A stretch of 64,000 nt of DNA from Deltaproteobacteria bacterium (lineage in GTDB: Bacteria > Desulfobacterota > Desulfomonilia > UBA1062). Where the stretch lies: the NCBI GenBank assembly GCA_029547185.1, contig JAKPPU010000001.1:124001-188000 (forward strand), in the 5' to 3' direction. The notes beneath the pieces were generated by a model. That model searched no databases, was not told the origin of the DNA, and saw only the letters and a program-made list of their open reading frames with translations. The stretch's first letter is position 1. Each line of letters opens with the position of its first letter. Shown in pieces: positions 1 to 64,000 of the stretch. The translations under genes were made by a program, and so were the position numbers.

Positions 1-1830
1 CCGGCCAGCGCCCTGAACACGCCCACCGACTATGAAGAGATCGTGAAGCTCGGCGCCATCATGGGATCGGGCGGTCTCATCGTCATGGACGAAGACACCT
101 GCATGGTGGATACGGCCAGGTTCTTCATGGAGTTCTGCCAGGAAGAGTCCTGCGGCAAGTGCACCCCGTGCCGTGAGGGCACGAAGCGCATGCTCGAGGT
201 CCTCGAGAGGATCTGCGGCGGAGAGGGCAAACACGGCGACATCGAGCTCCTCGAAGAGCTCGCGGGCATCATCAAGGACTCGGCCCTGTGCGGACTCGGC
301 CAGACGGCCCCGAACCCGGTGCTCTCCACGATCCGCTACTTCAGGGACGAGTACGAGGCCCACATTTATGACAAGAAGTGTCCCGCTGCCGTGTGCTCGG
401 CGCTCTTCAAGTCACCGTGCCAGCATGCATGCCCCATCGAGATGGATGTTCCCGCATATATCGCGCTCATCAGGGCAGGCAGGATCGACGACGCCTACAG
501 GGTCATGAAGAGAACGAACCCGTTCCCCGGCATCTGCGGCCGCGTCTGTCCGCAGTTCTGCGCGAGCAAGTGTCGCAGAGGCCAGCTCGACGACCCCATG
601 GCCATTGCCTGGCTCAAGCGCTACATCGCCGACAATGCCAAGAAGCCCAAGGTCGAGGCAGTTCCCGTCACCCGCAAGGAAAAGATCGCGGTCATCGGTG
701 CAGGCCCGGCAGGCTTGACGGCAGCTCAGGACCTGGCAATGCGCGGATACAAAGTCACCGTGTTCGAAGAGCTTCCCCATGCCGGCGGCATGATGCGCTA
801 TGCGATTCCGGAATACCGGCTCCCGAGAAACATCATCGAGCAGGAAGTGAAGGACATTGAAGCCCTGGGTGTGGAGATCAAGACCAAAACAAAAGTCGGC
901 AAGGACATCTCCTTCGATAAGCTCAGGAAAGACTACGGCATGATCGTGATCGCCGTGGGCGCCCACAAGAGCTGGAAGCTCGACATCGAGGGCGAAGACC
1001 TCAAAGGCGTCTGGGGCGCAACAGAGTTCTTAAGAGAGGTCAACCTCGGCAAAAACGTCAAGATCGGCTCGAAGGTGGCGATCGTGGGCGGCGGCAACTC
1101 GGCCATCGACGCTGCACGGACAGCGGTCAGGCTCGGCGCCAAGGACGTCACCATCCTCTACCGCAGGGAGCGCAAGGACATGCCTGCCTGGGAGCACGAG
1201 ATCGTGGCGGCAGAGCACGAGGGCGTGAAGATCGAATACCTGGTCGCCCCCGTGAAGCTCGTGGGCAAGGGCGGCAAGGTCACCGGCGTCGTATGCCAGC
1301 GGATGAAGCTCGGCGCGTTCGACCGTTCCGGCAGGCGTAAACCGGTCCCCATCGAGGGCAGCGAGTATACCATGAGCATCGATACCATCGTGCCCGCCAT
1401 CTCACAGTCTGCCGATACAAGCTTCATTCCCGCAGACTCAGACGTCAAGAAGGACAAATGGGGCGGCATCGAGATCCTCTCCAGGAACAAGAACAGGACC
1501 ACGGCAGACGGCGTGTTCATCGTCGGCGATGCGGCCACAGGGCCTGCGACCGTGGTGGAGGCCATTTCGATGGGCCACCAGGTAGCCAAAGAGGTGGACG
1601 AGCTCATCAGGCAGAAGAACAATGAGCCGGCATACAAGGCGCCGGAAGATGAGAAGATCGTGATCCCCTTCGAGGTGGACGAGGAAGTGGTTCAGACACC
1701 CAAGGCGGCCATGCCCGAGCTTGCCGTATCGAAGAGAAAGGGCAACTTCGCCGAGGTGGAGAAGGGGTATACGAAGGATGCCGCTTTCAAAGAGGCATGC
1801 AGATGCCTGAGATGCGACGCTGAGATCTGA
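1..1830 (+). CDS. NuoF-like / GltD-like fusion, electron-input subunit of [FeFe]-hydrogenase (5' partial)
   Basis: The frame is open from base 1, so the N-terminal FMN/NADH part lies outside the window; 609 residues are visible. The start of the visible part is the NuoF C-terminal region with the iron-sulfur N3 ligand motif [13 protein letters not shown] and the downstream Cys near ALCGLG. After about residue 130 it becomes GltD-like: a Cys-rich segment ([22 protein letters not shown]), then a Rossmann motif VIGAGPAGL, a second nucleotide-binding motif [12 protein letters not shown], and IVGDAATG. A terminal CRCLRC motif closes it. The architecture predicts electron transfer between NAD(P)H and an iron-sulfur partner. 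The hydA gene begins 35 bases downstream, so the two products are probably subunits of one soluble complex. Which nucleotide is used, and whether the complex bifurcates electrons, cannot be read from the sequence. Confidence 0.9.
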
Positions 1831-1865
1831 TATTCTCAAAGCGTGATCATTACAGGGGAAGATAT

Positions 1866-3668
1866 ATGGCGAAGGTAAATGTTACCATCGATAAGATAAA
1901 AGTAAGCGTGGAAGAGGGAAGCACGATCCTCGATGCCGCCAAGGCGGCCGGGATCAAGATACCCACCCTGTGCGCATGGCCCGAGATCAACCACAGACCG
2001 GGAGCATGCCGGGTGTGCGTGGTCGAGGTCGAGGGGCAGCGGAACCTCGTGGCATCATGCGTATTCCCCGTAAACGACGGCATGGTCGTAAAGACCACGA
2101 CCGACCGGGTCCAGAAGGCGAGGAAGCTCAATGTGGAGCTCCTGCTCTCGAACCACCCGACCGAGTGCAATGTGTGCGTGAGAAACGGCAACTGCGAGCT
2201 GCAGGTCGTGGCAGAGACCGTGGGCCTGCGTGAAGTCCGCTTCACCTATCCCGAGCACCCGGCTGCCGAATACATCGACGCATCGAGCCCGTCCGTGGTG
2301 CGCGATGCGAGAAAGTGCATCAAGTGCAACCGCTGCGTGACCGTGTGCGAAGAGATCCAGACCGTCTCGGTCCTCTCGCCCACCTACAGGGGCGATGACG
2401 TGCGCATCGGACCGGCATTCAACCTGCCTCTCTTAGAGACCAACTGCACCAACTGCGGCCAGTGCATCCTGGCCTGCCCGGTTGGTGCCCTGTATGAGAA
2501 GGACGACACCGCAAAGGTCTGGGCAGCGCTTCAGGATCCCACGAAGCACGTCGTGGTCCAGGAGGCCCCCGCAATCCGCGCGGCCCTCGGCGAAGATCTC
2601 GGCATGCCGGTCGGCTCGCTGGTCACCGGCAAGATGATCGAGGCCCTCAAGCGGCTCGGCTTCGACAAGGTGTTCGACACCAACTTCACCGCCGACCTCA
2701 CCATCATCGAGGAAGGCAACGAACTTCTCCAGAGGGTCAAGACGGGCGGGAAGCTGCCCATGATCACCTCGTGCTCCCCGGGCTGGATCAAGTTCATCGA
2801 GCACTTCTATCCCGACCTCCTCGACAACCTCTCGACCTGCAAATCGCCGCAGCAGATGCTGGGCGCCCTGGCGAAAACCTACTATGCCGAGCAGGCCGGG
2901 ATCGACCCCAAAGACATCGTGTCGGTCTCCATCATGCCCTGCACGGCGAAGAAGTTCGAGTGCCAGCGCGACGAGATGTGCGACAGCGGGTATCAGGACG
3001 TCGACTACGTGCTCACCACCCGTGAGCTTTCCCGCATGATCAGGCAGGCGGGCATCGACTTCGCGAACCTGCCCGACGGCGAGTATGACAACCCGCTCGG
3101 CGAGTACACCGGTGCAGGCACCATCTTCGGAGCCACGGGCGGCGTCATGGAAGCGGCCCTGCGCACGGTATACGCGGTCGTCACCGGCACCAATCTCGAA
3201 AACCTCGATGTCACTCCGGTCCGCGGACTCGAGGGCGTGAAAGAGGCGACGGTCGAGGTCGGCCCCCTCGGTAAGGTCAAGGTTGCCGTTGCCCACGGGC
3301 TCGGCAATGCCCGCAAGCTCATGGACAAGATCCGTGAAGGCACGGCCGACTATGCGTTCATCGAGGTCATGTGCTGCCCCGGCGGCTGCGTGAGCGGCGG
3401 CGGACAGCCCATCGCACCGAGCAACGAGAAGCGCATCACCAGGGCTGCGGCTCTCTACAAGGACGACAAGGCGGTGCAGAAGTTCCGCCAGTCCCATGAG
3501 AACCCGTCCGTGAAGAGGATCTACGAGGTGTTCCTCAAGGAGCCTCTCGGACACAAGTCCCACGAGCTTCTGCATACGCATTACTTCAAGCGCGGAACAG
3601 ACCTGCCCCATAAGAAGGGCGAAAAACTCGAGTCGAACAAGAAGGAGCACAAGAAGGCAGCAAACTAA
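1866..3668 (+). CDS. hydA: [FeFe]-hydrogenase catalytic subunit, modular group A type
   Basis: This 600-residue enzyme catalyses reversible proton reduction to H2. Domains in order are an N-terminal [2Fe-2S] ferredoxin fold (about residues 1-75, with GACRVC), a His-Cys-type [4Fe-4S] segment (NHPTECNVC), a pair of [4Fe-4S] ferredoxin motifs (CIKCNRCVTVC, CTNCGQCILAC), and the H-cluster domain. The three H-cluster signatures are present: TSCSPGW near residue 301, MPCTAKKFE near 357 and EVMCCPGGC near 500. The residue before the usual L3 cysteine is normally Ala and is Cys here. The length suits the four-cluster form. ATG 1866 follows a GGGGAAG ribosome-binding site. Its place after the NuoF-like gene suggests an NAD(P)H-linked complex, probably cytoplasmic because no signal peptide is seen. 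Confidence 0.96.
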   Translation: MAKVNVTIDKIKVSVEEGSTILDAAKAAGIKIPTLCAWPEINHRPGACRVCVVEVEGQRNLVASCVFPVNDGMVVKTTTDRVQKARKLNVELLLSNHPTECNVCVRNGNCELQVVAETVGLREVRFTYPEHPAAEYIDASSPSVVRDARKCIKCNRCVTVCEEIQTVSVLSPTYRGDDVRIGPAFNLPLLETNCTNCGQCILACPVGALYEKDDTAKVWAALQDPTKHVVVQEAPAIRAALGEDLGMPVGSLVTGKMIEALKRLGFDKVFDTNFTADLTIIEEGNELLQRVKTGGKLPMITSCSPGWIKFIEHFYPDLLDNLSTCKSPQQMLGALAKTYYAEQAGIDPKDIVSVSIMPCTAKKFECQRDEMCDSGYQDVDYVLTTRELSRMIRQAGIDFANLPDGEYDNPLGEYTGAGTIFGATGGVMEAALRTVYAVVTGTNLENLDVTPVRGLEGVKEATVEVGPLGKVKVAVAHGLGNARKLMDKIREGTADYAFIEVMCCPGGCVSGGGQPIAPSNEKRITRAAALYKDDKAVQKFRQSHENPSVKRIYEVFLKEPLGHKSHELLHTHYFKRGTDLPHKKGEKLESNKKEHKKAAN

Positions 3669-3671
3669 AAA

Positions 3672-3776
3672 CCCCTTGAATACGGGGGAAGCAACACCCA
3701 TATAACATACGGGTGCCGACCTGCGAGGAAGGTCATTGAACTGACCTTAAGGGGAGGATAAGAGGCTAAAAAAAGA
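3672..3776 (+). promoter_or_regulatory. candidate structured leader/attenuator before the hydrogenase maturation genes
   Basis: Several short inverted repeats are packed into about 105 bases: CACCC/GGGTG (3695-3699 with 3711-3715), GACC/GGTC (3718-3721 with 3731-3734) and AAGGTCA/TGACCTT (3729-3735 with 3742-3748). The last two share bases 3731-3734, so they cannot form together. A strong terminator hairpin follows at once and then the TM1266-like gene. A TATAAC at 3701-3706 could be a -10 box, but no well-spaced -35 was found. Mutually exclusive stems ahead of a terminator suggest attenuation; this is inference. Confidence 0.4.
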
Positions 3777-3816
3777 AAAGGTCCTTACCATCCTCGCATG
3801 GTAAGGGCCTTTTTTA
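3777..3816 (+). terminator. intrinsic terminator between hydA and the maturation operon
   Basis: The stem GGTCCTTACCAT pairs with ATGGTAAGGGCC around a short loop and is followed by a run of six T. It lies 24 bases before the start of the TM1266-like gene, so it separates hydA from, or conditionally limits, hydG-hydE-aspA-hydF. Confidence 0.8.
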
Positions 3817-3840
3817 TTGGGTAAACCCGGGAGCTTGAGA

Positions 3841-4098
3841 ATGGAAGACAGGACGAGAAGGATCGGTGTCGTAAGCATCATCATCCACGACAGGAAGGCA
3901 TCCGCCATGCAGGTGAACGAGATCCTCAGCAGGCATGGCGAGATCATCATCGGAAGGATGGGCATCCCCTACCAGCCGAGGGGCATCAGCATCATCGCGC
4001 TCATCATCAACGGAACGACCGACGAGGTGGGATCACTGACCGGACAACTCGGCAATCTGAGCGGCGTCGAGGTGAAATCCGCCCTCACGAAGGCATAG
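3841..4098 (+). CDS. TM1266-like iron-only hydrogenase system regulator (ACT/NikR-C-like)
   Basis: The 85-residue protein resembles the small putative regulators encoded beside [FeFe]-hydrogenase maturases. It has a single alpha/beta ferredoxin-like fold with RIGVVSIIIHDR at the start and GISIIALIINGTTDEV in the middle, and no DNA-binding domain is visible. ATG 3841 was chosen because it has a GGGAG site 7-12 bases upstream; a longer TTG start at 3817 would sit in the terminator tail. HydG starts 15 bases downstream, so they are co-transcribed. The family is known by association with hydrogenase genes; its biochemical role is unsettled. Confidence 0.85.
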   Translation: MEDRTRRIGVVSIIIHDRKASAMQVNEILSRHGEIIIGRMGIPYQPRGISIIALIINGTTDEVGSLTGQLGNLSGVEVKSALTKA

Positions 4099-4113
4099 AA
4101 GAGAGATACGACC

Positions 4114-5508
4114 ATGGAAGAATTCATCAACGATGGAGACATAATAGAACTGCTCGATACATCGAAAAACCCGTCACCTTCCCGGGTGAGGGAGATCATC
4201 GCCCGGGCCGGAGAGCTCAAAGGGCTGGGTCCCGAGGAGGCCGCGGTCCTCCTCCAGGTTGAAGATCCTGAGCTGAATGATGAGATCTGCAGTGCAGCCC
4301 ACGACATCAAGAACGCGATCTACGGCAACCGGCTCGTGATGTTCGCGCCGCTGTACACCTCGAACTACTGCTCGAACAACTGCCTCTACTGCGGGTTCAG
4401 GAGGGACAACAGGACGCTCAAGCGCGTGGCATTGACGAATGAGGAGATCGCGGAAGAGGTAAGGATCCTCGAGAGCCAGGGACACAAGCGCCTCCTCATG
4501 CTCTGCGGCGAGCAGAAGGGCAGGAAAGCCTTCGACTCCTTCATCGAGGCCATCGAGATCGCGTACGGCACCATGACCGACCGCGGAGGCGAGATCAGGC
4601 GGATCAACGTCGAGGTGGCGCCCCAGGATATCGAAGGCTTCAAAAGGCTCAAGCAGGCGAACATCGGCACGTACGTCCTGTTCCAGGAGACCTACCACCA
4701 CGACACCTACAGGATCATGCATCCCGCAGGCCAGAAGGCCGACTACCTCTGGAGGCTCACGGCCATGGACCGCGCCATGGAAGCCGGCATCGACGACGTG
4801 GGCATAGGCGCGCTCTTCGGGCTCTACGACTACAAATTCGAGGTCCTCGGATTGCTCTCCCACGCCATGCACCTCGATCAGAAATTCGGCGTGGGCCCTC
4901 ACACGATATCCGTGCCCAGGCTCGAGCCCGCCCTCAACGCACCTGCCGCCATCAAGCCGCCGAACCCGGTGAGCGACGCGGACTTCAAGCGGATCGTGGC
5001 CGTCATCCGGATGGCCGTGCCCTACACCGGCATGATCCTCTCCACGAGGGAGCGGCCCGAGGTGAGGAGAGAGGTCTTCAAGGTGGGCATCTCCCAGATC
5101 TCGGCAGGCTCGCGGACCAACCCGGGCGGATACCACAGCGGAAACGAGGGCATGGACGACGCGGCCCAGTTCAACCTGGGCGACACGAGAACCCTCGACG
5201 AGGTCATCCTCGACATATCCCAGGAGGGACACATCCCGAGCTTCTGCACGGCATGTTACCGCCTGGGCCGTACGGGGAAGGATTTCATGGACCTGGCCAA
5301 GCCCGGCCTCATCCGGAAGTTCTGCCGAACGAACGCCATCATGACCTATCAGGAATACCTGAGCGACTATGCTTCAGAAGAGACGAAGAGAGTCGGCGAG
5401 GAGCTCGTACGGCGTCTCATCGGAGAGACAAAGAAAGACGGCACGAGAAAGCTCCTCGAAGAACGCCTCGCAAGGATCAAGAACGGTGAGCGCGACCTGT
5501 ACATCTGA
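4114..5508 (+). CDS. hydG: [FeFe]-hydrogenase H-cluster maturase HydG (radical SAM tyrosine lyase)
   Basis: HydG cleaves tyrosine to p-cresol plus CO and cyanide and supplies the Fe(CO)2(CN) synthon for the H-cluster. The 464-residue product has the radical SAM motif CSNNCLYC near residue 89. It also has the C-terminal auxiliary-cluster motif CTACY, which separates HydG from the related thiamine enzyme ThiH. Length matches the family. ATG 4114 follows GAGAG. The hydE start lies inside its 3' end, so translation is probably coupled. The maturase set shows that the hydrogenase at 1866 can be matured without genes from elsewhere. Confidence 0.96.
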   Translation: MEEFINDGDIIELLDTSKNPSPSRVREIIARAGELKGLGPEEAAVLLQVEDPELNDEICSAAHDIKNAIYGNRLVMFAPLYTSNYCSNNCLYCGFRRDNRTLKRVALTNEEIAEEVRILESQGHKRLLMLCGEQKGRKAFDSFIEAIEIAYGTMTDRGGEIRRINVEVAPQDIEGFKRLKQANIGTYVLFQETYHHDTYRIMHPAGQKADYLWRLTAMDRAMEAGIDDVGIGALFGLYDYKFEVLGLLSHAMHLDQKFGVGPHTISVPRLEPALNAPAAIKPPNPVSDADFKRIVAVIRMAVPYTGMILSTRERPEVRREVFKVGISQISAGSRTNPGGYHSGNEGMDDAAQFNLGDTRTLDEVILDISQEGHIPSFCTACYRLGRTGKDFMDLAKPGLIRKFCRTNAIMTYQEYLSDYASEETKRVGEELVRRLIGETKKDGTRKLLEERLARIKNGERDLYI

Positions 5509-6589
5509 GATCACCTCCATCCTCGAGAAGGCGATCGAGGGAGCCGAACTCGATCGGGACGAGATCGTCCGCCTCCTGTCCGCACGAGACGGTGAGGAGA
5601 AGGAGGCGCTCTATAAGGCAGCGGACGAGGTGAGGAAGGCGTGCGTGGGCGACGAGATCTACCTGCGGGGCATTATCGAGTTCTCGGCTTACTGCCGGCG
5701 CAACTGCCACTACTGCGGGCTGAGGGCTCAAAACAGGGACATCCACCGCTACCGGATTCCCGATGAGGAAATTCTCTCCCGGGCAAAGCTCCTCAAGGAG
5801 AGGTCCTGCACCACGGTCGTGCTCCAGTCGGGCGAAGACGCTTACTACAACACCGAGCGGCTCTGCAGGATCATACGCCGGATCAAGGACGAGACCGCTC
5901 TTGCTATCACCCTCTCCATCGGTGAGCGTTCGTACGGGGAGTATGAGGCCTTCAGGGAGGCAGGCGCGGAGCGGTATCTCCTCAGGCACGAGACCGCTTC
6001 GAGGGAGCTCTACCGGAGCCTCCATCCCGGCCATGAGCTCGAAGACAGGATCGCATGCCTGCGTATGCTCAAAAGACTCGGATACGAGGTAGGCTCGGGG
6101 TGCATCGTGGGCCTGCCCGGCCAGAGCATCGCCGACCTCGCCGACGATGTCCTGCTCTTGAAAGGGCTCGACATCGACATGATCGGCGTCGGCCCGTTCA
6201 TCCCGCACCCCGGCACCCCCCTCGGCAGCCATCCTGCGGGCGGCACCGGGCCGGTCCTGAACATGCTCGCCGTGCTCAGGCTCGTGACAAAAGACACGAA
6301 CATCCCTGCCACCACTGCCCTGGGCGTGCTCGATCCCGAGGCGAGGAGAAGGGCGTTCGCAGCGGGCGCCAACGTGTTCATGCCGAACTTCACCCCTGAC
6401 CCGTACACGGCATACTATGAGATCTATCCGGGAAAGGGGCCCGAGGCGGGTGCCATCGCAAAGGCATCCGACAGCGGCTATGCCGTCCTCTTCGAAGGCA
6501 TGGGCCGCAGGATCGGCACGGGTTACGGATACCGGACAAGGAAGGCTTGCACACCGGAAACACAAAGCTGCCCGGGAGGACCGCAATGA
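5486..6589 (+). CDS. hydE: [FeFe]-hydrogenase maturase HydE (radical SAM)
   Basis: HydE is a radical SAM enzyme acting with HydG and HydF in building the diiron subcluster. The cluster motif CRRNCHYCG lies near residue 70, followed by the usual barrel segments (VVLQSGED, SGCIVGLPGQ). The frame is open further upstream, but that part only reads hydG codons. GTG 5486, preceded by AAGGA, gives 367 residues, close to the family norm of about 350. It overlaps the hydG stop by 23 bases, and its own stop overlaps the next start as ATGA. The Cys-poor C-terminus is usual for many HydE proteins. Confidence 0.94.
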   Translation: MSATCTSEITSILEKAIEGAELDRDEIVRLLSARDGEEKEALYKAADEVRKACVGDEIYLRGIIEFSAYCRRNCHYCGLRAQNRDIHRYRIPDEEILSRAKLLKERSCTTVVLQSGEDAYYNTERLCRIIRRIKDETALAITLSIGERSYGEYEAFREAGAERYLLRHETASRELYRSLHPGHELEDRIACLRMLKRLGYEVGSGCIVGLPGQSIADLADDVLLLKGLDIDMIGVGPFIPHPGTPLGSHPAGGTGPVLNMLAVLRLVTKDTNIPATTALGVLDPEARRRAFAAGANVFMPNFTPDPYTAYYEIYPGKGPEAGAIAKASDSGYAVLFEGMGRRIGTGYGYRTRKACTPETQSCPGGPQ

Positions 6590-7974
6590 GGAAGGAAAGG
6601 GATTTTTTAGGCAGCGTCGACATCCCTGACGAACGTTTCTACGGCATCAACACGATGCGGGCCCTCGAAAACTTCGGACAGGAATCGGAGAGACACGACC
6701 CTCTCTTCATCACTGCATACCTTCAGGTGAAGAAGGCGGCCGCCCTGGCGAATAAAGAGCTCGGATTTCTCGATCCCGAAAAGGCGGACTTCATCATATC
6801 GGCCATCGACGGGCTCGTCGCAGAAGGCCGTTTCGACGATATCGTGGTAAACCCCTTGAGCGGCGGGGCCGGAACCTCTCTCAACATGAACGTGAACGAG
6901 GTGATTTCGAACCATGCCCTCGAGAAGGCAGGCAGGGAAAAGGGGGACTATGAATATATTCACCCCTTGAACCACGTGAACCTTCACCAGTCAACCAACG
7001 ACACCTATCCGAGCGCCTTCAAGGTCGCGGTGCTCATGCATCTCAACAGGCTCGAGAAGGAGCTGACCTCTCTCCAGGAATCGATCCAGGCTCATGAGAA
7101 GGAGTTCGGCAGCATCGTCAGGCTCGGCCGGACCGAGCTCCAGGACGCCCTTCCCATGACGGCCGGCATGCAGTTCGGCGCATATGCAGAGGCCATTGCC
7201 CGCGACCGCTGGAGGATCTTCAAGGCCAGAGAGCGGATAAAGGTCCTCAATATCGGCGGGACAGCCATCGGCACGGGTTTCAGTGCACCCCAGAAGTACA
7301 TCTTTACCGTTATCGAGAAACTGAAAGGCGTCACCGGCCTCACCATAACGAGGGCCGAGAACATGATCGATGCGACCCAGAACCTCGATGCCGTGGTCGA
7401 GGTCTCCGGTCTCATGAAGGCACTCGCCGTGAATCTCATGAAAATATCCGAAGACATCCGCCTCCTCTCGTCAGGCCCGGCAGGCGGGATCGGCGAGGTC
7501 ACTGTCCCGGCACTCCAGGAAGGCTCCTCGATCATGCCGGGCAAGGTCAACCCGGTCATGCTCGAGTTCGTCAGTCAAACCGCCCTCCTCGTGATCGCGA
7601 ACGACAGCGCCATCTCCCATGCCTCGGGCCTCGGCAACCTCGAGCTCAATCAGTTCTATCCCCTGGTCGCGACCCTCATGCTGAAAAACTTTCGCATGCT
7701 CTCGAAGGCCGTGACCGGTCTCGATGCAAAGGTGATTCGAGGCATCAGGATCAATCGGGGCAGGATCAGCGATCACCTGACGAACTCGGTGGCCATGCTC
7801 ACCTACCTCTCGCAGTACATCGGCCATGACAGGGCAGCGGAAGTCTACACAAGGATGAAGGAGACGGGAGAGTCTCTCAAAGATATCATCACGAGGGAAG
7901 GTATTCTTCCGGAGCACAGATTCGAAGAGCTGACCGCGCCGGAGCGGATCAGGATGACAGGGTACAGGCCATGA
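6586..7974 (+). CDS. aspA: aspartate ammonia-lyase (aspartase/fumarase superfamily) inside the maturation operon
   Basis: The 462-residue protein belongs to the fumarase/aspartase superfamily, shown by GSSIMPGKVNP near residue 312 and by GGAGTSLNMNVNE and HQSTNDTYPS. Aspartase converts L-aspartate to fumarate and ammonium; fumarase II cannot be excluded from sequence alone, but the N-terminal RxERDFLGS...YGIN pattern is aspartase-like. ATG 6586 overlaps the hydE stop and has GGGAGGA six bases upstream; a longer start is unnecessary. It ends overlapping the hydF start. Tight coupling on both sides suggests a job in H-cluster maturation, perhaps giving ammonium for the bridging dithiomethylamine. 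Confidence 0.88.
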   Translation: MRKERDFLGSVDIPDERFYGINTMRALENFGQESERHDPLFITAYLQVKKAAALANKELGFLDPEKADFIISAIDGLVAEGRFDDIVVNPLSGGAGTSLNMNVNEVISNHALEKAGREKGDYEYIHPLNHVNLHQSTNDTYPSAFKVAVLMHLNRLEKELTSLQESIQAHEKEFGSIVRLGRTELQDALPMTAGMQFGAYAEAIARDRWRIFKARERIKVLNIGGTAIGTGFSAPQKYIFTVIEKLKGVTGLTITRAENMIDATQNLDAVVEVSGLMKALAVNLMKISEDIRLLSSGPAGGIGEVTVPALQEGSSIMPGKVNPVMLEFVSQTALLVIANDSAISHASGLGNLELNQFYPLVATLMLKNFRMLSKAVTGLDAKVIRGIRINRGRISDHLTNSVAMLTYLSQYIGHDRAAEVYTRMKETGESLKDIITREGILPEHRFEELTAPERIRMTGYRP

Positions 7975-9182
7975 ATGAGACGCCTCTCGGAAACAGGCTC
8001 CACATCGGGATATTCGGAAAGCGCAACGTGGGCAAGTCCTCGTTCATCAATGCGATAACCGGCCAAGTCCTGTCGATCGTCTCCGACGTGCCGGGAACCA
8101 CCACGGACCCCGTGGGCAAGGCCATGGAGATAAGCGGGATCGGGCCGGCCTACCTCTATGACACCGCCGGTCTCGACGACACCGGAGACCTCGGACGGAT
8201 GCGCGCCGAAAGGACAAAGGACATCATCTCGAAGATCAACCTCGGGATCCTCGTGTCGACGGCCCGCGATTTCGACCAGTTCGACAGGGGCCTCATCCGT
8301 GACCTCAAGGAAAAGAAGGTTCCGGTCATCCTCGTCTTCAACAAGTCCGATCTGTACAGAGGAGAGCTCGATCGGAACAGGGAAATGCCGTCCATCCCGA
8401 CGGTCGAGGTGAGCAGCCTCACCGGGGAAAACATCGAGCAGGCGAGGAAACTCATTGCCCGGGTAGGCTCCGGGATCACGGTCGAGCGTGATACCATCCT
8501 GGGGGACATCATCGGCCATGGCGACATCGTCTGCCTCGTCGTGCCCATCGATCTGGGCGCTCCCAAGGGAAGGCTCATCCTGCCCCAGGTGCAGGTCATC
8601 AGGGATATTCTTGACAACGATGCGATCGCGGTCACGGCCAAGGAGCGCGAGATCGAGTACGTGATGCGCAGCCTGCCCGCTAAGCCGTCTCTGGTCATCT
8701 GCGACTCGCAGGTCGTGCTCAAGGTCGCCGGCTCCATCCCTCCCGACGTGAAGTTCACCACCTTCTCGATCCTGTTCTCGAGGCAGAAAGGCGAGCTTGC
8801 GACCTTCATCAAAGGGGTCAAACGGATCGACGAACTCGAAGACGGAGACAGGGTGCTCATCATGGAGGCCTGCACCCACCATCCCCTGCCCGACGACATC
8901 GGCAGGGTCAAGATTCCCCGCTGGATCAGGCTCTACACCGGCAGGGACGTCACGTTCGACATTAATGCCGGCCCTTACCGGGACAAGGACATGTCGCAGT
9001 ACAAACTCATCATCCACTGCGGGGGATGCATGATCAACCGGGCCGAGATGCTCCACAGAATCAGTGATGCCGCGGATACAGGCGTGCCGATCACGAATTA
9101 CGGGATCGCCATCTCGTACGTCCACGGCGTGCTGAAGCGGGCCCTCTCGCCGTTTCCCTACGAGAGCAGCCTCCTCGAGTGA
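7971..9182 (+). CDS. hydF: [FeFe]-hydrogenase maturation GTPase HydF
   Basis: HydF is the scaffold that receives the diiron precursor and delivers it to apo-HydA. The 403-residue product has an Era-like GTPase domain at the N-terminus: P-loop GKRNVGKS, switch region DVPGTTTDP, DTAGLDD and NKSD. The C-terminal iron-sulfur site is formed by ACTHHP and HCGGCMINR, the CxH-HCxxC pattern of the family. ATG 7971 overlaps the aspA stop, so it is the last gene of the coupled operon. No convincing terminator follows; the next 259 bases hold a promoter for the formate dehydrogenase. Confidence 0.96.
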   Translation: MNETPLGNRLHIGIFGKRNVGKSSFINAITGQVLSIVSDVPGTTTDPVGKAMEISGIGPAYLYDTAGLDDTGDLGRMRAERTKDIISKINLGILVSTARDFDQFDRGLIRDLKEKKVPVILVFNKSDLYRGELDRNREMPSIPTVEVSSLTGENIEQARKLIARVGSGITVERDTILGDIIGHGDIVCLVVPIDLGAPKGRLILPQVQVIRDILDNDAIAVTAKEREIEYVMRSLPAKPSLVICDSQVVLKVAGSIPPDVKFTTFSILFSRQKGELATFIKGVKRIDELEDGDRVLIMEACTHHPLPDDIGRVKIPRWIRLYTGRDVTFDINAGPYRDKDMSQYKLIIHCGGCMINRAEMLHRISDAADTGVPITNYGIAISYVHGVLKRALSPFPYESSLLE

Positions 9183-9282
9183 GCTTCGTGCCGACCGTCT
9201 GGAAAAGAAATTCTCGGAGAGCATAACGTCCAGGCAATTCAAAATAATCGTAATCTGCATGCCCGGGAATAATAATATATCC

Positions 9283-9311
9283 TTGTGATTTAACTCAGGA
9301 CAGGATATAAA
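9283..9311 (+). promoter_or_regulatory. sigma70-type promoter for the formate dehydrogenase gene
   Basis: TTGTGA (9283-9288) and TATAAA (9306-9311) are spaced by exactly 17 bases, a near-consensus pair in an AT-rich stretch. The implied transcript start near 9318 gives a leader of about 125 bases before the ATG at 9442. The rest of the 9183-9441 gap shows no gene. Confidence 0.55.
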
Positions 9312-9441
9312 ATGGACTACTAAAGATACAGTTTTTGCGTCTCGGCACAGGAAGTGAGATTGGCATACGTGGCAGCAGTGTAATGCATGCTGAGGTCCTC
9401 CCTCAAGAGACAGGAAAATCCAATACATACTGGGGGTTTGC

Positions 9442-12129
9442 ATGGAACTTATCATCGACGGCAAGAAGTGTGAGTTCAAACCCGGCCAGACGGTTTACGA
9501 GGTGGCACAGGAACACGGGATCTATATCCCCGTGCTCTGCCACCATGAGCAGATAAAACCCGTGGGCGCGTGCAGGGTGTGTCTGGTCGAGGTCGAAAAG
9601 GCAAGGTCGCTCGTGGCCTCTTGTGCCATGCCTGCGGAAAACGGAATGATCGTATACACCAACACGCAGAGGGTCTTGAATGCCCGCAGGCTTTCCGTGG
9701 AGCTCCTGCTCACCCAGGGGCACCACAACTGCATCACCTGCGAAAGCAGCGGAGATTGCGTGCTTCAGGATCTGGTCTATTCCCTGGGCATCGAATCGCC
9801 CAGATTCAATGAGCCCGATGGCAGGAAAGATCTCGAGCAGGCAAACGAGATGATCGTGCGCGATATGAACAAGTGCGTGCTCTGCGGCCTGTGCGTCAGG
9901 GCATGCAACGAGATCCAGGTCAACCAGGTGCTCGACTATTCGGGAAGGGGCCCTACGGCCTCGGTCGGTCCGGCCTTCGGTCTCAAGTACGAAGACTCCG
10001 ACTGCGTGTTCTGCGGCGAGTGCGTCCGCGTATGCCCTGTAGGTGCCCTCTTCGAGAAGCAGGGCAGGTTCCTGGGCAGGGCAGGCGACCTCAGGAAGGT
10101 GCGGACCACCTGCGGATACTGCGGAGTCGGCTGCCAGATGGACGTCAATGTCGGAGACGGCAGGGTGATCAAGGTCACGACGCCGAGAGAGAATGCACCG
10201 GCCCCGAATTTCGGAAGCCTCTGCATCAAGGGCCGCTTCGGGTACGATTTCGTCAACCATCCCGAAAGGCTCAAAAAGCCCATGATCAGGGTTGAAGGGG
10301 AGCTCAGGGAGGCAAGCTGGGACGAAGCCATCGTCTACGTTGCCGAAAGGCTGAAATCCATCAAGAGCGAGCACGGCCCGGACGCCATTGCAGGTTTTTC
10401 CTCTGCCCGGTGTACGAACGAGGAAAACTACCTGTTCCAGAAATTCATGCGCGCGGTGATCGGCACCAATAACGTGGACCACTGCGCCCGGCTCTGACAC
10501 AGCTCAACCGTGGCCGGTCTGGCCGCAGCATTCGGATCAGGGGCAATGACAAACTCGATCTCCGACCTCGAGGAATCGAACTGCTTCCTCATCACCGGGA
10601 CGAACACCACCGAGAACCATCCGGTGATCTCCACATTCATCAAACGCGCCGTAACTCAAAGGGGCGCAAAGCTCATCCTTGCGGACCCGAGGAACATAGA
10701 CCTCGCCCGGTTCGCAACCGTATGGATCAGGCAGAAGCCCGGGACGGACATCGCGTGGATCAACGGGCTCATGAACGTGATCATCAGCGAAGGTCTCCAC
10801 AACGAGGCGTTCATCGCGGAGCGCACCGAGAACTTCGAGGCGGTCAGAGAGGCCGTGAAGAAGTACACCCCTGAATACGTCGAGAAGATCACCGGCATTC
10901 CTGCCGAGGACCTCAGGAAGGCAGCGCGGCTCTATGCGAAGTCCGAAGCATCGGCCATCGTCTATGCCATGGGGATCACCCAGCACATCACGGGCACGGA
11001 CAACGTGAAGTCCCTCGCCAATCTCGCCATGCTCACCGGCCAGATAGGCAGGCCGGGAACCGGCGTCAATCCGCTTCGCGGGCAGAACAATGTCCAGGGG
11101 GCGTGCGATATGGGGTGCCTGCCCGGCAATCTGCCCGCCTACAAGAAGGTGGCTGAGGCGGCCGAGCGCAAGCCCTTCGAGGATGCCTGGGGCACGGCCC
11201 TTCCCGACAAGGCAGGCCTAACCATCCCCAAGATCATCGAGGGCGCGGCAAAAGGCACGATCAAAGCGCTCGTGGTGATGGGCGAAAATCCCATGATGTC
11301 CGACCCTGACATCGATCATGTCGAGAAGGCGCTTGGGAAACTTGACCTGCTCGTGGTGCAGGATATCTTCCCCAACGAGACCGCCCAATTCGCCCATGTG
11401 GTGCTGCCGAGCTCGGCCTGGGCCGAGAAGGAGGGAACCTTCACGAACACCGAGCGCAGGGTGCAACGGGTGAGGAAGGCTGTGGGCGCCCCCGGAGAGG
11501 CCAGAGACGACTGGCAGATCATCACCATGCTCGCACACAAGCTCGGGTCTGACTGGGGCTACGGCTCCGCCCGGGAGATCGCCGACGAGATCTGCAGGGT
11601 GACGCCTTCTTACGCAGGTATCACGTACGAGCGCCTCGAGAAGGAAGGCATCCAGTGGCCGTGTCCCAATGCCCAGCATCCGGGCACGCCGATCCTCCAT
11701 ACCCATGCATTCACCCGGGGAAAGGGCCTCTTCTCGGTGTGCGAGCACAAGGCCCCTGCAGAAGAGCCCGATGCCGACTTCCCGTTCGTCCTGACGACGG
11801 GCAGGATCCTCTATCAGTACCACACGGCCACCATGAGCCGCCGCTCGAAAGGGCTCGTGTCGAGAACGCCCGAGGCGTTCATCGAGATCAATGCGGAAGA
11901 TGCGCAGAGGCTCGGCATCGGACAGGGCGATCCTGTCGAGGTCTCATCGAGGAGAGGGACGATCGAAGTTGCGGCCCAGATATCGAACCGGTGCGAAAGC
12001 GGCATCGTGTTCATCCCGTTCCACTATAACGAGGCTGCGGTGAACAGGCTCACCGTGGCCGAGGTCGACCCCGTGGCCAACATTCCCGAATACAAGGTGT
12101 GCGCTGTCAAGATTCGAAAGGTCGCCTGA
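9442..12129 (+). CDS. fdhA: selenocysteine-containing formate dehydrogenase, catalytic subunit
   Basis: This enzyme oxidises formate to CO2 (or the reverse) at a Mo/W-bis-pyranopterin. The reading frame is interrupted by one TGA at 10495-10497, read as selenocysteine (residue 352) in the context HCARL-U-HSSTVAGLA, the active-site motif of Sec formate dehydrogenases. Read through, it is 895 residues. N-terminal domains mirror those of HydA: a [2Fe-2S] fold (GACRVC), a His-Cys [4Fe-4S] segment and two [4Fe-4S] motifs (CVLCGLCVRAC, CVFCGECVRVC). The catalytic part starts with CGYCGVGC near residue 224. Such an N-terminal wire suits docking to NAD(P)H- or hydrogenase-type partners. ATG 9442 has a GGGGG site. 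The host must carry selABC elsewhere. Confidence 0.95.
10495..10526 (+). promoter_or_regulatory. UGA selenocysteine codon with bacterial SECIS hairpin
   Basis: Twelve bases after the TGA, GTGGCC (10510-10515) pairs with GGCCGC (10521-10526) around the loop GGTCT. The distance, short stem and GU-containing apical loop match bacterial SECIS elements recognised by SelB, such as that of E. coli fdhF. This supports recoding rather than a nonsense mutation. Confidence 0.85.
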
Positions 12130-12176
12130 CCGTTCGATCGAGGATAATTAAAGAAATCGTGGAGGAGGAGTTATAC

Positions 12177-13457
12177 ATGAGTAATGAGAACCTGGAAAGC
12201 AAACGTTGGGGCATAGCCATGGCGGCTGTCGTCATGCAGCTCTGCCTGGGAACTGTGTACGCGTGGTCGGTGTTCAAGAAACCCCTGATCAACGCGCACG
12301 GTTGGGGTGAAACCCAGACCCAGTTGACCTTCATGATCTTCATGTTCTGCATCGGCACCGCCGCGGCATTCGGCGGTACCCTGGTGGACAAGAAGGGCCC
12401 GAAGTTCGTGGCAACCATCGGCGGCGTACTCTTCGGCATCAGCACCCTGCTGGCCGGCGTGGCTGATCAGATCGGAAACCTGGCGCTCCTGTACATATCC
12501 TGGGGATTAATAGGCGGCATCGGAAACGGCTTCTGCTACGTCACCCCCATCGCCACACTCATCCGCTGGTTCCCCGACGAGAGGGGACTGGTGACCGGGC
12601 TCGCGGTCATGGGCTTCGGTCTCGGCGCGTTCTTCATGGGGCTGATCGCACCGCCGATGATCGCCAAAATGGGCGTAGCAATGACCTGGTACATCTGGGG
12701 CGTCATCTTCCTGGTGCTGGTCGTCGGCTCCGCGCTGCTCTTCAGAAACCCCCCTGCGGGCTGGCTCCCTGCCGGGTTCAACCCCGCTTCCGGGGGTGTG
12801 TCTGCCGCCAATTCCCTCATGTTCGGACAGGCGGTAAAGACACCTCAGTGGTGGATGCTCTGGGCCATGCTCTTCCTGAACGTCTCTGCCGGCCTCGGGC
12901 TTATCTCCCAGCTGTCTCCGCTGGCGCAGTCCTTCTATGATCCGCTCATAACCGACCCGGCAGTGCGCGCCGATCCGGTAGCCCTGACCAAGGCCCTTGC
13001 GGCTGCAGGCGGTTTCGTGGTTTCGATCTCGGCGATCTTCAACGGCCTCGGCAGGCTCTTCTGGGCACGGATGTCCGACTCCATCGGCAGGAAGACCGTG
13101 TTCGTCACCATGTTCGCCACCCAGGCAGTCATCTACCTCCTCGTCGCAACGGGCGTGATCAGCGGCTACTACCTCTTCCTCGTGGTTGCCTGCTACCTGC
13201 TCGCATGCTACGGCGGAGGATTCGCGACCATGCCCGCGTTCGCGGCTGACAGCTTCGGGCCCGGCTACATCGGCAAGGTCTACGGCTTCATGCTCACTGC
13301 ATGGTCTGCCGCCGGCCTCCTCGGCCCCTATGTCTTCGCCAGCTTCAAGGACCAGGCGCTCTTCATCGCATCCGGGCTTCTCATCGCCGGTCTGGTCATC
13401 GCCCTGGCGTTCAAACAGCGTTCGCAGGGTGCGGCGGCTGCGAAGAAAGTGGCTTAA
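12177..13457 (+). CDS. OFA-family MFS transporter (oxalate/formate antiporter type)
   Basis: The 426-residue membrane protein has about twelve hydrophobic segments and the opening WGIAMAAVVMQLCLGTVYAWSVF, broken here only for description, that marks the OFA branch of the major facilitator superfamily. A cytoplasmic-loop motif FPDERGLVTG lies near residue 135. The start at ATG 12177 follows GGAGGAGGAG; the frame is open upstream but runs into the end of fdhA. It lies 47 bases after the formate dehydrogenase gene, so formate or a related monocarboxylate is the best guess for substrate. OFA members also carry oxalate and other acids, so substrate is inferred from context. Confidence 0.8.
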   Translation: MSNENLESKRWGIAMAAVVMQLCLGTVYAWSVFKKPLINAHGWGETQTQLTFMIFMFCIGTAAAFGGTLVDKKGPKFVATIGGVLFGISTLLAGVADQIGNLALLYISWGLIGGIGNGFCYVTPIATLIRWFPDERGLVTGLAVMGFGLGAFFMGLIAPPMIAKMGVAMTWYIWGVIFLVLVVGSALLFRNPPAGWLPAGFNPASGGVSAANSLMFGQAVKTPQWWMLWAMLFLNVSAGLGLISQLSPLAQSFYDPLITDPAVRADPVALTKALAAAGGFVVSISAIFNGLGRLFWARMSDSIGRKTVFVTMFATQAVIYLLVATGVISGYYLFLVVACYLLACYGGGFATMPAFAADSFGPGYIGKVYGFMLTAWSAAGLLGPYVFASFKDQALFIASGLLIAGLVIALAFKQRSQGAAAAKKVA

Positions 13458-13513
13458 GCGATTTTTTTTAAGACACAAGGCCGATCTTTGCAGGCCTGCA
13501 GGTTGAACAACCG

Positions 13514-13542
13514 GGGAGGCAGGTAAACGCTGCCTCCCTTTC
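13514..13542 (+). terminator. intrinsic terminator after the transporter gene
   Basis: GGGAGGCAG (13514-13522) pairs perfectly with CTGCCTCCC (13530-13538) around a 7-base loop, followed by a short T run. It ends the fdhA-transporter unit. Confidence 0.75.
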
Positions 13543-13626
13543 CATGTCCTGCGCATGTGTATTCATTCCTGCAGGGATGTGACGGGTTTTCACAGTCTTG
13601 CACAGAAACCATCGGTTCTGATTTCG

Positions 13627-13655
13627 TTGACACTCTCCCGGCCGTATGCTAACCA
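13627..13655 (+). promoter_or_regulatory. possible promoter of the DRTGG/ATPase/PHP cassette
   Basis: A perfect -35 TTGACA (13627-13632) is followed after 17 bases by TAACCA, a poor -10. The position, just before the GTG at 13686 and after the terminator at 13514, fits a promoter for the five-gene cassette. Confidence 0.35.
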
Positions 13656-13685
13656 CAGCTATCTACATCGTTCGGTGAGGTAAAC

Positions 13686-14066
13686 GTGAGGCTCGCAGAC
13701 ATCCGGGATATATTGAATGCAAAGGTCATCTCAGGCGAAGAAAAGCTCGATATCGAAATCACTACGGCATTCGGAGCGGATCTGATGAGCGATGTGCTGG
13801 CTTTTGCCAGATCGGGCTGCCTGCTGATAACCGGACTTTCAAACCCTCAGGCCGTGAGGACCGCGTATGCCCTCGACATCTCGGCCATCCTGGTCTGCAG
13901 GGGCAAGGCTCTCACCGACAAGTTCGTCAACATCGCCCGTGAGCTCAATATCCCCATCCTGTGGACCCAGTACATCATGTTCGAGGTGTGCGGGAGGCTG
14001 TACCAGGAAGGGCTGATCGGCTGCGTGAGGCAGATAGCCGACACAGAGGATAAACGCATTGCCTAG
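13686..14066 (+). CDS. DRTGG-domain protein (first of two in a hydrogenase-linked cassette)
   Basis: The 126-residue protein matches the stand-alone DRTGG/HPr-kinase N-terminal-like fold: MRLADIRDIL, then GADLMSDVLAF and LITGLSNPQAV, and a C-terminal IPILWTQYIMFEVCGRLY. No catalytic motif is visible, so it probably binds a ligand or a partner. GTG 13686 follows GGTGAGG. The next gene starts inside its 3' end. The same fold recurs two genes later at 14518. Genes of this type accompany NADH-linked [FeFe]-hydrogenase operons in several anaerobes, so a sensing or regulatory role is inferred. Confidence 0.75.
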   Translation: MRLADIRDILNAKVISGEEKLDIEITTAFGADLMSDVLAFARSGCLLITGLSNPQAVRTAYALDISAILVCRGKALTDKFVNIARELNIPILWTQYIMFEVCGRLYQEGLIGCVRQIADTEDKRIA

Positions 14067-14496
14067 AGATGAGCACCTTGAGGGAATCTACTACATCCAG
14101 GGACGGGATTTCGTTGATGCCGGAGTGGTTTCGAGCGAGATCAAGAAACGCCTGAAGGACAAGGGCATCACCGAGGATGTCATCCGGAAGGTGGCCGTCA
14201 TAACCTTCGAGGCAGAGGTGAACATCATCTCCTATGCGGACCAGGGAACCATCCAGCTTTTCATCGAGCCGGATGCGATCACGGTCGAGGCAACCGACAT
14301 CGGCCCCGGAATCGACGATATCGAGCTCGCCCTCCAGGAAGGATATTCCACGGCGGACGATTCCATCCGGGAGATGGGGTTCGGGGCAGGGATGGGCCTC
14401 GCGAACATAAAGAAGTTTTCGGACGTTTTCGAGCTGACATCGGAGCCGGGCAACGGCACCTGCCTGAAGAGTGTCGTGAGGCTCGACAGCGAGTAA
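14059..14496 (+). CDS. anti-sigma-factor-like ATP-binding protein (HATPase_c)
   Basis: The 145-residue protein is a single GHKL ATPase domain of the RsbW/SpoIIAB type. The N-box is EAEVNIISYA, the G1 box DIGPGI and the G2 box GFGAGMGLA. There is no histidine phosphoacceptor domain, so it is not a complete sensor kinase; proteins of this type phosphorylate or sequester protein partners. The TTG start at 14059 has AGAGGA upstream and overlaps the end of the DRTGG gene. It lies between two DRTGG genes in a tight unit, so its partner may be one of them. Confidence 0.8.
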   Translation: MPRDEHLEGIYYIQGRDFVDAGVVSSEIKKRLKDKGITEDVIRKVAVITFEAEVNIISYADQGTIQLFIEPDAITVEATDIGPGIDDIELALQEGYSTADDSIREMGFGAGMGLANIKKFSDVFELTSEPGNGTCLKSVVRLDSE

Positions 14497-14517
14497 TAAA
14501 AAACGTGGAGAGTGCGT

Positions 14518-14859
14518 ATGACCCTGGAGACTCTTGCCGAGAAACTGGGCCTGAAATGTAAGTGCTGCTGGGAAAAGCTCAAGACAACCGAGATCAGGGG
14601 CGGGTATGCAGGCGACCTCCTGAGCGATGTCATGGCGAACAGCCATGCCGGAGCCGTGTGGGTGACGAGGCAGGTCCACCAGAATATCGTTGCCGTAGCA
14701 TTGCTCAAGGAGCATGCAGGGATCATCATCGTGCAGGGCGCAAATCCGGAAAAAGACACCCTCGAAAAGGCGACCCGTGAGGGCATCCCCATCATGGTGA
14801 GCGATCTGCCCGAGTTCGAGCTGGTGGGACGGATCTACCAGCTCCTCGAAAACGGGTGA
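14518..14859 (+). CDS. DRTGG-domain protein (second copy)
   Basis: The 113-residue protein resembles that at 13686: GDLLSDVMANSHAGAVWVT, then VALLKEHAGIIIVQG and IPIMVSDLPEFELVGRIY. A CKCC cluster near residue 15 is extra and could bind metal or a redox signal. ATG 14518 was chosen over GTG 14512 because GGAG lies seven bases before it. It follows the ATPase gene by 21 bases. Pairing of two DRTGG proteins around one ATPase is typical of the hydrogenase-linked cassette; the function is unproven. Confidence 0.72.
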   Translation: MTLETLAEKLGLKCKCCWEKLKTTEIRGGYAGDLLSDVMANSHAGAVWVTRQVHQNIVAVALLKEHAGIIIVQGANPEKDTLEKATREGIPIMVSDLPEFELVGRIYQLLENG

Positions 14860-14953
14860 TCTGTCTGGGGCGTATATGTCTGATCTGATCCTGCTCATCA
14901 TGTCTTCTTCACCGCTCGGAGAGCGGAGGGCAAGGAAGCACGAGACCCTCTGG

Positions 14954-14976
14954 ATTCCCTCTTTCGCGGGAATGAC
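14954..14976 (+). repeat. short dispersed palindrome, ATTCCC...GGGAATGAC type
   Basis: ATTCCC (14954-14959) and GGGAAT (14968-14973) flank a loop containing CTTTCGC and are followed by GAC. The same core occurs at 60416-60442. The 14860-15036 gap that holds it has no gene. Confidence 0.5.
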
Positions 14977-15036
14977 AGAGGCGGGGTTCCGGTTCTCACA
15001 TCCGGTGCTGACAGGGCATTAGGCGAACACAGATCA

Positions 15037-15780
15037 ATGGGAAGAGCGTTCCGCTGCAATCTCCATGTTCACACCTGCCTTTCGCCGTGCGGAGACCTCG
15101 ACATGCACCCGAGCGCTGTCGTCGACGAGGCGGTCTCGCAGGGCGTCGATGTCATCGCCATATGCGACCACAACTCGTCAGAGAACGTCCCGTATGTCCT
15201 CAAGGCCGCCCGCGGGAAACCGATCGTCGTGATCCCCGGCATGGAGGTCACGACCCGGGAAGAGGTTCACGTGATCGCCCTCTTCGAAGATACGGCATCG
15301 CTTTCAGCGCTCCAGGAGTATGTATACGCCAATCTCTCGGGCCTGAACGACGAGAAGGCCTTCGGGCTTCAGCCCATCGTCAACGAGATCGGAGAGGTAG
15401 AAGGGTTCAACGAGCGGCTCCTCATCGGCGCGACCGGCATATCCCTCGAAGACCTCGTTTCGCGCATCCACGAGCAAAGCGGCCTTGCCATAGCAGCCCA
15501 CATCGACAGGCCGAGCTTCAGTGTGATAAGCCAGCTCGGGTTCCTGCCGGAGCACGTGCCCTTCGACGCCCTTGAAATTTCTTCACGCCTCGGCATCAGA
15601 GGCGGCAGGGAGAAATTTCCCGAGCTTGCACACAATACCTTCATCACCTCTTCCGATGCCCATTTCATCAAGGACATCGGGACCCGGTTCACGGCCATTT
15701 TCATGGAAGAGGCGAGGTTCTCCGAAATCCGCCTGGCACTGAAAGGCCGGGATGGAAGGTTCGTCGTGGAGGATGCATGA
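15037..15780 (+). CDS. PHP-domain phosphoesterase-like protein
   Basis: The 247-residue protein has the metal-binding pattern of the PHP family: NLHVHTCLSPCGD at the N-terminus, AICDHNSSENV near residue 47, GMEVTTREEVHV near 68, AAHIDRP near 158 and TSSDAH near 208. PHP domains hydrolyse phosphoesters with a trinuclear metal site; the substrate is unknown. Its stop overlaps the start of the next ATPase gene. In other anaerobes such PHP genes sit between DRTGG/ATPase genes and the hydrogenase genes, so it may act on a signal phosphate in the same regulatory chain. Confidence 0.82.
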   Translation: MGRAFRCNLHVHTCLSPCGDLDMHPSAVVDEAVSQGVDVIAICDHNSSENVPYVLKAARGKPIVVIPGMEVTTREEVHVIALFEDTASLSALQEYVYANLSGLNDEKAFGLQPIVNEIGEVEGFNERLLIGATGISLEDLVSRIHEQSGLAIAAHIDRPSFSVISQLGFLPEHVPFDALEISSRLGIRGGREKFPELAHNTFITSSDAHFIKDIGTRFTAIFMEEARFSEIRLALKGRDGRFVVEDA

Positions 15781-16325
15781 TCGAGCTTGCCCTCCACATC
15801 CTCGATATCGCCGAAAACTCCACGAGGGCACAGGCAACCCTGGTCGAGATCACCCTCATCGAGGATCTCGCCTCGGACATCCTCTCCCTCGAGATCCGGG
15901 ACAACGGTACGGGCATGGATGAAGAGACCCTGCAGAAAGCCATGGATCCGTTTTATACGACGAAGAAAGTACGAAGGATCGGGCTCGGCCTGCCCATGCT
16001 CGCGCAGGCGGCGAAGAATGCGGGAGGACGGTTCGAGATAGAGTCGGCGCCCGGCTCGGGCACCAGGGTGTACGCCCGATTCCGGCACAGCCACATCGAC
16101 AGGCAGCCGCTGGGAGACATCCCCGGCGTCATCTCCACCCTCGTTCTCGGCAACCCGGATGTCGATTTCCTCTATACGCACACGAAGAACGGCAGGACCT
16201 ATGTCCTCGACACCAGGGAGATACGCAGTGAGCTCGGGGACATTCCGCTCAATCACCTCGACGTTATAAACGTCATCAGGGATAATATCAGGGAGGGGAT
16301 CGACGAGCTCCGGGAGGCACCGTAG
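15777..16325 (+). CDS. histidine-kinase-like ATPase domain protein
   Basis: The 182-residue protein is a GHKL ATPase: N-box-like LHILDIAENSTRA, G1 DNGTGM, an F-box-like MDPFYTTKK and G2 GLGLPML, then GSGTR. It lacks a dimerisation/phosphoacceptor helix and a sensor domain. A C-terminal extension of about 80 residues (from roughly 100 to 182) has no motif that I recognise. ATG 15777 overlaps the PHP stop. It closes the five-gene cassette begun at 13686. By analogy it is the output or partner kinase of a hydrogenase-linked regulatory system. Confidence 0.78.
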   Translation: MIELALHILDIAENSTRAQATLVEITLIEDLASDILSLEIRDNGTGMDEETLQKAMDPFYTTKKVRRIGLGLPMLAQAAKNAGGRFEIESAPGSGTRVYARFRHSHIDRQPLGDIPGVISTLVLGNPDVDFLYTHTKNGRTYVLDTREIRSELGDIPLNHLDVINVIRDNIREGIDELREAP

Positions 16326-16471
16326 TCTCAAGCGGTCGTCCACGAGCAGGGAACAGATGGTAAAAAAACTGCAACTGTTTGCGATCATTCATTGATTTTT
16401 TACAGGCATTGTTGTATGTCAATAAGGCACTACTTCAATTCTCTATGAGATTCAGGAAAGGTTAATGATCA

Positions 16472-19400
16472 ATGGCTAAAAAACAGGGCGTAAGAGAACC
16501 GGTCAGATTCGTCACGGCCACCTCTCTCTTTGACGGGCACGACGCATCGATCAACATCATGCGGAGGATCCTGCAGGATGCGGGAGCCGAGGTGGTCCAT
16601 CTCGGGCACAACAGGAGCGTTGCCGAGATCGTCAATGCAGCCGTGCAGGAAGGGGCGCACGGTGTTGCCGTGAGCTCGTACCAGGGCGGCCATATGGAGT
16701 TCTTCAAGTACCTCATCGATCTCTTGAAGGAGAGGGGATGCGGGTATGTGAAGGTATTCGGAGGCGGCGGAGGCGTCATCGTCCCCGATGAGATCAGGGA
16801 ACTCGAGGCGTACGGCGTCTCGAAGATCTATTCGCCGGAAGACGGCAAGGCCATGGGCCTCAAAGGCATGATCTCGCACATGATCGGCATCGCTTCAAAG
16901 GTGAAGATCCCCGAGGTGAAGATGGACAAGAAGGCCATCCTCGCAAAAGACCCCGCGCTCATCGGCAGGATCATCAGCCATGCGGAGCGATCGAGGCTCT
17001 CGAAGGATCCCGGCTTCAAGGGCATGAGGACATTTCTGAACAGCTTCGAGTCGAAGAGCCCCATTGTCGGCATCACCGGCACGGGCGGCTCGGGCAAGAG
17101 CTCGATCATCGACGAGCTGCTCAGAAGAATCCTCACCCATTATCCGGACAAGAGGACTGCCGTGATCTCCGTCGACCCGACGAGATCCCGGAGCGGAGGC
17201 GCCCTCCTGGGCGACCGGATCAGGATGAACCAGATCGACGACGAGAGGGTCTACATGCGCTCCATGGCGACCCGTGCCTCGAAGGACGAGCTCTCCGAAG
17301 CCATCGAAGACGCGCTCGGGATCGTCAAGGCGGCCGGATACGACCTTATTATCGTGGAGACGAGCGGCATCGGCCAGGGCGACACGGCGATCACGAAGGT
17401 GAGCGACTTCTCGATCTATGTCATGACCTCCGAGTTCGGTGCGCCTTCGCAGCTCGAGAAGATCGACATGCTCGATTTCGCGGACATGGTCATCATCAAC
17501 AAGTTCGAGCAGGAAAAGTCGCTCGACGCTCTGAAGCACGTCAGGAAGCAGTTCATGCGCAACCACGAGCTCTTCGACATGGAGCCCGAAGACCTTCCGA
17601 TTTTCGGCACGGTGGCGAGCCGGTACAACGACAAAGGCATGGACAGGGCTTTCGCGCACCTCGTGAATAAGCTCAAGGACAAGGGCGCCATCGACTGGCA
17701 GGAGATCGGGATGCCGGAATCCGACGAGGAGAAGGTCCACGAGGGGATCGTGCCTTCCTCCAGGCAGCAGTACCTGAGCAGGATCTCCCAGTGTGTCCGT
17801 GACTACCATGCAAGGACTGCGGATGTGAGCGCACGCTTGAGGAAGATCTATGCCATCGAAGACCTGCTCAAGGAATCGGCCGATGACAAGGCCGCATCGG
17901 CAAGCTTGCGCAAGAAGCTCTCGGAGCTCAGGAAGGGAATAGCGAAGGACGAGCTCGAGCTCCTTGCCGACTGGGAGAAAAAGAGGGAGCTCTACGGCTC
18001 GAAGTCGTATTCGTACAAGGTCAGGGGCAAGAAGATCCAGGTGGCCCTCACAAAGGAGTCGCTCTCCGGCCTCGAGATACCGAAGATCGCCCTGCCCGGA
18101 TTCACCGACAAAGGCGATCTCTTTACCTGGCTCAGGAAGGAGAACGTGCCGGGCTTCTTCCCCTACACCTCGGGCGTGTTCCCCTTCAAGCGGGACTGGG
18201 AAGACCCGAAGCGGCAGTTTGCAGGGGAGGGCGGACCCGAGAGGACGAACAGGCGCTTCCACTACCTGTGCCGCCACGACGATGCCAAGAGGCTGAGCAC
18301 AGCCTTCGATTCGGTGACGCTCTATGGCGAGGACCCGCACGAGAAGCCGGACATCTTCGGCAAGATCGGCGAGAGCGGGGTGAGCATCTGCACGCTCGAC
18401 GACATGAAGAAGCTCTATGCCGGGTTCGATCTCTGCTCGCCCACCACGAGCGTGTCGATGACCATCAACGGCCCGGCCCCCATCATGACCGCCATGTTTT
18501 TCAACACGGCCATCGACCAGCAGGTCGAAGCGTTCAGGAAGGAAAAGGGCAGAGCACCGAAGCCCGACGAGATGGAAGCCATCAGGGAAAGGGTGTTGAA
18601 GACCGTCCGGGGAACCGTCCAGGCGGACATCCTCAAAGAGGACCAGGGCCAGAACACCTGCATCTTCTCCACCGAGTTCGCCCTGAAGATGATGGGAGAC
18701 ATCCAGCAGTACTTCATCGAGCACGGGGTCGAGAACTTCTACTCGGTGAGCATCAGCGGCTACCACATCGCCGAGGCAGGGGCCAATCCCATCAGCCAGC
18801 TCGCCTTCACGCTCGCGAACGGCTTCACCTACGTGGAGTACTACCTCTCCCGGGGCATGAACGTGGACGACTTCGCCAAGAACTTCTCGTTCTTCTTCTC
18901 GAGCGGCATGGACCCGGAGTACAGCGTGCTCGGCAGGGTGGCGCGGCGCATCTGGGCGGTGGCCATGCGCTACCTCTACGGGGCGGACGAGTCGTCCCAG
19001 CGCCTGAAGTACCACATCCAGACGTCGGGCAGGTCGCTCCACTCGATGGAGATCCAGTTCAACGACATCAGGACCACACTGCAGGCACTGACCGCGCTCA
19101 ACGACAACTGCAACTCGCTCCACACGAATGCCTATGACGAGGCCATCACCACCCCCACCGAGGAGTCGGTGCGGCGCGCCATGGCCATCCAGATGATCAT
19201 CAACCGCGAGTTCGGCCTCTCCATGAACGAGAATCAGCTGCAAGGCTCGTTCTTCATGGACTGGCTCACGGATGCGGTCGAGGATGCCGTCTTGAAGGAG
19301 TTCGAGCGCATCAGCGACCGCAGAGGCGTGCTGGGCGCCATGGAGACCCAGTACCAGCGCTCGAAGATCCAGGACGAATCCATGTACTACGAGCATCTCA

Positions 19401-19723
19401 AGCACTCGGGCAAGCTCCCCATCATCGGCGTCAACTGCTTCGAGAACCCCGATGCCGAAGGTGCCGAATACAAGCCGGCCGGAAGCTGCATCGCTCTCAC
19501 GCGGGCATCGTACGAGGAGAAGCAGGCCCAGCTCGACAACTGCCGCAAGTTCCAGAAGAAGCATGCCAAGCAGGGGGCTCAAGCCTTGAAGAAGCTCAAG
19601 GAGACGGCCTTGAGCGGCGGAAACATCTTCGAGCAGCTCATGGAGACGGTGCGGGTGGCGAGCCTGGGCCAGATCACGGCAGCCCTCTACGAGGTGGGCG
19701 GCAAATATCGCCGCAATATGTAA
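16472..19723 (+). CDS. icmF: fused isobutyryl-CoA mutase IcmF (B12 domain, G-protein chaperone, mutase)
   Basis: The 1083-residue protein interconverts isobutyryl-CoA and n-butyryl-CoA with adenosylcobalamin. Domain order is that of IcmF: a cobalamin-binding domain with DGHDASINI near residue 23, a MeaB-like GTPase with P-loop GTGGSGKSS near 207, a linker, and a mutase barrel with TSGRSLHS near 850. Methylmalonyl-CoA mutase is not organised this way. The stretch NRRFHYLC near 594 has Phe where methylmalonyl-CoA mutases have the substrate-selecting Tyr, which favours isobutyryl-CoA. ATG 16472 follows AGGAAAGG. An adenosyltransferase gene follows. Cytoplasmic; related mutases such as pivalyl-CoA mutase are not excluded. 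Confidence 0.93.
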   Translation: MAKKQGVREPVRFVTATSLFDGHDASINIMRRILQDAGAEVVHLGHNRSVAEIVNAAVQEGAHGVAVSSYQGGHMEFFKYLIDLLKERGCGYVKVFGGGGGVIVPDEIRELEAYGVSKIYSPEDGKAMGLKGMISHMIGIASKVKIPEVKMDKKAILAKDPALIGRIISHAERSRLSKDPGFKGMRTFLNSFESKSPIVGITGTGGSGKSSIIDELLRRILTHYPDKRTAVISVDPTRSRSGGALLGDRIRMNQIDDERVYMRSMATRASKDELSEAIEDALGIVKAAGYDLIIVETSGIGQGDTAITKVSDFSIYVMTSEFGAPSQLEKIDMLDFADMVIINKFEQEKSLDALKHVRKQFMRNHELFDMEPEDLPIFGTVASRYNDKGMDRAFAHLVNKLKDKGAIDWQEIGMPESDEEKVHEGIVPSSRQQYLSRISQCVRDYHARTADVSARLRKIYAIEDLLKESADDKAASASLRKKLSELRKGIAKDELELLADWEKKRELYGSKSYSYKVRGKKIQVALTKESLSGLEIPKIALPGFTDKGDLFTWLRKENVPGFFPYTSGVFPFKRDWEDPKRQFAGEGGPERTNRRFHYLCRHDDAKRLSTAFDSVTLYGEDPHEKPDIFGKIGESGVSICTLDDMKKLYAGFDLCSPTTSVSMTINGPAPIMTAMFFNTAIDQQVEAFRKEKGRAPKPDEMEAIRERVLKTVRGTVQADILKEDQGQNTCIFSTEFALKMMGDIQQYFIEHGVENFYSVSISGYHIAEAGANPISQLAFTLANGFTYVEYYLSRGMNVDDFAKNFSFFFSSGMDPEYSVLGRVARRIWAVAMRYLYGADESSQRLKYHIQTSGRSLHSMEIQFNDIRTTLQALTALNDNCNSLHTNAYDEAITTPTEESVRRAMAIQMIINREFGLSMNENQLQGSFFMDWLTDAVEDAVLKEFERISDRRGVLGAMETQYQRSKIQDESMYYEHLKHSGKLPIIGVNCFENPDAEGAEYKPAGSCIALTRASYEEKQAQLDNCRKFQKKHAKQGAQALKKLKETALSGGNIFEQLMETVRVASLGQITAALYEVGGKYRRNM

Positions 19724-19747
19724 GACAGTGTGACTGGTGGCCGCTCA

Positions 19748-20293
19748 ATGCGCAAGGATGCAGAATCGATCGGCAGGGGCTATGTCCAGATCTACACTGG
19801 AAACGGCAAGGGCAAGACCACGGCCGCGCTGGGCATAGCCCTCCGTGCCTCCGGATGCGGGCTCACAACCTGCATCGTCCAGTTCATGAAAGGGCAGCAC
19901 TATTCGGAGCTCGAGGCCGTAAAGAGGCTGGGCGACCTCGTCACCATCGAGCAGTTCGGCCATCCTACCTTCTGCCGCATAACCGAGCCGCCTGATCCCG
20001 AGGACGTGAAGCGGGCAGGGACTGCCATGAGCCGCCTGAGAGAGCTCCTCGAATCGAGGGCCTGCGACATCCTCATCGCCGACGAGATCGTCACCGCCAT
20101 GAAGTTCGGCTTCGTGAGCGAGCAGGACGTGCTCGACCTCATGAGGGCCAAGCCCGACGGCATCGAGCTCATCCTCACCGGCAGGGGCGCCACCCAGAGC
20201 CTCATCGATGCCGCCGATCTCGTCACCGAGATGACCGAGATCAAGCACTACTATCAGAAGGGCATTCAGGCCCGCTGCGGGATCGAGAATTGA
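19748..20293 (+). CDS. cobO: cob(I)alamin adenosyltransferase, CobA/BtuR type
   Basis: The 181-residue enzyme transfers adenosine from ATP to Co(I) corrinoids to make adenosylcobalamin. The P-loop-like TGNGKGKTTAALG lies near residue 16, followed by IVQFMKGQ, ILIADEI and LTGRG, all typical of the CobA/BtuR family. ATG 19748 has GGTGG seven bases upstream and is preferred to GTG 19730. It begins 24 bases after icmF, so the pair is one unit that makes the mutase and its coenzyme. No cobalamin riboswitch was found upstream of either gene. Confidence 0.92.
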   Translation: MRKDAESIGRGYVQIYTGNGKGKTTAALGIALRASGCGLTTCIVQFMKGQHYSELEAVKRLGDLVTIEQFGHPTFCRITEPPDPEDVKRAGTAMSRLRELLESRACDILIADEIVTAMKFGFVSEQDVLDLMRAKPDGIELILTGRGATQSLIDAADLVTEMTEIKHYYQKGIQARCGIEN

Positions 20294-20310
20294 ATTATGA
20301 GGGCAAGTTC

Positions 20311-20511
20311 GGTGGAGAGGGAGACGGGGTAATCCTTCCTTCACCGGAATCACTTGTTTGTTTGCATCCTGTTGTGTGCCTTTAAGGGCGGCCCCGTAAA
20401 CTCGCTTAAGCTTCGCTGCGCTCAGACAGTACGGGGCCAAGCGCCCTCCAGGCTTCCCCCTGAATGCAAATCAAAAAGCGCTTAACGGTTCATCCAGGAT
20501 TCACCCAGTCT
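20311..20511 (+). repeat. structured intergenic repeat, copy A
   Basis: About 200 bases match 52376-52577 with shared blocks such as GTAAACTCGC, GCTCAGACAGTACGGGG and ACGGTTCATCCAGGAT. GGCCCCGT (20390-20397) pairs perfectly with ACGGGGCC (20431-20438), enclosing an AGC-TTC-GCT hairpin (20409-20417). In copy B the equivalent stems carry different but still pairing bases. AAGCGC and GCGCTT form a third stem. It occupies much of the gene-free 20294-20812. Confidence 0.75.
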
Positions 20512-20579
20512 CCCATGGACATACTCCTCATGTGAATTCTATCCATAAATCCTTGTATTACTCTACCTTTATATAAACC

Positions 20580-20812
20580 GGTGAAATTTCGGGTTGCAAT
20601 GAGCCGGTGTGGATGGTACGGGAGGGCGTGCCTTGCTGGAAGGGCTTCCAGCCTCCCGGCTTCGGCTGCGTGCCGGTCGGCAGGCGACAGCGAAGACATT
20701 CCAAATCTTGAAAAGGCCGATCACCGAGGATGGGTACTGCCGGGTTCGTGGACGCCCGCTCATTCCTCATCGATTAACCTGTATCAATCGACAACAGCAA
20801 GAGGAGCATACC
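20580..20812 (+). promoter_or_regulatory. structured leader of the first secreted paralogue
   Basis: This stretch is homologous to 21780-22006 and both lie directly before paralogous genes. It begins GAAATTTCGGGTTGCAATG in both. A bulged stem GAGGATGGG/CTCATTCCTC (20726-20734 with 20759-20768) is conserved, with a wobble pair replacing a Watson-Crick pair of the second copy. A perfect 8-base stem GCTGGAAG/CTTCCAGC lies upstream. No known riboswitch signature was recognised. It ends with the AGAGGAG ribosome-binding site. Confidence 0.45.
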
Positions 20813-21553
20813 ATGTCAAAACTGATCAAACTGGCCGTTGTCAGCACCATGCTCTCGGCACTCCTGCCGCTCCATGGGTTTGCTGCCAATCGACTTATGT
20901 ATGAAAACTTTGATGATCAAACTCTCGACAGCCGACTGAATCCCCGCATCTATGGCGGGATCGCGGCACCTCCGCAGTATGGCTTTGCCGGTCCGGGGAG
21001 AGACGGAGCAGGCTCCTGTTTCTCTTCGGGCACCATTCCCGATGTCTTTCTCCAGTGGCCCACGGAACAGATCCCCAAACCGTGGCCGTCCGACGAGATG
21101 TACATATCCTTCTGGATGCGCTATCCCACGTATGCAGGCTCGGACCCCAACGAGAACATCAAAATCTTCTATCCCCACTGGGATGGCGCCGTGAGCTATG
21201 TCCACTTCACGATGGTCGACACCAATACCGTCTACTACTCGGCGCGCGCCAGGGACAACAGCATGGTCTCGGTGGGCACCTACATGAACTGCCCCAATCA
21301 GGCCGACGGCAACTGGCATCACTATGAGTTCTACGTGAAGTTCTCGGAAGGCATCAGCAGGTTCTGGTACGACGGAGCGCAGATGCTCTATCAAACATAC
21401 GGTCCGGGTGTCTGGACGAACAGCGTCTTCTCCATCGACATGCCGTCCATGGACGGCGAAGAGCCCGGGAACTTCTCACGGCAGGTGGATGACATCGATA
21501 TATGGGACGGAATGCCCGATCCTGCAGTTCTTGGCGCCGGCTCGCCCTCCTGA
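20813..21553 (+). CDS. secreted beta-sandwich (concanavalin-A/LamG-like) protein, paralogue 1
   Basis: The 246-residue protein has an N-terminal signal peptide (MSKLIKLAVVSTML... ending HGFA-A). The mature part reads as a single beta-sandwich domain with aromatic strands: SFWMRYP, IKIFYPHWDG, NWHHYEFYVKFSEG and a terminal VDDIDIWDGMPD. This pattern is seen in polysaccharide-lyase-like and lectin-like folds, but catalytic residues cannot be named. ATG 20813 follows AGAGGAG; the frame is open upstream but enters the structured leader. A second copy follows at 22007, so this is a tandem duplication. It is probably periplasmic or extracellular; the ligand is unknown. Confidence 0.75.
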   Translation: MSKLIKLAVVSTMLSALLPLHGFAANRLMYENFDDQTLDSRLNPRIYGGIAAPPQYGFAGPGRDGAGSCFSSGTIPDVFLQWPTEQIPKPWPSDEMYISFWMRYPTYAGSDPNENIKIFYPHWDGAVSYVHFTMVDTNTVYYSARARDNSMVSVGTYMNCPNQADGNWHHYEFYVKFSEGISRFWYDGAQMLYQTYGPGVWTNSVFSIDMPSMDGEEPGNFSRQVDDIDIWDGMPDPAVLGAGSPS

Positions 21554-21605
21554 GAAGGGAGATGCGGCGGTACAAACCAAGTTGACCCGATGACCTTCCC
21601 GGAAA

Positions 21606-21650
21606 GGGCTCTGCACAAGGGGAAAAGATCCTCGTATGCAGGGCCCTTTA
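21606..21650 (+). terminator. terminator after secreted paralogue 1
   Basis: GGGCTCTGCA (21606-21615) pairs with TGCAGGGCCC (21637-21646) and is followed by TTTA. The terminator after paralogue 2 (22809) has the same layout, so it belongs to the duplicated unit. The rest of 21554-21779 has no gene. Confidence 0.6.
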
Positions 21651-21779
21651 AAGGGCGTCCATACTCTCTTTTCTTGCCGTCCGGTGCACAGACAGCGCCT
21701 TATCCCCGGACTGGGGCCAAGGTCTTGATCGGGATTTCATTCATAACCCCTGGCATTGTCCTGCCTTGCGCTGAACGGA

Positions 21780-22006
21780 GAAATTTCGGGTTGCAATGGG
21801 CCGGCTTGAGTGGTACGGGGTGGGCGTGCCTTGGTGGAAGGGTCTTTCAGGCCTCGCCGTGCCTGCTGCGAGCCGATCGGCGGAGGCTGTCCGACCTTCC
21901 GAATCTTGAAGAGGCAAAGTCGTCGAGGATGAGCACTACCGGGTTTGTGGAAACCCGCTCATTCCTCTTTGAGAAAACCTGTACAAAGCAATAAGAGGAG
22001 CACAAA
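21780..22006 (+). promoter_or_regulatory. structured leader of the second secreted paralogue
   Basis: This is the counterpart of 20580-20812. The clearest element is an inner hairpin CGGGTTT/AAACCCG (21940-21946 with 21951-21957) enclosed by GAGGATGAG/CTCATTCCTC (21925-21933 with 21958-21967, one bulged T). Conservation between copies is strong at both ends and weaker in the middle. It ends with AGAGGAG before ATG 22007. Confidence 0.45.
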
Positions 22007-22780
22007 ATGTCAAAGTTAATCAAACTGGTCGTTGTCGGTACCCTCCTGTCTGCGCTTATGCCGGTCTGCGGATTCGCTGCCAACCGGCTTCTCTATGAAA
22101 ATTTCAATGACCGGGTTCTCGACAGCAGGCTGAATCCCCGCATCTATGGGGCGGTCGCAACACCGCCGCAATATACCTTTGTCGGTCCGGGCAGAGACGG
22201 CACAGGGTACTGTTTCTCTTCGGGAACGGTCGACGATGTCTTCCTCCAGTGGCCTTCTGGAAGGCTGCCGAGGCCGTGGCCGTCGGACGAGCTGTACATG
22301 TCCTTCTGGATGCGCTATCCCACGTTCCGCAGATCGGATCTCAACGAGAACATCAAGATCTTCTATCCCCACTGGGATGGCGGCAACAGCTATGTCCACT
22401 TCACCATGGTCGACACCAACACCGTCTATTACTCGGCGCGGGCAAGAAACAGCAGCATGGTGTCGGTGGGCACCTACATGACCTGCCCCAATATGGCGGA
22501 CGGGAACTGGCACCACTACGAGTTCCACGTGAAGTTCTCGGAGGGGATAAGCAGGTTCCGGTATGACGGCGTGCAGAAGCTCGATCACCGGTATGGCCCG
22601 GGAGTGTGGACGAACAATATCCATGCCGTCGACGCACCGTCCATGGACGGTGAGGAGCCGGGCATCTTCTCGCGGCAGGTCGATGACTGGGAGGTCTGGG
22701 ACGGCATGCCCGATACCGGCACACAGGCCGCCGGCCCGCCTTCAGTTCCGGCAGACGTATCGGTGCAGATACTCAGGTAA
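22007..22780 (+). CDS. secreted beta-sandwich protein, paralogue 2
   Basis: The 257-residue protein is a close paralogue of the product at 20813, sharing the signal peptide, NRLLYENFND, SFWMRYPTF, IKIFYPHWDG, NWHHYEFHVKFSEG and a terminal VDDWEVWDGMPD. It has a longer C-terminal tail of about ten residues. The differences are spread along the length, so the duplication is old enough for divergence but both copies remain intact. It has its own leader, ribosome-binding site and terminator, so each copy is probably expressed on its own. It is exported by signal peptide; the ligand is unknown. Confidence 0.75.
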   Translation: MSKLIKLVVVGTLLSALMPVCGFAANRLLYENFNDRVLDSRLNPRIYGAVATPPQYTFVGPGRDGTGYCFSSGTVDDVFLQWPSGRLPRPWPSDELYMSFWMRYPTFRRSDLNENIKIFYPHWDGGNSYVHFTMVDTNTVYYSARARNSSMVSVGTYMTCPNMADGNWHHYEFHVKFSEGISRFRYDGVQKLDHRYGPGVWTNNIHAVDAPSMDGEEPGIFSRQVDDWEVWDGMPDTGTQAAGPPSVPADVSVQILR

Positions 22781-22808
22781 GGAAAGCAGCCTCCCAAACA
22801 TCCCGGAA

Positions 22809-22852
22809 GGACTCTGTACAAAGGCGACATGCTGCATGTACAGAGTCCTTTT
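22809..22852 (+). terminator. strong intrinsic terminator after secreted paralogue 2
   Basis: GGACTCTGTACA (22809-22820) pairs perfectly with TGTACAGAGTCC (22837-22848), followed by TTTT. The remaining gene-free stretch to 23137 shows no further feature that I can support. Confidence 0.85.
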
Positions 22853-23137
22853 GGGGCGTCCATACCGATTTCTCTCGCAGTGGCTTCCCCCGATATCAGG
22901 TAACAAGAGCCCAGTCTTTCCGTATTTTTAAGATCAGCGATGGCAATCCTCAACGGCGGCAGAGGCTGTCATTCAGCCGATCCGATTTGCCTTATCCGCA
23001 TGCGGCGGTTATTCTTATTTAGATATATCTCTGTCGTCGGCGCCACCAGCCGTTTCACTGAGGAGAGATAAGAGCAATCCCCGCATTTCTGCACGCATTG
23101 TCCTGTTGCTCGAATTCCAAGGGCAGGGGGGATCCGC

Positions 23138-23860
23138 ATGGATGAAGAAGGATACACGGTAACCCTGGATAACGGGCGTGCCAGATTTACGAGCAGGCAG
23201 GAACAGACGATCGAGGTGTCGGTCTTTCTCTTCCTCATCATTCCCTCGATGATCCTCTCTTTCTTTGCCAAGGAAGAAGGCGAGATCAGCTTTATCATCA
23301 CGGCATGGGCCATCATTACGCGTGACCTCGCGCTGATGAGCCTCGTCCTTTTTTTCCTCTGGCGCAACGCAGAGTCGATCGGCAGCATCGGATGGAGGTG
23401 GGGGAACATATGGCACGAGGCGCTCATAGGACTGGCGCTCTTTCCCGTGTTCTTCGTTCTCCTCGGCATCGTGGGAGCGCTTCTCCAGGGGATCGGGTTC
23501 AATGTTCCCACGGCATCGCAGCCGCAGTTTCTGATCGTCAAAGGAATTCCGGAGATGCTGCTCGCGTTTCTCCTCGTCGTTGTCGTCGCCGTAGTGGAGG
23601 AGACCATCTTCCGGGGTTACCTCCTGCTGCGCTTCTTGCATATTACCCAGAGCAAGACATGGTCCGTCTTGGTCTCGGCCGTTGTGTTCTCGCTCGGTCA
23701 CGGATACGAAGGGTCGGCGGGGGTCGGTACCGTCGGGATCATGGGCGCCGTGTTCGCGGTGATTTACCTGTGGCGGGGGAGCATCGTTGCGCCCGTCATC
23801 ATCCATTTTCTCCAGGACTTCATCGGAATACTGGTTGCTCCGTTCCTGAGCGGGCAATAG
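23138..23860 (+). CDS. CPBP family intramembrane glutamic endopeptidase
   Basis: The 240-residue membrane protein has about seven hydrophobic segments. It carries the catalytic motif EETIFR (within AVVEETIFRGYLLLR, near residue 149) and later conserved His residues (SLGHGYEG and IIHFLQD). This is the CAAX/CPBP protease family, called Abi in older work; members process prenylated or membrane proteins and bacteriocin-related substrates. ATG 23138 follows a G-rich site. It stands alone after the secreted paralogues and converges with the thiolase gene, so the context gives no substrate. Confidence 0.82.
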   Translation: MDEEGYTVTLDNGRARFTSRQEQTIEVSVFLFLIIPSMILSFFAKEEGEISFIITAWAIITRDLALMSLVLFFLWRNAESIGSIGWRWGNIWHEALIGLALFPVFFVLLGIVGALLQGIGFNVPTASQPQFLIVKGIPEMLLAFLLVVVVAVVEETIFRGYLLLRFLHITQSKTWSVLVSAVVFSLGHGYEGSAGVGTVGIMGAVFAVIYLWRGSIVAPVIIHFLQDFIGILVAPFLSGQ

Positions 23861-23900
23861 CGGATGTCTGCGATTTTCGTGTGGGAGGAGAGATGAAGGT

Positions 23901-23926
23901 CCCCGCAGACGAAAACGCCTGCGGGG
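23901..23926. terminator. hairpin between convergent CPBP protease and thiolase genes
   Basis: CCCCGCAG (23901-23908) pairs with CTGCGGGG (23919-23926). It lies between two convergent genes and could stop transcription from either side, though neither strand has a clear T run. Confidence 0.5.
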
Positions 23927-23948
23927 ATTGAAGCCGCAAAGTTAGTCC

Positions 23949-25202
23949 CTAGAGTATCTCGATGGCCGTTGCCATGGATACGCCGCCGCCGCCGCAGAGG
24001 GTGGCGAGGCCCAGGGACTTGCCGCGCTTCCTCAGGGCATACATGAGAGAGACGATGACCCGGGCTCCCGTGCTGCCGACCGGATGGCCGAGTCCGATGC
24101 CCGAGCCGTTCACGTTGCATTTTTCCCTGTTGAGCTTGAGGTCCCTCTCACAGGCGATGTACTGCGAGGCGAAGGCCTCGTTGACCTCGACGAGATCGAA
24201 GCTGTCGACCGTGAACTTCGGGTTCTGGGCAAGCAGATTTCTCACCGCGGGCACGGGGCTCAATCCCATGACCGACGGATGGCAGCCGCCGCGGGCCGAT
24301 GCCACGATTTTTGCCAGGGGCTTGAGCCCGAGCTCTTTGGCCTTGTCGGCAGACATGATGATCATGGCCGTTGCGCCGTCGTTCAATCCCGAGGAGTTGC
24401 CTGCAGTCACCCTGCCGCCCTTGGCGAGGAATGCGGGAGGAAGCTTCGAGAGGGCGTCCATGGTGAGGCCCGGCCTGAAGTGCTCGTCCTTGTCGAAGAT
24501 GACGGGCGGTTTGCCCCTCTTCTGGGGGATCTCGATGGGAACGATCTCTTCCTTGAAATCGCCGCTCACGGTAGCCCTCTCCGCACCGTTGTGGCTCTTG
24601 AGCGCGACCTCGTCCATCTCTTCGCGGGTGATCTTGTAGAGGTCGGCAATGAACTCGGCCGTCTGGCCCATGATGTAGGGTTTGCCCTTGAAAGACTCGT
24701 AGATGGGAAGCCCCTTGACCGGGCTGTCCTCACCGAGCGGCTGGACATGAGACCCGCAGTGGAGACCTCTGGTCATGGCATCGACGAAGGTCTTGTCGTT
24801 GAGCCTGCAGCCCCACCTGGCATCCTGAGAGATGAAGGGAGTGCCTGACATGTGCTCCATGCCGCCTGCGAGGATGATGTCCGCCATTCCTGCCTGGATC
24901 ATGGCTGCACCGCTTATGGTCGCTTCCATGCCGGAGATGCATACCCTGTTGATGGTCACTGCCGTGACCGTTTCGGGGATGCCTGCCAGGAGTGCTGCAA
25001 CACGGGTGACATTCAATGTATCAGCAGGCTCCATGCAGCATCCGAAGCGCACGTCGTCGATGATGGCCGGATCGATGCCGGCGCGGTCGACAGCGCCCTT
25101 CATTGCCGCTTTGCCTATGTTCCATGCACCGACATCCCTCAGGCTGCCGCCGAAGGAGCCGATGGCTGTTCTGCATGCAGAAACAATGACCACATCTTTC
25201 AT
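23949..25202 (-). CDS. acetyl-CoA C-acetyltransferase (thiolase)
   Basis: The 417-residue enzyme condenses two acetyl-CoA to acetoacetyl-CoA or cleaves longer 3-oxoacyl-CoAs. The nucleophilic Cys is in NRVCISGMEA near residue 86; the more usual motif is VCGSG. The catalytic His follows in VNEAFASQ, and GIGLGHPVGSTGAR and LCGGGG complete the active site. It starts with KDVVIVSACRTAIG, with a GGGGATC-type site upstream. It is monocistronic here. With icmF in the same window it fits butyrate/isobutyrate-type acyl-CoA metabolism, but the direction of flux cannot be told. Confidence 0.9.
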   Translation of the reverse strand: MKDVVIVSACRTAIGSFGGSLRDVGAWNIGKAAMKGAVDRAGIDPAIIDDVRFGCCMEPADTLNVTRVAALLAGIPETVTAVTINRVCISGMEATISGAAMIQAGMADIILAGGMEHMSGTPFISQDARWGCRLNDKTFVDAMTRGLHCGSHVQPLGEDSPVKGLPIYESFKGKPYIMGQTAEFIADLYKITREEMDEVALKSHNGAERATVSGDFKEEIVPIEIPQKRGKPPVIFDKDEHFRPGLTMDALSKLPPAFLAKGGRVTAGNSSGLNDGATAMIIMSADKAKELGLKPLAKIVASARGGCHPSVMGLSPVPAVRNLLAQNPKFTVDSFDLVEVNEAFASQYIACERDLKLNREKCNVNGSGIGLGHPVGSTGARVIVSLMYALRKRGKSLGLATLCGGGGVSMATAIEIL

Positions 25203-25400
25203 GAGATCCCCCTTCTTAGTAGTTTCCTGTCAATGACAGAATTCTTGGCCGAGTATGTGTTAAAAATGAATACTGATTCATCTATCTGAAAAGACGGGCC
25301 AAGTAAAGAGGAAAGAGTATGATATGCCTGCCATCAGCGGGCCTGTAATGAAACTGCGTGGTGCAGACGCTCCTTGAAGAGATGAGGCCGGTGTACTATA

Positions 25401-25733
25401 GTGGGGGTGATGAGCTCACAGGACCCTCAGGATTGCGCCCGCTGCGGGATGTGCTGCCTTGCCGACATGATCGCCTATGTCACCGTAGACGACCTGGACC
25501 GCTGGAAGGAAGAAGGACGCAGCGATATCCTCCACATCATCGAGAACGAGCAGGCTGTCTGGCTGGGCGATCATTTCGTATCGGGCAGGACCGGCAGGCC
25601 CATCTATGGCTGCCCCTTCCTCGAGATGACGGGCGAGATCTTCTCCTGCAGCATTCATGAGACCAGGCCGAATGTGTGCAGAAACTATGTACCCGGCTCA
25701 TCCGAGATATGCCCGCTGTGGAAGAAGAGGTGA
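25401..25733 (+). CDS. YkgJ-type Cys-cluster protein
   Basis: The 110-residue protein has the cysteine pattern of the YkgJ (zinc/iron-chelating) family: CARCGMCC at the N-terminus, GCPFLE and FSCSIHETRPNVCRNY near the middle, and CPLW at the end. The family is thought to bind a metal cluster; the function is not established. The start is uncertain between GTG 25401 and ATG 25410, which differ by three residues. The next gene begins 82 bases downstream and the pair may be co-transcribed. Confidence 0.75.
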   Translation: MGVMSSQDPQDCARCGMCCLADMIAYVTVDDLDRWKEEGRSDILHIIENEQAVWLGDHFVSGRTGRPIYGCPFLEMTGEIFSCSIHETRPNVCRNYVPGSSEICPLWKKR

Positions 25734-25815
25734 CAGGAGCTCGATTTGGATATTAATCTGTCCGGGTTATCAAGAATACCTTCCGTTTACCGATAATTTT
25801 TTAAGGCAGGGCCGC

Positions 25816-26694
25816 ATGACGGAAATAAAGCACAACATATTGCTTGTCGATGACTCGAACGTAGTCAAGGCATCTCTCATAAGGATTCTGTCCGAATCAT
25901 CGCTGCCTATCGATCAGATATTCGATGCCGGAGACGGCATCGAAGCCCTCGGGATTCTCGATTCAAACCCTGTGAGTCTTGTGATCACTGATATCAACAT
26001 GCCCGGGATGAACGGTGAAGAGCTGGTGGAGAGGATGCGGTCCGACCCGGCAAAAAAGGGGATTCCGATCGTCGTGATATCCACGGACGGGAGTGCCGCC
26101 CGGATAGACCGCCTGAAGAGTTTCGACATCGAGGCCTATCTGCGCAAACCGTTCAAGGCAGACGAAGTCACGGAGGTTCTTTCGGAGCTCCTGCTGACGG
26201 GTTTGGACAAAAGCCCGTTCGAGTATCTCATACAGGCCATGCGGCAGGTGATGCCCTCGATGGCGGACATGTCTCCCCGTTTCCCGGAATCGGGTGACGT
26301 CCCTGCCATGGCAGGTGAGGCCCTCAACGTTCAAGTCAGTTACAGCGGCGAGCATACGGGCGAGCTCGGCTTGATACTCGAGAGCAGCCTGGCTTCACGC
26401 ATCGCAGCGAGGATCATGGGCCTCGATGATGCCGAGGACATACCCGGCGACATGATCGACGATGCCCTGCGCGAATTGATGAACGTCATATGCGGGCATT
26501 TCACCACCCTGATGTACGGTGACAAGGCTCTCTTCAATGTTTCGACCCCGCAGGTGTTTCCCGTCAGAAATGCATTGTGCAACATGCTCAGGTCCAGCCC
26601 GGATATTCATGCCTTCTTGATCGAGGATTCCCCGGCCCTCGGACGTGTCCGTATCACCGGGCGTAAGCTCCCGAGAGAAGGAAAGTCCGAATAG
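25816..26694 (+). CDS. response regulator fused to CheX-like phosphatase domain
   Basis: The 292-residue protein has an N-terminal receiver domain (about 1-120) with LLVDDSN, phospho-acceptor Asp in VITDINMPGMNG, Thr/Ser in VISTDG and Lys in RKPF. The C-terminal part (about 135-285) is CheX/CheC-like, with DALRELMNVICGHF holding the Glu-x-x-Asn pair that marks CheX-type CheY phosphatases. It could therefore dephosphorylate itself or a CheY partner. ATG 25816 follows AAGGCAGG; the longer open frame reads through the YkgJ gene. No other chemotaxis gene is in the window. Confidence 0.82.
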   Translation: MTEIKHNILLVDDSNVVKASLIRILSESSLPIDQIFDAGDGIEALGILDSNPVSLVITDINMPGMNGEELVERMRSDPAKKGIPIVVISTDGSAARIDRLKSFDIEAYLRKPFKADEVTEVLSELLLTGLDKSPFEYLIQAMRQVMPSMADMSPRFPESGDVPAMAGEALNVQVSYSGEHTGELGLILESSLASRIAARIMGLDDAEDIPGDMIDDALRELMNVICGHFTTLMYGDKALFNVSTPQVFPVRNALCNMLRSSPDIHAFLIEDSPALGRVRITGRKLPREGKSE

Positions 26695-26699
26695 AGGAA

Positions 26700-26736
26700 G
26701 CCGGGCTTGAGCCGGGCCCTCAAACCCTGTCCCCAG
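26700..26736. terminator. hairpin between convergent genes
   Basis: GGGCTTGAG and CTCAAACCC form an imperfect stem between the CheY-CheX stop and the amidohydrolase stop, which are 25 bases apart. It overlaps the end of the minus-strand gene. Confidence 0.35.
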
Positions 26737-27559
26737 CCCCGATCCCTATCAGATCCCAGGCATTGGAGAAAAAGACCTTGTCGTAGAATGTCTGGGGAAG
26801 CCCGTATCCCAGCAGGCAATCGATCTCCATCTCCCGGGGCAGGATCAGGTTGGGGAAATCCGATCCGTACAGGATGCGGTCCTGGTAGCGTTCGAGATAC
26901 TCCGGGCCCAGGTTGAAGGACCCTTCGAAGCCCGGATAGAAGGTGAAGGCGGTGTCGAGGTACATCCCCGGGTGATCGTCCAGGAGCTCGATGAAGCCCT
27001 GATATTCGAGGGCTCCCATATGCGCCACGTTGACCGGCAGCTCGGGAAAGCGATCGAGGAGCTTCCTGAAATGCGCAAGCCCGACATACTCATGTCCGAC
27101 CGGGCCGGTGCCCACATGGAGGAGCATGCGCTTCTTCTTTTCGATGACCAGCTCGTAGAGGGGCATGAGCCGCTCGTCATGGGGATAGAACCGCTGCACG
27201 AGGAGCTGGAGCTTGAAGCCCAGGATGCGGGGGTGATCGAGGAGCTCGGCAGCCATTGACAGGGCATCCTCGTCGCCGGGATGGTAGGCGGCGAAGCAGT
27301 ACGTGTCCGGGATCTCTTCGAGGACCTTCACGTTCCAGGCATTGATTCCCCGCGCCACACCCGGCTTGTGAGCATAATTCGAGTAGACGATCGGTCCGAT
27401 GCCGCGCTCTCTAAGGTATGCCACGCACTCCCGGTAATAGATCTGGTGCAGGACCCGCCAGCCATAATTTTTATCGAAGAATCTCCAGATCGACTCGAAG
27501 AGCCGGTCCGGAAAGAGGTGGACATGAAAGTCGATAATTTTTTCAGGGAGATGCGCCAT
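26720..27559 (-). CDS. amidohydrolase family (TIM-barrel) protein
   Basis: The 279-residue protein is of the amidohydrolase-2 group, which includes decarboxylases and hydrolases with one metal. The metal ligands appear as DFHVHLF near residue 10, LHVGTG near 147, NVAHMGA near 177 and YGSDFP near 235. The substrate cannot be predicted. It is a single gene with no clear operon partner; it converges with the CheY-CheX gene and diverges from the sigma factor. The 234-base gap upstream has no recognisable element beyond its own ribosome-binding region. Confidence 0.8.
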   Translation of the reverse strand: MAHLPEKIIDFHVHLFPDRLFESIWRFFDKNYGWRVLHQIYYRECVAYLRERGIGPIVYSNYAHKPGVARGINAWNVKVLEEIPDTYCFAAYHPGDEDALSMAAELLDHPRILGFKLQLLVQRFYPHDERLMPLYELVIEKKKRMLLHVGTGPVGHEYVGLAHFRKLLDRFPELPVNVAHMGALEYQGFIELLDDHPGMYLDTAFTFYPGFEGSFNLGPEYLERYQDRILYGSDFPNLILPREMEIDCLLGYGLPQTFYDKVFFSNAWDLIGIGAGDRV

Positions 27560-27790
27560 AGCTGTACTCCCAGGTAAAGGAATGCACGGATAAAGTCAAT
27601 GCCCGTGACAAATCAAATGGTATGAACCCCCAGGCAAGCCCTGGACCCTGTTCCGCAGCAAACTGCAGGGAATTGACCCACAGAGATTAAATCTCATAGA
27701 AAAACCGGAAGTAAGTGTCACACCTCTGACCAAAAACGGTATAAGGTGATGAAGAAAAAGACACGGAGGCATCTGCATGAGGATTGGAGC

Positions 27791-28672
27791 ATGAACAATC
27801 CGTTCAGAGAGGCGGCGGCGGAAGACAACGAGGAGCTGGCGCTGATCTCAAGGTCATTGGCAGGCGACCTGTCAGCCCTCGAAGGCCTTGTCCTCCGTCA
27901 CCAGGCCTGGATATACAATATCGCCGTCCGTATGGTCATCGACCCTTTCGCTGCCGAGGACATCACCCAGGAGGTTCTCATCAAGATCATTACGAAGCTT
28001 TCGACCTTCGATCCCGAGAAGTCCGCTTTCAGGACCTGGGTATACCGCATCGTGGTCAACCATATCATCAATGCCGGGAAAAGCAGGAAAGAGGTACTTG
28101 TCTCGCACATCATGAGAGACAAGTACATCGAGGAATATGCGGCCCATATGCAGGAACGGACCCAGCCTCGATATTACGGTCACGACACGATCACCGAGGA
28201 GGCCAGGGTGACCTGCATGCACTGCATCCTCCTCTCCCTCAACCGGAGGGAGAGGATGGTATTCATCCTCGGCGTGATCTTCGGCGTGGGGCACGTCATG
28301 GGAAGCGAGATCTGCGGGGTTTCCAGGGACAACTTCCGCAAGATACTCTCGCGGGGGCGGGGCAAGGTGTTTCGCTTTTTTCAGAAGAGGTGCGGCCTCA
28401 TAAAAGAGGACAATCCCTGCCGGTGTGAATACCATGTAGGGCCCATGCTCACATTCAAGCTCATCGACCCGGACGATCTCCTGGTGCAGAGGGAAAATCA
28501 GGGCTCGATCCGGGATATCGTCAGAGGGGCCGTACGAGGCATCGAGGAATCCCACGATGAGTTCGTCTCGCTCTTCCGTGACCAGCCCTTCCTGAAGTCG
28601 CCGGACATGAGGATGTGGCTGCAAGCCCTCGTCGAGCGGAAGGAAATCAAGGCGATGATGCAAATACCATAG
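27791..28672 (+). CDS. ECF-like sigma-70 factor with C-terminal extension
   Basis: The 293-residue protein has sigma region 2 (about 28-95), with DPFAAEDITQEVLIKI and FRTWVYRIVVN. Sigma region 4 (about 150-200) has LSLNRRERMVF and the helix-turn-helix segment EICGVSRDNFRKILSRGRGK. Beyond it lies an unusual tail of roughly 90 residues with a Cys group (KRCGLI, CRCEYH) and no known domain. ECF factors are usually near 180-200 residues. ATG 27791 was chosen because GAGGA lies seven bases upstream; GTG 27746 is possible. No anti-sigma gene is adjacent, so the tail may act in its place. Confidence 0.78.
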   Translation: MNNPFREAAAEDNEELALISRSLAGDLSALEGLVLRHQAWIYNIAVRMVIDPFAAEDITQEVLIKIITKLSTFDPEKSAFRTWVYRIVVNHIINAGKSRKEVLVSHIMRDKYIEEYAAHMQERTQPRYYGHDTITEEARVTCMHCILLSLNRRERMVFILGVIFGVGHVMGSEICGVSRDNFRKILSRGRGKVFRFFQKRCGLIKEDNPCRCEYHVGPMLTFKLIDPDDLLVQRENQGSIRDIVRGAVRGIEESHDEFVSLFRDQPFLKSPDMRMWLQALVERKEIKAMMQIP

Positions 28673-28690
28673 CGTGAAAGGAGTCTTCTT

Positions 28691-29125
28691 ATGTACAACC
28701 CGGAAACGGTTGCACCCTGCGGACTTTATTGCGGCGTATGCGGCATCTACATGGCGACGGCCGGCGGCGACGAAGAGCTGAAGGGAAAGCTCGCCAAGGC
28801 ATACGGTGTCTCCCCTGCGGATATTCTCTGCCGCGGCTGCCGTTCGGATACGGTCTTCATGTACTGCAAGGTATGCGGCATCAAGGCGTGCACTGCCGAG
28901 AAGGGCATCGAGGGCTGCCACCTGTGCGATGCGTTCCCCTGCGGCAAGGTGGAGGCATTCCCGGTTGCCGAGGGGAAGAAGAACATCCTCCGCGCCGTTC
29001 CCCGATGGCGGGAGATCGGCACGGAAAAGTGGGTGGAGGAAGAGGAGAAGCTCTCCACCTGCCGGTCCTGCGGGAACCGGATGTTCCGCGGTGCAAAGAA
29101 ATGCAGGAGCTGTAATCCCCTGTGA
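28691..29125 (+). CDS. DUF3795-type Cys-rich protein
   Basis: The 144-residue protein starts with VAPCGLYCGVCGIY, the hallmark of DUF3795 proteins common in strict anaerobes. Further Cys groups are CRGCRS, YCKVCGIKAC, GCHLCDAFPCGK, CRSCGN and a terminal CRSCNPL. These probably bind zinc or an iron-sulfur cluster. The terminal pair looks like a zinc ribbon. ATG 28691 follows GAAAGGAG. It starts 18 bases after the sigma factor and is probably co-transcribed with it. The function is unknown. Confidence 0.8.
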   Translation: MYNPETVAPCGLYCGVCGIYMATAGGDEELKGKLAKAYGVSPADILCRGCRSDTVFMYCKVCGIKACTAEKGIEGCHLCDAFPCGKVEAFPVAEGKKNILRAVPRWREIGTEKWVEEEEKLSTCRSCGNRMFRGAKKCRSCNPL

Positions 29126-29223
29126 TCGGGAATGGGAGGAAGTTCGTGCCGAAAAAGCACACCAGCTCCCGGGCTGCTGAGCAGGATGTTTCGATGGGCC
29201 TCTTTCGAATATGCCTGCACACC

Positions 29224-29640
29224 CTAGAACGCGAAGGGCTTCTTGGGTGCGGTCGGGCTCTCGTAGCTCCAGACGACTGCCGAGCCGTGGGGGAGCCGCC
29301 ATACCGTCAGCGCCCCGAGGCCCTCCTGCTCGGCGACCGGCTTGAGGAAGGTGAACTTCTCGATGATCTCGTTCTTCAGCGCTTCATCGTCCGACTTTTC
29401 GAGGCTGCCGCTCAGGCGGAGCTGCATGCCCTTTTCATTGCTGTAATAGCACAGCTCGGCCTTCGGGTTGCTCAGGAGCTGCCTGTTCAGGTCCTTGCCC
29501 GTGCCGGTTATGAAGACCACCCCGCTCTCATCCGCCCGAAAGGTCATGATCGCGCGAACGTGAGGCTGGTCTCCCTCGCTGGTCGCCAGGAAGCACGTCG
29601 GGTTTGCGTTGATGAACTCTATCATTTCGTTTTTGGTCAT
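29224..29640 (-). CDS. pyridoxamine 5'-phosphate oxidase-like flavin-binding protein
   Basis: The 138-residue protein has the split-barrel fold of small FMN-binding proteins: NPTCFLATSEGDQPHVRAIMTF is the family's first strand pair in sequence, then VFITGTGKDL and AELCYYS. Members bind FMN, F420 or heme and reduce various substrates. The start was set at the ATG 29640, where GGAGG lies seven bases upstream; the open frame runs further without a plausible site. It converges with the DUF3795 gene and is divergent from none, standing alone on the minus strand. Confidence 0.78.
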   Translation of the reverse strand: MTKNEMIEFINANPTCFLATSEGDQPHVRAIMTFRADESGVVFITGTGKDLNRQLLSNPKAELCYYSNEKGMQLRLSGSLEKSDDEALKNEIIEKFTFLKPVAEQEGLGALTVWRLPHGSAVVWSYESPTAPKKPFAF

Positions 29641-29758
29641 GGGACCTCCTTTTTCACAAGGCATCATACTGCAGGGAAAAGATACTATAAGAATGATAGC
29701 GGCCATGGGAGCGGACGTCAATGAGGGCAGCGGCTGGCAGACGAACCGTGGAACGCGG

Positions 29759-31018
29759 CTATCTCACCCTCGGCAGGTCAGACCACGAGGTGGTGAACAG
29801 GGGCGACTTTCGTGCCTGGCGCATCCACCAGGGACGCTCGAAGCCCGCGGCGGCAAAGCGGAGCGTGCCTCTGCCGAACCGTGCGTTGATCCTGTCGAGC
29901 GCCTCCATGAGGCCGAGCTCTTTCGGTCCCTCGCGGCTTTCGTGGAAGAGGTTCGACTGGATCCGGCCCCTGGGAACGATGCCTGCGAGCATGATGCCGA
30001 CCTTGCGGTACGCCGGGCCTTTTCTGTAGATGCGGGAGAGCAGGGCCTTGGCATAGCCCATGAGCTCCGGTGTATACGAGGTGGCTGTCGGGATGTCCAT
30101 CGAGGCGATGTGCGTGGCCGGGAAACCCTCGTTGAACGGGAACTCGATGAGCATGACCTCGATGAAGGAAGCGGCAGACTTCTTCGTCCTGAGCTTTTCC
30201 GCGGCCCTGGCCGTATAGGCGGCAGCCGCCTCGTGGAGTTCATCGAGGTGATAGACTCTCCTCCCGAACGACCGGGAGCACACGATCGATCTGGCCGGCG
30301 CTTCGGCTTCATCGAGGGGGATGCAGGACGTGCCGCGCAGCTCGAGGACCGTGCGCAGACCCGTGACCGTGAGGTGCTTCCGCGCCCACTCGTCGTTCAC
30401 CCTGCTCAAATCGAAGGCCGTAAGGACGCCCCTGCTCCGGAGCATCCTCGCATACCTCCTGCCGATGCCCCACACATCCTCCACGTCGATGGAGGGAAGG
30501 ATGTCGCCGGTGCGGCCCGTCGTATCGAACACGCCTTCAGCGGCGGCCGATTTCTTCGCAATGCGGGCACCCGCCTTGGCAAGGGTCTTCGTGGGTCCGA
30601 TGCCGATGGATACCGGCACGCCCACCCACTTCTTCACCCTGTCCCTGATCTCCCGGCAGTAATCCTCGGGGTTTCTGGGGATGCCGGCAAGGTTCAGGAA
30701 GGCCTCGTCGATGGAGTACACCTCAACGTCCGGACAGGAGAGGCGCAGGACGTCCATGACCCGCCGGGAGATGTCTCCGTAGAGGCTGTAGTTCGACGAG
30801 TACACGTGGACGCCGTGCGTGAGGATGAGCCTCTGGCACTCGAACACGGGCTGGCCCATCCGGATGCCGATGGCCTTGGCCTCTTCGGACCTGGCGATGA
30901 CGCACCCGTCATTGTTCGACAGCACGACAACGGGCCTGCCCGCGAGCTTGGGATTGAATATCCGTTCGCAGGATGCGTAGAAGTTGTTGCAGTCGACAAG
31001 CGCGAAGCATGTCTCCAT
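29759..31018 (-). CDS. umuC: Y-family DNA polymerase, UmuC subunit of Pol V type
   Basis: The 419-residue protein carries out translesion synthesis with UmuD'. The N-terminus FALVDCNNFYASCERIF holds the first catalytic acidic residue, and YSIDEAFLNL near residue 102 holds the catalytic DE pair. SIGIGPTKTLAKAGARIAKK and the HhH segment EDVWGIGRRYARML follow, then a little-finger and UmuC C-terminal region. Length is usual for UmuC. It starts three bases after the umuD stop, forming the umuDC operon. SOS control is expected, but no LexA box could be identified with confidence. Confidence 0.94.
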   Translation of the reverse strand: METCFALVDCNNFYASCERIFNPKLAGRPVVVLSNNDGCVIARSEEAKAIGIRMGQPVFECQRLILTHGVHVYSSNYSLYGDISRRVMDVLRLSCPDVEVYSIDEAFLNLAGIPRNPEDYCREIRDRVKKWVGVPVSIGIGPTKTLAKAGARIAKKSAAAEGVFDTTGRTGDILPSIDVEDVWGIGRRYARMLRSRGVLTAFDLSRVNDEWARKHLTVTGLRTVLELRGTSCIPLDEAEAPARSIVCSRSFGRRVYHLDELHEAAAAYTARAAEKLRTKKSAASFIEVMLIEFPFNEGFPATHIASMDIPTATSYTPELMGYAKALLSRIYRKGPAYRKVGIMLAGIVPRGRIQSNLFHESREGPKELGLMEALDRINARFGRGTLRFAAAGFERPWWMRQARKSPLFTTSWSDLPRVR

Positions 31019-31021
31019 GGC

Positions 31022-31462
31022 TTATACCTTATGGATTACATACGTGACCACGCCCCAGATCTCCACCGTCATGTTCTCGCGGATCTCGATGGGGGCGAAC
31101 TCGGGATTTTCCGGAAGCAGGTACGACTTCCTGCCTTTGCGCTGGAAGCGCTTCACCGTGAACTCGCCGTCGATGATCGCGATCACGACGCTGCCGGAGG
31201 CGGGCTCGATGGCCCTGTCCACGATGAGGATGTCGCCCGGATGGATGTGGGCATCGATCATCGAGGTCCCCTCCACCCGCACGAAGAAGGTCGCGGACGG
31301 ATGGGTGATGAGGAACTCGTTCAGATCGAGGGTCTTGTCGATGAAATCGTCTGCAGGAGAGGGAAAACCGGCGGATATCCGGGCGGTGAAGAGCGGGATC
31401 TTGAGCTTTTTCCTGCCCTCGAAACCCCACACCTCATCCACGCGTATCCGCTCTTTCGGCAT
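31022..31462 (-). CDS. umuD: UmuD-like S24 protease, Pol V accessory subunit
   Basis: The 146-residue protein is cleaved by RecA-stimulated autoproteolysis to UmuD', which then binds UmuC. The cleavage site is probably Ala-Gly in ISAGFPSP near residue 30. Ser lies in EGTSMIDAHIHPGDI and Lys in GEFTVKRF, forming the dyad. The ATG at 31462 sits only nine bases from a near-consensus -10, so the mRNA would be almost leaderless. An internal GTG (residue 8) would give the E. coli-like spacing to the cleavage site and cannot be excluded. Confidence 0.92.
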   Translation of the reverse strand: MPKERIRVDEVWGFEGRKKLKIPLFTARISAGFPSPADDFIDKTLDLNEFLITHPSATFFVRVEGTSMIDAHIHPGDILIVDRAIEPASGSVVIAIIDGEFTVKRFQRKGRKSYLLPENPEFAPIEIRENMTVEIWGVVTYVIHKV

Positions 31463-31470
31463 GAAGGGGG

Positions 31471-31499
31471 ATTGTACCACTAAGTGCCAGCAATGTAAA
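31471..31499 (-). promoter_or_regulatory. sigma70 promoter of umuDC
   Basis: On the minus strand TTTACA (31499-31494) and TACAAT (31476-31471) are separated by exactly 17 bases, close to consensus. The predicted transcript start near 31464 is only one or two bases from the ATG, and no Shine-Dalgarno sequence intervenes. Confidence 0.6.
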
Positions 31500-31726
31500 G
31501 GAATCTCCGATGCGGGGGAGACCCCGGGCCTGCTCATCTCGAACGGCAGCGAGAGCTTCTTTTGCCACCTCCGCTCCCGCGGGCATGTTTGAGAAAGATT
31601 GACGGCACGCTGTGCACATGAGCACGGCAATGACCGATTTCCTTATCTTTCTCAGACATGGAAAGGTAACGGCAGGTATGTGCTCGGAAGCCAGGACTGA
31701 CCTTTTCCGATGTCCCAAAAAATTGA
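31500..31726. other. gene-free stretch between umuD and the hyp remnant
   Basis: No gene, tRNA or insertion sequence end was recognised. The first 100 bases are GC-rich and the rest is progressively AT-rich. A 94-codon minus-strand frame overlaps the umuD start and promoter and is not credible as a gene. The missing 5' third of hypD is not found here. Confidence 0.5.
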
Positions 31727-31754
31727 AAATTCACTGACCGGAAGTATAACTTTC
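31727..31754 (+). promoter_or_regulatory. possible promoter of the hyp remnant operon
   Basis: TTGAAA (31727-31732) and TATAAC (31749-31754) are spaced by 16 bases in AT-rich DNA just before the truncated hypD. Confidence 0.4.
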
Positions 31755-31778
31755 TGTATTATCCGTACAAATTAAGTT

Positions 31779-31792
31779 TGTTATTAATAACA
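31779..31792. promoter_or_regulatory. perfect 14-base palindrome, candidate operator
   Basis: TGTTATTAATAACA is a perfect dyad and lies 25 bases after the candidate -10, right before the hypD remnant. The TGTTA-N4-TAACA form recalls CRP/FNR-type sites, but no regulator can be named. Confidence 0.4.
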
Positions 31793-31805
31793 TAAAGAAA
31801 GCATC

Positions 31806-32624
31806 GCGATTCTTTATGGAAAAAGGGTTCCCGGGACCGGCGGAAAGAGCCTGCAAAAGATCAGGGCTGCCGGGGCGGATGTGCGCATCGTTTCCTCGGC
31901 GTCCGAATGCATCCCGATCGCCCTGGGGAACCCGGACAGGCAGGTCGTCTTCATGGGCATCGGCTTCGAGACGACCACGCCCACGATCGCCTCGATGGTG
32001 AAGACGTGCAAAGTCAGGGGCATAGGCAACGTCACGGTGTTCTCCGCCCATAAGGTCATTCCCCCGGCGATAAGCGCCCTGCTCGACGACCGGGACCTCG
32101 CCATCGACGCGTTCCTCTGCCCCGGCCACGTCAGCACCATCACCGGCACGGCCGCATACGGAGAAATCCCGGCCCGCGGATGTGCGGCCGTGATCACCGG
32201 CTTCGAGCCGGTCGACATCCTCGAGGGCATCTACATGATCTTAGGCCAGATATTAAAGCATGACTATTCCGTCGAGATCCAGTATACAAGGGGCGTGAGC
32301 CCGCAGGGAAACGTGAAGGCGAAGGGTCTCATCGAAGAGGTGTTCACGCCGGTCGATGCGCGGTGGAGGGGGCTCGGAGTGATCCCCGGGAGCGGACTGG
32401 AGTTCCGGGATGAATATCGGGAGTTCGATGCGCGTACGAGGTTCGAGATTCCCGAAATCGACTCCCGCGAGCCTGCCGGGTGCCGGTGCGGTGAGGTCCT
32501 GAAGGGCATCATCCGCCCGAGCGACTGCCCGCTCTTCCGGCACGCATGCACGCCCGACAGCCCCGTAGGCCCCTGCATGGTGTCGCAGGAGGGAACGTGT
32601 CAGGCGTACTACAAATGCTCCTGA
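31806..32624 (+). pseudogene. hypD: hypD, 5'-truncated [NiFe]-hydrogenase maturation gene
   Basis: Homology to HypD starts abruptly around LYGKRVPGTGGKSL and runs to the natural C-terminus. It retains the family motifs VVFMGIGFETT and SAHKVIPPA, and the C-terminal cluster region with CRCGEVLKG, CPLF and CMVSQEGTCQAYYKC. About 100-120 N-terminal residues are missing, including the CGTH and GPGCPVC motifs needed to build the Fe(CN)2CO unit. A stop lies just upstream in frame and no ATG exists before homology begins; GTG 31881 is the first start. It is therefore probably inactive. It is followed by hypB with normal spacing. Confidence 0.82.
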
Positions 32625-32637
32625 TGGAGGTGGAAAC

Positions 32638-33306
32638 GTGGGTAAGGTAAGCGTGGTCAAAGGGATCCTCGATGCCAATGACCGGATAGCGAACGAGAAC
32701 CGGGCCCTGTTCGACAGGAAGCGCATCTATGTCATCAACCTCATGAGCTCGCCCGGGGCGGGCAAGACCACCCTCGTGGAGAAGACCATAGGGGCCCTGC
32801 GCGACAGGTACAGGATAGGCGTGATCGAGGGCGACATCCAGGACACCTATGACGCCGACCGCATCGCAAGCCTCGATATCCCGGTGGTGCAGATAAACAC
32901 GGGCGGCGGGTGCCACATCGACGCGAACATGGTGAGGGAGGCGCTTTCCGGACTCGACCTCGACAACATGGATTTCCTCATCACGGAAAACGTCGGCAAC
33001 CTCGTGTGCCCGGCAGAGTTCCGGATCGGCGAGAACGCCAAGGTCATGATCCTCTCGACCCCGGAAGGCACAGACAAGCCGTCGAAGTATCCCCTCATGT
33101 TCCGCGAGTCGAAGGTCCTGCTCATCAACAAGATGGACCTCGCTCCCTACGTGGATTTCGACCTCGAAAAGGCCAGGAGGGATGCCGGGGCGATCAATCC
33201 CGGCCTTCACATCATCGAGGTGTCGTGCAAGAGCGGCAAGGGTCTTGAAGAATGGTTCAGCTGGATCGGCAGCACAATAGAGGAATTTAAGAAGAGCAGC
33301 ACGTGA
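32638..33306 (+). CDS. hypB: HypB, GTPase for nickel insertion into [NiFe]-hydrogenase
   Basis: The 222-residue protein is a SIMIBI GTPase that works with HypA in nickel delivery. It shows P-loop SSPGAGKTT near residue 37, the metal-site GGGCHID near 97, ENVGNLVCPAEF near 121 and NKMDL near 161. It lacks the His-rich N-terminal stretch some HypB proteins use for nickel storage. GTG 32638 follows GGAGGTGG. It is intact although both hypD and hypE around it are damaged, and no hypA or hypC is present in the window. Confidence 0.94.
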   Translation: MGKVSVVKGILDANDRIANENRALFDRKRIYVINLMSSPGAGKTTLVEKTIGALRDRYRIGVIEGDIQDTYDADRIASLDIPVVQINTGGGCHIDANMVREALSGLDLDNMDFLITENVGNLVCPAEFRIGENAKVMILSTPEGTDKPSKYPLMFRESKVLLINKMDLAPYVDFDLEKARRDAGAINPGLHIIEVSCKSGKGLEEWFSWIGSTIEEFKKSST

Positions 33307-35570
33307 TCAGGCGAGTCCGTCTCCGGTTTTCCGGAATCGTTCAAGGGGTGGGGTTCCGTCCGTTCATCTACCGTCTGGCCGTCTCCCACGGTCTGACCGG
33401 CTTCGTGCAGAACCGCCAGGACGGCGTGGTCGTCGAGCTCCAGGGAAGGAGCGGACCCATCGAGTCCTTCATGGCCAGGTGCATGAAGGAGCTCCCTCCG
33501 CTCGCGCAGGTGTCCGACCTCACGACCGAAGACATCGAGCCTTCAAAAGAAGACTCCTTCCGGATCGTTCCGAGCGAGGAAGAGGGCAGGCCCGAGGTGC
33601 ACATCTCCCCCGATGCCGCCACGTGCGATGACTGCCTGGCGGAGCTGTTCGATCCCGAGGACCGGAGACACCGCTATCCCTTCATCAACTGCACGAACTG
33701 CGGGCCGAGGCTCACGATCATCACCGGCATCCCCTATGACCGGAAGAACACCTCCATGAACGCCTTTCCGCTGTGCGAAAGATGCGGCAGGGAGTACGGA
33801 GATCCGCGGGACAGGAGGTTCCATGCCGAGCCCAATGCGTGCCCGGTGTGCGGCCCGGAGCTCACCCTCCTCGATGAGAAGGGCGAGAAGATCGAATGCT
33901 CCGATCCGGTAGAGAAGGCCATAGAGCTCCTCCGCGAGGGATACGTGGTCGTTGTCAAGGGCATCGGAGGGTTCCATCTCGCGGCGGACGCCTCGAGCAG
34001 CGAGGCGCTCTCCCGGCTCAGGGAGCGAAAATACCGCGAGGAGAAGCCGTTCGCGGTCATGGTGAAGGATCTGCCTCACGCCCGCGCCCTCGCGGAGATC
34101 ACATCCTGGGAGGAAGAGCTCCTCTCAAACCCGGAGCGGCCCATCGTGCTCGTGAAGAAGAAGGCGGCCGATGCCATATCCCCGCTCGTGGCACCGGGAA
34201 TGGCCAACCTCGGAATCATGCTCCCCTATGCGCCTCTCCATCACCTCCTGCTCGAGGGAGGTTTCCCTGCGCTGGTCATGACGAGTGCGAACCAGACGGA
34301 CGAGCCGATATGCATCGACAACGACGAGGCGCTCAAGAGATTGAAGGGCATTGCAGACTACTACCTGCTCCACAACCGGGACATCATCGTCCGGTGCGAC
34401 GACTCCGTCGCTACGGTGGTGCAGCGGGCGCCCAGGCTCATGAGGCGCTCGCGGGGATATGTCCCGAAGCCCATCATCATGCCGAGGTCGTATCCCACCA
34501 CACTGGGCCTGGGCGGCCACCTGAAGTCAACGACGTGCATCATCAAAGGCGACTTCGCCTTCCTAAGCCCGCACATAGGCGACATGGAGACGCCGGAAGC
34601 CAGGGATTTCTTCCACGAGAGCGTCGCCCTCATGAGACACCTCACCAAGTCCGACCCCGAGATCGTTGCCTGCGACATGCACCCCGAGTACTACACGACC
34701 TGGGTGGCGGCCCAGATGTCGCAAAAGCGGGTGGTCCAGGTCCAGCATCACCATGCCCACATCGCGAGCTGCATGGCCGAGAACAGGATCACCGGAGACG
34801 TGATCGGGCTCTCCATGGACGGCACCGGCTACGGCCTCGACGGCAAGATCTGGGGAGGCGAGTTCCTCGTGGCCGACGAGGCCGACTTCCAGAGGGCAGG
34901 GCATATCCGGTACTTTCCCCTGCCGGGCGGAGATGCGGCGGTGAAGCAGCCCTGGAGGGTTGCGGCCGCGTTCCTTATGGAAAATTTCGGAGATGACTGG
35001 CGCAAGGCCGCCGAGGAGCTGAGCACCGTGCCGGATCATATTCCCTACGATACGGTCGAAACGGTCGTGAAAAAGAGGCTGCAGACCGTCTACACCTCGA
35101 GCCTGGGAAGGATCTTCGATGCGGTCTCGTGCCTGCTGGGGATCAGGCGCAAGGTGAGCTTCGAGGGTCAGGCAGCCATGGAGCTCGAGGCCTGTGCCGG
35201 CATCTCGCCCAGCCGGATCCTCTCCTATGACATCCTCATGGACCGGGAGATCATCCTCGACCTGTATCCGATGATCAGGCAGCTCGCCGAGGAGCGCATG
35301 GCCGGGAAGCCGGTCTCCGAGCTGGCGAGCGCCTTCCATGCGACCCTCATCCATGCCTTTGTCCGGACGGCGCGCGAGATCCGGGATGCAACCGGCCTGA
35401 ACCGCGTGGTCTTGAGCGGAGGGTGCTTCCAGAACAGGATCCTCCTCGAGGGGTGCATCTCTTCCCTCGATTTGAGCGGGTTCGATGTCTACACCCACCA
35501 CCTCGTGCCGGCCAACGACGGAGGGATATCGCTCGGCCAGGCCTACGTGGCAGGGACCGTTGCGGGGTAA
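33303..35570 (+). CDS. hypF: HypF, carbamoyltransferase for the cyanide ligands of [NiFe]-hydrogenase
   Basis: The 755-residue protein transfers a carbamoyl group from carbamoyl phosphate to HypE. Domains in order are acylphosphatase (GIVQGVGFRPFIYRLA), a double zinc finger (CDDCLAE, CTNCGPR, CERCGREY, CPVCGP), a YrdC-like domain (VVKGIGGFHL, TSANQTDEP) and a Kae1-like domain (QHHHAHIASCM, DGTGYG, GGCFQNR). All parts are present and full length. GTG 33303 overlaps the hypB stop. Its acceptor HypE is deleted in the middle downstream, so the enzyme may have no native partner from this operon. Confidence 0.95.
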   Translation: MIRRVRLRFSGIVQGVGFRPFIYRLAVSHGLTGFVQNRQDGVVVELQGRSGPIESFMARCMKELPPLAQVSDLTTEDIEPSKEDSFRIVPSEEEGRPEVHISPDAATCDDCLAELFDPEDRRHRYPFINCTNCGPRLTIITGIPYDRKNTSMNAFPLCERCGREYGDPRDRRFHAEPNACPVCGPELTLLDEKGEKIECSDPVEKAIELLREGYVVVVKGIGGFHLAADASSSEALSRLRERKYREEKPFAVMVKDLPHARALAEITSWEEELLSNPERPIVLVKKKAADAISPLVAPGMANLGIMLPYAPLHHLLLEGGFPALVMTSANQTDEPICIDNDEALKRLKGIADYYLLHNRDIIVRCDDSVATVVQRAPRLMRRSRGYVPKPIIMPRSYPTTLGLGGHLKSTTCIIKGDFAFLSPHIGDMETPEARDFFHESVALMRHLTKSDPEIVACDMHPEYYTTWVAAQMSQKRVVQVQHHHAHIASCMAENRITGDVIGLSMDGTGYGLDGKIWGGEFLVADEADFQRAGHIRYFPLPGGDAAVKQPWRVAAAFLMENFGDDWRKAAEELSTVPDHIPYDTVETVVKKRLQTVYTSSLGRIFDAVSCLLGIRRKVSFEGQAAMELEACAGISPSRILSYDILMDREIILDLYPMIRQLAEERMAGKPVSELASAFHATLIHAFVRTAREIRDATGLNRVVLSGGCFQNRILLEGCISSLDLSGFDVYTHHLVPANDGGISLGQAYVAGTVAG

Positions 35571-35623
35571 GCGATTTTAATGATATGGTTAATGCCTTGA
35601 AATGAATACGAGGAGCACCACGG

Positions 35624-36037
35624 ATGAAGAACAAGGCGCAGCGGTATGAGGAAATCCTCCTCGCGCATGGAAGCGGAGGAAGGCTCACCCACGATCTCAT
35701 CACCTCCCAGTTCCTTCCCCGTCTCGGCAACTCACTCCTCGACGTCCTGGGAGACAGCGCGGTCTTCGAGCTCGGCGGCAAACGCTTCTGCTTCACGACC
35801 GACTCTTACGTGATCAACCCGATCTTCTTCCCGGGCGGCAATATCGGCTCCCTTTCCGTGTACGGCACGGTCAACGACATTGCCGTGAGCGGAGGCAGGC
35901 CCCTCTTCATGAGCGCCGGATTCATCCTCGGAGAGGTGACCGGCTCGGCGGAGAAGAGGGTGATCCTGAACACGGCCGTGGGCGGATCGAGACAGATCGA
36001 TATGCCCGTGGGCGAGCTTATCCCCCGGATCTGCTGA
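35624..36037 (+). pseudogene. hypE: hypE with large in-frame internal deletion
   Basis: Only 137 residues remain of a protein that is normally about 330-340. The first 100 match the HypE N-terminus: LLAHGSGGRLTHDLI, DSYVINPIFFPGGNIG and GTVNDIAVSGGRP. After SAGFIL the sequence jumps to the natural C-terminal part GEVTGSAEKRVIL...GELIPRIC, with the terminal Cys that accepts the carbamoyl group. The catalytic ATP-binding core between them is absent, so dehydration to thiocyanate should fail. The junction lies near 35930, where short similarity between the two ends may have served for deletion. GGAG precedes ATG 35624. Confidence 0.85.
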
Positions 36038-36155
36038 AAGGCGTCCATCCTTCAGGGCGGGGCCTCCCCGGCCGGTCGGGGACCTTTGAATAATGCGTTA
36101 ATTTCTCAAGGTCATTTATCCGATCAGGAGGAGGGCACAAAGGGAGTGCCGGACC

Positions 36156-36183
36156 TTGACTTACTGCGTTATGATCCTATAAA
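36156..36183 (+). promoter_or_regulatory. promoter of the hsp20-lon operon
   Basis: TTGACT (36156-36161) and TATAAA (36178-36183) are spaced by 16 bases, 34 bases before the hsp20 ATG. It looks sigma70-type; no CIRCE or clear sigma32 signature was found. Confidence 0.6.
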
Positions 36184-36217
36184 GGTACTAATGTGAAAAA
36201 TTAGAAGGAAAGGGTAT

Positions 36218-36619
36218 ATGTACAATTTGAAATTCCAAGAAGTAATGGGGTTTCTTCTCGGTCCGGAAAGCACCGAAGAGAGACTGGGCGTATGCTATCC
36301 GTCGCTTGATGTTTATGAGAACGCCAACGAACTGTGTATCGAGGTCGAGCTTCCGGGCGTGAGCCAGGAAGAGATGAATGTGGAGGTGGTGGGAAGGACC
36401 CTGATCATCTCCGGAATGAAGCGGGATAACCTGGTGAACAAGGGAGTGCGTTTTATCCGGATGGAGAGGGGTTTTGGTAAGTTCAGAAGGGAATTGGACA
36501 TACCCGATTTGTTCGATCTGGAGAAGGTGGATGCGAGATTCTCTGACGGAGTATTGACCATCAGGATCGCCAGGTCAGAGAACAAAGCGAAGCTTATCAA
36601 ACGGATCACAATCGAATAG
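36218..36619 (+). CDS. small heat-shock protein, Hsp20/alpha-crystallin family
   Basis: The 133-residue chaperone has an alpha-crystallin domain from about residue 25 to 115 (PSLDVYENANELCIEVELPG, then ERGFGKFRRELDIP and ARFSDGVLTIRIA). The C-terminal I-x-I anchor appears as IKRITIE. It holds unfolding proteins for later refolding. ATG 36218 follows GAAGGAAAGGG. Lon starts nine bases after its stop, so chaperone and protease form one operon. The base composition is a little lower in GC than neighbours, as is common for short stress genes. Confidence 0.92.
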   Translation: MYNLKFQEVMGFLLGPESTEERLGVCYPSLDVYENANELCIEVELPGVSQEEMNVEVVGRTLIISGMKRDNLVNKGVRFIRMERGFGKFRRELDIPDLFDLEKVDARFSDGVLTIRIARSENKAKLIKRITIE

Positions 36620-36628
36620 GAGTATTTA

Positions 36629-39082
<2,454 letters not shown>

Positions 39083-39116
39083 CTTACTTATCTTGCGTCT
39101 TGATCAATAAAAATAT

Positions 39117-39148
39117 GAAAATGAGGCCCAAAAGGCCTCATTTTTTTT
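39117..39148 (+). terminator. intrinsic terminator after lon
   Basis: AAATGAGGCC (39119-39128) pairs perfectly with GGCCTCATTT (39134-39143) around a 5-base loop and runs into eight T. The following 300 bases to 39451 show no gene. Confidence 0.92.
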
Positions 39149-39376
39149 GCTTGGAGCGCTACCCTGTGAGAGCATTTTTCTGTTAAAAGGGCCGTTTGCG
39201 GGGTACATCCCTATCATTCCCGGCAGGTTGTCTTGGCCCGATCCGAAAGGGTCAGTTCGGTGTGCCGACAGGCTATGGCCATGTTGATGCCCGCGATCTT
39301 CTGACAGCAGCAAGGTATAGACCTTTTCCTCATCATTGCATGAACATCCTATGCCAAGGTTATATGAACACTTTTC

Positions 39377-39405
39377 TTTACAGAGCGCTTGAAACGGGTT
39401 AATAA
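39377..39405 (+). promoter_or_regulatory. possible promoter of the CPA1 antiporter gene
   Basis: TTTACA (39377-39382) and TAATAA (39400-39405) have 17-base spacing, 46 bases before the ATG. The -10 is only partly matched. Confidence 0.35.
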
Positions 39406-39451
39406 AAAGAATTCGGCCCGGCCGTCAGATCACGCAAGGATACGGAAGATT

Positions 39452-40942
39452 ATGGAGACGTATATTGTCATCACATCCGTTCTTTTGCTCATGAGCATAC
39501 TGGCAAGCAAGGTATCCGACCGTTTCGGGATACCCTCGCTCCTGGTTTTCCTCATGCTCGGCATGCTTGCAGGGTCGGAAGGGGTCGGCGGCATCTATTT
39601 CGACGATCATACCCTTGCCCAGTCTGTCGGCGTGGTGGCGCTCTGTCTCATCCTCTTCTCAAGCGGTCTCAGTACACTGTGGCAGAGTGTGCGTCCCGTG
39701 TTCGTCTGGGGATTTGTCCTTTCCACCTTTGGCGTCGTCGCAACGGCCCTCGTTGTCGCCCTGTTTGCCGAAAGGGTGCTCGGATTCACCCTCAAGGAAG
39801 GACTGCTCCTCGGTTCCATCGTCTCTTCCACGGACGCGCCAGCAGTGTTCTCCATCCTGAGATCGAAAGGCATCAGCCTCAAGAGTCCGCTGAAACCCCT
39901 CCTGGAACTGGAGTCGGGCAGCAACGACCCCATGGCCGTCCTTCTTACCATCGGAGCCATACAGCTGATCACGCAGCCCGATTCCTCTCTCATGGAGGGT
40001 GTCAAACTCTTTTTCCTTCAAATATCTCTGGGAGCTGCAGGCGGATGCGTCATGGGAAAAGCCATCCCCTTTCTCGTGAACCGCATCAAACTCGGCTATG
40101 AAGGTCTCTACACGGTTCTGACCCTGGCCCTGGCGCTTTTCACGTACAGTTTCACCAACATGCTGGGAGGCAACGGGTTCCTCGCCGTGTACCTTGCCGG
40201 GATCATTGCCGGCAACAGCAGCCTCATTCATAAACGGAGCCTTCTGCATTTCCACGATGGGCTTTCATGGCTCATGCAGATCACCATGTTCATTACCCTG
40301 GGCCTGCTTGTCTTTCCTTCACATCTTCCCCCGGTAATGGGCGTGAGCCTGCTTGCTGCGGCCTGCCTGATGTTTGTCGCACGGCCGATCGCCGTCTTCC
40401 TCAGCCTGATCCCCAGTCCTTTTACCATACGGGAAAAACTGTTCCTCTCTTGGGTCGGCCTCCGGGGCTCGGCCCCCATCATCCTGGCGACCTTTCCCCT
40501 GTTGGCCGGAATTCCCCAATCGGATATGATCTTCAACGTGGTCTTCTTCGTGGTGCTTGCCTCGGTGCTTTTCCAGGGGACCTCCATTCAGACGGTGGCG
40601 AAATGGCTCGGGGTCGATGCCCCCCTGCAGGAGGAGCGGGTCCATCCCATCGAGATCAACCCGGACAGCGGATATAAGGGCGAGCTCAGCGAGTTCTCCA
40701 TACCGGAGAACTCGAAAATGGCGGGTAAAAAACTCGTTGATCTGAGGCTTCCGGCCAAATGCCTGATTGTTCTCATCACCCGGGGCAACGAGTACATACT
40801 CCCCAGCGGGGCGACGTCCTTGTATGCCGGTGACACTCTGCTCGTCCTTGCCGACAAGGATGCCTCAGCCCAGCTGGCCTCCGACCTCAACGAGAGCCAA
40901 GTTTTCGAAGCCGAGCAACGTGATGTTAGCATGGGAAATTGA
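39452..40942 (+). CDS. CPA1-family K+(Na+)/H+ antiporter with TrkA-C domain (NhaP2/CvrA type)
   Basis: The 496-residue membrane protein has about twelve hydrophobic segments and the CPA1 motif SSTDAPAVFSIL near residue 129, holding the ion-binding Asp, plus ESGSNDPMAV. The C-terminal 100 residues after the membrane part (FSIPENSKMAGKKLVDLRLP onward) form a TrkA-C/RCK-C domain, which senses nucleotides or ions. This combination is typical of potassium/proton antiporters. ATG 39452 follows GGAAG; the longer open frame lacks a site. It is a single gene. Confidence 0.87.
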   Translation: METYIVITSVLLLMSILASKVSDRFGIPSLLVFLMLGMLAGSEGVGGIYFDDHTLAQSVGVVALCLILFSSGLSTLWQSVRPVFVWGFVLSTFGVVATALVVALFAERVLGFTLKEGLLLGSIVSSTDAPAVFSILRSKGISLKSPLKPLLELESGSNDPMAVLLTIGAIQLITQPDSSLMEGVKLFFLQISLGAAGGCVMGKAIPFLVNRIKLGYEGLYTVLTLALALFTYSFTNMLGGNGFLAVYLAGIIAGNSSLIHKRSLLHFHDGLSWLMQITMFITLGLLVFPSHLPPVMGVSLLAAACLMFVARPIAVFLSLIPSPFTIREKLFLSWVGLRGSAPIILATFPLLAGIPQSDMIFNVVFFVVLASVLFQGTSIQTVAKWLGVDAPLQEERVHPIEINPDSGYKGELSEFSIPENSKMAGKKLVDLRLPAKCLIVLITRGNEYILPSGATSLYAGDTLLVLADKDASAQLASDLNESQVFEAEQRDVSMGN

Positions 40943-40964
40943 CACGGGGAATTAGGGGAATTAG

Positions 40965-41132
40965 GGGGCCAGGTATTGCCTTTTGCCATTTGCGAAGCAA
41001 TCCGGATCACTCATGAACAGCAAAGATGGAGATGATACCTACTTCCTCAAGCTTATATCCAAGTACCCAAAAATGACACCTTCCCAAAGAATCTCCGGCA
41101 TCCCTTATTGGCAAAAAACAAGACCTGACCCC
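40965..41132. mobile_element. MITE-like element 1 with 24-base imperfect terminal inverted repeats
   Basis: GGGGCCAGGTATTGCC... (40965-40988) is matched in inverted orientation by 41109-41132, with about 20 of 24 positions identical. No gene lies inside the 168 bases. A related pair bounds 51208-51310. The ends resemble the GGGGTCAGGTCTTG motif often seen at REP/RAYT-type elements. Confidence 0.6.
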
Positions 41133-41143
41133 TGACCCATGAC

Positions 41144-41287
41144 GTATCCGGCAGCACGGTCTATGTAGCCGGACACTACATGGATGGTGAAAAGTACATC
41201 CCCTGCTACTGGACCGGGACGGACCGCACCGATCTGGCGGGAGACGGCGTTCACCATGCCTATGCCTTTTCCATCGTGCCCGAGTAG
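41144..41287 (+). pseudogene. remnant of a repeat-containing secreted protein
   Basis: A 47-codon frame ending in TAG 41285 reads VSGSTVYVAGHYMDGEKYIP and CYWTGTDRTDLAGDGVHHAYAF. This matches one unit of a beta-propeller-like repeat family in which VYVAGYY and PCYWTG recur many times in tandem. Only a single terminal unit is left, with no start codon or signal peptide. It abuts the right end of MITE-like element 1, so insertion or deletion there probably removed the rest. The remainder of the 40943-41443 gap shows nothing else. Confidence 0.55.
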
Positions 41288-41443
41288 ATTTGGGAAGGCC
41301 CGAGACAAGCAGGCATAACGATGGCAGAATACCGAGGGCGGGCAGACCTTCCCTGCCCCGGCATATCTCATTCAGTACGACAAGAAGGGACGCAGAATAG
41401 AGGTATGCCGGATGGCTGTCCGGCTCCCCTCAGCGTGCATGCT

Positions 41444-42253
41444 TTACAGGCCTTCGAGGACCCCTGAGAATATCCTTGCGATAATCGGCCCTGCCTTGGC
41501 GGCCATGGCGAGGATCTCGTCGAGAGAGGAAGGAAGATAGTTGTCAGGGTCGTTCAGATTAGTGATCGCGGAGACCGCGAGCACCTCCATGCCGGCGTGG
41601 ACCGCCTCTATCACCTCGATCACGGTCGACATGCCCACCGCGTCCGCGCCGATAATTTGCAGCATCCTCGTCTCTGCGGCCGTTTCGAGAGACGGCCCCA
41701 GGAGCTGGGCATAGACGCCCTCTTTCAGATCGATGCCGTTTTTAAACGCAGCCTGCCTGGCCTTTTCGAGGAGCGAGGTCGAATAGGGCTCGGTCATGAC
41801 CGGAAACCTCGGCCCCAGCTCGTCGACGTTCGGGCCGACGAGGGGGTTTTTGAAGGTGAGATTGATGTGGTCGGTGATGAGCATGACGCCCCCGGGTTCG
41901 AGGTCCTTTCTCAAGCCGCCCGCCGCGTTCGAGATGAGGAGCTTCTTGATGCCCATGTGGGCGAAGACGCGGATGGGGAAGGTGATCTCCTTGGGGGTGT
42001 ATCCCTCGTAGAGGTGGAACCTCCCGCTCATGACCGCGATGCTCCTGCCGCCGAGGGTCCCGAACAGGAGCCTGCCCGAGTGGCCTTTTACCGATGAGAC
42101 GGGAAAGCCGGAGATGTTCCGGTAGGAAATGGATTCCCTTATGTCGATCGATTCTTCGAGAACGCCGAGGCCCGTGCCGAGGATGACGGCTGCCTCGGGC
42201 CGCGCCAGTTTGAGCAACTCCTCCGCTGTAAAGTATTCGAGCCCTCTGCTCAT
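41444..42253 (-). CDS. purine nucleoside phosphorylase, class I
   Basis: The 269-residue enzyme splits purine nucleosides with phosphate to base and ribose 1-phosphate. Family motifs are AVILGTGLG near residue 22, the phosphate-binding KGHSGRL, SGRFHLYEGYT, ISNAAGGL and the GMSTVIEVIEA segment. Its ATG overlaps the stop of the small Trm112-like gene upstream, so it is the last gene of a long minus-strand unit that begins at the polyamine regulator. Salvage of nucleosides, including those from polyamine chemistry such as methylthioadenosine, is a possible link. Confidence 0.92.
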   Translation of the reverse strand: MSRGLEYFTAEELLKLARPEAAVILGTGLGVLEESIDIRESISYRNISGFPVSSVKGHSGRLLFGTLGGRSIAVMSGRFHLYEGYTPKEITFPIRVFAHMGIKKLLISNAAGGLRKDLEPGGVMLITDHINLTFKNPLVGPNVDELGPRFPVMTEPYSTSLLEKARQAAFKNGIDLKEGVYAQLLGPSLETAAETRMLQIIGADAVGMSTVIEVIEAVHAGMEVLAVSAITNLNDPDNYLPSSLDEILAMAAKAGPIIARIFSGVLEGL

Positions 42254-42423
42254 GTCTCCAGGGGGGTCGCCTCGTCGATGAGCATGATGGGAATGTCGTC
42301 CTCTATCCGGTATTTAAGCTTGCAGGCATTGCAGATGAGGGCGCTGTTGTCTTCCTCGAAGACGAGGTCTCCCTTGCACTTGGGACATGCAAGGATGTCG
42401 AGCAGCTGCTTGTCGATGGGCAT
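42250..42423 (-). CDS. Trm112-like small zinc-ribbon protein (YcaR/UPF0434 family)
   Basis: This 57-residue gene reads MPIDKQLLDILACPKCKG, then LICNACKLKYRIEDDIPIML and ends GDEATPLET-like. Two CxxC pairs (CPKC, CNAC) form a zinc ribbon, and the LLDILACP opening is typical of the Trm112 family. The eukaryotic relative activates methyltransferases; the bacterial role is unknown. AGGAGG lies nine bases before ATG 42423. The stop overlaps the purine nucleoside phosphorylase start, which supports a real gene in spite of the small size. Confidence 0.85.
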   Translation of the reverse strand: MPIDKQLLDILACPKCKGDLVFEEDNSALICNACKLKYRIEDDIPIMLIDEATPLET

Positions 42424-42508
42424 ACAGGATCCTCCTCGCTTAGATATCTCATCGTCCGGGCATCCTTGTCAACAAAGGATATTTCCCTTAGCGAGGCAAC
42501 AGGGAGTC

Positions 42509-43675
42509 TCAGCCGAGACGGGACCTGAAGTCGTCATACCCGAAGCGTCTCACGACCTCATAGGAGCCGTCCTCGTGCAGCAGGGAGAGGTCGGGCAGCG
42601 CAGTGCCGTTGAAGTTATTGTTCTTGACGAAGCTGTACTGGAGCATGTCGCCGAACACGAGCCTGTCTCCGGGCTTCAAAGGCCTGGGGAAAGAGTATTC
42701 GCCGATGATGTCGCCCGTCATGCAGGTGTTCCCGCCCAGGATATAGGTGAAGGGTTCTATCCCCGGACCGGCGGCGCCGCAGAGCGGCGGGGTGTACGGC
42801 ACCTCGAGGACATCGGGCATGTGGCAGGAGGCCGAGGCGTCGAGGATGGCGATGTCCTTTTTGTTGTGGACGATATCGAGCACGGTCGAGACGAGGTAGC
42901 CGGCATCAACCACGATGCCGCTTCCCGGCTCGAGAATGACATCGACGCCGAAGGCGCTGCGGAAATCCCTGATCGCCCTGATGAGGGCGTCGACGTCGTA
43001 TCCCTTTTTGTTGATGAAGTGCCCGCCGCCGAAGTTGACCGCCTCTACCCGGCCGACATACGGACCGAGCTCTTTTGCGACATGGTCGATGAGGCCGGTC
43101 GAGCCGTCGGCGAGCGACTCGCACAGGGTGTGGCTGTGGAGGATGTCGATCTCGTCCCAGGGGAGCTCGTCGAGCCTTTCCCGGACGACCCCGAAGCGGG
43201 AGCACGGCGAGCAGGGATCGTAGAGGTGGCCGCCGAGCGTCGCATGCGAATAGCCGGGGTTGATCCGGATGCCGATCTTTTTATCCTTCCCCGCAGCTCT
43301 GACGAGGGGGAGGAAGCGGCGGATCTGGTCCGGCGAGTTGAAGTAGATGTGATCGGCAACAGAGGCGAGCTCGCGCAGAGAGCTCTCCGTGTACGCCGGT
43401 GAGTAGACGTGCACCTCCCTGCCGAACTCTTCCCTGCCGAGCCTCGCTTCATGGAGACCGCTTGCGGTCGTGCCGTCGAGGGACTCCCGCATGAGCGGAA
43501 AGAGCACAGGCATCGCAAAAGCCTTCAAGGCGAGGAGGACCCGGCATCCGGCCTCTTTGCGGATACGATCGGCGGTCTCAAGGTTCCTTCTGAGGGCCGC
43601 CATGTCCGCCACATAGGCCGGGGTCGAGATCTTCGGGAGCGCCGCAGCGAGGGGGGGCGGCAGGAACCGGCTCAT
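42509..43675 (-). CDS. nspC: carboxynorspermidine/carboxyspermidine decarboxylase
   Basis: The 388-residue PLP enzyme is of the alanine-racemase-fold decarboxylase group and makes spermidine or norspermidine by removing the carboxyl group. LLALKAFAMP near residue 47 holds the PLP Lys, HSHTLCES near 180 is NspC-specific, and EPGSGIV, ILDASASCHMPDVLE and GGNTCMTGD follow. It overlaps by four bases with the carboxynorspermidine synthase gene, so the two last steps are translated together. This route replaces the S-adenosylmethionine-dependent one in many bacteria. Confidence 0.94.
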   Translation of the reverse strand: MSRFLPPPLAAALPKISTPAYVADMAALRRNLETADRIRKEAGCRVLLALKAFAMPVLFPLMRESLDGTTASGLHEARLGREEFGREVHVYSPAYTESSLRELASVADHIYFNSPDQIRRFLPLVRAAGKDKKIGIRINPGYSHATLGGHLYDPCSPCSRFGVVRERLDELPWDEIDILHSHTLCESLADGSTGLIDHVAKELGPYVGRVEAVNFGGGHFINKKGYDVDALIRAIRDFRSAFGVDVILEPGSGIVVDAGYLVSTVLDIVHNKKDIAILDASASCHMPDVLEVPYTPPLCGAAGPGIEPFTYILGGNTCMTGDIIGEYSFPRPLKPGDRLVFGDMLQYSFVKNNNFNGTALPDLSLLHEDGSYEVVRRFGYDDFRSRLG

Positions 43676-44880
43676 AGCTCGGCGAGTTCCCTGTATGCCT
43701 CCCCGTCGAGCCTTTTCGCATGCCAGGGAAGGCCCTGCTTCGACACCTCTTCGAGGAAGGGCTCGGGAGGGAGCTCTTCGACGTTGAACACGCCCTTTCC
43801 GCTCCAGATTCCCTTCATCATCATAATGGCGCCTGTCGCTGCAGGCACCCCCGTAGTGTAGGAAACGGCCTGGGCGCCCAGCTCACGGTAGGTCTCGGCG
43901 TGGTCGCACACGTTGTAGAGGATGTACGCGGCAGGTTTTCCGCCTTTCACGCCGCGGATGATGCACCCGATCGAGGTCTTTCCGGTGTAGTTTTCGGCCA
44001 GAGACGACGGCTCGGGGAGAAGGGCCTTCAGGAACTGCAGGGGGATGATCTCCACGCCGTTGTACACGACGGGGTTGATCCTCGTCATGCCCACATTTTG
44101 AAGCACCTCGAGGTGCTTGATGTAGTTGTCCGAGAAGGTCATCCAGAAGCGGATCTGCTCGAGGCCGTCGATGTTCCGAACGAGCGACTCCTCCTCCTCG
44201 TGGTAGATGAGGTAGGACTTTCTGGGGCCCACCTCGGGATAGTCGATCATGCTCGAGATGCTCAACGGGTCGATCTCGATCCATTTTCCCCGCTTCCAGT
44301 ATTTTCCCCGCTGGGTGACCTCGCGGATGTTGATCTCGGGGTTGAAGTTCGTGGCGAAGGCCTTGCCGTGGCTGCCGTCGTTGCAGTCGACGATGTCGAT
44401 GGTGCGGATCTCATCGAAGAGGTTGTTCCGGGCGTACGCGCAGAAGATGCTCGTCACCCCGGGGTCGAAGCCGCAGCCCAGCACGGCCATGATGCCCTTT
44501 TCGCGGAAGCGGTCCCGGTAGGCCCACTGCCACGTGTAGCTGAACCTTGCCTCGTCCTTGGGCTCGTAGTTCGCCGTGTCGAGGTAGTGGACGCCTGTCT
44601 CGAGGCAGGCGTCCATGATGGGCAGGTCCTGGTAGGGCAGGGCCATGTTGACGACGAGGTCGGGCCTCTGCTCTTCGATCAGGCGCACCACTTGTGCCGC
44701 GTCGTCGGCATCCACCTGCGAGACGGTGATCTCGGTTTTGCACTCCTTCTGCACCTTGATGCATTTATCGAGGGTCCGCGACGCCAGGTGGATCTTCCGG
44801 AACACATCGCGGTTCATTGCGCATTTCTTGGCCACGACAGACCCTGCTGCCCCGGCACCTATAATGAGGATATTTTCCAT
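43672..44880 (-). CDS. carboxynorspermidine synthase (saccharopine dehydrogenase-like)
   Basis: The 402-residue enzyme condenses aspartate semialdehyde with putrescine or diaminopropane using NADPH. It belongs to the saccharopine-dehydrogenase-like CASDH family. The Rossmann motif ILIIGAGAAGSVV is at the N-terminus, and NMALPYQDLPIMDACLETG, GCGFDPGVTSIF and DCNDGSHG are typical. ATG 44880 was chosen because AGGAGCAACGTC precedes it; the frame continues upstream without a site. It is followed directly by nspC. Confidence 0.92.
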   Translation of the reverse strand: MENILIIGAGAAGSVVAKKCAMNRDVFRKIHLASRTLDKCIKVQKECKTEITVSQVDADDAAQVVRLIEEQRPDLVVNMALPYQDLPIMDACLETGVHYLDTANYEPKDEARFSYTWQWAYRDRFREKGIMAVLGCGFDPGVTSIFCAYARNNLFDEIRTIDIVDCNDGSHGKAFATNFNPEINIREVTQRGKYWKRGKWIEIDPLSISSMIDYPEVGPRKSYLIYHEEEESLVRNIDGLEQIRFWMTFSDNYIKHLEVLQNVGMTRINPVVYNGVEIIPLQFLKALLPEPSSLAENYTGKTSIGCIIRGVKGGKPAAYILYNVCDHAETYRELGAQAVSYTTGVPAATGAIMMMKGIWSGKGVFNVEELPPEPFLEEVSKQGLPWHAKRLDGEAYRELAEL

Positions 44881-44915
44881 GACGTTGCTCCTGTCATTCT
44901 TTTTTAGTTTTTGGT

Positions 44916-45743
44916 TTACCTGCTTCCGGCCGGTCCTCTGTAGAGGGCGAGAAGGCATTCCCGCACGATCTTTGCCGCCGCCACGCCGGAGACTCCGGAG
45001 GGATCGAGCTGGGGAGCGAGCTCGACCACGTCGAGGCCGATGATGTTGAGCCTCGTCATGACCGAGACCAGGATGCTCGAGAGCTCGCCGAACATGAGCC
45101 CGCCGGGCTCGGGGGTTCCGGTTCCGGGCAGGACCGACGGGTCGAGCACGTCGAGGTCGCAGGACAGGTAGCAGGGCCGCTCCCCGATCTTCAAGGCGAT
45201 TCGCTCGGGCAGCGTATCGAGCTCGTTCACCAGGGCGTGCTCCTCTCTCGTGCAGGACCGTACGCCGATCTGGAAGAGGGAATCGGGTCCTGTGAGCTCG
45301 AAGACCCTTCTCATGACCGTAGCGTGGGACAGCCTCGCTCCGAGATAGTCTTCCCGCAGGTCGGCGTGGGCGTCGATGTGCACGACGGTAAGCCCGGGGT
45401 GGATCTTCATTGCGGCGCGGATCGCGCCCAGGCTCATGAGGTGCTCTCCGCCCAGCATGAAGGGGATCCTGCCTTTCGCGAGGATTTCACAAGCGGTCTT
45501 CTCGACCATGTCGAGCGCCGGGACCGGGTCGCCGAAAGGCAGCTCGAGGTCGCCCATGTCCATGTAAGGGCAGTCATCGAGGTCAGCGCTCTGGACAGGC
45601 GAGAAGGTTTCGAGCCCGTACGAGGCCTCGCGGATGGCGGCAGGCCCGAAACGCGCCCCCGGCCTGAAGCTCGCGGTGGAATCGAACGGCGCGCCGAACA
45701 GGCAGATCCTGCCTTCGGCCTTTGAAGACATGTACATGCTCAT
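44916..45743 (-). CDS. speB: agmatinase (agmatine ureohydrolase)
   Basis: The enzyme hydrolyses agmatine to putrescine and urea. The manganese ligands are seen as LGGEH near residue 97, DAHADLREDY near 122 and SCDLDVLDPS near 195, then PEPGG. Length (275 residues) matches ureohydrolases. The start is one of several closely spaced ATGs; ATG 45743 has AAGG at a suitable distance. It lies between arginine decarboxylase and the carboxynorspermidine synthase gene, which fixes the function as agmatinase rather than arginase. Confidence 0.92.
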   Translation of the reverse strand: MSMYMSSKAEGRICLFGAPFDSTASFRPGARFGPAAIREASYGLETFSPVQSADLDDCPYMDMGDLELPFGDPVPALDMVEKTACEILAKGRIPFMLGGEHLMSLGAIRAAMKIHPGLTVVHIDAHADLREDYLGARLSHATVMRRVFELTGPDSLFQIGVRSCTREEHALVNELDTLPERIALKIGERPCYLSCDLDVLDPSVLPGTGTPEPGGLMFGELSSILVSVMTRLNIIGLDVVELAPQLDPSGVSGVAAAKIVRECLLALYRGPAGSR

Positions 45744-45774
45744 CGTCACCTTCCCGTCGGTACAGGGGATGGAA

Positions 45775-45805
45775 GGCAGGCCGGACAGATGCCCGAAGGC
45801 CTGCC
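45775..45805. other. 8-base-pair stem-loop between arginine decarboxylase and agmatinase genes
   Basis: GGCAGGCC (45775-45782) pairs with GGCCTGCC (45798-45805). There is no T run on the minus strand, so it is more likely an mRNA-processing or stability hairpin inside the operon than a terminator. Confidence 0.45.
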
Positions 45806-45832
45806 CCCTGTCCCCGGCTGCTGCTTGAGGAA

Positions 45833-46300
45833 TCAGTCCCAGAGCACCACGGCGGCAAAGGCGGCGCCGCGCTCCCTGACCCGATGCTCCACGGCAACGC
45901 TCTTCACCTCGCGGATCGCCTTGCCGCGCATCTTCATGCCTTCTTCGGCCATCTTCCTCACCTTGGCCTCGACGGCCTCTTTCGTGTCCTCAGCCGAGTA
46001 CTCCATGATGAGGCCCGCGTGGTCTTCATCGTCGGGAAAGGCGATGGCCACGCCTGCGGCAATGACCTGACCCGGCTTCTCGCACGTGATCGAGGCGTAG
46101 GCGACAGGCACGAGGGCCCCGTGAGGCAGGGCGACGGAATCGACCTCTTTCGTATGCGGGGGACAGATCGAGCTCATCTTCACGAGGTTCGTGTTGCCGA
46201 TGCCTGCAGCCATGAGGGCGCCGTCAAAGGCGTTCAGCACGGTGAACCCCTCGGAAGCTCCGGAAGTCATATAGTAGGTGGTCGGCGTCTTGAAGATCAT
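45833..46300 (-). CDS. pyruvoyl-dependent arginine decarboxylase
   Basis: The 155-residue proenzyme makes agmatine from arginine. It belongs to the PvlArgDC family, in which self-cleavage before a serine creates the pyruvoyl cofactor. The site is expected in VKMSSICPP near residue 43. [14 protein letters not shown] and MEYSAEDT are further family motifs. Its ATG overlaps the stop of the 83-residue gene upstream. It is the first enzyme of the polyamine route here: arginine to agmatine to putrescine to spermidine-type products. Confidence 0.93.
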
Positions 46301-46548
46301 GTGTTCTCCCCCTTTGCCAGCGATGTATGGCCGTACTCGTGACGGATGTAGAACGGGAGAGACTCTGCCGCAGCTCCATTGCTGCGCACCGCAAAGAGGA
46401 CGAACGAATGAGATGCAGCAGGTCTCGTGATAGTCCGGGCCGGTTCTGAAGGTGTATTCAGGTGCAGATCGACCCTGCCCGAATAATTCAGGACCTCATT
46501 CCTGCGCTTATAGCGCTGAGCCGGAACAAACGTTCTCTGTGCATTCAT
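46297..46548 (-). CDS. small protein of unknown function in the polyamine operon
   Basis: I do not recognise this 83-residue protein. It is basic, with [19 protein letters not shown] at the start and [14 protein letters not shown] in the middle, and it has no membrane segment or metal motif. Support for its reality is positional: AGGGGG lies eight bases before ATG 46548, and its stop overlaps the arginine decarboxylase start as ATGA. It could be a translated leader, a small regulator or a polyamine-related protein. A chance frame remains possible. Confidence 0.5.
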
Positions 46549-46564
46549 TTTCGTACCCCCTTTT

Positions 46565-47107
46565 CTAAAAGCTTGGTGGAGCGGAGATCCACAGGATCTG
46601 CGCCCTCACTTTCGATCTGTTTTCTATCCAGTGCTTCTTGTCCGCCGTAAAATAGAAGGCATCGCCTTTCGACGCCTTGAAGGTGTCCTTCCCCAGGGTG
46701 ATGACGATCTGCCCCTCCCGGACGAGACCGCATTCGTCCCCGTAGTGCGACTTTTCCTTGAATGTTATGGCCCCAGGCTTAAGCGTGACAAGGAGGATGT
46801 CCGCCTCCCGTCCCTGGGCGCCGGGGATGAGCACCTCCCGTATCACCCCGGGCTCGTCCTCGTCTTCGATGACGACCCGCTGGTCCGGCTTGAAGACCAC
46901 GACGTCGGGCCCTTTCTCGGCAAAAAACTCGGCCGGCGTGGTGTTCAGGGCATTGAGGATGAGCTCGAGGGTATCGAGGGACGGCGTCTGCAGGTCCCTT
47001 TCGAGGAGAGAGATGAACCCCTTCGTGAGGTCCGCCCGGTTCGCGAGATCCTCCTGGGTGAGCTCCTGGGCGAGGCGCAGGTTTTTTATCTTCTCTCCGA
47101 TCTTCAA
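46565..47107 (-). CDS. XRE-family regulator with cupin domain (PuuR-like)
   Basis: The 180-residue protein has an N-terminal helix-turn-helix (LRLAQELTQEDLANRADLTK, about 9-60) and a C-terminal cupin domain (about 105-175, with SHYGDECGLVREG and GDAFYFTADKKHWIEN). This layout is that of PuuR-type regulators, several of which sense polyamines. It starts with TTG 47107 after GGAGG. It is the first gene of the polyamine operon and has a perfect palindrome just upstream, so it probably represses its own operon when polyamines are plentiful. Confidence 0.88.
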   Translation of the reverse strand: MKIGEKIKNLRLAQELTQEDLANRADLTKGFISLLERDLQTPSLDTLELILNALNTTPAEFFAEKGPDVVVFKPDQRVVIEDEDEPGVIREVLIPGAQGREADILLVTLKPGAITFKEKSHYGDECGLVREGQIVITLGKDTFKASKGDAFYFTADKKHWIENRSKVRAQILWISAPPSF

Positions 47108-47121
47108 GCTGTCCTCCTGTT

Positions 47122-47133
47122 ACACTATAGTGT
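47122..47133. promoter_or_regulatory. ACACTATAGTGT palindrome, candidate operator of the polyamine regulator
   Basis: A perfect 12-base dyad lies 15 bases upstream of the regulator start and contains TATAGT, which could serve as the -10 box on the minus strand. Binding here would block transcription. Confidence 0.6.
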
Positions 47134-47318
47134 TATCTTTTGTTTACAGCGTAATCTTAAAATGTGATCTAAAGTTTATAATAATAAACTTTGAAGGCGT
47201 TCTATATGACAGAGGAGTCTCCATGTCAAGAAAAATTCGAAAAATGTGCAGCCTTGGTGAAATAAATTCTGCTATGGAGGATTCAAGCCGATCCGCAGGC
47301 CGGCAGGGCAGGATTGGA

Positions 47319-47348
47319 GGGCGCCCATCGGCGTGCCTTTGGGCGCCC
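47319..47348. terminator. GGGCGCCCA hairpin after potD
   Basis: GGGCGCCCA (47319-47327) pairs with TGGGCGCCC (47340-47348), 15 bases past the potD stop. It lacks a T run on the minus strand, so strength is uncertain. Confidence 0.5.
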
Positions 47349-47362
47349 CTTTCCAGGTTGGT

Positions 47363-48391
47363 TCAGTGGGTTTTCAGCATTTCCCAGTACTTCTCGTAGA
47401 CAATGATGGCATCGCCCACGTCCGACTGGAACTCGCCCCTGTTCAGGTCTTCGAGGTCGGGGTAGACCGCCTTGTTGTTCCGCGCCTTCGGATCGAGCAT
47501 GGCCTGCGCCTTCCGGTTCGCCGTGGCGTAGCCTACGTATTCGCAGTTCTTCTTGGCGATGTCGGGCCTGAGCATGAAGTTGATGAAGGCGTGGGCATTC
47601 TTCACGTTCCTCACCGAGGTGGGGATGACCATGCTGTCCACCCAGAAGGTGGCGCCTTCCTTGGGATAGATGTAGACGATGTTCGGGTTTTCCTGGCTTG
47701 CCTGGTACACCTCTCCGCCCCAGATCTGGCCGATGAAGACCTCGTTGTTCAAAAACGGCTGCTTGGGCGAATCGGAGTTGAAGACCTTGACATTGGGCTT
47801 GAGCTTGAGGAGCTTCAGATAGGCGGCCTTGATGTGCTCCGGGTTGGTGTCGTTGCCCGAGTATCCGAGCGACCTGAGCGACATGGCGAACACGTCCCGC
47901 ACGTCGTCCATGAGGAGGACCTTGCCCTTATAGGCAGGGTTCCACAGGTCGTTCCAGCTCGTGATCGAATTCGGCCTGATATATTTCGCGTTGACGCCGA
48001 TGGCCGAGGACCCCCACATGTAGGGAATGCTGTACTTGTTCCCCGGGTCATAGGGCTTGTTCAGGAGCTGGGGGTTCAGGTTCTCCATGTTGGGCAGGAG
48101 CCTCCTGTCGAGCGGCATGAGCATGCCGATCTTGCGCATCCTCTCCACGAAGTAGGTCGAGGGAAAGACCACGTCGTATCCCGATTTCTTCAGGATCTTG
48201 AGCTTGGCGAACATGGCCTCGTTGCTCTCGTACGTGGAGTATCTCACCTTGATCCCCGTCTCTTTCCTGAACTGGTTGAGAACGGACGGATCGATATACT
48301 CGGACCAGTTGAAGACATACACCTCGCCCCCGGCAGCAAAGGCCGCGAGCGGAAATGCCAGCAGCATGAGCACGACGAATACCCTTTTCAT
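47363..48391 (-). CDS. potD: spermidine/putrescine-binding periplasmic protein
   Basis: The 342-residue protein has a signal peptide (MKRVFVVLMLLAFPLAAFA, cleaved at A-A-G) and the PotD/PotF fold opening VYVFNWSEYIDPSVL. YDVVFPSTYFVERM and GEVYQASQENPNIVYIYPKEG line the ligand site in known members. Length is normal. Its ATG directly follows the potC stop, completing potABCD transcription on the minus strand. It would capture polyamines in the periplasm; whether putrescine or spermidine is preferred cannot be said. Confidence 0.94.
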   Translation of the reverse strand: MKRVFVVLMLLAFPLAAFAAGGEVYVFNWSEYIDPSVLNQFRKETGIKVRYSTYESNEAMFAKLKILKKSGYDVVFPSTYFVERMRKIGMLMPLDRRLLPNMENLNPQLLNKPYDPGNKYSIPYMWGSSAIGVNAKYIRPNSITSWNDLWNPAYKGKVLLMDDVRDVFAMSLRSLGYSGNDTNPEHIKAAYLKLLKLKPNVKVFNSDSPKQPFLNNEVFIGQIWGGEVYQASQENPNIVYIYPKEGATFWVDSMVIPTSVRNVKNAHAFINFMLRPDIAKKNCEYVGYATANRKAQAMLDPKARNNKAVYPDLEDLNRGEFQSDVGDAIIVYEKYWEMLKTH

Positions 48392-49162
48392 CTACCTGTT
48401 CTCCTTTGCGATTAAAAGATGGGCAAGTGTCACCGTGACGAGCGACACGAGGAACATGACCGCACTGAGCGCATTGATCTCGGGTTTGATGCCGAGCCTC
48501 ACCATCGAATAGATCTTGAGCGGAAGGATCTCGAAGGCGGGCCCCGTGGTGAAGAAGCTCACGACCACGTCGTCGAGCGAGAGAGTGAAGGAGAGGAGCC
48601 ATCCGGCGATGATGGCGGGCATGAGCATGGGCATCATGACGTACCTGAACATCTTGAGCTCGTTGGCGCCGAGGTCCTTGGCCACATCGATGATGTGCCT
48701 GTCGAACCCGCTGATCCGGGCATAGACCGTGACCACCACGAACGGCAGGCAGAAGGTGATGTGGGCGAGAAGCAGCGTCATGGCCCCGGTTTCGAGGCCG
48801 AGCGTGATGAAGAACATGAGGAGCGAGATCCCCATGACGATATCCGGGCTCATCATGAGCACATAGATGAACGAATACATGACCTTTCTTCCCACGAAAC
48901 GGTAGCGGTAGAAGGCAAAGGCCGCGAGCGTGCCCAGAATGGTCGCTACGGTGCTCGATGAAATGGCGATGATGAGCGAGTTGGCAAAGGCCTCCATGAG
49001 GGGGCCGTTCGTAAAGAGCTTTCCGTACCAGCTTAAGGTGAAGCCATGCCAGTTCGTGGAGAAGCGGGTGTTGTTGAAGGAATAGATGACGAGGACCAGG
49101 ATGGGGATATAGAGGAACAGGTAGATGAAGGAGATGTAGAAGATCTTGAAGAGGCGCTTCAC
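48392..49162 (-). CDS. potC: spermidine/putrescine ABC transporter permease PotC
   Basis: The 256-residue inner-membrane permease has about six transmembrane segments. The ABC-contact loop is VAKDLGANELKMFRYVMMP near residue 160. The start is a GTG at 49160-49162 that overlaps the potB stop, and the frame open beyond it simply reads through potB. The C-terminus LIAKENR is followed at once by potD. It pairs with PotB to form the channel and is driven by PotA. Confidence 0.93.
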   Translation of the reverse strand: MKRLFKIFYISFIYLFLYIPILVLVIYSFNNTRFSTNWHGFTLSWYGKLFTNGPLMEAFANSLIIAISSSTVATILGTLAAFAFYRYRFVGRKVMYSFIYVLMMSPDIVMGISLLMFFITLGLETGAMTLLLAHITFCLPFVVVTVYARISGFDRHIIDVAKDLGANELKMFRYVMMPMLMPAIIAGWLLSFTLSLDDVVVSFFTTGPAFEILPLKIYSMVRLGIKPEINALSAVMFLVSLVTVTLAHLLIAKENR

Positions 49163-50022
49163 CTGACCGCCTCCATGCCATCGGAGTGCGCCCGGCTGGA
49201 GGAGATGAAATACCAGACGAGGAGCAGGACCATGAGGAGGGTCAGGATCACGCTGGCAGCCGAGCCGAGAGGCCAGTTGCTCGTGGTGAGGAACTGGTCT
49301 TTGATGAAGTTGCCGATGAGCATCGACCGCGCGCCGCCCAGGAGGTCCGGGATATAGAAGAGGCCGAGCGCCGGCAGGAAGACCATGGTGCTCCCCGCGA
49401 TGATGCCGGGAAGGGTGAGGGGGAGGATCACGTAGAAGAAGATGCTGCGCGAGGTCGCCCCGAGGTCTCTGGCGGCCTCGATGAGCCGTCTGTCGAGCTT
49501 CTGGAGCGACGCGTACAGGGGGAGGATCATGAAGGGCAGCAGCGTGTAGACCATGCCGATGAACACGGCCACCTGGGTGTAGAGGATCGTGAGGGGCTCG
49601 TCGATCAGGCCCAGGGACATCAGGAAGCTGTTCACGATGCCGTTTGCCTTGAGCAGGATGATCAGCGCGTACGTCCGGATCAGGGACGAGGTCCAGAAGG
49701 GGATGATCATGAGGAGGATCAGGGTCCGCCGGATGTTCTCGTCGATCCTCGTGAGAAAAAACGCGAACGGATAGGCGAAAACGAGGGTTATAACGGTCGT
49801 GCCCAGGGCGAGGATGAAGGAGCTCTCGCACACCTTGAGGAAAACCGGCGAGAAGATGTCGCGGTAGTTCGTGAAGGTGAACGTGAAGGTGACGATCTCC
49901 TGGGCGTTCCGGGTGAGAAAGCTGAAGGCTATGACGATGAGATAGGGGATGACGACGAAGATGGTGATCCAGGCAAAGGTCGAGCCGACCGCGAAATTCC
50001 TGAAGCGGCTCTTCCTGTCCAT
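49159..50022 (-). CDS. potB: spermidine/putrescine ABC transporter permease PotB
   Basis: The 287-residue inner-membrane permease has six predicted membrane segments and the contact loop AARDLGATSRSIFFYVILP near residue 185. It starts with ATG 50022 two bases after the potA stop. The N-terminus MDRKSRFRNFAVGS precedes the first membrane helix. It forms the heterodimeric channel with PotC. Spacing and overlap show a single potABCD transcript. Confidence 0.93.
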   Translation of the reverse strand: MDRKSRFRNFAVGSTFAWITIFVVIPYLIVIAFSFLTRNAQEIVTFTFTFTNYRDIFSPVFLKVCESSFILALGTTVITLVFAYPFAFFLTRIDENIRRTLILLMIIPFWTSSLIRTYALIILLKANGIVNSFLMSLGLIDEPLTILYTQVAVFIGMVYTLLPFMILPLYASLQKLDRRLIEAARDLGATSRSIFFYVILPLTLPGIIAGSTMVFLPALGLFYIPDLLGGARSMLIGNFIKDQFLTTSNWPLGSAASVILTLLMVLLLVWYFISSSRAHSDGMEAVR

Positions 50023-50024
50023 GG

Positions 50025-51110
50025 CTACAAGACGACTTCCCAGCCGTAGGGCCAGTCTATGATGATCTTGTGTCCGTGCCGGTAGATGACGTTTTCCTGG
50101 TCTTCGTTGAAGAACTGCGTGACGAATACGGTTTCACCGGCGTCCAGACTGATGATGAGATCTACGGTCTTGCCCTTATAGATGACGTCCTCGATGGTAC
50201 CGGTCAGGTAGGGGTACTGCGGGTCGGCCTCCTCCAGCTTGTAGACCATGATGTCCTCGGGGCGGAGCAGGACCTTTACGGACTCGCCCGCGGAATGGTT
50301 CTTCCGGTTCTGCACCTTGAAGCGCTGTCCGTAGATGTCGACCGCGGCGCTGCCGTTGTGAATTTCGAGGATCCGGCCGTCGAAGACGTTGATCTCTCCC
50401 ACGAACTTGGCCACGAACATGTTTTCCGGCTCCTCGTAGATCTGGGTCGGCGTGCCGATCTGCTCGATCCTGCCTTCATTCATGACCGCGATCCGGTCGG
50501 ACATGCTGATTGCCTCTTCCTGGTCGTGGGTCACGAAGATGAAGGTGATGCCGAGCTTGCGGTGGATATGCTTGAGCTCGATCTCCATCTCCTGCCGCAG
50601 ACGGTAATCGAGGGCGGAGAGCGGCTCGTCGAGGAGGAGAACCAGCGGTTTGTTCACGATGGCACGTGCCATGGCCACCCGCTGCTGCTGGCCGCCGGAG
50701 AGCTGGTGGGGCTTGCGCATCTCCATGCCGACGAGCTTGACGATCGAGAGGGCCTCCCTGACCTGCTCGTCGATCTGCTGCTTGTCGAACTGCTTCATCT
50801 TGAGCCCGAAGGCGATGTTGTCAAAGACGGTCATGTGGGGGAAGAGGGCATAGCTCTGGAAGACGGTGTTCACGTTTCTCTTGTTCGGCGGGGTGCCGTC
50901 GAGCGAGGTGCCGTTCATGGTTATCTCGCCGCCGTCGAGGGACTCGAGGCCGGCGATAAGGCGCAGGACGGTGGTTTTGCCGCATCCGGAAGGGCCTAAG
51001 AGGGTGAGAAATTCCCCCTGATAAATGTCAAGGTCCAAAGAATCGACGGCTAGGACGTCGTCAAATCTTTTTGTCACCCTCCGTAAGCGAACTATCGGAT
51101 CCCTTCCCAT
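50025..51110 (-). CDS. potA: spermidine/putrescine ABC transporter ATPase PotA
   Basis: The 361-residue ATPase has Walker [10 protein letters not shown] near residue 42, the Q-loop [10 protein letters not shown], the signature [14 protein letters not shown], Walker [13 protein letters not shown] and H-loop VTHDQEEA. The C-terminal third is the regulatory TOBE-like domain ([10 protein letters not shown]). ATG 51110 follows GGGGG at eight bases; the open frame extends 79 codons upstream into MITE-like element 2 and is not used. It is the first gene of potABCD and cytoplasmic. Confidence 0.95.
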
Positions 51111-51207
51111 CCATACAGCCCCCGTTGTGGAATAAGTATGCGAGTGTGAAAACGTCTCTATATGAAAAAGACTTTTTTCGCAACTCTCATTTTGCTCGAT
51201 TTTGCCC

Positions 51208-51310
51208 GGGGTCAGGTCGCGCTTTTTGCTGCCTGGGAAAAGAATGAGGGTTTGCGTTCCTCCGAGCTCACTTGTGTCGGCATACGGAGCAAAAAGCAAG
51301 CCCTGACCCC
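51208..51310. mobile_element. MITE-like element 2
   Basis: The ends GGGGTCAGGTCGCGCTTTTT and the inverted GGAGCAAAAAGCAAGCCCTG (51286-51310, finishing ACCCC) form imperfect terminal inverted repeats related to those of 40965-41132. The 103-base element lies between divergent potA and the HtpX-like gene and has no coding capacity. Confidence 0.6.
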
Positions 51311-51389
51311 TGCATGGCCCCTGCAGAGTTGTTGCCTTTTGCCTCACCGTACACTAAAAAAGTGTAAGATCGAAAGCTCGGGGTCCCTC

Positions 51390-52346
51390 ATGAACAGTAT
51401 TGGCGAAAACGCATCGGGAAAGCTCCATAACCTGATCCAGACCTTCATCATTCTCGCTGCCATGAGCGCCCTGTTCGGCCTGCTCGGGTGGATGATATTC
51501 GGGATAGCCGGCATCATCTGGTCACTCGTGATGGTAGGTGTTCTCCTGGCCACGACACCGAAGCTCACCCCGGCGATGGTTCTCCGGATGTACCATGCGC
51601 GGCCCCTCACCCCTGGTGAGGTGCCGGGGCTCTACCGCCTCGTCTCCGGCCTCTCGAGCAAGGCGGGTCTCGAAGCCGTGCCCAGGCTCTACTACATACC
51701 GACAAAGGTCATGAATGCCTTCAGCGTGGGATCGGGATCGAACTTCGACATAGCGCTTTCCGACGGACTCATCAGGTACTTGAATGCACGCGAGCTCGAA
51801 GGGGTAATGGCACACGAGATAAGCCATATCATGAACAACGACCTGAAGCTCCACACCTTTGCCGACATGATGACCCGCATCACCTCCCTGTTCTCGTTTT
51901 TCGGCCAGGTCCTCCTCATATTCTATCTTCCCATGGTTCTCCTCTCGGATGTGCATGTGCCGCTGGTGTTCATATTTCTGCTCATATTCGCGCCGACCTT
52001 GAGCGTGTTCCTGCAGCTCGCCCTCTCGAGGACCCGCGAGTTCGATGCGGACCTCTCTGCCGTGAAGCTGACCGGAGACCCGGAGGGGCTCGCATCCGCA
52101 TTGCAGAAGATGGACAATTTCGAGAAGAACCTCCTCGATATCTTTATCCTGCCGGGGAGGAAGAATCCCCACCCGTCGGTGTTGAGGACCCACCCCTATA
52201 CCGCAAAACGCATCGAAAGGATCATGAAGGCCGGACCGCACGCCGACCGCACCTTCCCGGGCCACAACGGGGGGATCGTCCTGCCCGACCACATTCCCGA
52301 GATAAGAAGGATGCCGAGATCGCACTGGCTCAGGCCCTGGCACTGA
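51390..52346 (+). CDS. M48 family membrane metalloprotease, HtpX-like
   Basis: The 318-residue protein has two N-terminal membrane segments (IQTFIILAAMSALFGLLGWM and the following helix), then the zinc motif MAHEISHIMNND near residue 148, two more membrane segments, and the third ligand Glu in SRTREFDADL. HtpX-type enzymes cleave misfolded membrane proteins from the cytoplasmic side. ATG 51390 was chosen since the upstream frame crosses MITE-like element 2. It has no obvious Shine-Dalgarno sequence beyond GGGG. Copy B of the structured repeat follows. Confidence 0.86.
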   Translation: MNSIGENASGKLHNLIQTFIILAAMSALFGLLGWMIFGIAGIIWSLVMVGVLLATTPKLTPAMVLRMYHARPLTPGEVPGLYRLVSGLSSKAGLEAVPRLYYIPTKVMNAFSVGSGSNFDIALSDGLIRYLNARELEGVMAHEISHIMNNDLKLHTFADMMTRITSLFSFFGQVLLIFYLPMVLLSDVHVPLVFIFLLIFAPTLSVFLQLALSRTREFDADLSAVKLTGDPEGLASALQKMDNFEKNLLDIFILPGRKNPHPSVLRTHPYTAKRIERIMKAGPHADRTFPGHNGGIVLPDHIPEIRRMPRSHWLRPWH

Positions 52347-52375
52347 GCGGATATTAATGGCAGCAGAACACACGT

Positions 52376-52577
52376 GTCGGAGGAGGGGAGCCGGGGGCAA
52401 TCCTCCCTTCACCCGAATCGCCTTTTGAAGCATCCGCGTCCTGCGTCTTCGGCCGACCCAGTAAACTCGCCTCACTTCGTGATGCTCAGACAGTACGGGG
52501 TCAAGAGGCCTTAAGCCTTCGGTCGGGCTGCTTTAGCAAAAGGCGCTTGACGGTTCATCCAGGATCATCCGCAGCTC
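52376..52577 (+). repeat. structured intergenic repeat, copy B
   Basis: This copy matches 20311-20511. GACCCAGT (52455-52462) pairs with ACGGGGTC (52495-52502) with one mismatch, and the inner hairpin is TCAC-TTC-GTGA (52472-52482). Both stems differ from copy A in paired positions. It has the same orientation and lies in the gene-free 52347-52725, after the HtpX-like gene and before livK. Confidence 0.75.
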
Positions 52578-52725
52578 CCTTAGGCACGCTCAACAAGTGT
52601 GGGACCTGGGCGACAGGTTCGGGGTATTAAATTGACGGGGATGCCGTTTAGTGATAACTCAGGGTCAACCGCCGGACTTAACGGCTTCTTCGGAAGCGAT
52701 ACACTACATACGTTAGGGGGAGTAA

Positions 52726-53838
52726 ATGAAAAGGCTGATCTGTTCTTTGGTTGCGGTTTTCATGGTTCTCTGTGCCGGATGGGCATATGCGGCTGAACCC
52801 ATCAAGCTGGGCGTTGCGGGAGCCCACAGTGGAGAGCTGAGATCGTACGGTCTGCCCTCGCTCGAAGCGGCGAAGCTCGTCGTGAGCGACATCAACGCCA
52901 GGGGCGGCATTCTCGGCAGGAAGGTCGTGATCGTCGAAGGCGACGACGCCTGCAAACCCGAGGTGGCCGCCAATGTCGCGAGCAAGCTCGCCACCGACGG
53001 CGTCGTCGCCGTGCTCGGCCACATCTGCAGCGGCGCTACCAAGACCGGCCTCGGGATATACAGGGACGCGAATATCATCACGATGTCCCCCTCCGCAACG
53101 AACACCGACCTGACGCTCTCCGGCGCATATCCGAACTTCTTCCGGACCATCGGTTCGGATGACTACCAGGCCAAGATCATCACGGACTTCGCGCTCAAGA
53201 AGCTCAAGCTGAAGACCTTCGCCGTCATCCACGACAAGGCGGACTACGGCAAGGACGTGGCGGAATCCGCAAAGAAATACCTCGAGAGCAAGGGCGCCAG
53301 GGTGGTCCTCTTCGAGGGCATCACCCCGGGCGCGGTCGACTACTCGGCCATCGTCCAGAAGATCAAGCGCTCGAATGCGCAGATGGTCATCTACGGGGGA
53401 TATCACCCCGAGGCGGCCAAGATCGTCATGGGCATGAGGAACAAGAAGATGAAGACCCTGTTCATCTCGGATGACGGGGTGAAGGACGATACCTTTATAA
53501 AGGTCGCGGGCAGGTATGCAGAGGGCGTCTATGCGACGGGCCCGGCAGACACCTCGAAAAACCGGATGGCCATCGCGGCGAGCGAGCAGCACAAGAAGGT
53601 GTACGGGTCTGACCCCGGAGCATTCTACCTGAACGCCTACGCCGCTGCGCTGTGCCTGCTCCAGGCCATCGACAAGGCCGGATCGACCGACTATGCTGCC
53701 GTGTCGAAGGCCCTGCGTTCGAACTGGTTCGACACCCCGCTCGGAAAGATCAGCTTCGACAAGAACGGCGACGCCAAGGGGATCGACTTCACGGTATACC
53801 AGGTTCAGAAAGGCAAGTACGTGGAGTTGGGCAAATAA
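52726..53838 (+). CDS. livK: branched-chain amino acid (or related) ABC transporter binding protein
   Basis: The 370-residue periplasmic protein has a signal peptide (MKRLICSLVAVFMVLCAGWA, cleaved near A-YA-A) and the type I periplasmic-binding fold of LivJ/LivK: IKLGVAGAHSGELRSYG, DINARGGILGRKV, VLGHICSGATK, SPSATNTDL and FRTIGSDDYQ. These line the amino-acid site in relatives. It is the first gene of a full liv operon. ATG 52726 follows GGGGGAG. Ligands in this family range from branched-chain amino acids to amides and aromatic acids, so the substrate is open. Confidence 0.9.
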   Translation: MKRLICSLVAVFMVLCAGWAYAAEPIKLGVAGAHSGELRSYGLPSLEAAKLVVSDINARGGILGRKVVIVEGDDACKPEVAANVASKLATDGVVAVLGHICSGATKTGLGIYRDANIITMSPSATNTDLTLSGAYPNFFRTIGSDDYQAKIITDFALKKLKLKTFAVIHDKADYGKDVAESAKKYLESKGARVVLFEGITPGAVDYSAIVQKIKRSNAQMVIYGGYHPEAAKIVMGMRNKKMKTLFISDDGVKDDTFIKVAGRYAEGVYATGPADTSKNRMAIAASEQHKKVYGSDPGAFYLNAYAAALCLLQAIDKAGSTDYAAVSKALRSNWFDTPLGKISFDKNGDAKGIDFTVYQVQKGKYVELGK

Positions 53839-53853
53839 CCGCAACGCATGAAC

Positions 53854-53884
53854 GGCAGGGAAGCGGCTCGTACCGCTCCCTGCC
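53854..53884 (+). other. strong stem-loop between livK and livH
   Basis: GGCAGGGAAGCGG pairs with CCGCTCCCTGCC, with one bulged A and a six-base loop. There is no T run. Hairpins here commonly stabilise the upstream binding-protein message, giving an excess over the permease. Confidence 0.6.
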
Positions 53885-53917
53885 CGTCATACACAACTCG
53901 GGCATCCCATAGAAGCG

Positions 53918-54817
53918 ATGGACTACTTCCTGGAACTCTTTTTCGGAGGACTCACCCGGGGAAGTATCTACGCCCTCATTGCGCTGGGCTACACCATGGT
54001 CTACGGGATCATCGAGCTCATCAACTTCGCCCACGGCGAGATCTACATGATCGGCGCCTTCACGGCCTTCATCGTGGCGAGCGCCCTTTCCCTCTGCGGG
54101 ATGAGCGGCTGGTCCCTCCTCGTGCTCTCGGGAGCGGTGGCCATGATCTACTCGGCGGCCTACGGATTCACCCTCGAGAAGATCGCCTATAAACCCTTGA
54201 GGAAGGCCCCGAGACTGTCTCCCCTCATCTCCGCCATCGGCATGTCCATCTTCCTTCAGAACTACGTCCTGCTGGCGCAGACCTCCGACTTCATCTCGTT
54301 CCCGAGCCTGATCGAGGAGTTCTCCTTCATGGAGAACGTCACTGTCATGCGCTCCACCGAGCTCGTGATCTTCGTCACGACCGCGGTCGTCATGGTCCTG
54401 CTCTCCCTGTTCATCAAGTTCACCCGCATGGGCAGGGCCATGAGGGCGGTGGCTCAGGACAGGACCATGGCCATGCTGCTCGGGATCAACGTGAACCGCG
54501 TGATCTCCGTGACCTTCATCATCGGCTCCGCGCTGGCCGCCACCGGCGGCGTGCTCATCTCGTCGCACATCGGGCAGATCAACTTCTACATCGGCTTCAT
54601 CGCCGGCATCAAGGCCTTCACGGCAGCCGTGCTGGGAGGCATCGGCAGCATCCCCGGCGCCGTCCTGGGAGGGCTGATCCTGGGCTGGACCGAGAGCTTC
54701 GCCACGGGATATGTATCGAGCGACTATGAAGACGTCTTCTCCTTCGGGCTGCTCGTTTTCATCCTCATCTTCAGACCGGCGGGCATCCTCGGCAAGTCCT
54801 CGTCGGAAAAGGTGTAA
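53918..54817 (+). CDS. livH: branched-chain amino acid ABC transporter permease LivH
   Basis: The 299-residue inner-membrane protein has about eight hydrophobic segments and the LivH opening LFFGGLTRGSIYALIALGYTMVYGI, with ELINFAHGEIYMIGAF next. The contact loop MGRAMRAVAQDRTMAMLLGI lies near residue 170, and AVLGGIGSIPGAVLGG near 240. It is the second gene of the operon, with livM four bases downstream. It pairs with LivM. Confidence 0.94.
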   Translation: MDYFLELFFGGLTRGSIYALIALGYTMVYGIIELINFAHGEIYMIGAFTAFIVASALSLCGMSGWSLLVLSGAVAMIYSAAYGFTLEKIAYKPLRKAPRLSPLISAIGMSIFLQNYVLLAQTSDFISFPSLIEEFSFMENVTVMRSTELVIFVTTAVVMVLLSLFIKFTRMGRAMRAVAQDRTMAMLLGINVNRVISVTFIIGSALAATGGVLISSHIGQINFYIGFIAGIKAFTAAVLGGIGSIPGAVLGGLILGWTESFATGYVSSDYEDVFSFGLLVFILIFRPAGILGKSSSEKV

Positions 54818-54820
54818 GGG

Positions 54821-56104
54821 ATGAAGGCCGTGACGACGAACAGCAAGAGGCCGCTGCCCGGGCTCGTCCTGAGCGAGATTGCCAAATCTGCCGTTGTCGC
54901 CGTATGGTTCATGTTCCTCACCTTCCCGATCATGGTCATCAGGATCAGCCCCCTCGACAACATCATAGAGTGGAGGTGGATGAATCTCCTCTCCGTGGGG
55001 GCGGGAACGTTCGTCCTCTCCTTCCTCTGGCGCTACCTCCTCGAAAGGAAGGAAAGGGGAGGCGGCCATAACGAGGCCCTTACCTGGCAGAAAAGGGTGG
55101 GCTTGCGCATACGGTCCGACAGGCGGATCCATGTACCGGGCCTTATTGTGCTCGCGGTATTCGCCGTGATCTTCCCCTTCGTCTTCTCGAGCTATCAGAC
55201 CTCGATCATGATCACGGCGCTCATGTACGTGATGCTGGGCCTCGGGCTGAACATCGTCGTGGGGCTCGCAGGCCTCCTCGATCTCGGATACGTGGCCTTC
55301 TTCGCGGTCGGGGCGTACTTCTACGCCCTCATGAACCACCATTTCGGCCTGGGCTTCTGGGCCGCGCTCCCGTTTGCAGGCGCGCTGGCCGCCGTCTTCG
55401 GCATCCTCCTCGGATTTCCCGTGCTCCGGCTCCGGGGCGACTACCTCGCCATCGTCACGCTGGGCTTCGGCGAGATCATCAGGCTCATCCTCGAAAACTG
55501 GAACGAGTTCTCCTTCGGACCGAGCGGGATAGCAGGCATCTCCCGGCCCGGCGACTTCGGAATCGGCCTCACGCTTCAGGGCCACACGATATACCTCTAC
55601 TACATCATGATCGTCCTCGTGCTCCTGACCATGGTCGTGGTGAGCAGGCTCAGGAACTCGCGCATCGGCAGGGCGTGGATCGCGCTCCGGGAGGACGAGG
55701 TCGCCTGCCAGGCCATGGGGATCGACAAGACGAAAACGAAGCTCACCGCCTTTGCGCTGGGCGCCACCTGGGCAGGCTTCGTGGGCTGCATCCTCGCGGC
55801 GAAGACGACCTTCATCAACCCGGCGAGCTTCACGTTCATGGAGTCCGCCATCATCCTCTCCATCGTGGTCCTGGGAGGGATGGGGTCCATCATAGGGGTG
55901 GTCGTGGGCGCCTTCATCCTCATCCTGCTGCCGGAATATCTGCGGGCATTCTCCGAATACAGGATGCTCGCCTTCGGCGCCAGCATGGTGCTCATCATGG
56001 TTTTCAGGCCGCAGGGCATCATCAGCGGCATCAGGCAGCGCTACGTGGTCCGTCCGGAGATCGAACCCGAGAAGGGGGGTGAGGAAGATGCCGCCTGTGC
56101 TTGA
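54821..56104 (+). CDS. livM: branched-chain amino acid ABC transporter permease LivM
   Basis: The 427-residue protein is an inner-membrane permease with about ten hydrophobic segments. An N-terminal extension of two helices (about 1-90), seen in some LivM proteins, precedes the core. LNIVVGLAGLLDLGYVAFFAVGAY, LRGDYLAIVTLGFGEI and GRAWIALREDEVACQAMGI are hallmarks, and VVLGGMGSIIGVVVGA lies near the end. It overlaps livG by 17 bases. With LivH it forms the channel. Confidence 0.94.
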   Translation: MKAVTTNSKRPLPGLVLSEIAKSAVVAVWFMFLTFPIMVIRISPLDNIIEWRWMNLLSVGAGTFVLSFLWRYLLERKERGGGHNEALTWQKRVGLRIRSDRRIHVPGLIVLAVFAVIFPFVFSSYQTSIMITALMYVMLGLGLNIVVGLAGLLDLGYVAFFAVGAYFYALMNHHFGLGFWAALPFAGALAAVFGILLGFPVLRLRGDYLAIVTLGFGEIIRLILENWNEFSFGPSGIAGISRPGDFGIGLTLQGHTIYLYYIMIVLVLLTMVVVSRLRNSRIGRAWIALREDEVACQAMGIDKTKTKLTAFALGATWAGFVGCILAAKTTFINPASFTFMESAIILSIVVLGGMGSIIGVVVGAFILILLPEYLRAFSEYRMLAFGASMVLIMVFRPQGIISGIRQRYVVRPEIEPEKGGEEDAACA

Positions 56105-56969
56105 GGTGAAGGGTCTCACGATGGACTTCGGGGGCCTCCGGGCGCTCGACGGCATCGACCTCGATGTCTCGCAGGGGGAGATCGCTGCCCTCATCGGGCC
56201 GAACGGCGCGGGCAAGACGACATTCTTCAACTGCATCACGGGGATGTACGAGCCCACGTCGGGAGCCATGATCCTCAACCCTCCGGGGAGGCCTCAAATG
56301 ATCGTAAACAGGAGATCGAAGCCGCCTGCGGCCGTGAGAGCGGTCTCGGCCGTGCTCCCGCAGTCTTTGCGGGAGCCCTTCATGAGGCTGTCCATGAGGA
56401 GGATGCTCAAGCCGAATGTCGTCACGGAGCACGGCCTCGCCCGCACCTTCCAGAACATACGGCTCTTCAAGAACATGACCGTGCTCGAAAATGTCATGGT
56501 GGCAAGGCACTGCAGGACCGGAGCAGGCATCGCGGGCGCCGTCTTCCGGACGGAGAATACGGTCCGGGAGGAGAGGGAGATCGTCGAATTCTCCCTGAGG
56601 ATGCTCGAAAAGGTGGGTTTAAGCAAATGCGTGAACGAACCGGCCCAGGAGCTTCCCTACGGGGCCCAGAGAAGGCTCGAGATCGCGAGGGCCATGGCCA
56701 CAGAACCGTTCCTGCTTCTCCTCGACGAGCCTGCAGCCGGCATGAATCCCCGCGAAACGAGCGAGCTCGACGCCCTGATCAAGAGGATCCGGGATGAAGA
56801 GGGGATATCGGTCCTGCTCATCGAGCACGACATGAAGCTGGTCATGAGCATCTCGGAGAGGATCTATGTCATGGACTACGGGAAGATGATCGCGCAGGGA
56901 ACACCCAGGGAGATCGCCGGAGACGAGAAGGTGATCAAGGCATATCTCGGAGAGGCCTTCGATGCTTGA
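56088..56969 (+). CDS. livG: branched-chain amino acid ABC transporter ATPase LivG, with insertion
   Basis: The 293-residue ATPase has Walker A GPNGAGKTT near residue 39, the Q-loop LARTFQNIRLF near 120, the signature LPYGAQRRLEIARA, Walker B LLLLDEPAAGMN and H-loop EHDM. Between Walker A and the Q-loop there are about 30 residues more than usual (roughly 60-105, Arg-rich: RPQMIVNRRSKPPAAV and SLREPFMRLSMRR). ATG 56088 follows GAGG; livF overlaps its end. The insertion would sit near the nucleotide-sensing loop, so it may modify regulation or partner contact. Confidence 0.92.
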   Translation: MPPVLEVKGLTMDFGGLRALDGIDLDVSQGEIAALIGPNGAGKTTFFNCITGMYEPTSGAMILNPPGRPQMIVNRRSKPPAAVRAVSAVLPQSLREPFMRLSMRRMLKPNVVTEHGLARTFQNIRLFKNMTVLENVMVARHCRTGAGIAGAVFRTENTVREEREIVEFSLRMLEKVGLSKCVNEPAQELPYGAQRRLEIARAMATEPFLLLLDEPAAGMNPRETSELDALIKRIRDEEGISVLLIEHDMKLVMSISERIYVMDYGKMIAQGTPREIAGDEKVIKAYLGEAFDA

Positions 56970-57669
56970 GGTCAGAAATCTGCACGTATTTTACGGAGGC
57001 ATCCATGCCTTGAAGAGCGTGACCCTCGAGCTGTCCCAGGGCGAGATCGTCACCCTGATCGGGTCCAACGGGGCGGGAAAGTCCACGACTCTCATGTCCA
57101 TATCCGGGATCGTTCCTCCACGCTCCGGCGAAATCATCTTCCAGGGGACCCCTATCCAGGGGATGAGCCCTGACGTGATTTTTTCCCTGGGCATCGTGCA
57201 GGTGCCCGAGGGAAGGCGGATATTCCCGCAGCTTTCCGTCGTGGAAAACCTCCACATGGGCGCATACCTGAGGAAGGACAGGCACGGGATCAGGGACGAT
57301 ATCGACTATGTCTTCGGGATCTTTCCGAGGCTTGCAGAACGCCGCCACCAGCTCGGCGGCACCCTCTCCGGAGGCGAGCAGCAGATGCTCGCCATTGCCC
57401 GCGGGCTCATGAGCAGGCCGAAGCTCCTGCTCCTGGACGAGCCTTCCCTGGGACTGGCACCCGTGCTCGTCCAGCTCATTTTCTCGACCATCGAGAAGAT
57501 CAACAGGGAGAACGGGACGACGATACTGCTCGTGGAGCAGAATGCCTATATGGCCCTCAAGATAGCGCACCGCGGGTATGTCATGGAGAGCGGCGCCATT
57601 GCGCTTAAGGATACGGCGCAGAGCCTTCTCAAGAGCGACCGGGTCAGACAGGCCTATCTGGGAATGTGA
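56962..57669 (+). CDS. livF: branched-chain amino acid ABC transporter ATPase LivF
   Basis: The 235-residue ATPase has Walker A GSNGAGKST near residue 37, Q-loop VPEGRRIFPQL, signature LSGGEQQMLAIARG, Walker B LLLLDEPSLGLAP and H-loop VEQNAYMAL. Length and motif spacing are standard for LivF. ATG 56962 lies inside the livG 3' end. It closes the liv operon. The 380 bases after it contain no terminator that I can define. Confidence 0.94.
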   Translation: MLEVRNLHVFYGGIHALKSVTLELSQGEIVTLIGSNGAGKSTTLMSISGIVPPRSGEIIFQGTPIQGMSPDVIFSLGIVQVPEGRRIFPQLSVVENLHMGAYLRKDRHGIRDDIDYVFGIFPRLAERRHQLGGTLSGGEQQMLAIARGLMSRPKLLLLDEPSLGLAPVLVQLIFSTIEKINRENGTTILLVEQNAYMALKIAHRGYVMESGAIALKDTAQSLLKSDRVRQAYLGM

Positions 57670-58051
57670 GACGGAAGTCTCCGGCAGGGCCTCACAGCCG
57701 TTGTCCAGCCCCGTTTCCCCGAAGAGACGACAGCCGGCAGAACTCTTGCTCATACTCCCCCCTGACGTAGCGCTGGCATTTTCATAAGGAAACCTCCGGA
57801 TCAAGTCGCAATGCCCGGAAACGGGCAGCAATCCTGCTTGAGAATGGGAAAAACCCCTCTATTTATTCTTTGTAAAGCCTGATTGTGGGGATGTTCTCCC
57901 ACGCATTTTCGTCAAGCTGGGAGATCCTCACTCACCCGCAATGGCGGAGTTATAATCATCGGGAATATTTCTGGAAACATAGAGCAGGGCATCATTTTTT
58001 GCTTATCGATCCGATTCCTGCTCGCCCTCGTGCCGGATTCATAAAAGTCGA
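57670..58051. other. gene-free stretch between livF and the exosortase locus
   Basis: No RNA gene, repeat or clear promoter was recognised. A 95-codon plus-strand frame at 57885-58172 overlaps the next gene out of frame and is not credible. Confidence 0.5.
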
Positions 58052-58912
58052 ATGGGCATCATCTCTCCCAATCTCGCAGCGTATCCTTCCGACAAACCGG
58101 ATAAGCAGATCCACCTCCTGTTCATCCATCACTCGTGCGGCGGACAGCTCCTGGCCGACAGGGGAGAAGTGAAGGAGCGCTCGGCAGGTACGAGGATTTT
58201 TCTCACTCACCCGAACGGCGGAGGTCTGAGGGCTGCGCTTACGAGGAACAACTACGCCGTCCATGAAGCCTCCATCGGCTCCCGGATCGGAGCAGCCACG
58301 GACGTCTGCCACTGGAACAGGAAGTTTGCGGACTGGATGGATGATATTCTCAGGTGCAGCGGCCAGGACAGGCTCTTCGAGGATTCCACGAGGAACGCGG
58401 TGGTCGTATTCAAGTCATGCTTTTCAGGCAGTCTGATCGATTCCGAAGGGAGTGAGCCGGGAGACCCCGACTCACCCGAAAAGACCGCTGCCAATTACCG
58501 GGCAGCGTACCGGTCTCTCCTGGCCTCATTCCGGAAGCAGCCGGGCACTCTGTTCGTCGTTTTCACCTCTCCCCCCCTGGCCGCCCCTGTCCGGGGGATC
58601 GTTCCGACTCTCGTGCAGGCGGTGAGAAACCTCCTGGGACGGTCAGGCCCTGCCGATGAGGCCGGCCTGAGAATACGGGCATTCAATGACTGGCTCAAGG
58701 ATGAGGATGACGGCTGGCTGAGCGAGTACGAGCTCAACAATGTCGTCGTGTTCGATTACTATGACATCCTGACCGGACACGGCAGATCGAACTGGTCCGT
58801 GTATCCGACCGCCCGGGGGAAAGACAGCCATCCGAGCAGCGAGGGCAATTCGAGGGCTGCCCAGGTCTTCATTCCCTTTCTGAACAAAGCGGTAAGGAGG
58901 ATGGATATCTAG
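58052..58912 (+). CDS. SGNH-hydrolase-like protein next to the exosortase gene
   Basis: The 286-residue product has LLFIHHSCGGQLL near residue 22, where a Ser after HH may be the nucleophile, and a C-terminal DSHPSSEGN segment near 257 like the Asp-x-x-His block of SGNH/GDSL esterases. The middle has FVVFTSPPLAAP. The assignment to SGNH rests on these two blocks only. No signal peptide is visible at the chosen ATG 58052, and the ribosome-binding site is weak, so the start may be wrong. Exosortase begins four bases downstream. It may modify polysaccharide. Confidence 0.55.
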   Translation: MGIISPNLAAYPSDKPDKQIHLLFIHHSCGGQLLADRGEVKERSAGTRIFLTHPNGGGLRAALTRNNYAVHEASIGSRIGAATDVCHWNRKFADWMDDILRCSGQDRLFEDSTRNAVVVFKSCFSGSLIDSEGSEPGDPDSPEKTAANYRAAYRSLLASFRKQPGTLFVVFTSPPLAAPVRGIVPTLVQAVRNLLGRSGPADEAGLRIRAFNDWLKDEDDGWLSEYELNNVVVFDYYDILTGHGRSNWSVYPTARGKDSHPSSEGNSRAAQVFIPFLNKAVRRMDI

Positions 58913-58915
58913 CAC

Positions 58916-59800
58916 GTGGCTCAGGTTTCATGCTCTAGGCCTCCCCGATCGAAAGAGTTCGCTTTGTACTTCCTGATCTTTTCTGCGCTCTTCATTCTTC
59001 TCTACCATCAGACCATCAGGGAGCTCATCACCGTATGGTCGAGGGAAGAGGACTACGGCCACGGGTTTCTGATCTTTCCGATATCCCTGTATCTCGTGTG
59101 GCACAAACGCGGGAGCCTCTTCGACAAGCCTGCCAGGCCGGACTCTCTGGGTCTCGTCCTGCTGTCTCTCTGGGCGCTCCTGTACCTTGCAGGAACGGGT
59201 GCCGAGATATCCACGTTCGAGAATTCATCGATCGTCGTCTTCCTGCTCGGCGTGATCCTCTTCATTGCGGGCAGGGACATTGCAAAGACGCTCCTGTTTC
59301 CTGTCCTGTTTCTGATATTCATGCTTCCCGTTCCGTCTGAAGTCTACACCTCGCTGACAAACCCGCTGGTGCTGCTCACGACCACGTGCTCGGTGCACAT
59401 TCTCCAGCTCTTCGAGGTCCCCGTTCTCCAGGAGGGAAATCTCATCAACCTGCCGAACTGCTCCATGGAAATCATTCTTGCCTGCTCGGGCATGAGATCT
59501 CTGATTTCCATCATGGCGCTTGCCCTTCTCATGGGGTACATCTTCCTCTCTTCGAATGTGGAGAGGCTCGTCCTGCTGCTTTTTTCCGTCCCCGTGTCTC
59601 TCCTCGGGAACATCTTCAGGATAACGGCGACAGGCTTCTGTACATACTATTTTTCTTCTTATATTTCCCAGAGCCGCCTGCATGCCATAGCCGGCCTGTC
59701 GATCTTTGCGGTATCATTCGTGTGCCTGCTTTCCCTGTGCCTGATCATTCTATGGATAGAACGAAAAAGAATGCAGTACTTGTCCTGGTTCTTGCGCTGA
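58916..59800 (+). CDS. exosortase (XrtA/EpsH type) transpeptidase
   Basis: The 294-residue protein has about eight membrane segments. The family's catalytic residues appear as Cys in ILACSGMRSL near residue 187, Arg in GNIFRITATG near 235 and His in RLHAIAGLS near 258. Exosortases recognise PEP-CTERM-type sorting signals and act with exopolysaccharide genes in Gram-negative bacteria. GTG 58916 follows AGGAGG at some distance. The EpsI gene overlaps its end. No PEP-CTERM protein is in the window, so targets are elsewhere. Confidence 0.9.
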   Translation: MAQVSCSRPPRSKEFALYFLIFSALFILLYHQTIRELITVWSREEDYGHGFLIFPISLYLVWHKRGSLFDKPARPDSLGLVLLSLWALLYLAGTGAEISTFENSSIVVFLLGVILFIAGRDIAKTLLFPVLFLIFMLPVPSEVYTSLTNPLVLLTTTCSVHILQLFEVPVLQEGNLINLPNCSMEIILACSGMRSLISIMALALLMGYIFLSSNVERLVLLLFSVPVSLLGNIFRITATGFCTYYFSSYISQSRLHAIAGLSIFAVSFVCLLSLCLIILWIERKRMQYLSWFLR

Positions 59801-60387
59801 GCGTCTATGGATCGGCCCAGCTCATGCGGCGTACCCTGTATTCGGAGCACATAAACGTCTATCGGCTGCCCGAGAACGTCGGGCCGTGGAAGGGGACGGA
59901 CATCCATGCAGACATCGATTTCCTCAAGTCAGCCCTCGGCGCCCAGAGCATCGTGTTCCGGTCTTACAGGAAAGGGACGAGAGAGATAACCCTCTATGCG
60001 GCTTATTACAAGGATGTGGATTCTGCAGATCAGGTTCATGCCCCGACCGTGTGCTATCCGGGGCAGGGCTGGACGATAGCGCGTGACGATACGGTGACCT
60101 GGAAGATGGGCAAAGGCGAGGTGGAGGTCGATCGAATCATGGTACGGAAAGGCAGCCGGCAGCTCCTGATTTACAACTGGTGGCAGACCGGCGAAAAGGT
60201 CATACCGAGGAACAGCATCAACAGGTTTTATCTCATCCTGAGGAGCGTCACCGGCCGCAATCCCTCAACCGCCTGGATAAGGCTTTCTCTGGATGCCGGA
60301 AGGAGCCTCGAGGACGACGAGAAGGCCGTTGCCCAGTTCTGCAGCAACCTCATGCCCCTCCTCAGGAACTATTTCCCCGAGCCTTGA
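59752..60387 (+). CDS. EpsI family exosortase-associated protein
   Basis: The 211-residue protein starts with a membrane segment (KKNAVLVLVLALSVYGSAQ) and continues as an EpsI domain: LPENVGPWKGTDI, REITLYAAYYKD, HAPTVCYPGQGW and IYNWWQTGEKV. EpsI proteins follow or are fused to exosortases and are needed for their system, though the activity is not known. ATG 59752 overlaps the exosortase gene by 49 bases. It lacks a strong site, which fits translational coupling. A gap of 102 bases with a palindrome follows. Confidence 0.87.
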   Translation: MDRTKKNAVLVLVLALSVYGSAQLMRRTLYSEHINVYRLPENVGPWKGTDIHADIDFLKSALGAQSIVFRSYRKGTREITLYAAYYKDVDSADQVHAPTVCYPGQGWTIARDDTVTWKMGKGEVEVDRIMVRKGSRQLLIYNWWQTGEKVIPRNSINRFYLILRSVTGRNPSTAWIRLSLDAGRSLEDDEKAVAQFCSNLMPLLRNYFPEP

Positions 60388-60415
60388 ACGGGCATATGTT
60401 TCCAACCATTTTACT

Positions 60416-60442
60416 GTCATTCCCGCTTTCTAAGGGAATGAC
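60416..60442 (+). repeat. short dispersed palindrome, copy after EpsI
   Basis: GTCATTCCC (60416-60424) pairs with GGGAATGAC (60434-60442) around GCTTTCTAA. The same core is at 14954-14976. It may also end the EpsI transcript. Confidence 0.55.
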
Positions 60443-60489
60443 GGGAAGATGGTTCAACCTTCATGCTGACAAGCTATTAGAGGGATCAT

Positions 60490-61632
60490 ATGGCGAGTGC
60501 CTTGAAGCTCTTTTTCTGGCTCTGCTCTCTGCTGACGGCATATGTGTACTTTCTCTATCCTCTGCTCATCATGAGGGTGTCGCGCTCGGCCGGCAGAAAG
60601 TACGTCAAGAGCGACATCCTGCCGTCCCTGTCGGTGATCATCACCGCGTACAACGAAGAGCGGAACATCGCCGGGAAGATCGAAAACACGCTCGAGCTCG
60701 ACTACCCCGGGCACCTCATGGAGGTGATCGTGGGGTCGGACGGATCGACGGACAGGACGGACGAGATCGTGAGGTCCTATGAAGACAGGGGAGTCCGTCT
60801 GCTCAGCTTTCCGGAGAACCGCGGAAAGACCATGGTGCAGAACGACTGCGTGCGCGAGGCGCGGGGCGAGATCATCGTGTTCATGGATGCCGCGTCTCTC
60901 TGCAGCAGAGACAGCCTCAGGAAGCTCGCGGCGAACTTTGCCGATCCCAGAGTCGGAGCGGTCGCCGGCAGGGTCGCGTTCACCCGGGCCGAGGAGAACC
61001 TCACGACCGAGAGCCAGGGGGTCTACTGGAAGTACGAGCAGTTCCTGAAAAAGGCGGAAAGCTCCCTCGGATCTCTCGTAGGTGTGGACGGGCCTCTGTA
61101 CGCGATAAGGAAAGACCTCTGCGAGAAGCTCGATGAAGACATGATGAGCGATTTCATCTCGCCGCTCCTCGTGATCAAAAACGGCCACTCCGTCGTGTAC
61201 GAGCCCGAGGCTGTGACATACGAGGAGGCGACTGTCAGGGCAGAGGACGAGATCAGGACCAGGAGGAGGATCGTGAACCGCGGGCTCGCAGGGCTCTCAA
61301 AGCACAGGGAGCTCGTCAATCCCGCCGCCTCTCCTCTGCTGGCGTGGCAGATCATCTCGCACAAGGTGCTGCGGTGGCTGGTCGGGTTCTATTACCTGGG
61401 CATGCTGGCCACATCACTCGTCCTCGCCGCCAGGTGGTTCTTCTTTTTCGCCTTCTCGGGATTGATGGCGATCCTCTGCCTTTCCCACTACAGCCTCTGG
61501 ATGCAGGACAGACAGAGCAGATGGTTTACGATTCCCTATTACTTCGTCCTTGTAAACATGGCTGCTGTGCTCGGTTCGATCGATTTCATCAAGGGCAAAA
61601 GGGTCATATCCTGGAAACCCGTCCGGGAGTGA
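60490..61632 (+). CDS. family 2 glycosyltransferase, membrane-bound
   Basis: The 380-residue protein has one N-terminal membrane segment, a GT-A domain with SVIITAYNEERNI near residue 48 and VGSDGSTDRTDEIV near 84, the acidic VFMDAASLCSRDS near 135 and a catalytic RTRRRIVNRG near 256. Two to three C-terminal membrane helices follow. This layout is typical of processive or lipid-linked polysaccharide glycosyltransferases. ATG 60490 follows GAGGGA. It lies in the exosortase locus, suggesting exopolysaccharide assembly. Confidence 0.88.
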   Translation: MASALKLFFWLCSLLTAYVYFLYPLLIMRVSRSAGRKYVKSDILPSLSVIITAYNEERNIAGKIENTLELDYPGHLMEVIVGSDGSTDRTDEIVRSYEDRGVRLLSFPENRGKTMVQNDCVREARGEIIVFMDAASLCSRDSLRKLAANFADPRVGAVAGRVAFTRAEENLTTESQGVYWKYEQFLKKAESSLGSLVGVDGPLYAIRKDLCEKLDEDMMSDFISPLLVIKNGHSVVYEPEAVTYEEATVRAEDEIRTRRRIVNRGLAGLSKHRELVNPAASPLLAWQIISHKVLRWLVGFYYLGMLATSLVLAARWFFFFAFSGLMAILCLSHYSLWMQDRQSRWFTIPYYFVLVNMAAVLGSIDFIKGKRVISWKPVRE

Positions 61633-61657
61633 CCGCAGGAGATCCAAAGGACATTGC

Positions 61658-62683
61658 ATGAAAGCCGTACTGATAAAATCCGAGGAACGCTTCGAGGCGT
61701 TTCATAAAAAGCTGGCATTCTACGGGATAGAGTGCACGGTCCTCGATTTCTCGAGGCAGGAGTGGATCGACTTCGACTACAGCGGAACCGACTTTCTCAT
61801 ATTCTACCCCAGCTTCGAGATCTCGTCCAATTTCCCGGTCGCCCTCTACAAGGTCCATGACAACATCATGCACATCCATAACAATTACCCGGGCCTGTTG
61901 ATCTATCCCGATCCCGGGATCGTCTACTACTACAACGACAAATACCGGCAGTTCCTCTTCCTGAAGACCCATTCCTTCCCGTTTCCGGATACGGTTCCCC
62001 TCCTGTCGGAAGAGTGCCTGGAGGATGCACACCACAAGCTCGGGTATCCCATGGTCATTAAAAACCGTTACGGTGCGGGGGGAGGGGCGGTGTACCTCAT
62101 ACGGACGAGGAAAGAGCTCGAAGCCTACTACAGGATATCGCAGTTCGATTTCATCCACGGCGGGGCGCTGAAATACTTTTACGGCTTCTGCATGAACCGG
62201 ACCTACCTCTACCTGCTCGTCAAGGCCAGGAGGATGAGATATCCCTTCCTCTCTCCACCTCTTCTCGCCCAGAGATTTCTCACCATCGATCGCGACCTGA
62301 AGACGGTCGTGGGGAACGGCAGGGTGGTCGAGGGGCACTGGCGCTTCCAGGCGACGAAAGACCAGTGGAAGGTCAATATCGACGGCGGAGGCATCGGGCA
62401 GTGGAGCCGCATCCCCGAAGAGGCCGTCGCACTGTCGGAGAGGCTGGCCCGCGCCCTGTCCGCAAGCTGGATAAACATCGATCTCATACCTTCCGAGAGC
62501 GGCTTTCTCATAACCGAGTATTCGCCCGTATGGCATCACTATGCCTACAAGGAAAAGCCCACCTTTATCTACAAGGACGACTACAACATCGAACTGCCCC
62601 TCCAGACCTCGCTCGACCTGGAAAGGATCATCGTCGAGTCGCTGGTGCAGAGGAGAAAATCCCTGGAAGCAGTGAATTACTGA
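61658..62683 (+). CDS. ATP-grasp domain protein in the exopolysaccharide locus
   Basis: The 341-residue protein has an ATP-grasp fold: GYPMVIKNRYGAGGGAVYLI near residue 128 holds the ATP-binding Lys and glycine loop, and ASWINIDLIPSESGFLITEYSP near 265 the metal ligands. ATP-grasp enzymes join a carboxylate to an amine or thiol with ATP; RimK-type enzymes are the closest in layout. The substrate is unknown. It lies between a glycosyltransferase and an acyltransferase, so a modification of surface sugar or a linked peptide is possible. Confidence 0.78.
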   Translation: MKAVLIKSEERFEAFHKKLAFYGIECTVLDFSRQEWIDFDYSGTDFLIFYPSFEISSNFPVALYKVHDNIMHIHNNYPGLLIYPDPGIVYYYNDKYRQFLFLKTHSFPFPDTVPLLSEECLEDAHHKLGYPMVIKNRYGAGGGAVYLIRTRKELEAYYRISQFDFIHGGALKYFYGFCMNRTYLYLLVKARRMRYPFLSPPLLAQRFLTIDRDLKTVVGNGRVVEGHWRFQATKDQWKVNIDGGGIGQWSRIPEEAVALSERLARALSASWINIDLIPSESGFLITEYSPVWHHYAYKEKPTFIYKDDYNIELPLQTSLDLERIIVESLVQRRKSLEAVNY

Positions 62684-62692
62684 CTGTTAAGC

Positions 62693-63259
62693 ATGATCGA
62701 ACTCATCAGGTATCTCTACTGGGACATGTCGTCCCACTGGAAGAGGGACGAGTATGTGGCAACGCTGCTGAGAAACGTCCCGGGGGATGCGGGCATGTAC
62801 CTGAGGAGGACCTGGTACACGCGGAAATTCAGGAGAGCGGGCAGGAACCTGAGCATCTTCGCCGGGGCCACGATCCTGAATCCCGACAAGGTCGAATGCG
62901 GAGACAACATTAACATCGGGTTCTTCGATTACATTCAGGCCGGGGGCCGGGTCGTCTTCGGCGACAACGTGCTGCTCGGCCCATACGTCAAGATCTGGAG
63001 CCAGAGCCATAACTTCAGCGACCCTCTTGCCCCGGTGAGCAGGCAGGGAAGTGCATTCGAACCCGTGTTCATAGGCAATGACGTCTGGATAGGAGCCAAC
63101 GCATTCATCATGCCCGGCGCGGTCATCGGGGACAGGTGCGTCATCTCTGCGAGCTCGGTGGTCGGCCGGAAGGAGTATCCCGAAGGCACGATACTGGCAG
63201 GCTATCCGGCAAGAAAGATCGGGGAAAGGACATATGAGAATCCAGGACCGGGGAAATAA
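62693..63259 (+). CDS. hexapeptide-repeat acyltransferase (left-handed beta-helix)
   Basis: The 188-residue protein shows hexapeptide repeats from about residue 55: FAGATILNPDKVECGDNINI, GGRVVFGDNVLLGPYVKIW, then FIGNDVWIGANAFIMPGAVIG and IPAGYPARKIG-like ending. The catalytic His is in SQSHNF. This is the LbH O-acetyltransferase family that acetylates sugars with acetyl-CoA. ATG 62693 lies nine bases after the ATP-grasp stop and the next gene overlaps its 3' end. Confidence 0.88.
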   Translation: MIELIRYLYWDMSSHWKRDEYVATLLRNVPGDAGMYLRRTWYTRKFRRAGRNLSIFAGATILNPDKVECGDNINIGFFDYIQAGGRVVFGDNVLLGPYVKIWSQSHNFSDPLAPVSRQGSAFEPVFIGNDVWIGANAFIMPGAVIGDRCVISASSVVGRKEYPEGTILAGYPARKIGERTYENPGPGK

Positions 63260-64000
63260 TACCAGGAAAGTTTTGATAATCGCGTACAGTTTCCCTCCCA
63301 TGGCCTATGCGGGCACGCACCGGACCCTTCGTTTCTGCAGGTACCTCCCTGACAACGGATGGATCCCCACGGTGATCACCATCAGGGAGAGCAACGGCCT
63401 GCACAACGACTACAATCTCTTGAAGAGAGTGCCAAGGGATGTGGAGATACACAGAACGAACACCATCGACATATGGCGGTCCATCATCAAGAGGATGGTC
63501 AACGAGCCGGAAAGCAGGAACGGAAGCAGGGTCAAGGCGTTCCTGGAAAAAACGAAGCGAGCCGTGCGATCGGCGGCTCTCAACCTGCTGTCCATACCCG
63601 ACCACATGCTGCTCTGGGTGCCCTTTGCCGTTGCCAAAGGCATCGATCTCATCAGAAATGACAGGTACGACGTGATCTATACGACCTCTCCCCCGCATTC
63701 GGAGCACCTCATAGGGATGATTCTGTCGAAGATATCCGGAAAATCGTGGATTGCGGATTTCAGGGACCCGATTGTGGACAACTTCTGTTTGAAGGATCTC
63801 TCCCGCCTCGGAATCATGGTGAACGAGCTGCTTGAGAGGGTTATCGTGAGAAACGCAGAAAAGATCATCCTCGTGTCGGATTATCATCACGAGAAGATGA
63901 CGGAGAGATACCCTTCTGCAAGGAAAAAGTTCATCGTGATAAAAAACGGCTTCGATCCCGATGTCGTGGCGAAGATAGAGGCGGAAAGATTCGACAAGTT
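63234..64000 (+). CDS. glycosyltransferase, GT4-like (3' partial)
   Basis: The frame begins at ATG 63234 with GGGGAAAGGA upstream, overlaps the acyltransferase by 26 bases, and runs open to the end of the window; 255 residues are visible. KVLIIAYSFPPMAYAGTHRTLRF and YDVIYTTSPPHSEHLIG belong to the N-terminal Rossmann domain of GT4 glycosyltransferases. DFRDPIVDNF and KFIVIKNGFDPD come near the visible end, where the second domain starts. The donor-sugar-binding region lies outside. It fits exopolysaccharide synthesis. Confidence 0.85.
   Translation, partial: MRIQDRGNNTRKVLIIAYSFPPMAYAGTHRTLRFCRYLPDNGWIPTVITIRESNGLHNDYNLLKRVPRDVEIHRTNTIDIWRSIIKRMVNEPESRNGSRVKAFLEKTKRAVRSAALNLLSIPDHMLLWVPFAVAKGIDLIRNDRYDVIYTTSPPHSEHLIGMILSKISGKSWIADFRDPIVDNFCLKDLSRLGIMVNELLERVIVRNAEKIILVSDYHHEKMTERYPSARKKFIVIKNGFDPDVVAKIEAERFDK

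Follow-up and report, generated by a model that had tools for sequence, protein, structure and literature searches.

The palindromic repeats of the ERIC, Correia and similar families are intergenic, dispersed and about 100–200 bp long, and each of them is known from single groups of bacteria. The attC sites of integrons are single-strand hairpins in which the stem sequence is free and certain unpaired bases are meaningful; they carry AAC/GTT boxes and lie in cassette arrays. The skipping-rope RNA (RF02924) has a long stem and occurs in several phyla. Short mobile DNA elements without coding content are commonly classified by their ends; in the repeat described here, the hairpin tip is the conserved part. 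This repeat is probably a mobile DNA element, non-coding and folding back on itself, that behaves like a MITE, and its distinctive features are a hairpin spanning the whole length of the unit, covarying stems, and a tip shared by units with different ends. No published description of the element was recognised in the open-licence literature covered, and it may be in print elsewhere.

Two copies, A and B, are present in the window, which is the whole stretch of 64,000 nucleotides that was analysed. Their parts are as follows.

20304..20534, + strand: copy A, fold-back repeat unit, starting 14 bases past the stop codon of the upstream gene's ORF
20319..20330 (+ strand, 5' arm) and 20503-20514 (3' arm): copy A, outer stem, an inverted repeat that is 92% complementary
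20390..20398 (+ strand, 5' arm GGCCCCGTA) and 20430-20438 (3' arm TACGGGGCC): copy A, apical stem, a perfect inverted repeat
20398..20405, + strand: copy A, 5' half of the tip motif, AAACTCGC, a pattern match with the letters checked
20420..20429, + strand: copy A, 3' half of the tip motif, GCTCAGACAG, a pattern match with the letters checked
52370..52599, + strand: copy B, fold-back repeat unit, placed by alignment with copy A
52463..52470, + strand: copy B, 5' half of the tip motif, AAACTCGC, a pattern match with the letters checked
52484..52493, + strand: copy B, 3' half of the tip motif, GCTCAGACAG, a pattern match with the letters checked

The two units were aligned on the same strand over 20304-20534 and 52370-52599 (Smith-Waterman), with 74% identity in the part recovered by BLAST, confirming the approximately 200 bases that a sequence-only reading of the window had found at two places in the same orientation. 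The apical stem which that reading proposed for copy A proved to be a perfect inverted repeat, and the tip hairpins AGC-TTC-GCT (A) and TCAC-TTC-GTGA (B) were as it described them. Its account of the second apical pair held in so far as the pair is A-T in copy B (apical arms GACCCAGTA/TACGGGGTC), but the change between the copies is not purely a paired one, as an uncompensated A (52460), absent from that reading, faces G (52497) in the same stem. The outer stem of copy A corresponds to helix 1 of the 32-copy alignment described below, where it covaries, and the apical stem to helix 4, with 97.2% of cells paired. Folded as single-stranded DNA, copy A was better than 200 of 200 shuffles (z −4.13); the fold of copy B alone was not better than its shuffles (z −0.90). 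Elsewhere in the window, a 42-bp stretch at 20579-20620 is repeated at 21776-21817 with 86% identity, each time upstream of a gene. The proteins encoded after the two stretches are 76% identical to each other, and the gene was thus duplicated jointly with its upstream region.

The window's genome (G000; 4.19 Mb in 215 contigs, 96% complete) contained 40 BLAST matches to the repeat at E ≤ 0.01, some of them fragments of a single copy, and the core pattern AAACTCGCN{3,30}GCTCARACAG occurred in it 29 times, in agreement with the dispersed intergenic element that had been proposed. The unit is non-coding and measures ~230 bp, and the copies occupy unrelated spacers. When 41 genomes were searched with the whole unit at E ≤ 0.001, matches were found in six, all of the same genus (the window's own and five of seven congeners), and in none of the 33 genomes outside it. 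An alignment was made of 32 copies that retain the core and the flank on either side, and RNAalifold gave a structure in which nearly the entire unit forms one long imperfect hairpin with covarying stems. Changes on both sides were present at 26 of 42 pairs (180 cells versus 57.4 in shuffles), and covariation was 0.372, compared with 0.150 in the shuffled alignment and 0.053–0.099 with slid partners. Paired bases occupied 93.9% of cells, versus 81.4% in shuffles and 34.7–49.7% with slid partners, a comparison in which the structure is favoured over its slid versions, having been derived from this same alignment. The paired base changes first noticed between two copies were thus borne out statistically over 32. 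Most changes were Watson-Crick on both sides (180 cells, versus about 30 that were one-sided), and the tip hairpin was replaced block-wise between copies.

As had been stated for the two copies, the repeat matches no known RNA family in Rfam. Nothing scored above the cut-offs in the window or at 12 loci with copies or relatives, and 20 loci with relatives gave no match at E up to 1. One search returned a single match at chance level, and a set of 18 loci in other phyla matched nothing but tRNAs and one TwoAYGGAY, all away from the motif. The skipping-rope RNA was considered and rejected: none of the 6 genomes searched had a match above its cut-off, and at a loose limit equally weak matches appeared in 13 of 14 control genomes. 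Two truncated copies (the first at L013, and L019) stop at the hairpin tip and abut the apparent start of another unit, as though the tip were a site of breakage or insertion. To the right of the unit at six loci (L005, L011, L016, L018, L024 and L027) lies a short repeat, GTCATTCCCGC...GCGGGAATCC or a variant of it, which we take to resemble a REP.

Within the phylum, 39 of 395 genomes carried the core pattern, the highest copy number being 212; the reversed pattern occurred once each in two. Two of the other genomes, G349 and the one-contig genome G197, contain recent families. The G349 unit is 241 bp long with the ends GTAACTATTCAGCC...GGCTGAATAGTTAC, and IS66 units in G197 terminate in these ends too. 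Of the 22 G349 copies readable at both ends, 15 are flanked by exact target duplications of 8 bp. The IS66 units themselves show 8-bp duplications, by eye, in the three units with both ends. The repeat in G197, present at 42 non-mirror places, has different ends, CTCAACTTTCGACTTTCAT and its complement, which form clear terminal repeats, and its flanks share at least 6 bp in 12 of 18 copies (null 12%), or 7–8 bp by eye. The terminal inverted repeats and the 7–8-bp duplications in these genomes indicate that a transposase acting on the ends moved the units there, IS66-type in one of the two. The tip AAACTCGC...GCTCARACAG is common to the units of the window's genome, G349 and G197, and as the ends of the G349 and G197 units differ, the same tip occurs in units with unrelated ends. 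Units also occur as inverted pairs, at C14 60485-61014 and C17 15249-15598 in the congener G003 and at C29 13948-14409 in the window's genome.

Insertion was most readily seen at copy B. In four congeners the genes flanking it are adjacent, at one locus each in G003, G004 and G005 and at two in G006, and these five spacers are 150–182 bp long and carry no trace of the element, compared with 382 bp in the window's genome, 230 of which are element. The corresponding locus in G001 is uninformative, with the contig region stopping before the downstream gene. The element was likewise absent from the orthologous spacer of copy A in all six congeners that keep the gene order, although the length of that spacer (522 bp, versus 322–467 bp in congeners) does not permit a clean insertion to be read. 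The flanks of 19 copies in the window's genome share no word of at least 6 bases (0 of 19; null 3.5%). The outer arms of these units pair, but the last bases differ and the ends are too unlike for a terminal repeat. The ends matched none of the transposons tested, and neither an IS66 nor a Y1 transposase was found in this 96% complete genome.

Placement relative to genes was counted from ORF-based gene calls. Copies of the recent families face either way relative to genes and also occupy divergent spacers, with same-strand to opposite-strand tandem counts of 11:7 (1 convergent, 6 divergent) in G197 and 4:9 (3 convergent, 8 divergent) in G349. The old families are rarer in divergent spacers, with 13:5 (14 convergent, 5 divergent) in the window's genus and 36:22 (28 convergent, 9 divergent) in a diverse set, and their tandem copies lean to the same strand (p = 0.096 and p = 0.087, respectively). 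This placement fits insertion followed by loss where it was harmful. The gene to the left was on the element's strand in 27 of 37 copies of the own family; with a cruder gene call the proportion was 24 of 32 in the genus (9 copies inside ORF calls dropped) and 42 of 66 in the diverse set (leaving out 12 inside ORFs and 30 at edges).

Selection on a fold in single-stranded RNA should make G-T mismatches commoner than A-C mismatches, or the reverse if the other strand were the RNA. At consensus Watson-Crick pairs, the G-T and A-C counts were 17 and 28 in G349, 35 and 53 in G197, 82 and 49 in the own family, 33 and 29 in G003, and 119 and 110 in Clostridium, or 286 and 269 when the five families were summed; a tRNA control for these counts yielded one usable tRNA. 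Across phyla, the inner eight pairs comprised 17 G-T, 27 A-C and 556 Watson-Crick cells. There is no common strand bias in the wobbles, although the G-T lean of the own family speaks for RNA there. Among copies less than 5% apart, changed pairs that were Watson-Crick on both sides made up 1% of 1241 cells in G349, 3% of 115 in G197 and 0 of 13 in G003; among copies 20–30% apart they made up 28% of 2241 cells in the own family, 37% of 9488 in Clostridium and 14% of 56 in G003.

Stems changed more slowly than unpaired positions in the two recent families (0.0127 versus 0.0372, and 0.0311 versus 0.0634). Among the 30 best-scoring copies of each, which were fetched by BLAST with the motif not required, the motif was changed in 2 of 540 cells in both G349 and G197, other unpaired positions in 60 of 1673 and 75 of 1303, and stems in 54 of 4884 and 120 of 5056, respectively. 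Changes private to one copy were nearly even, at rates of 0.0037 and 0.0037 in the motif, 0.0066 and 0.0107 in stems, and 0.012 and 0.010 at unpaired positions; the motif differences were non-significant, and stems differed from unpaired positions with p = 0.04 in G349. Variants shared by several copies were found at 0 of 18 motif sites in each family, and their per-site frequency was lower in stems than at unpaired positions. The pattern, from small numbers, is as expected if constraint acts on the multiplying lineage and not on settled copies.

The tip motif is also found outside the phylum. When one genome per species was scanned, at least 119 public stretches with the motif were obtained, against about 50 chance matches estimated by hand for the whole collection. 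By record title, the matches listed belong to Bacillota, Bacteroidota, Fusobacteriota, Nitrospirota, Pseudomonadota, Desulfobacterota, Gastranaerophilales and others, and seven viral contigs also match. With two contig-edge sites set aside and the viral ones included, 108 of the 129 listed sites assessed had at least 7 of 8 flanking positions complementary, versus 6.4% with flanks swapped between sites. All 24 genomes reached via these loci, each selected for having a motif match, carried between 1 and 71 copies of the pattern, and none had it reversed. After removal of look-alikes, 86 of 128 sites were retained, with the motif bases fixed by the search and pairing not a criterion; 83.0% of their cells pair (50.4% shuffled, 33–48% slid), and covariation was 0.756 (0.173 shuffled). 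At E up to 5, the only stretches of the window found by a model of these sites, one row of which (L242) comes from a congener, were copies A (42.9 bits) and B (35.8 bits).

No neighbouring protein was shared around 108 sites, the largest cluster comprising 9 loci and being ABC ATPase-like by eye. In Clostridium peptidivorans (G420, L322-L332), 13 pairs of core matches, the first on the + and the second on the − strand, lie 278–552 bp apart. Between the Clostridium inverted pairs, coding content was not found at 17 of 18 loci, where the longest stop-free stretch was at most 68 codons, and L335 has one of 116 codons. A search of plasmids and phages with a Bacteroides unit gave one partial match, to a Bacteroides plasmid, and the same search with a Clostridium unit gave no match. 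The AT-rich genome of another Clostridium sp. (G443; L340, L341, L376-L395) has 22 near-identical copies in which, apart from the tip motif and a short AACGG/GATCC stretch close to it, nearly every base is A or T. At L221, from a Ralstonia sp., tandem hairpin units lie ~105 bp apart, one of them followed by a run of N.

Selection on structure in RNA or single-stranded DNA had been proposed from the two copies. A single-stranded DNA element fits best, and RNA as the selected form is unsupported, given that G-T is not commoner than A-C over five families, that the spacer is empty in congeners and that the relatives are MITEs. A structured RNA useful to the host, such as a 3' end element or a small RNA present in many copies, would account for the strong covariation, in the 32 copies as in the 86 sites, for the frequent position after a same-strand gene (27 of 37) and for the own family's G-T lean. 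We nevertheless regard it as decidedly unlikely, as the copies are not kept in orthologous spacers, wobbles are few beside the two-sided Watson-Crick changes (about 30 one-sided cells versus 180), no strand bias runs through all families, a scan limited to consensus sequences found no promoter- or terminator-like site at copy A, and the relatives in G349 and G197 are MITEs. Nor is it at all likely that the element is mobile DNA whose hairpin acts for it as RNA, for example in transcription read-through or in shielding a message: the same-strand tandem excess of the old families (13:5 and 36:22) would agree with this, but the recent families have no orientation bias (11:7 and 4:9) and wobbles show no overall excess.

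The paired changes might instead have arisen by copying from arm to arm during replication (template switching), with no selection on the fold. This is an unlikely account, though one to be taken seriously: wobble intermediates are almost absent and the tip hairpin is swapped in blocks between copies, but stems evolve more slowly than unpaired positions in the recent families, and the fixed motif, which is not palindromic, is left unexplained. Template switching could also operate together with the mobile-DNA reading. There remains the REP or REPIN moved by a RAYT (Y1) transposase, which the palindromic, intergenic, many-copy and sometimes inverted-pair character of the repeat recalls. A Y1 transposase gene was looked for and not found in the window's genome, the motif was missing from the 1.5 kb around each of 30 Y1 loci fetched from other genomes, and the relatives have target duplications of 7–8 bp; this origin has very little probability.

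The reading that we prefer, a fold-back mobile DNA element working like a MITE, has evidence against it in the 0 of 19 target duplications and the 82 to 49 G-T lean of the own family, and both this lean and the 13:5 neighbour-strand lean are predicted by an RNA. The dissimilar ends of the own units, which match none of the tested transposons, the failure to find an IS66 or Y1 transposase in the genome, and the spacer lengths at copy A also count against it. The units of G349 and G197 were moved by a transposase acting on their ends, of IS66-type in one case, and under the mobile-element reading those of the window's genome would have spread in the same general way by some enzyme, long enough ago for target duplications to have faded. 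The hairpin and tip motif would be important when the element multiplies as DNA, and perhaps a protein binds the fold in a single or extruded strand; shared variants avoid the motif and are less frequent in stems, and private mutations are nearly even. We further propose, tentatively and with the balance somewhat against it, that one old superfamily of fold-back DNA spans several phyla, is defined by an invariant tip read by a widespread bacterial factor, and has repeatedly acquired the ends of different transposons. If true, general bacterial machinery recognises the fold. RNA-like covariation in a DNA element is also a caution for RNA discovery based on covariation.

Like MITEs, including those of IS66-type, the element is short and non-coding with many dispersed copies, and the G349 family further resembles IS66-type MITEs in the terminal repeat GTAACTATTCAGCC of IS66 units and in 8-bp target duplications. 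Full MITE membership is not claimed for the family in the window's genome, because its copies, in contrast to MITEs, showed no target duplication and its ends match no transposon tested. With REPs and REPINs (see PMC3116915) it has in common palindromic intergenic repeats and a structure kept in mobile sequence; it differs in its much greater length, in its motif, and in that no link to RAYT was found. Compared with attC sites, judged by eye, its tip motif is without AAC/GTT boxes and its copies are dispersed and not in cassette arrays. It differs from ERIC and Correia repeats in a tip motif that spans phyla, and from MITEs in that the whole unit folds to a fixed-motif tip, common to unrelated ends and found across phyla.
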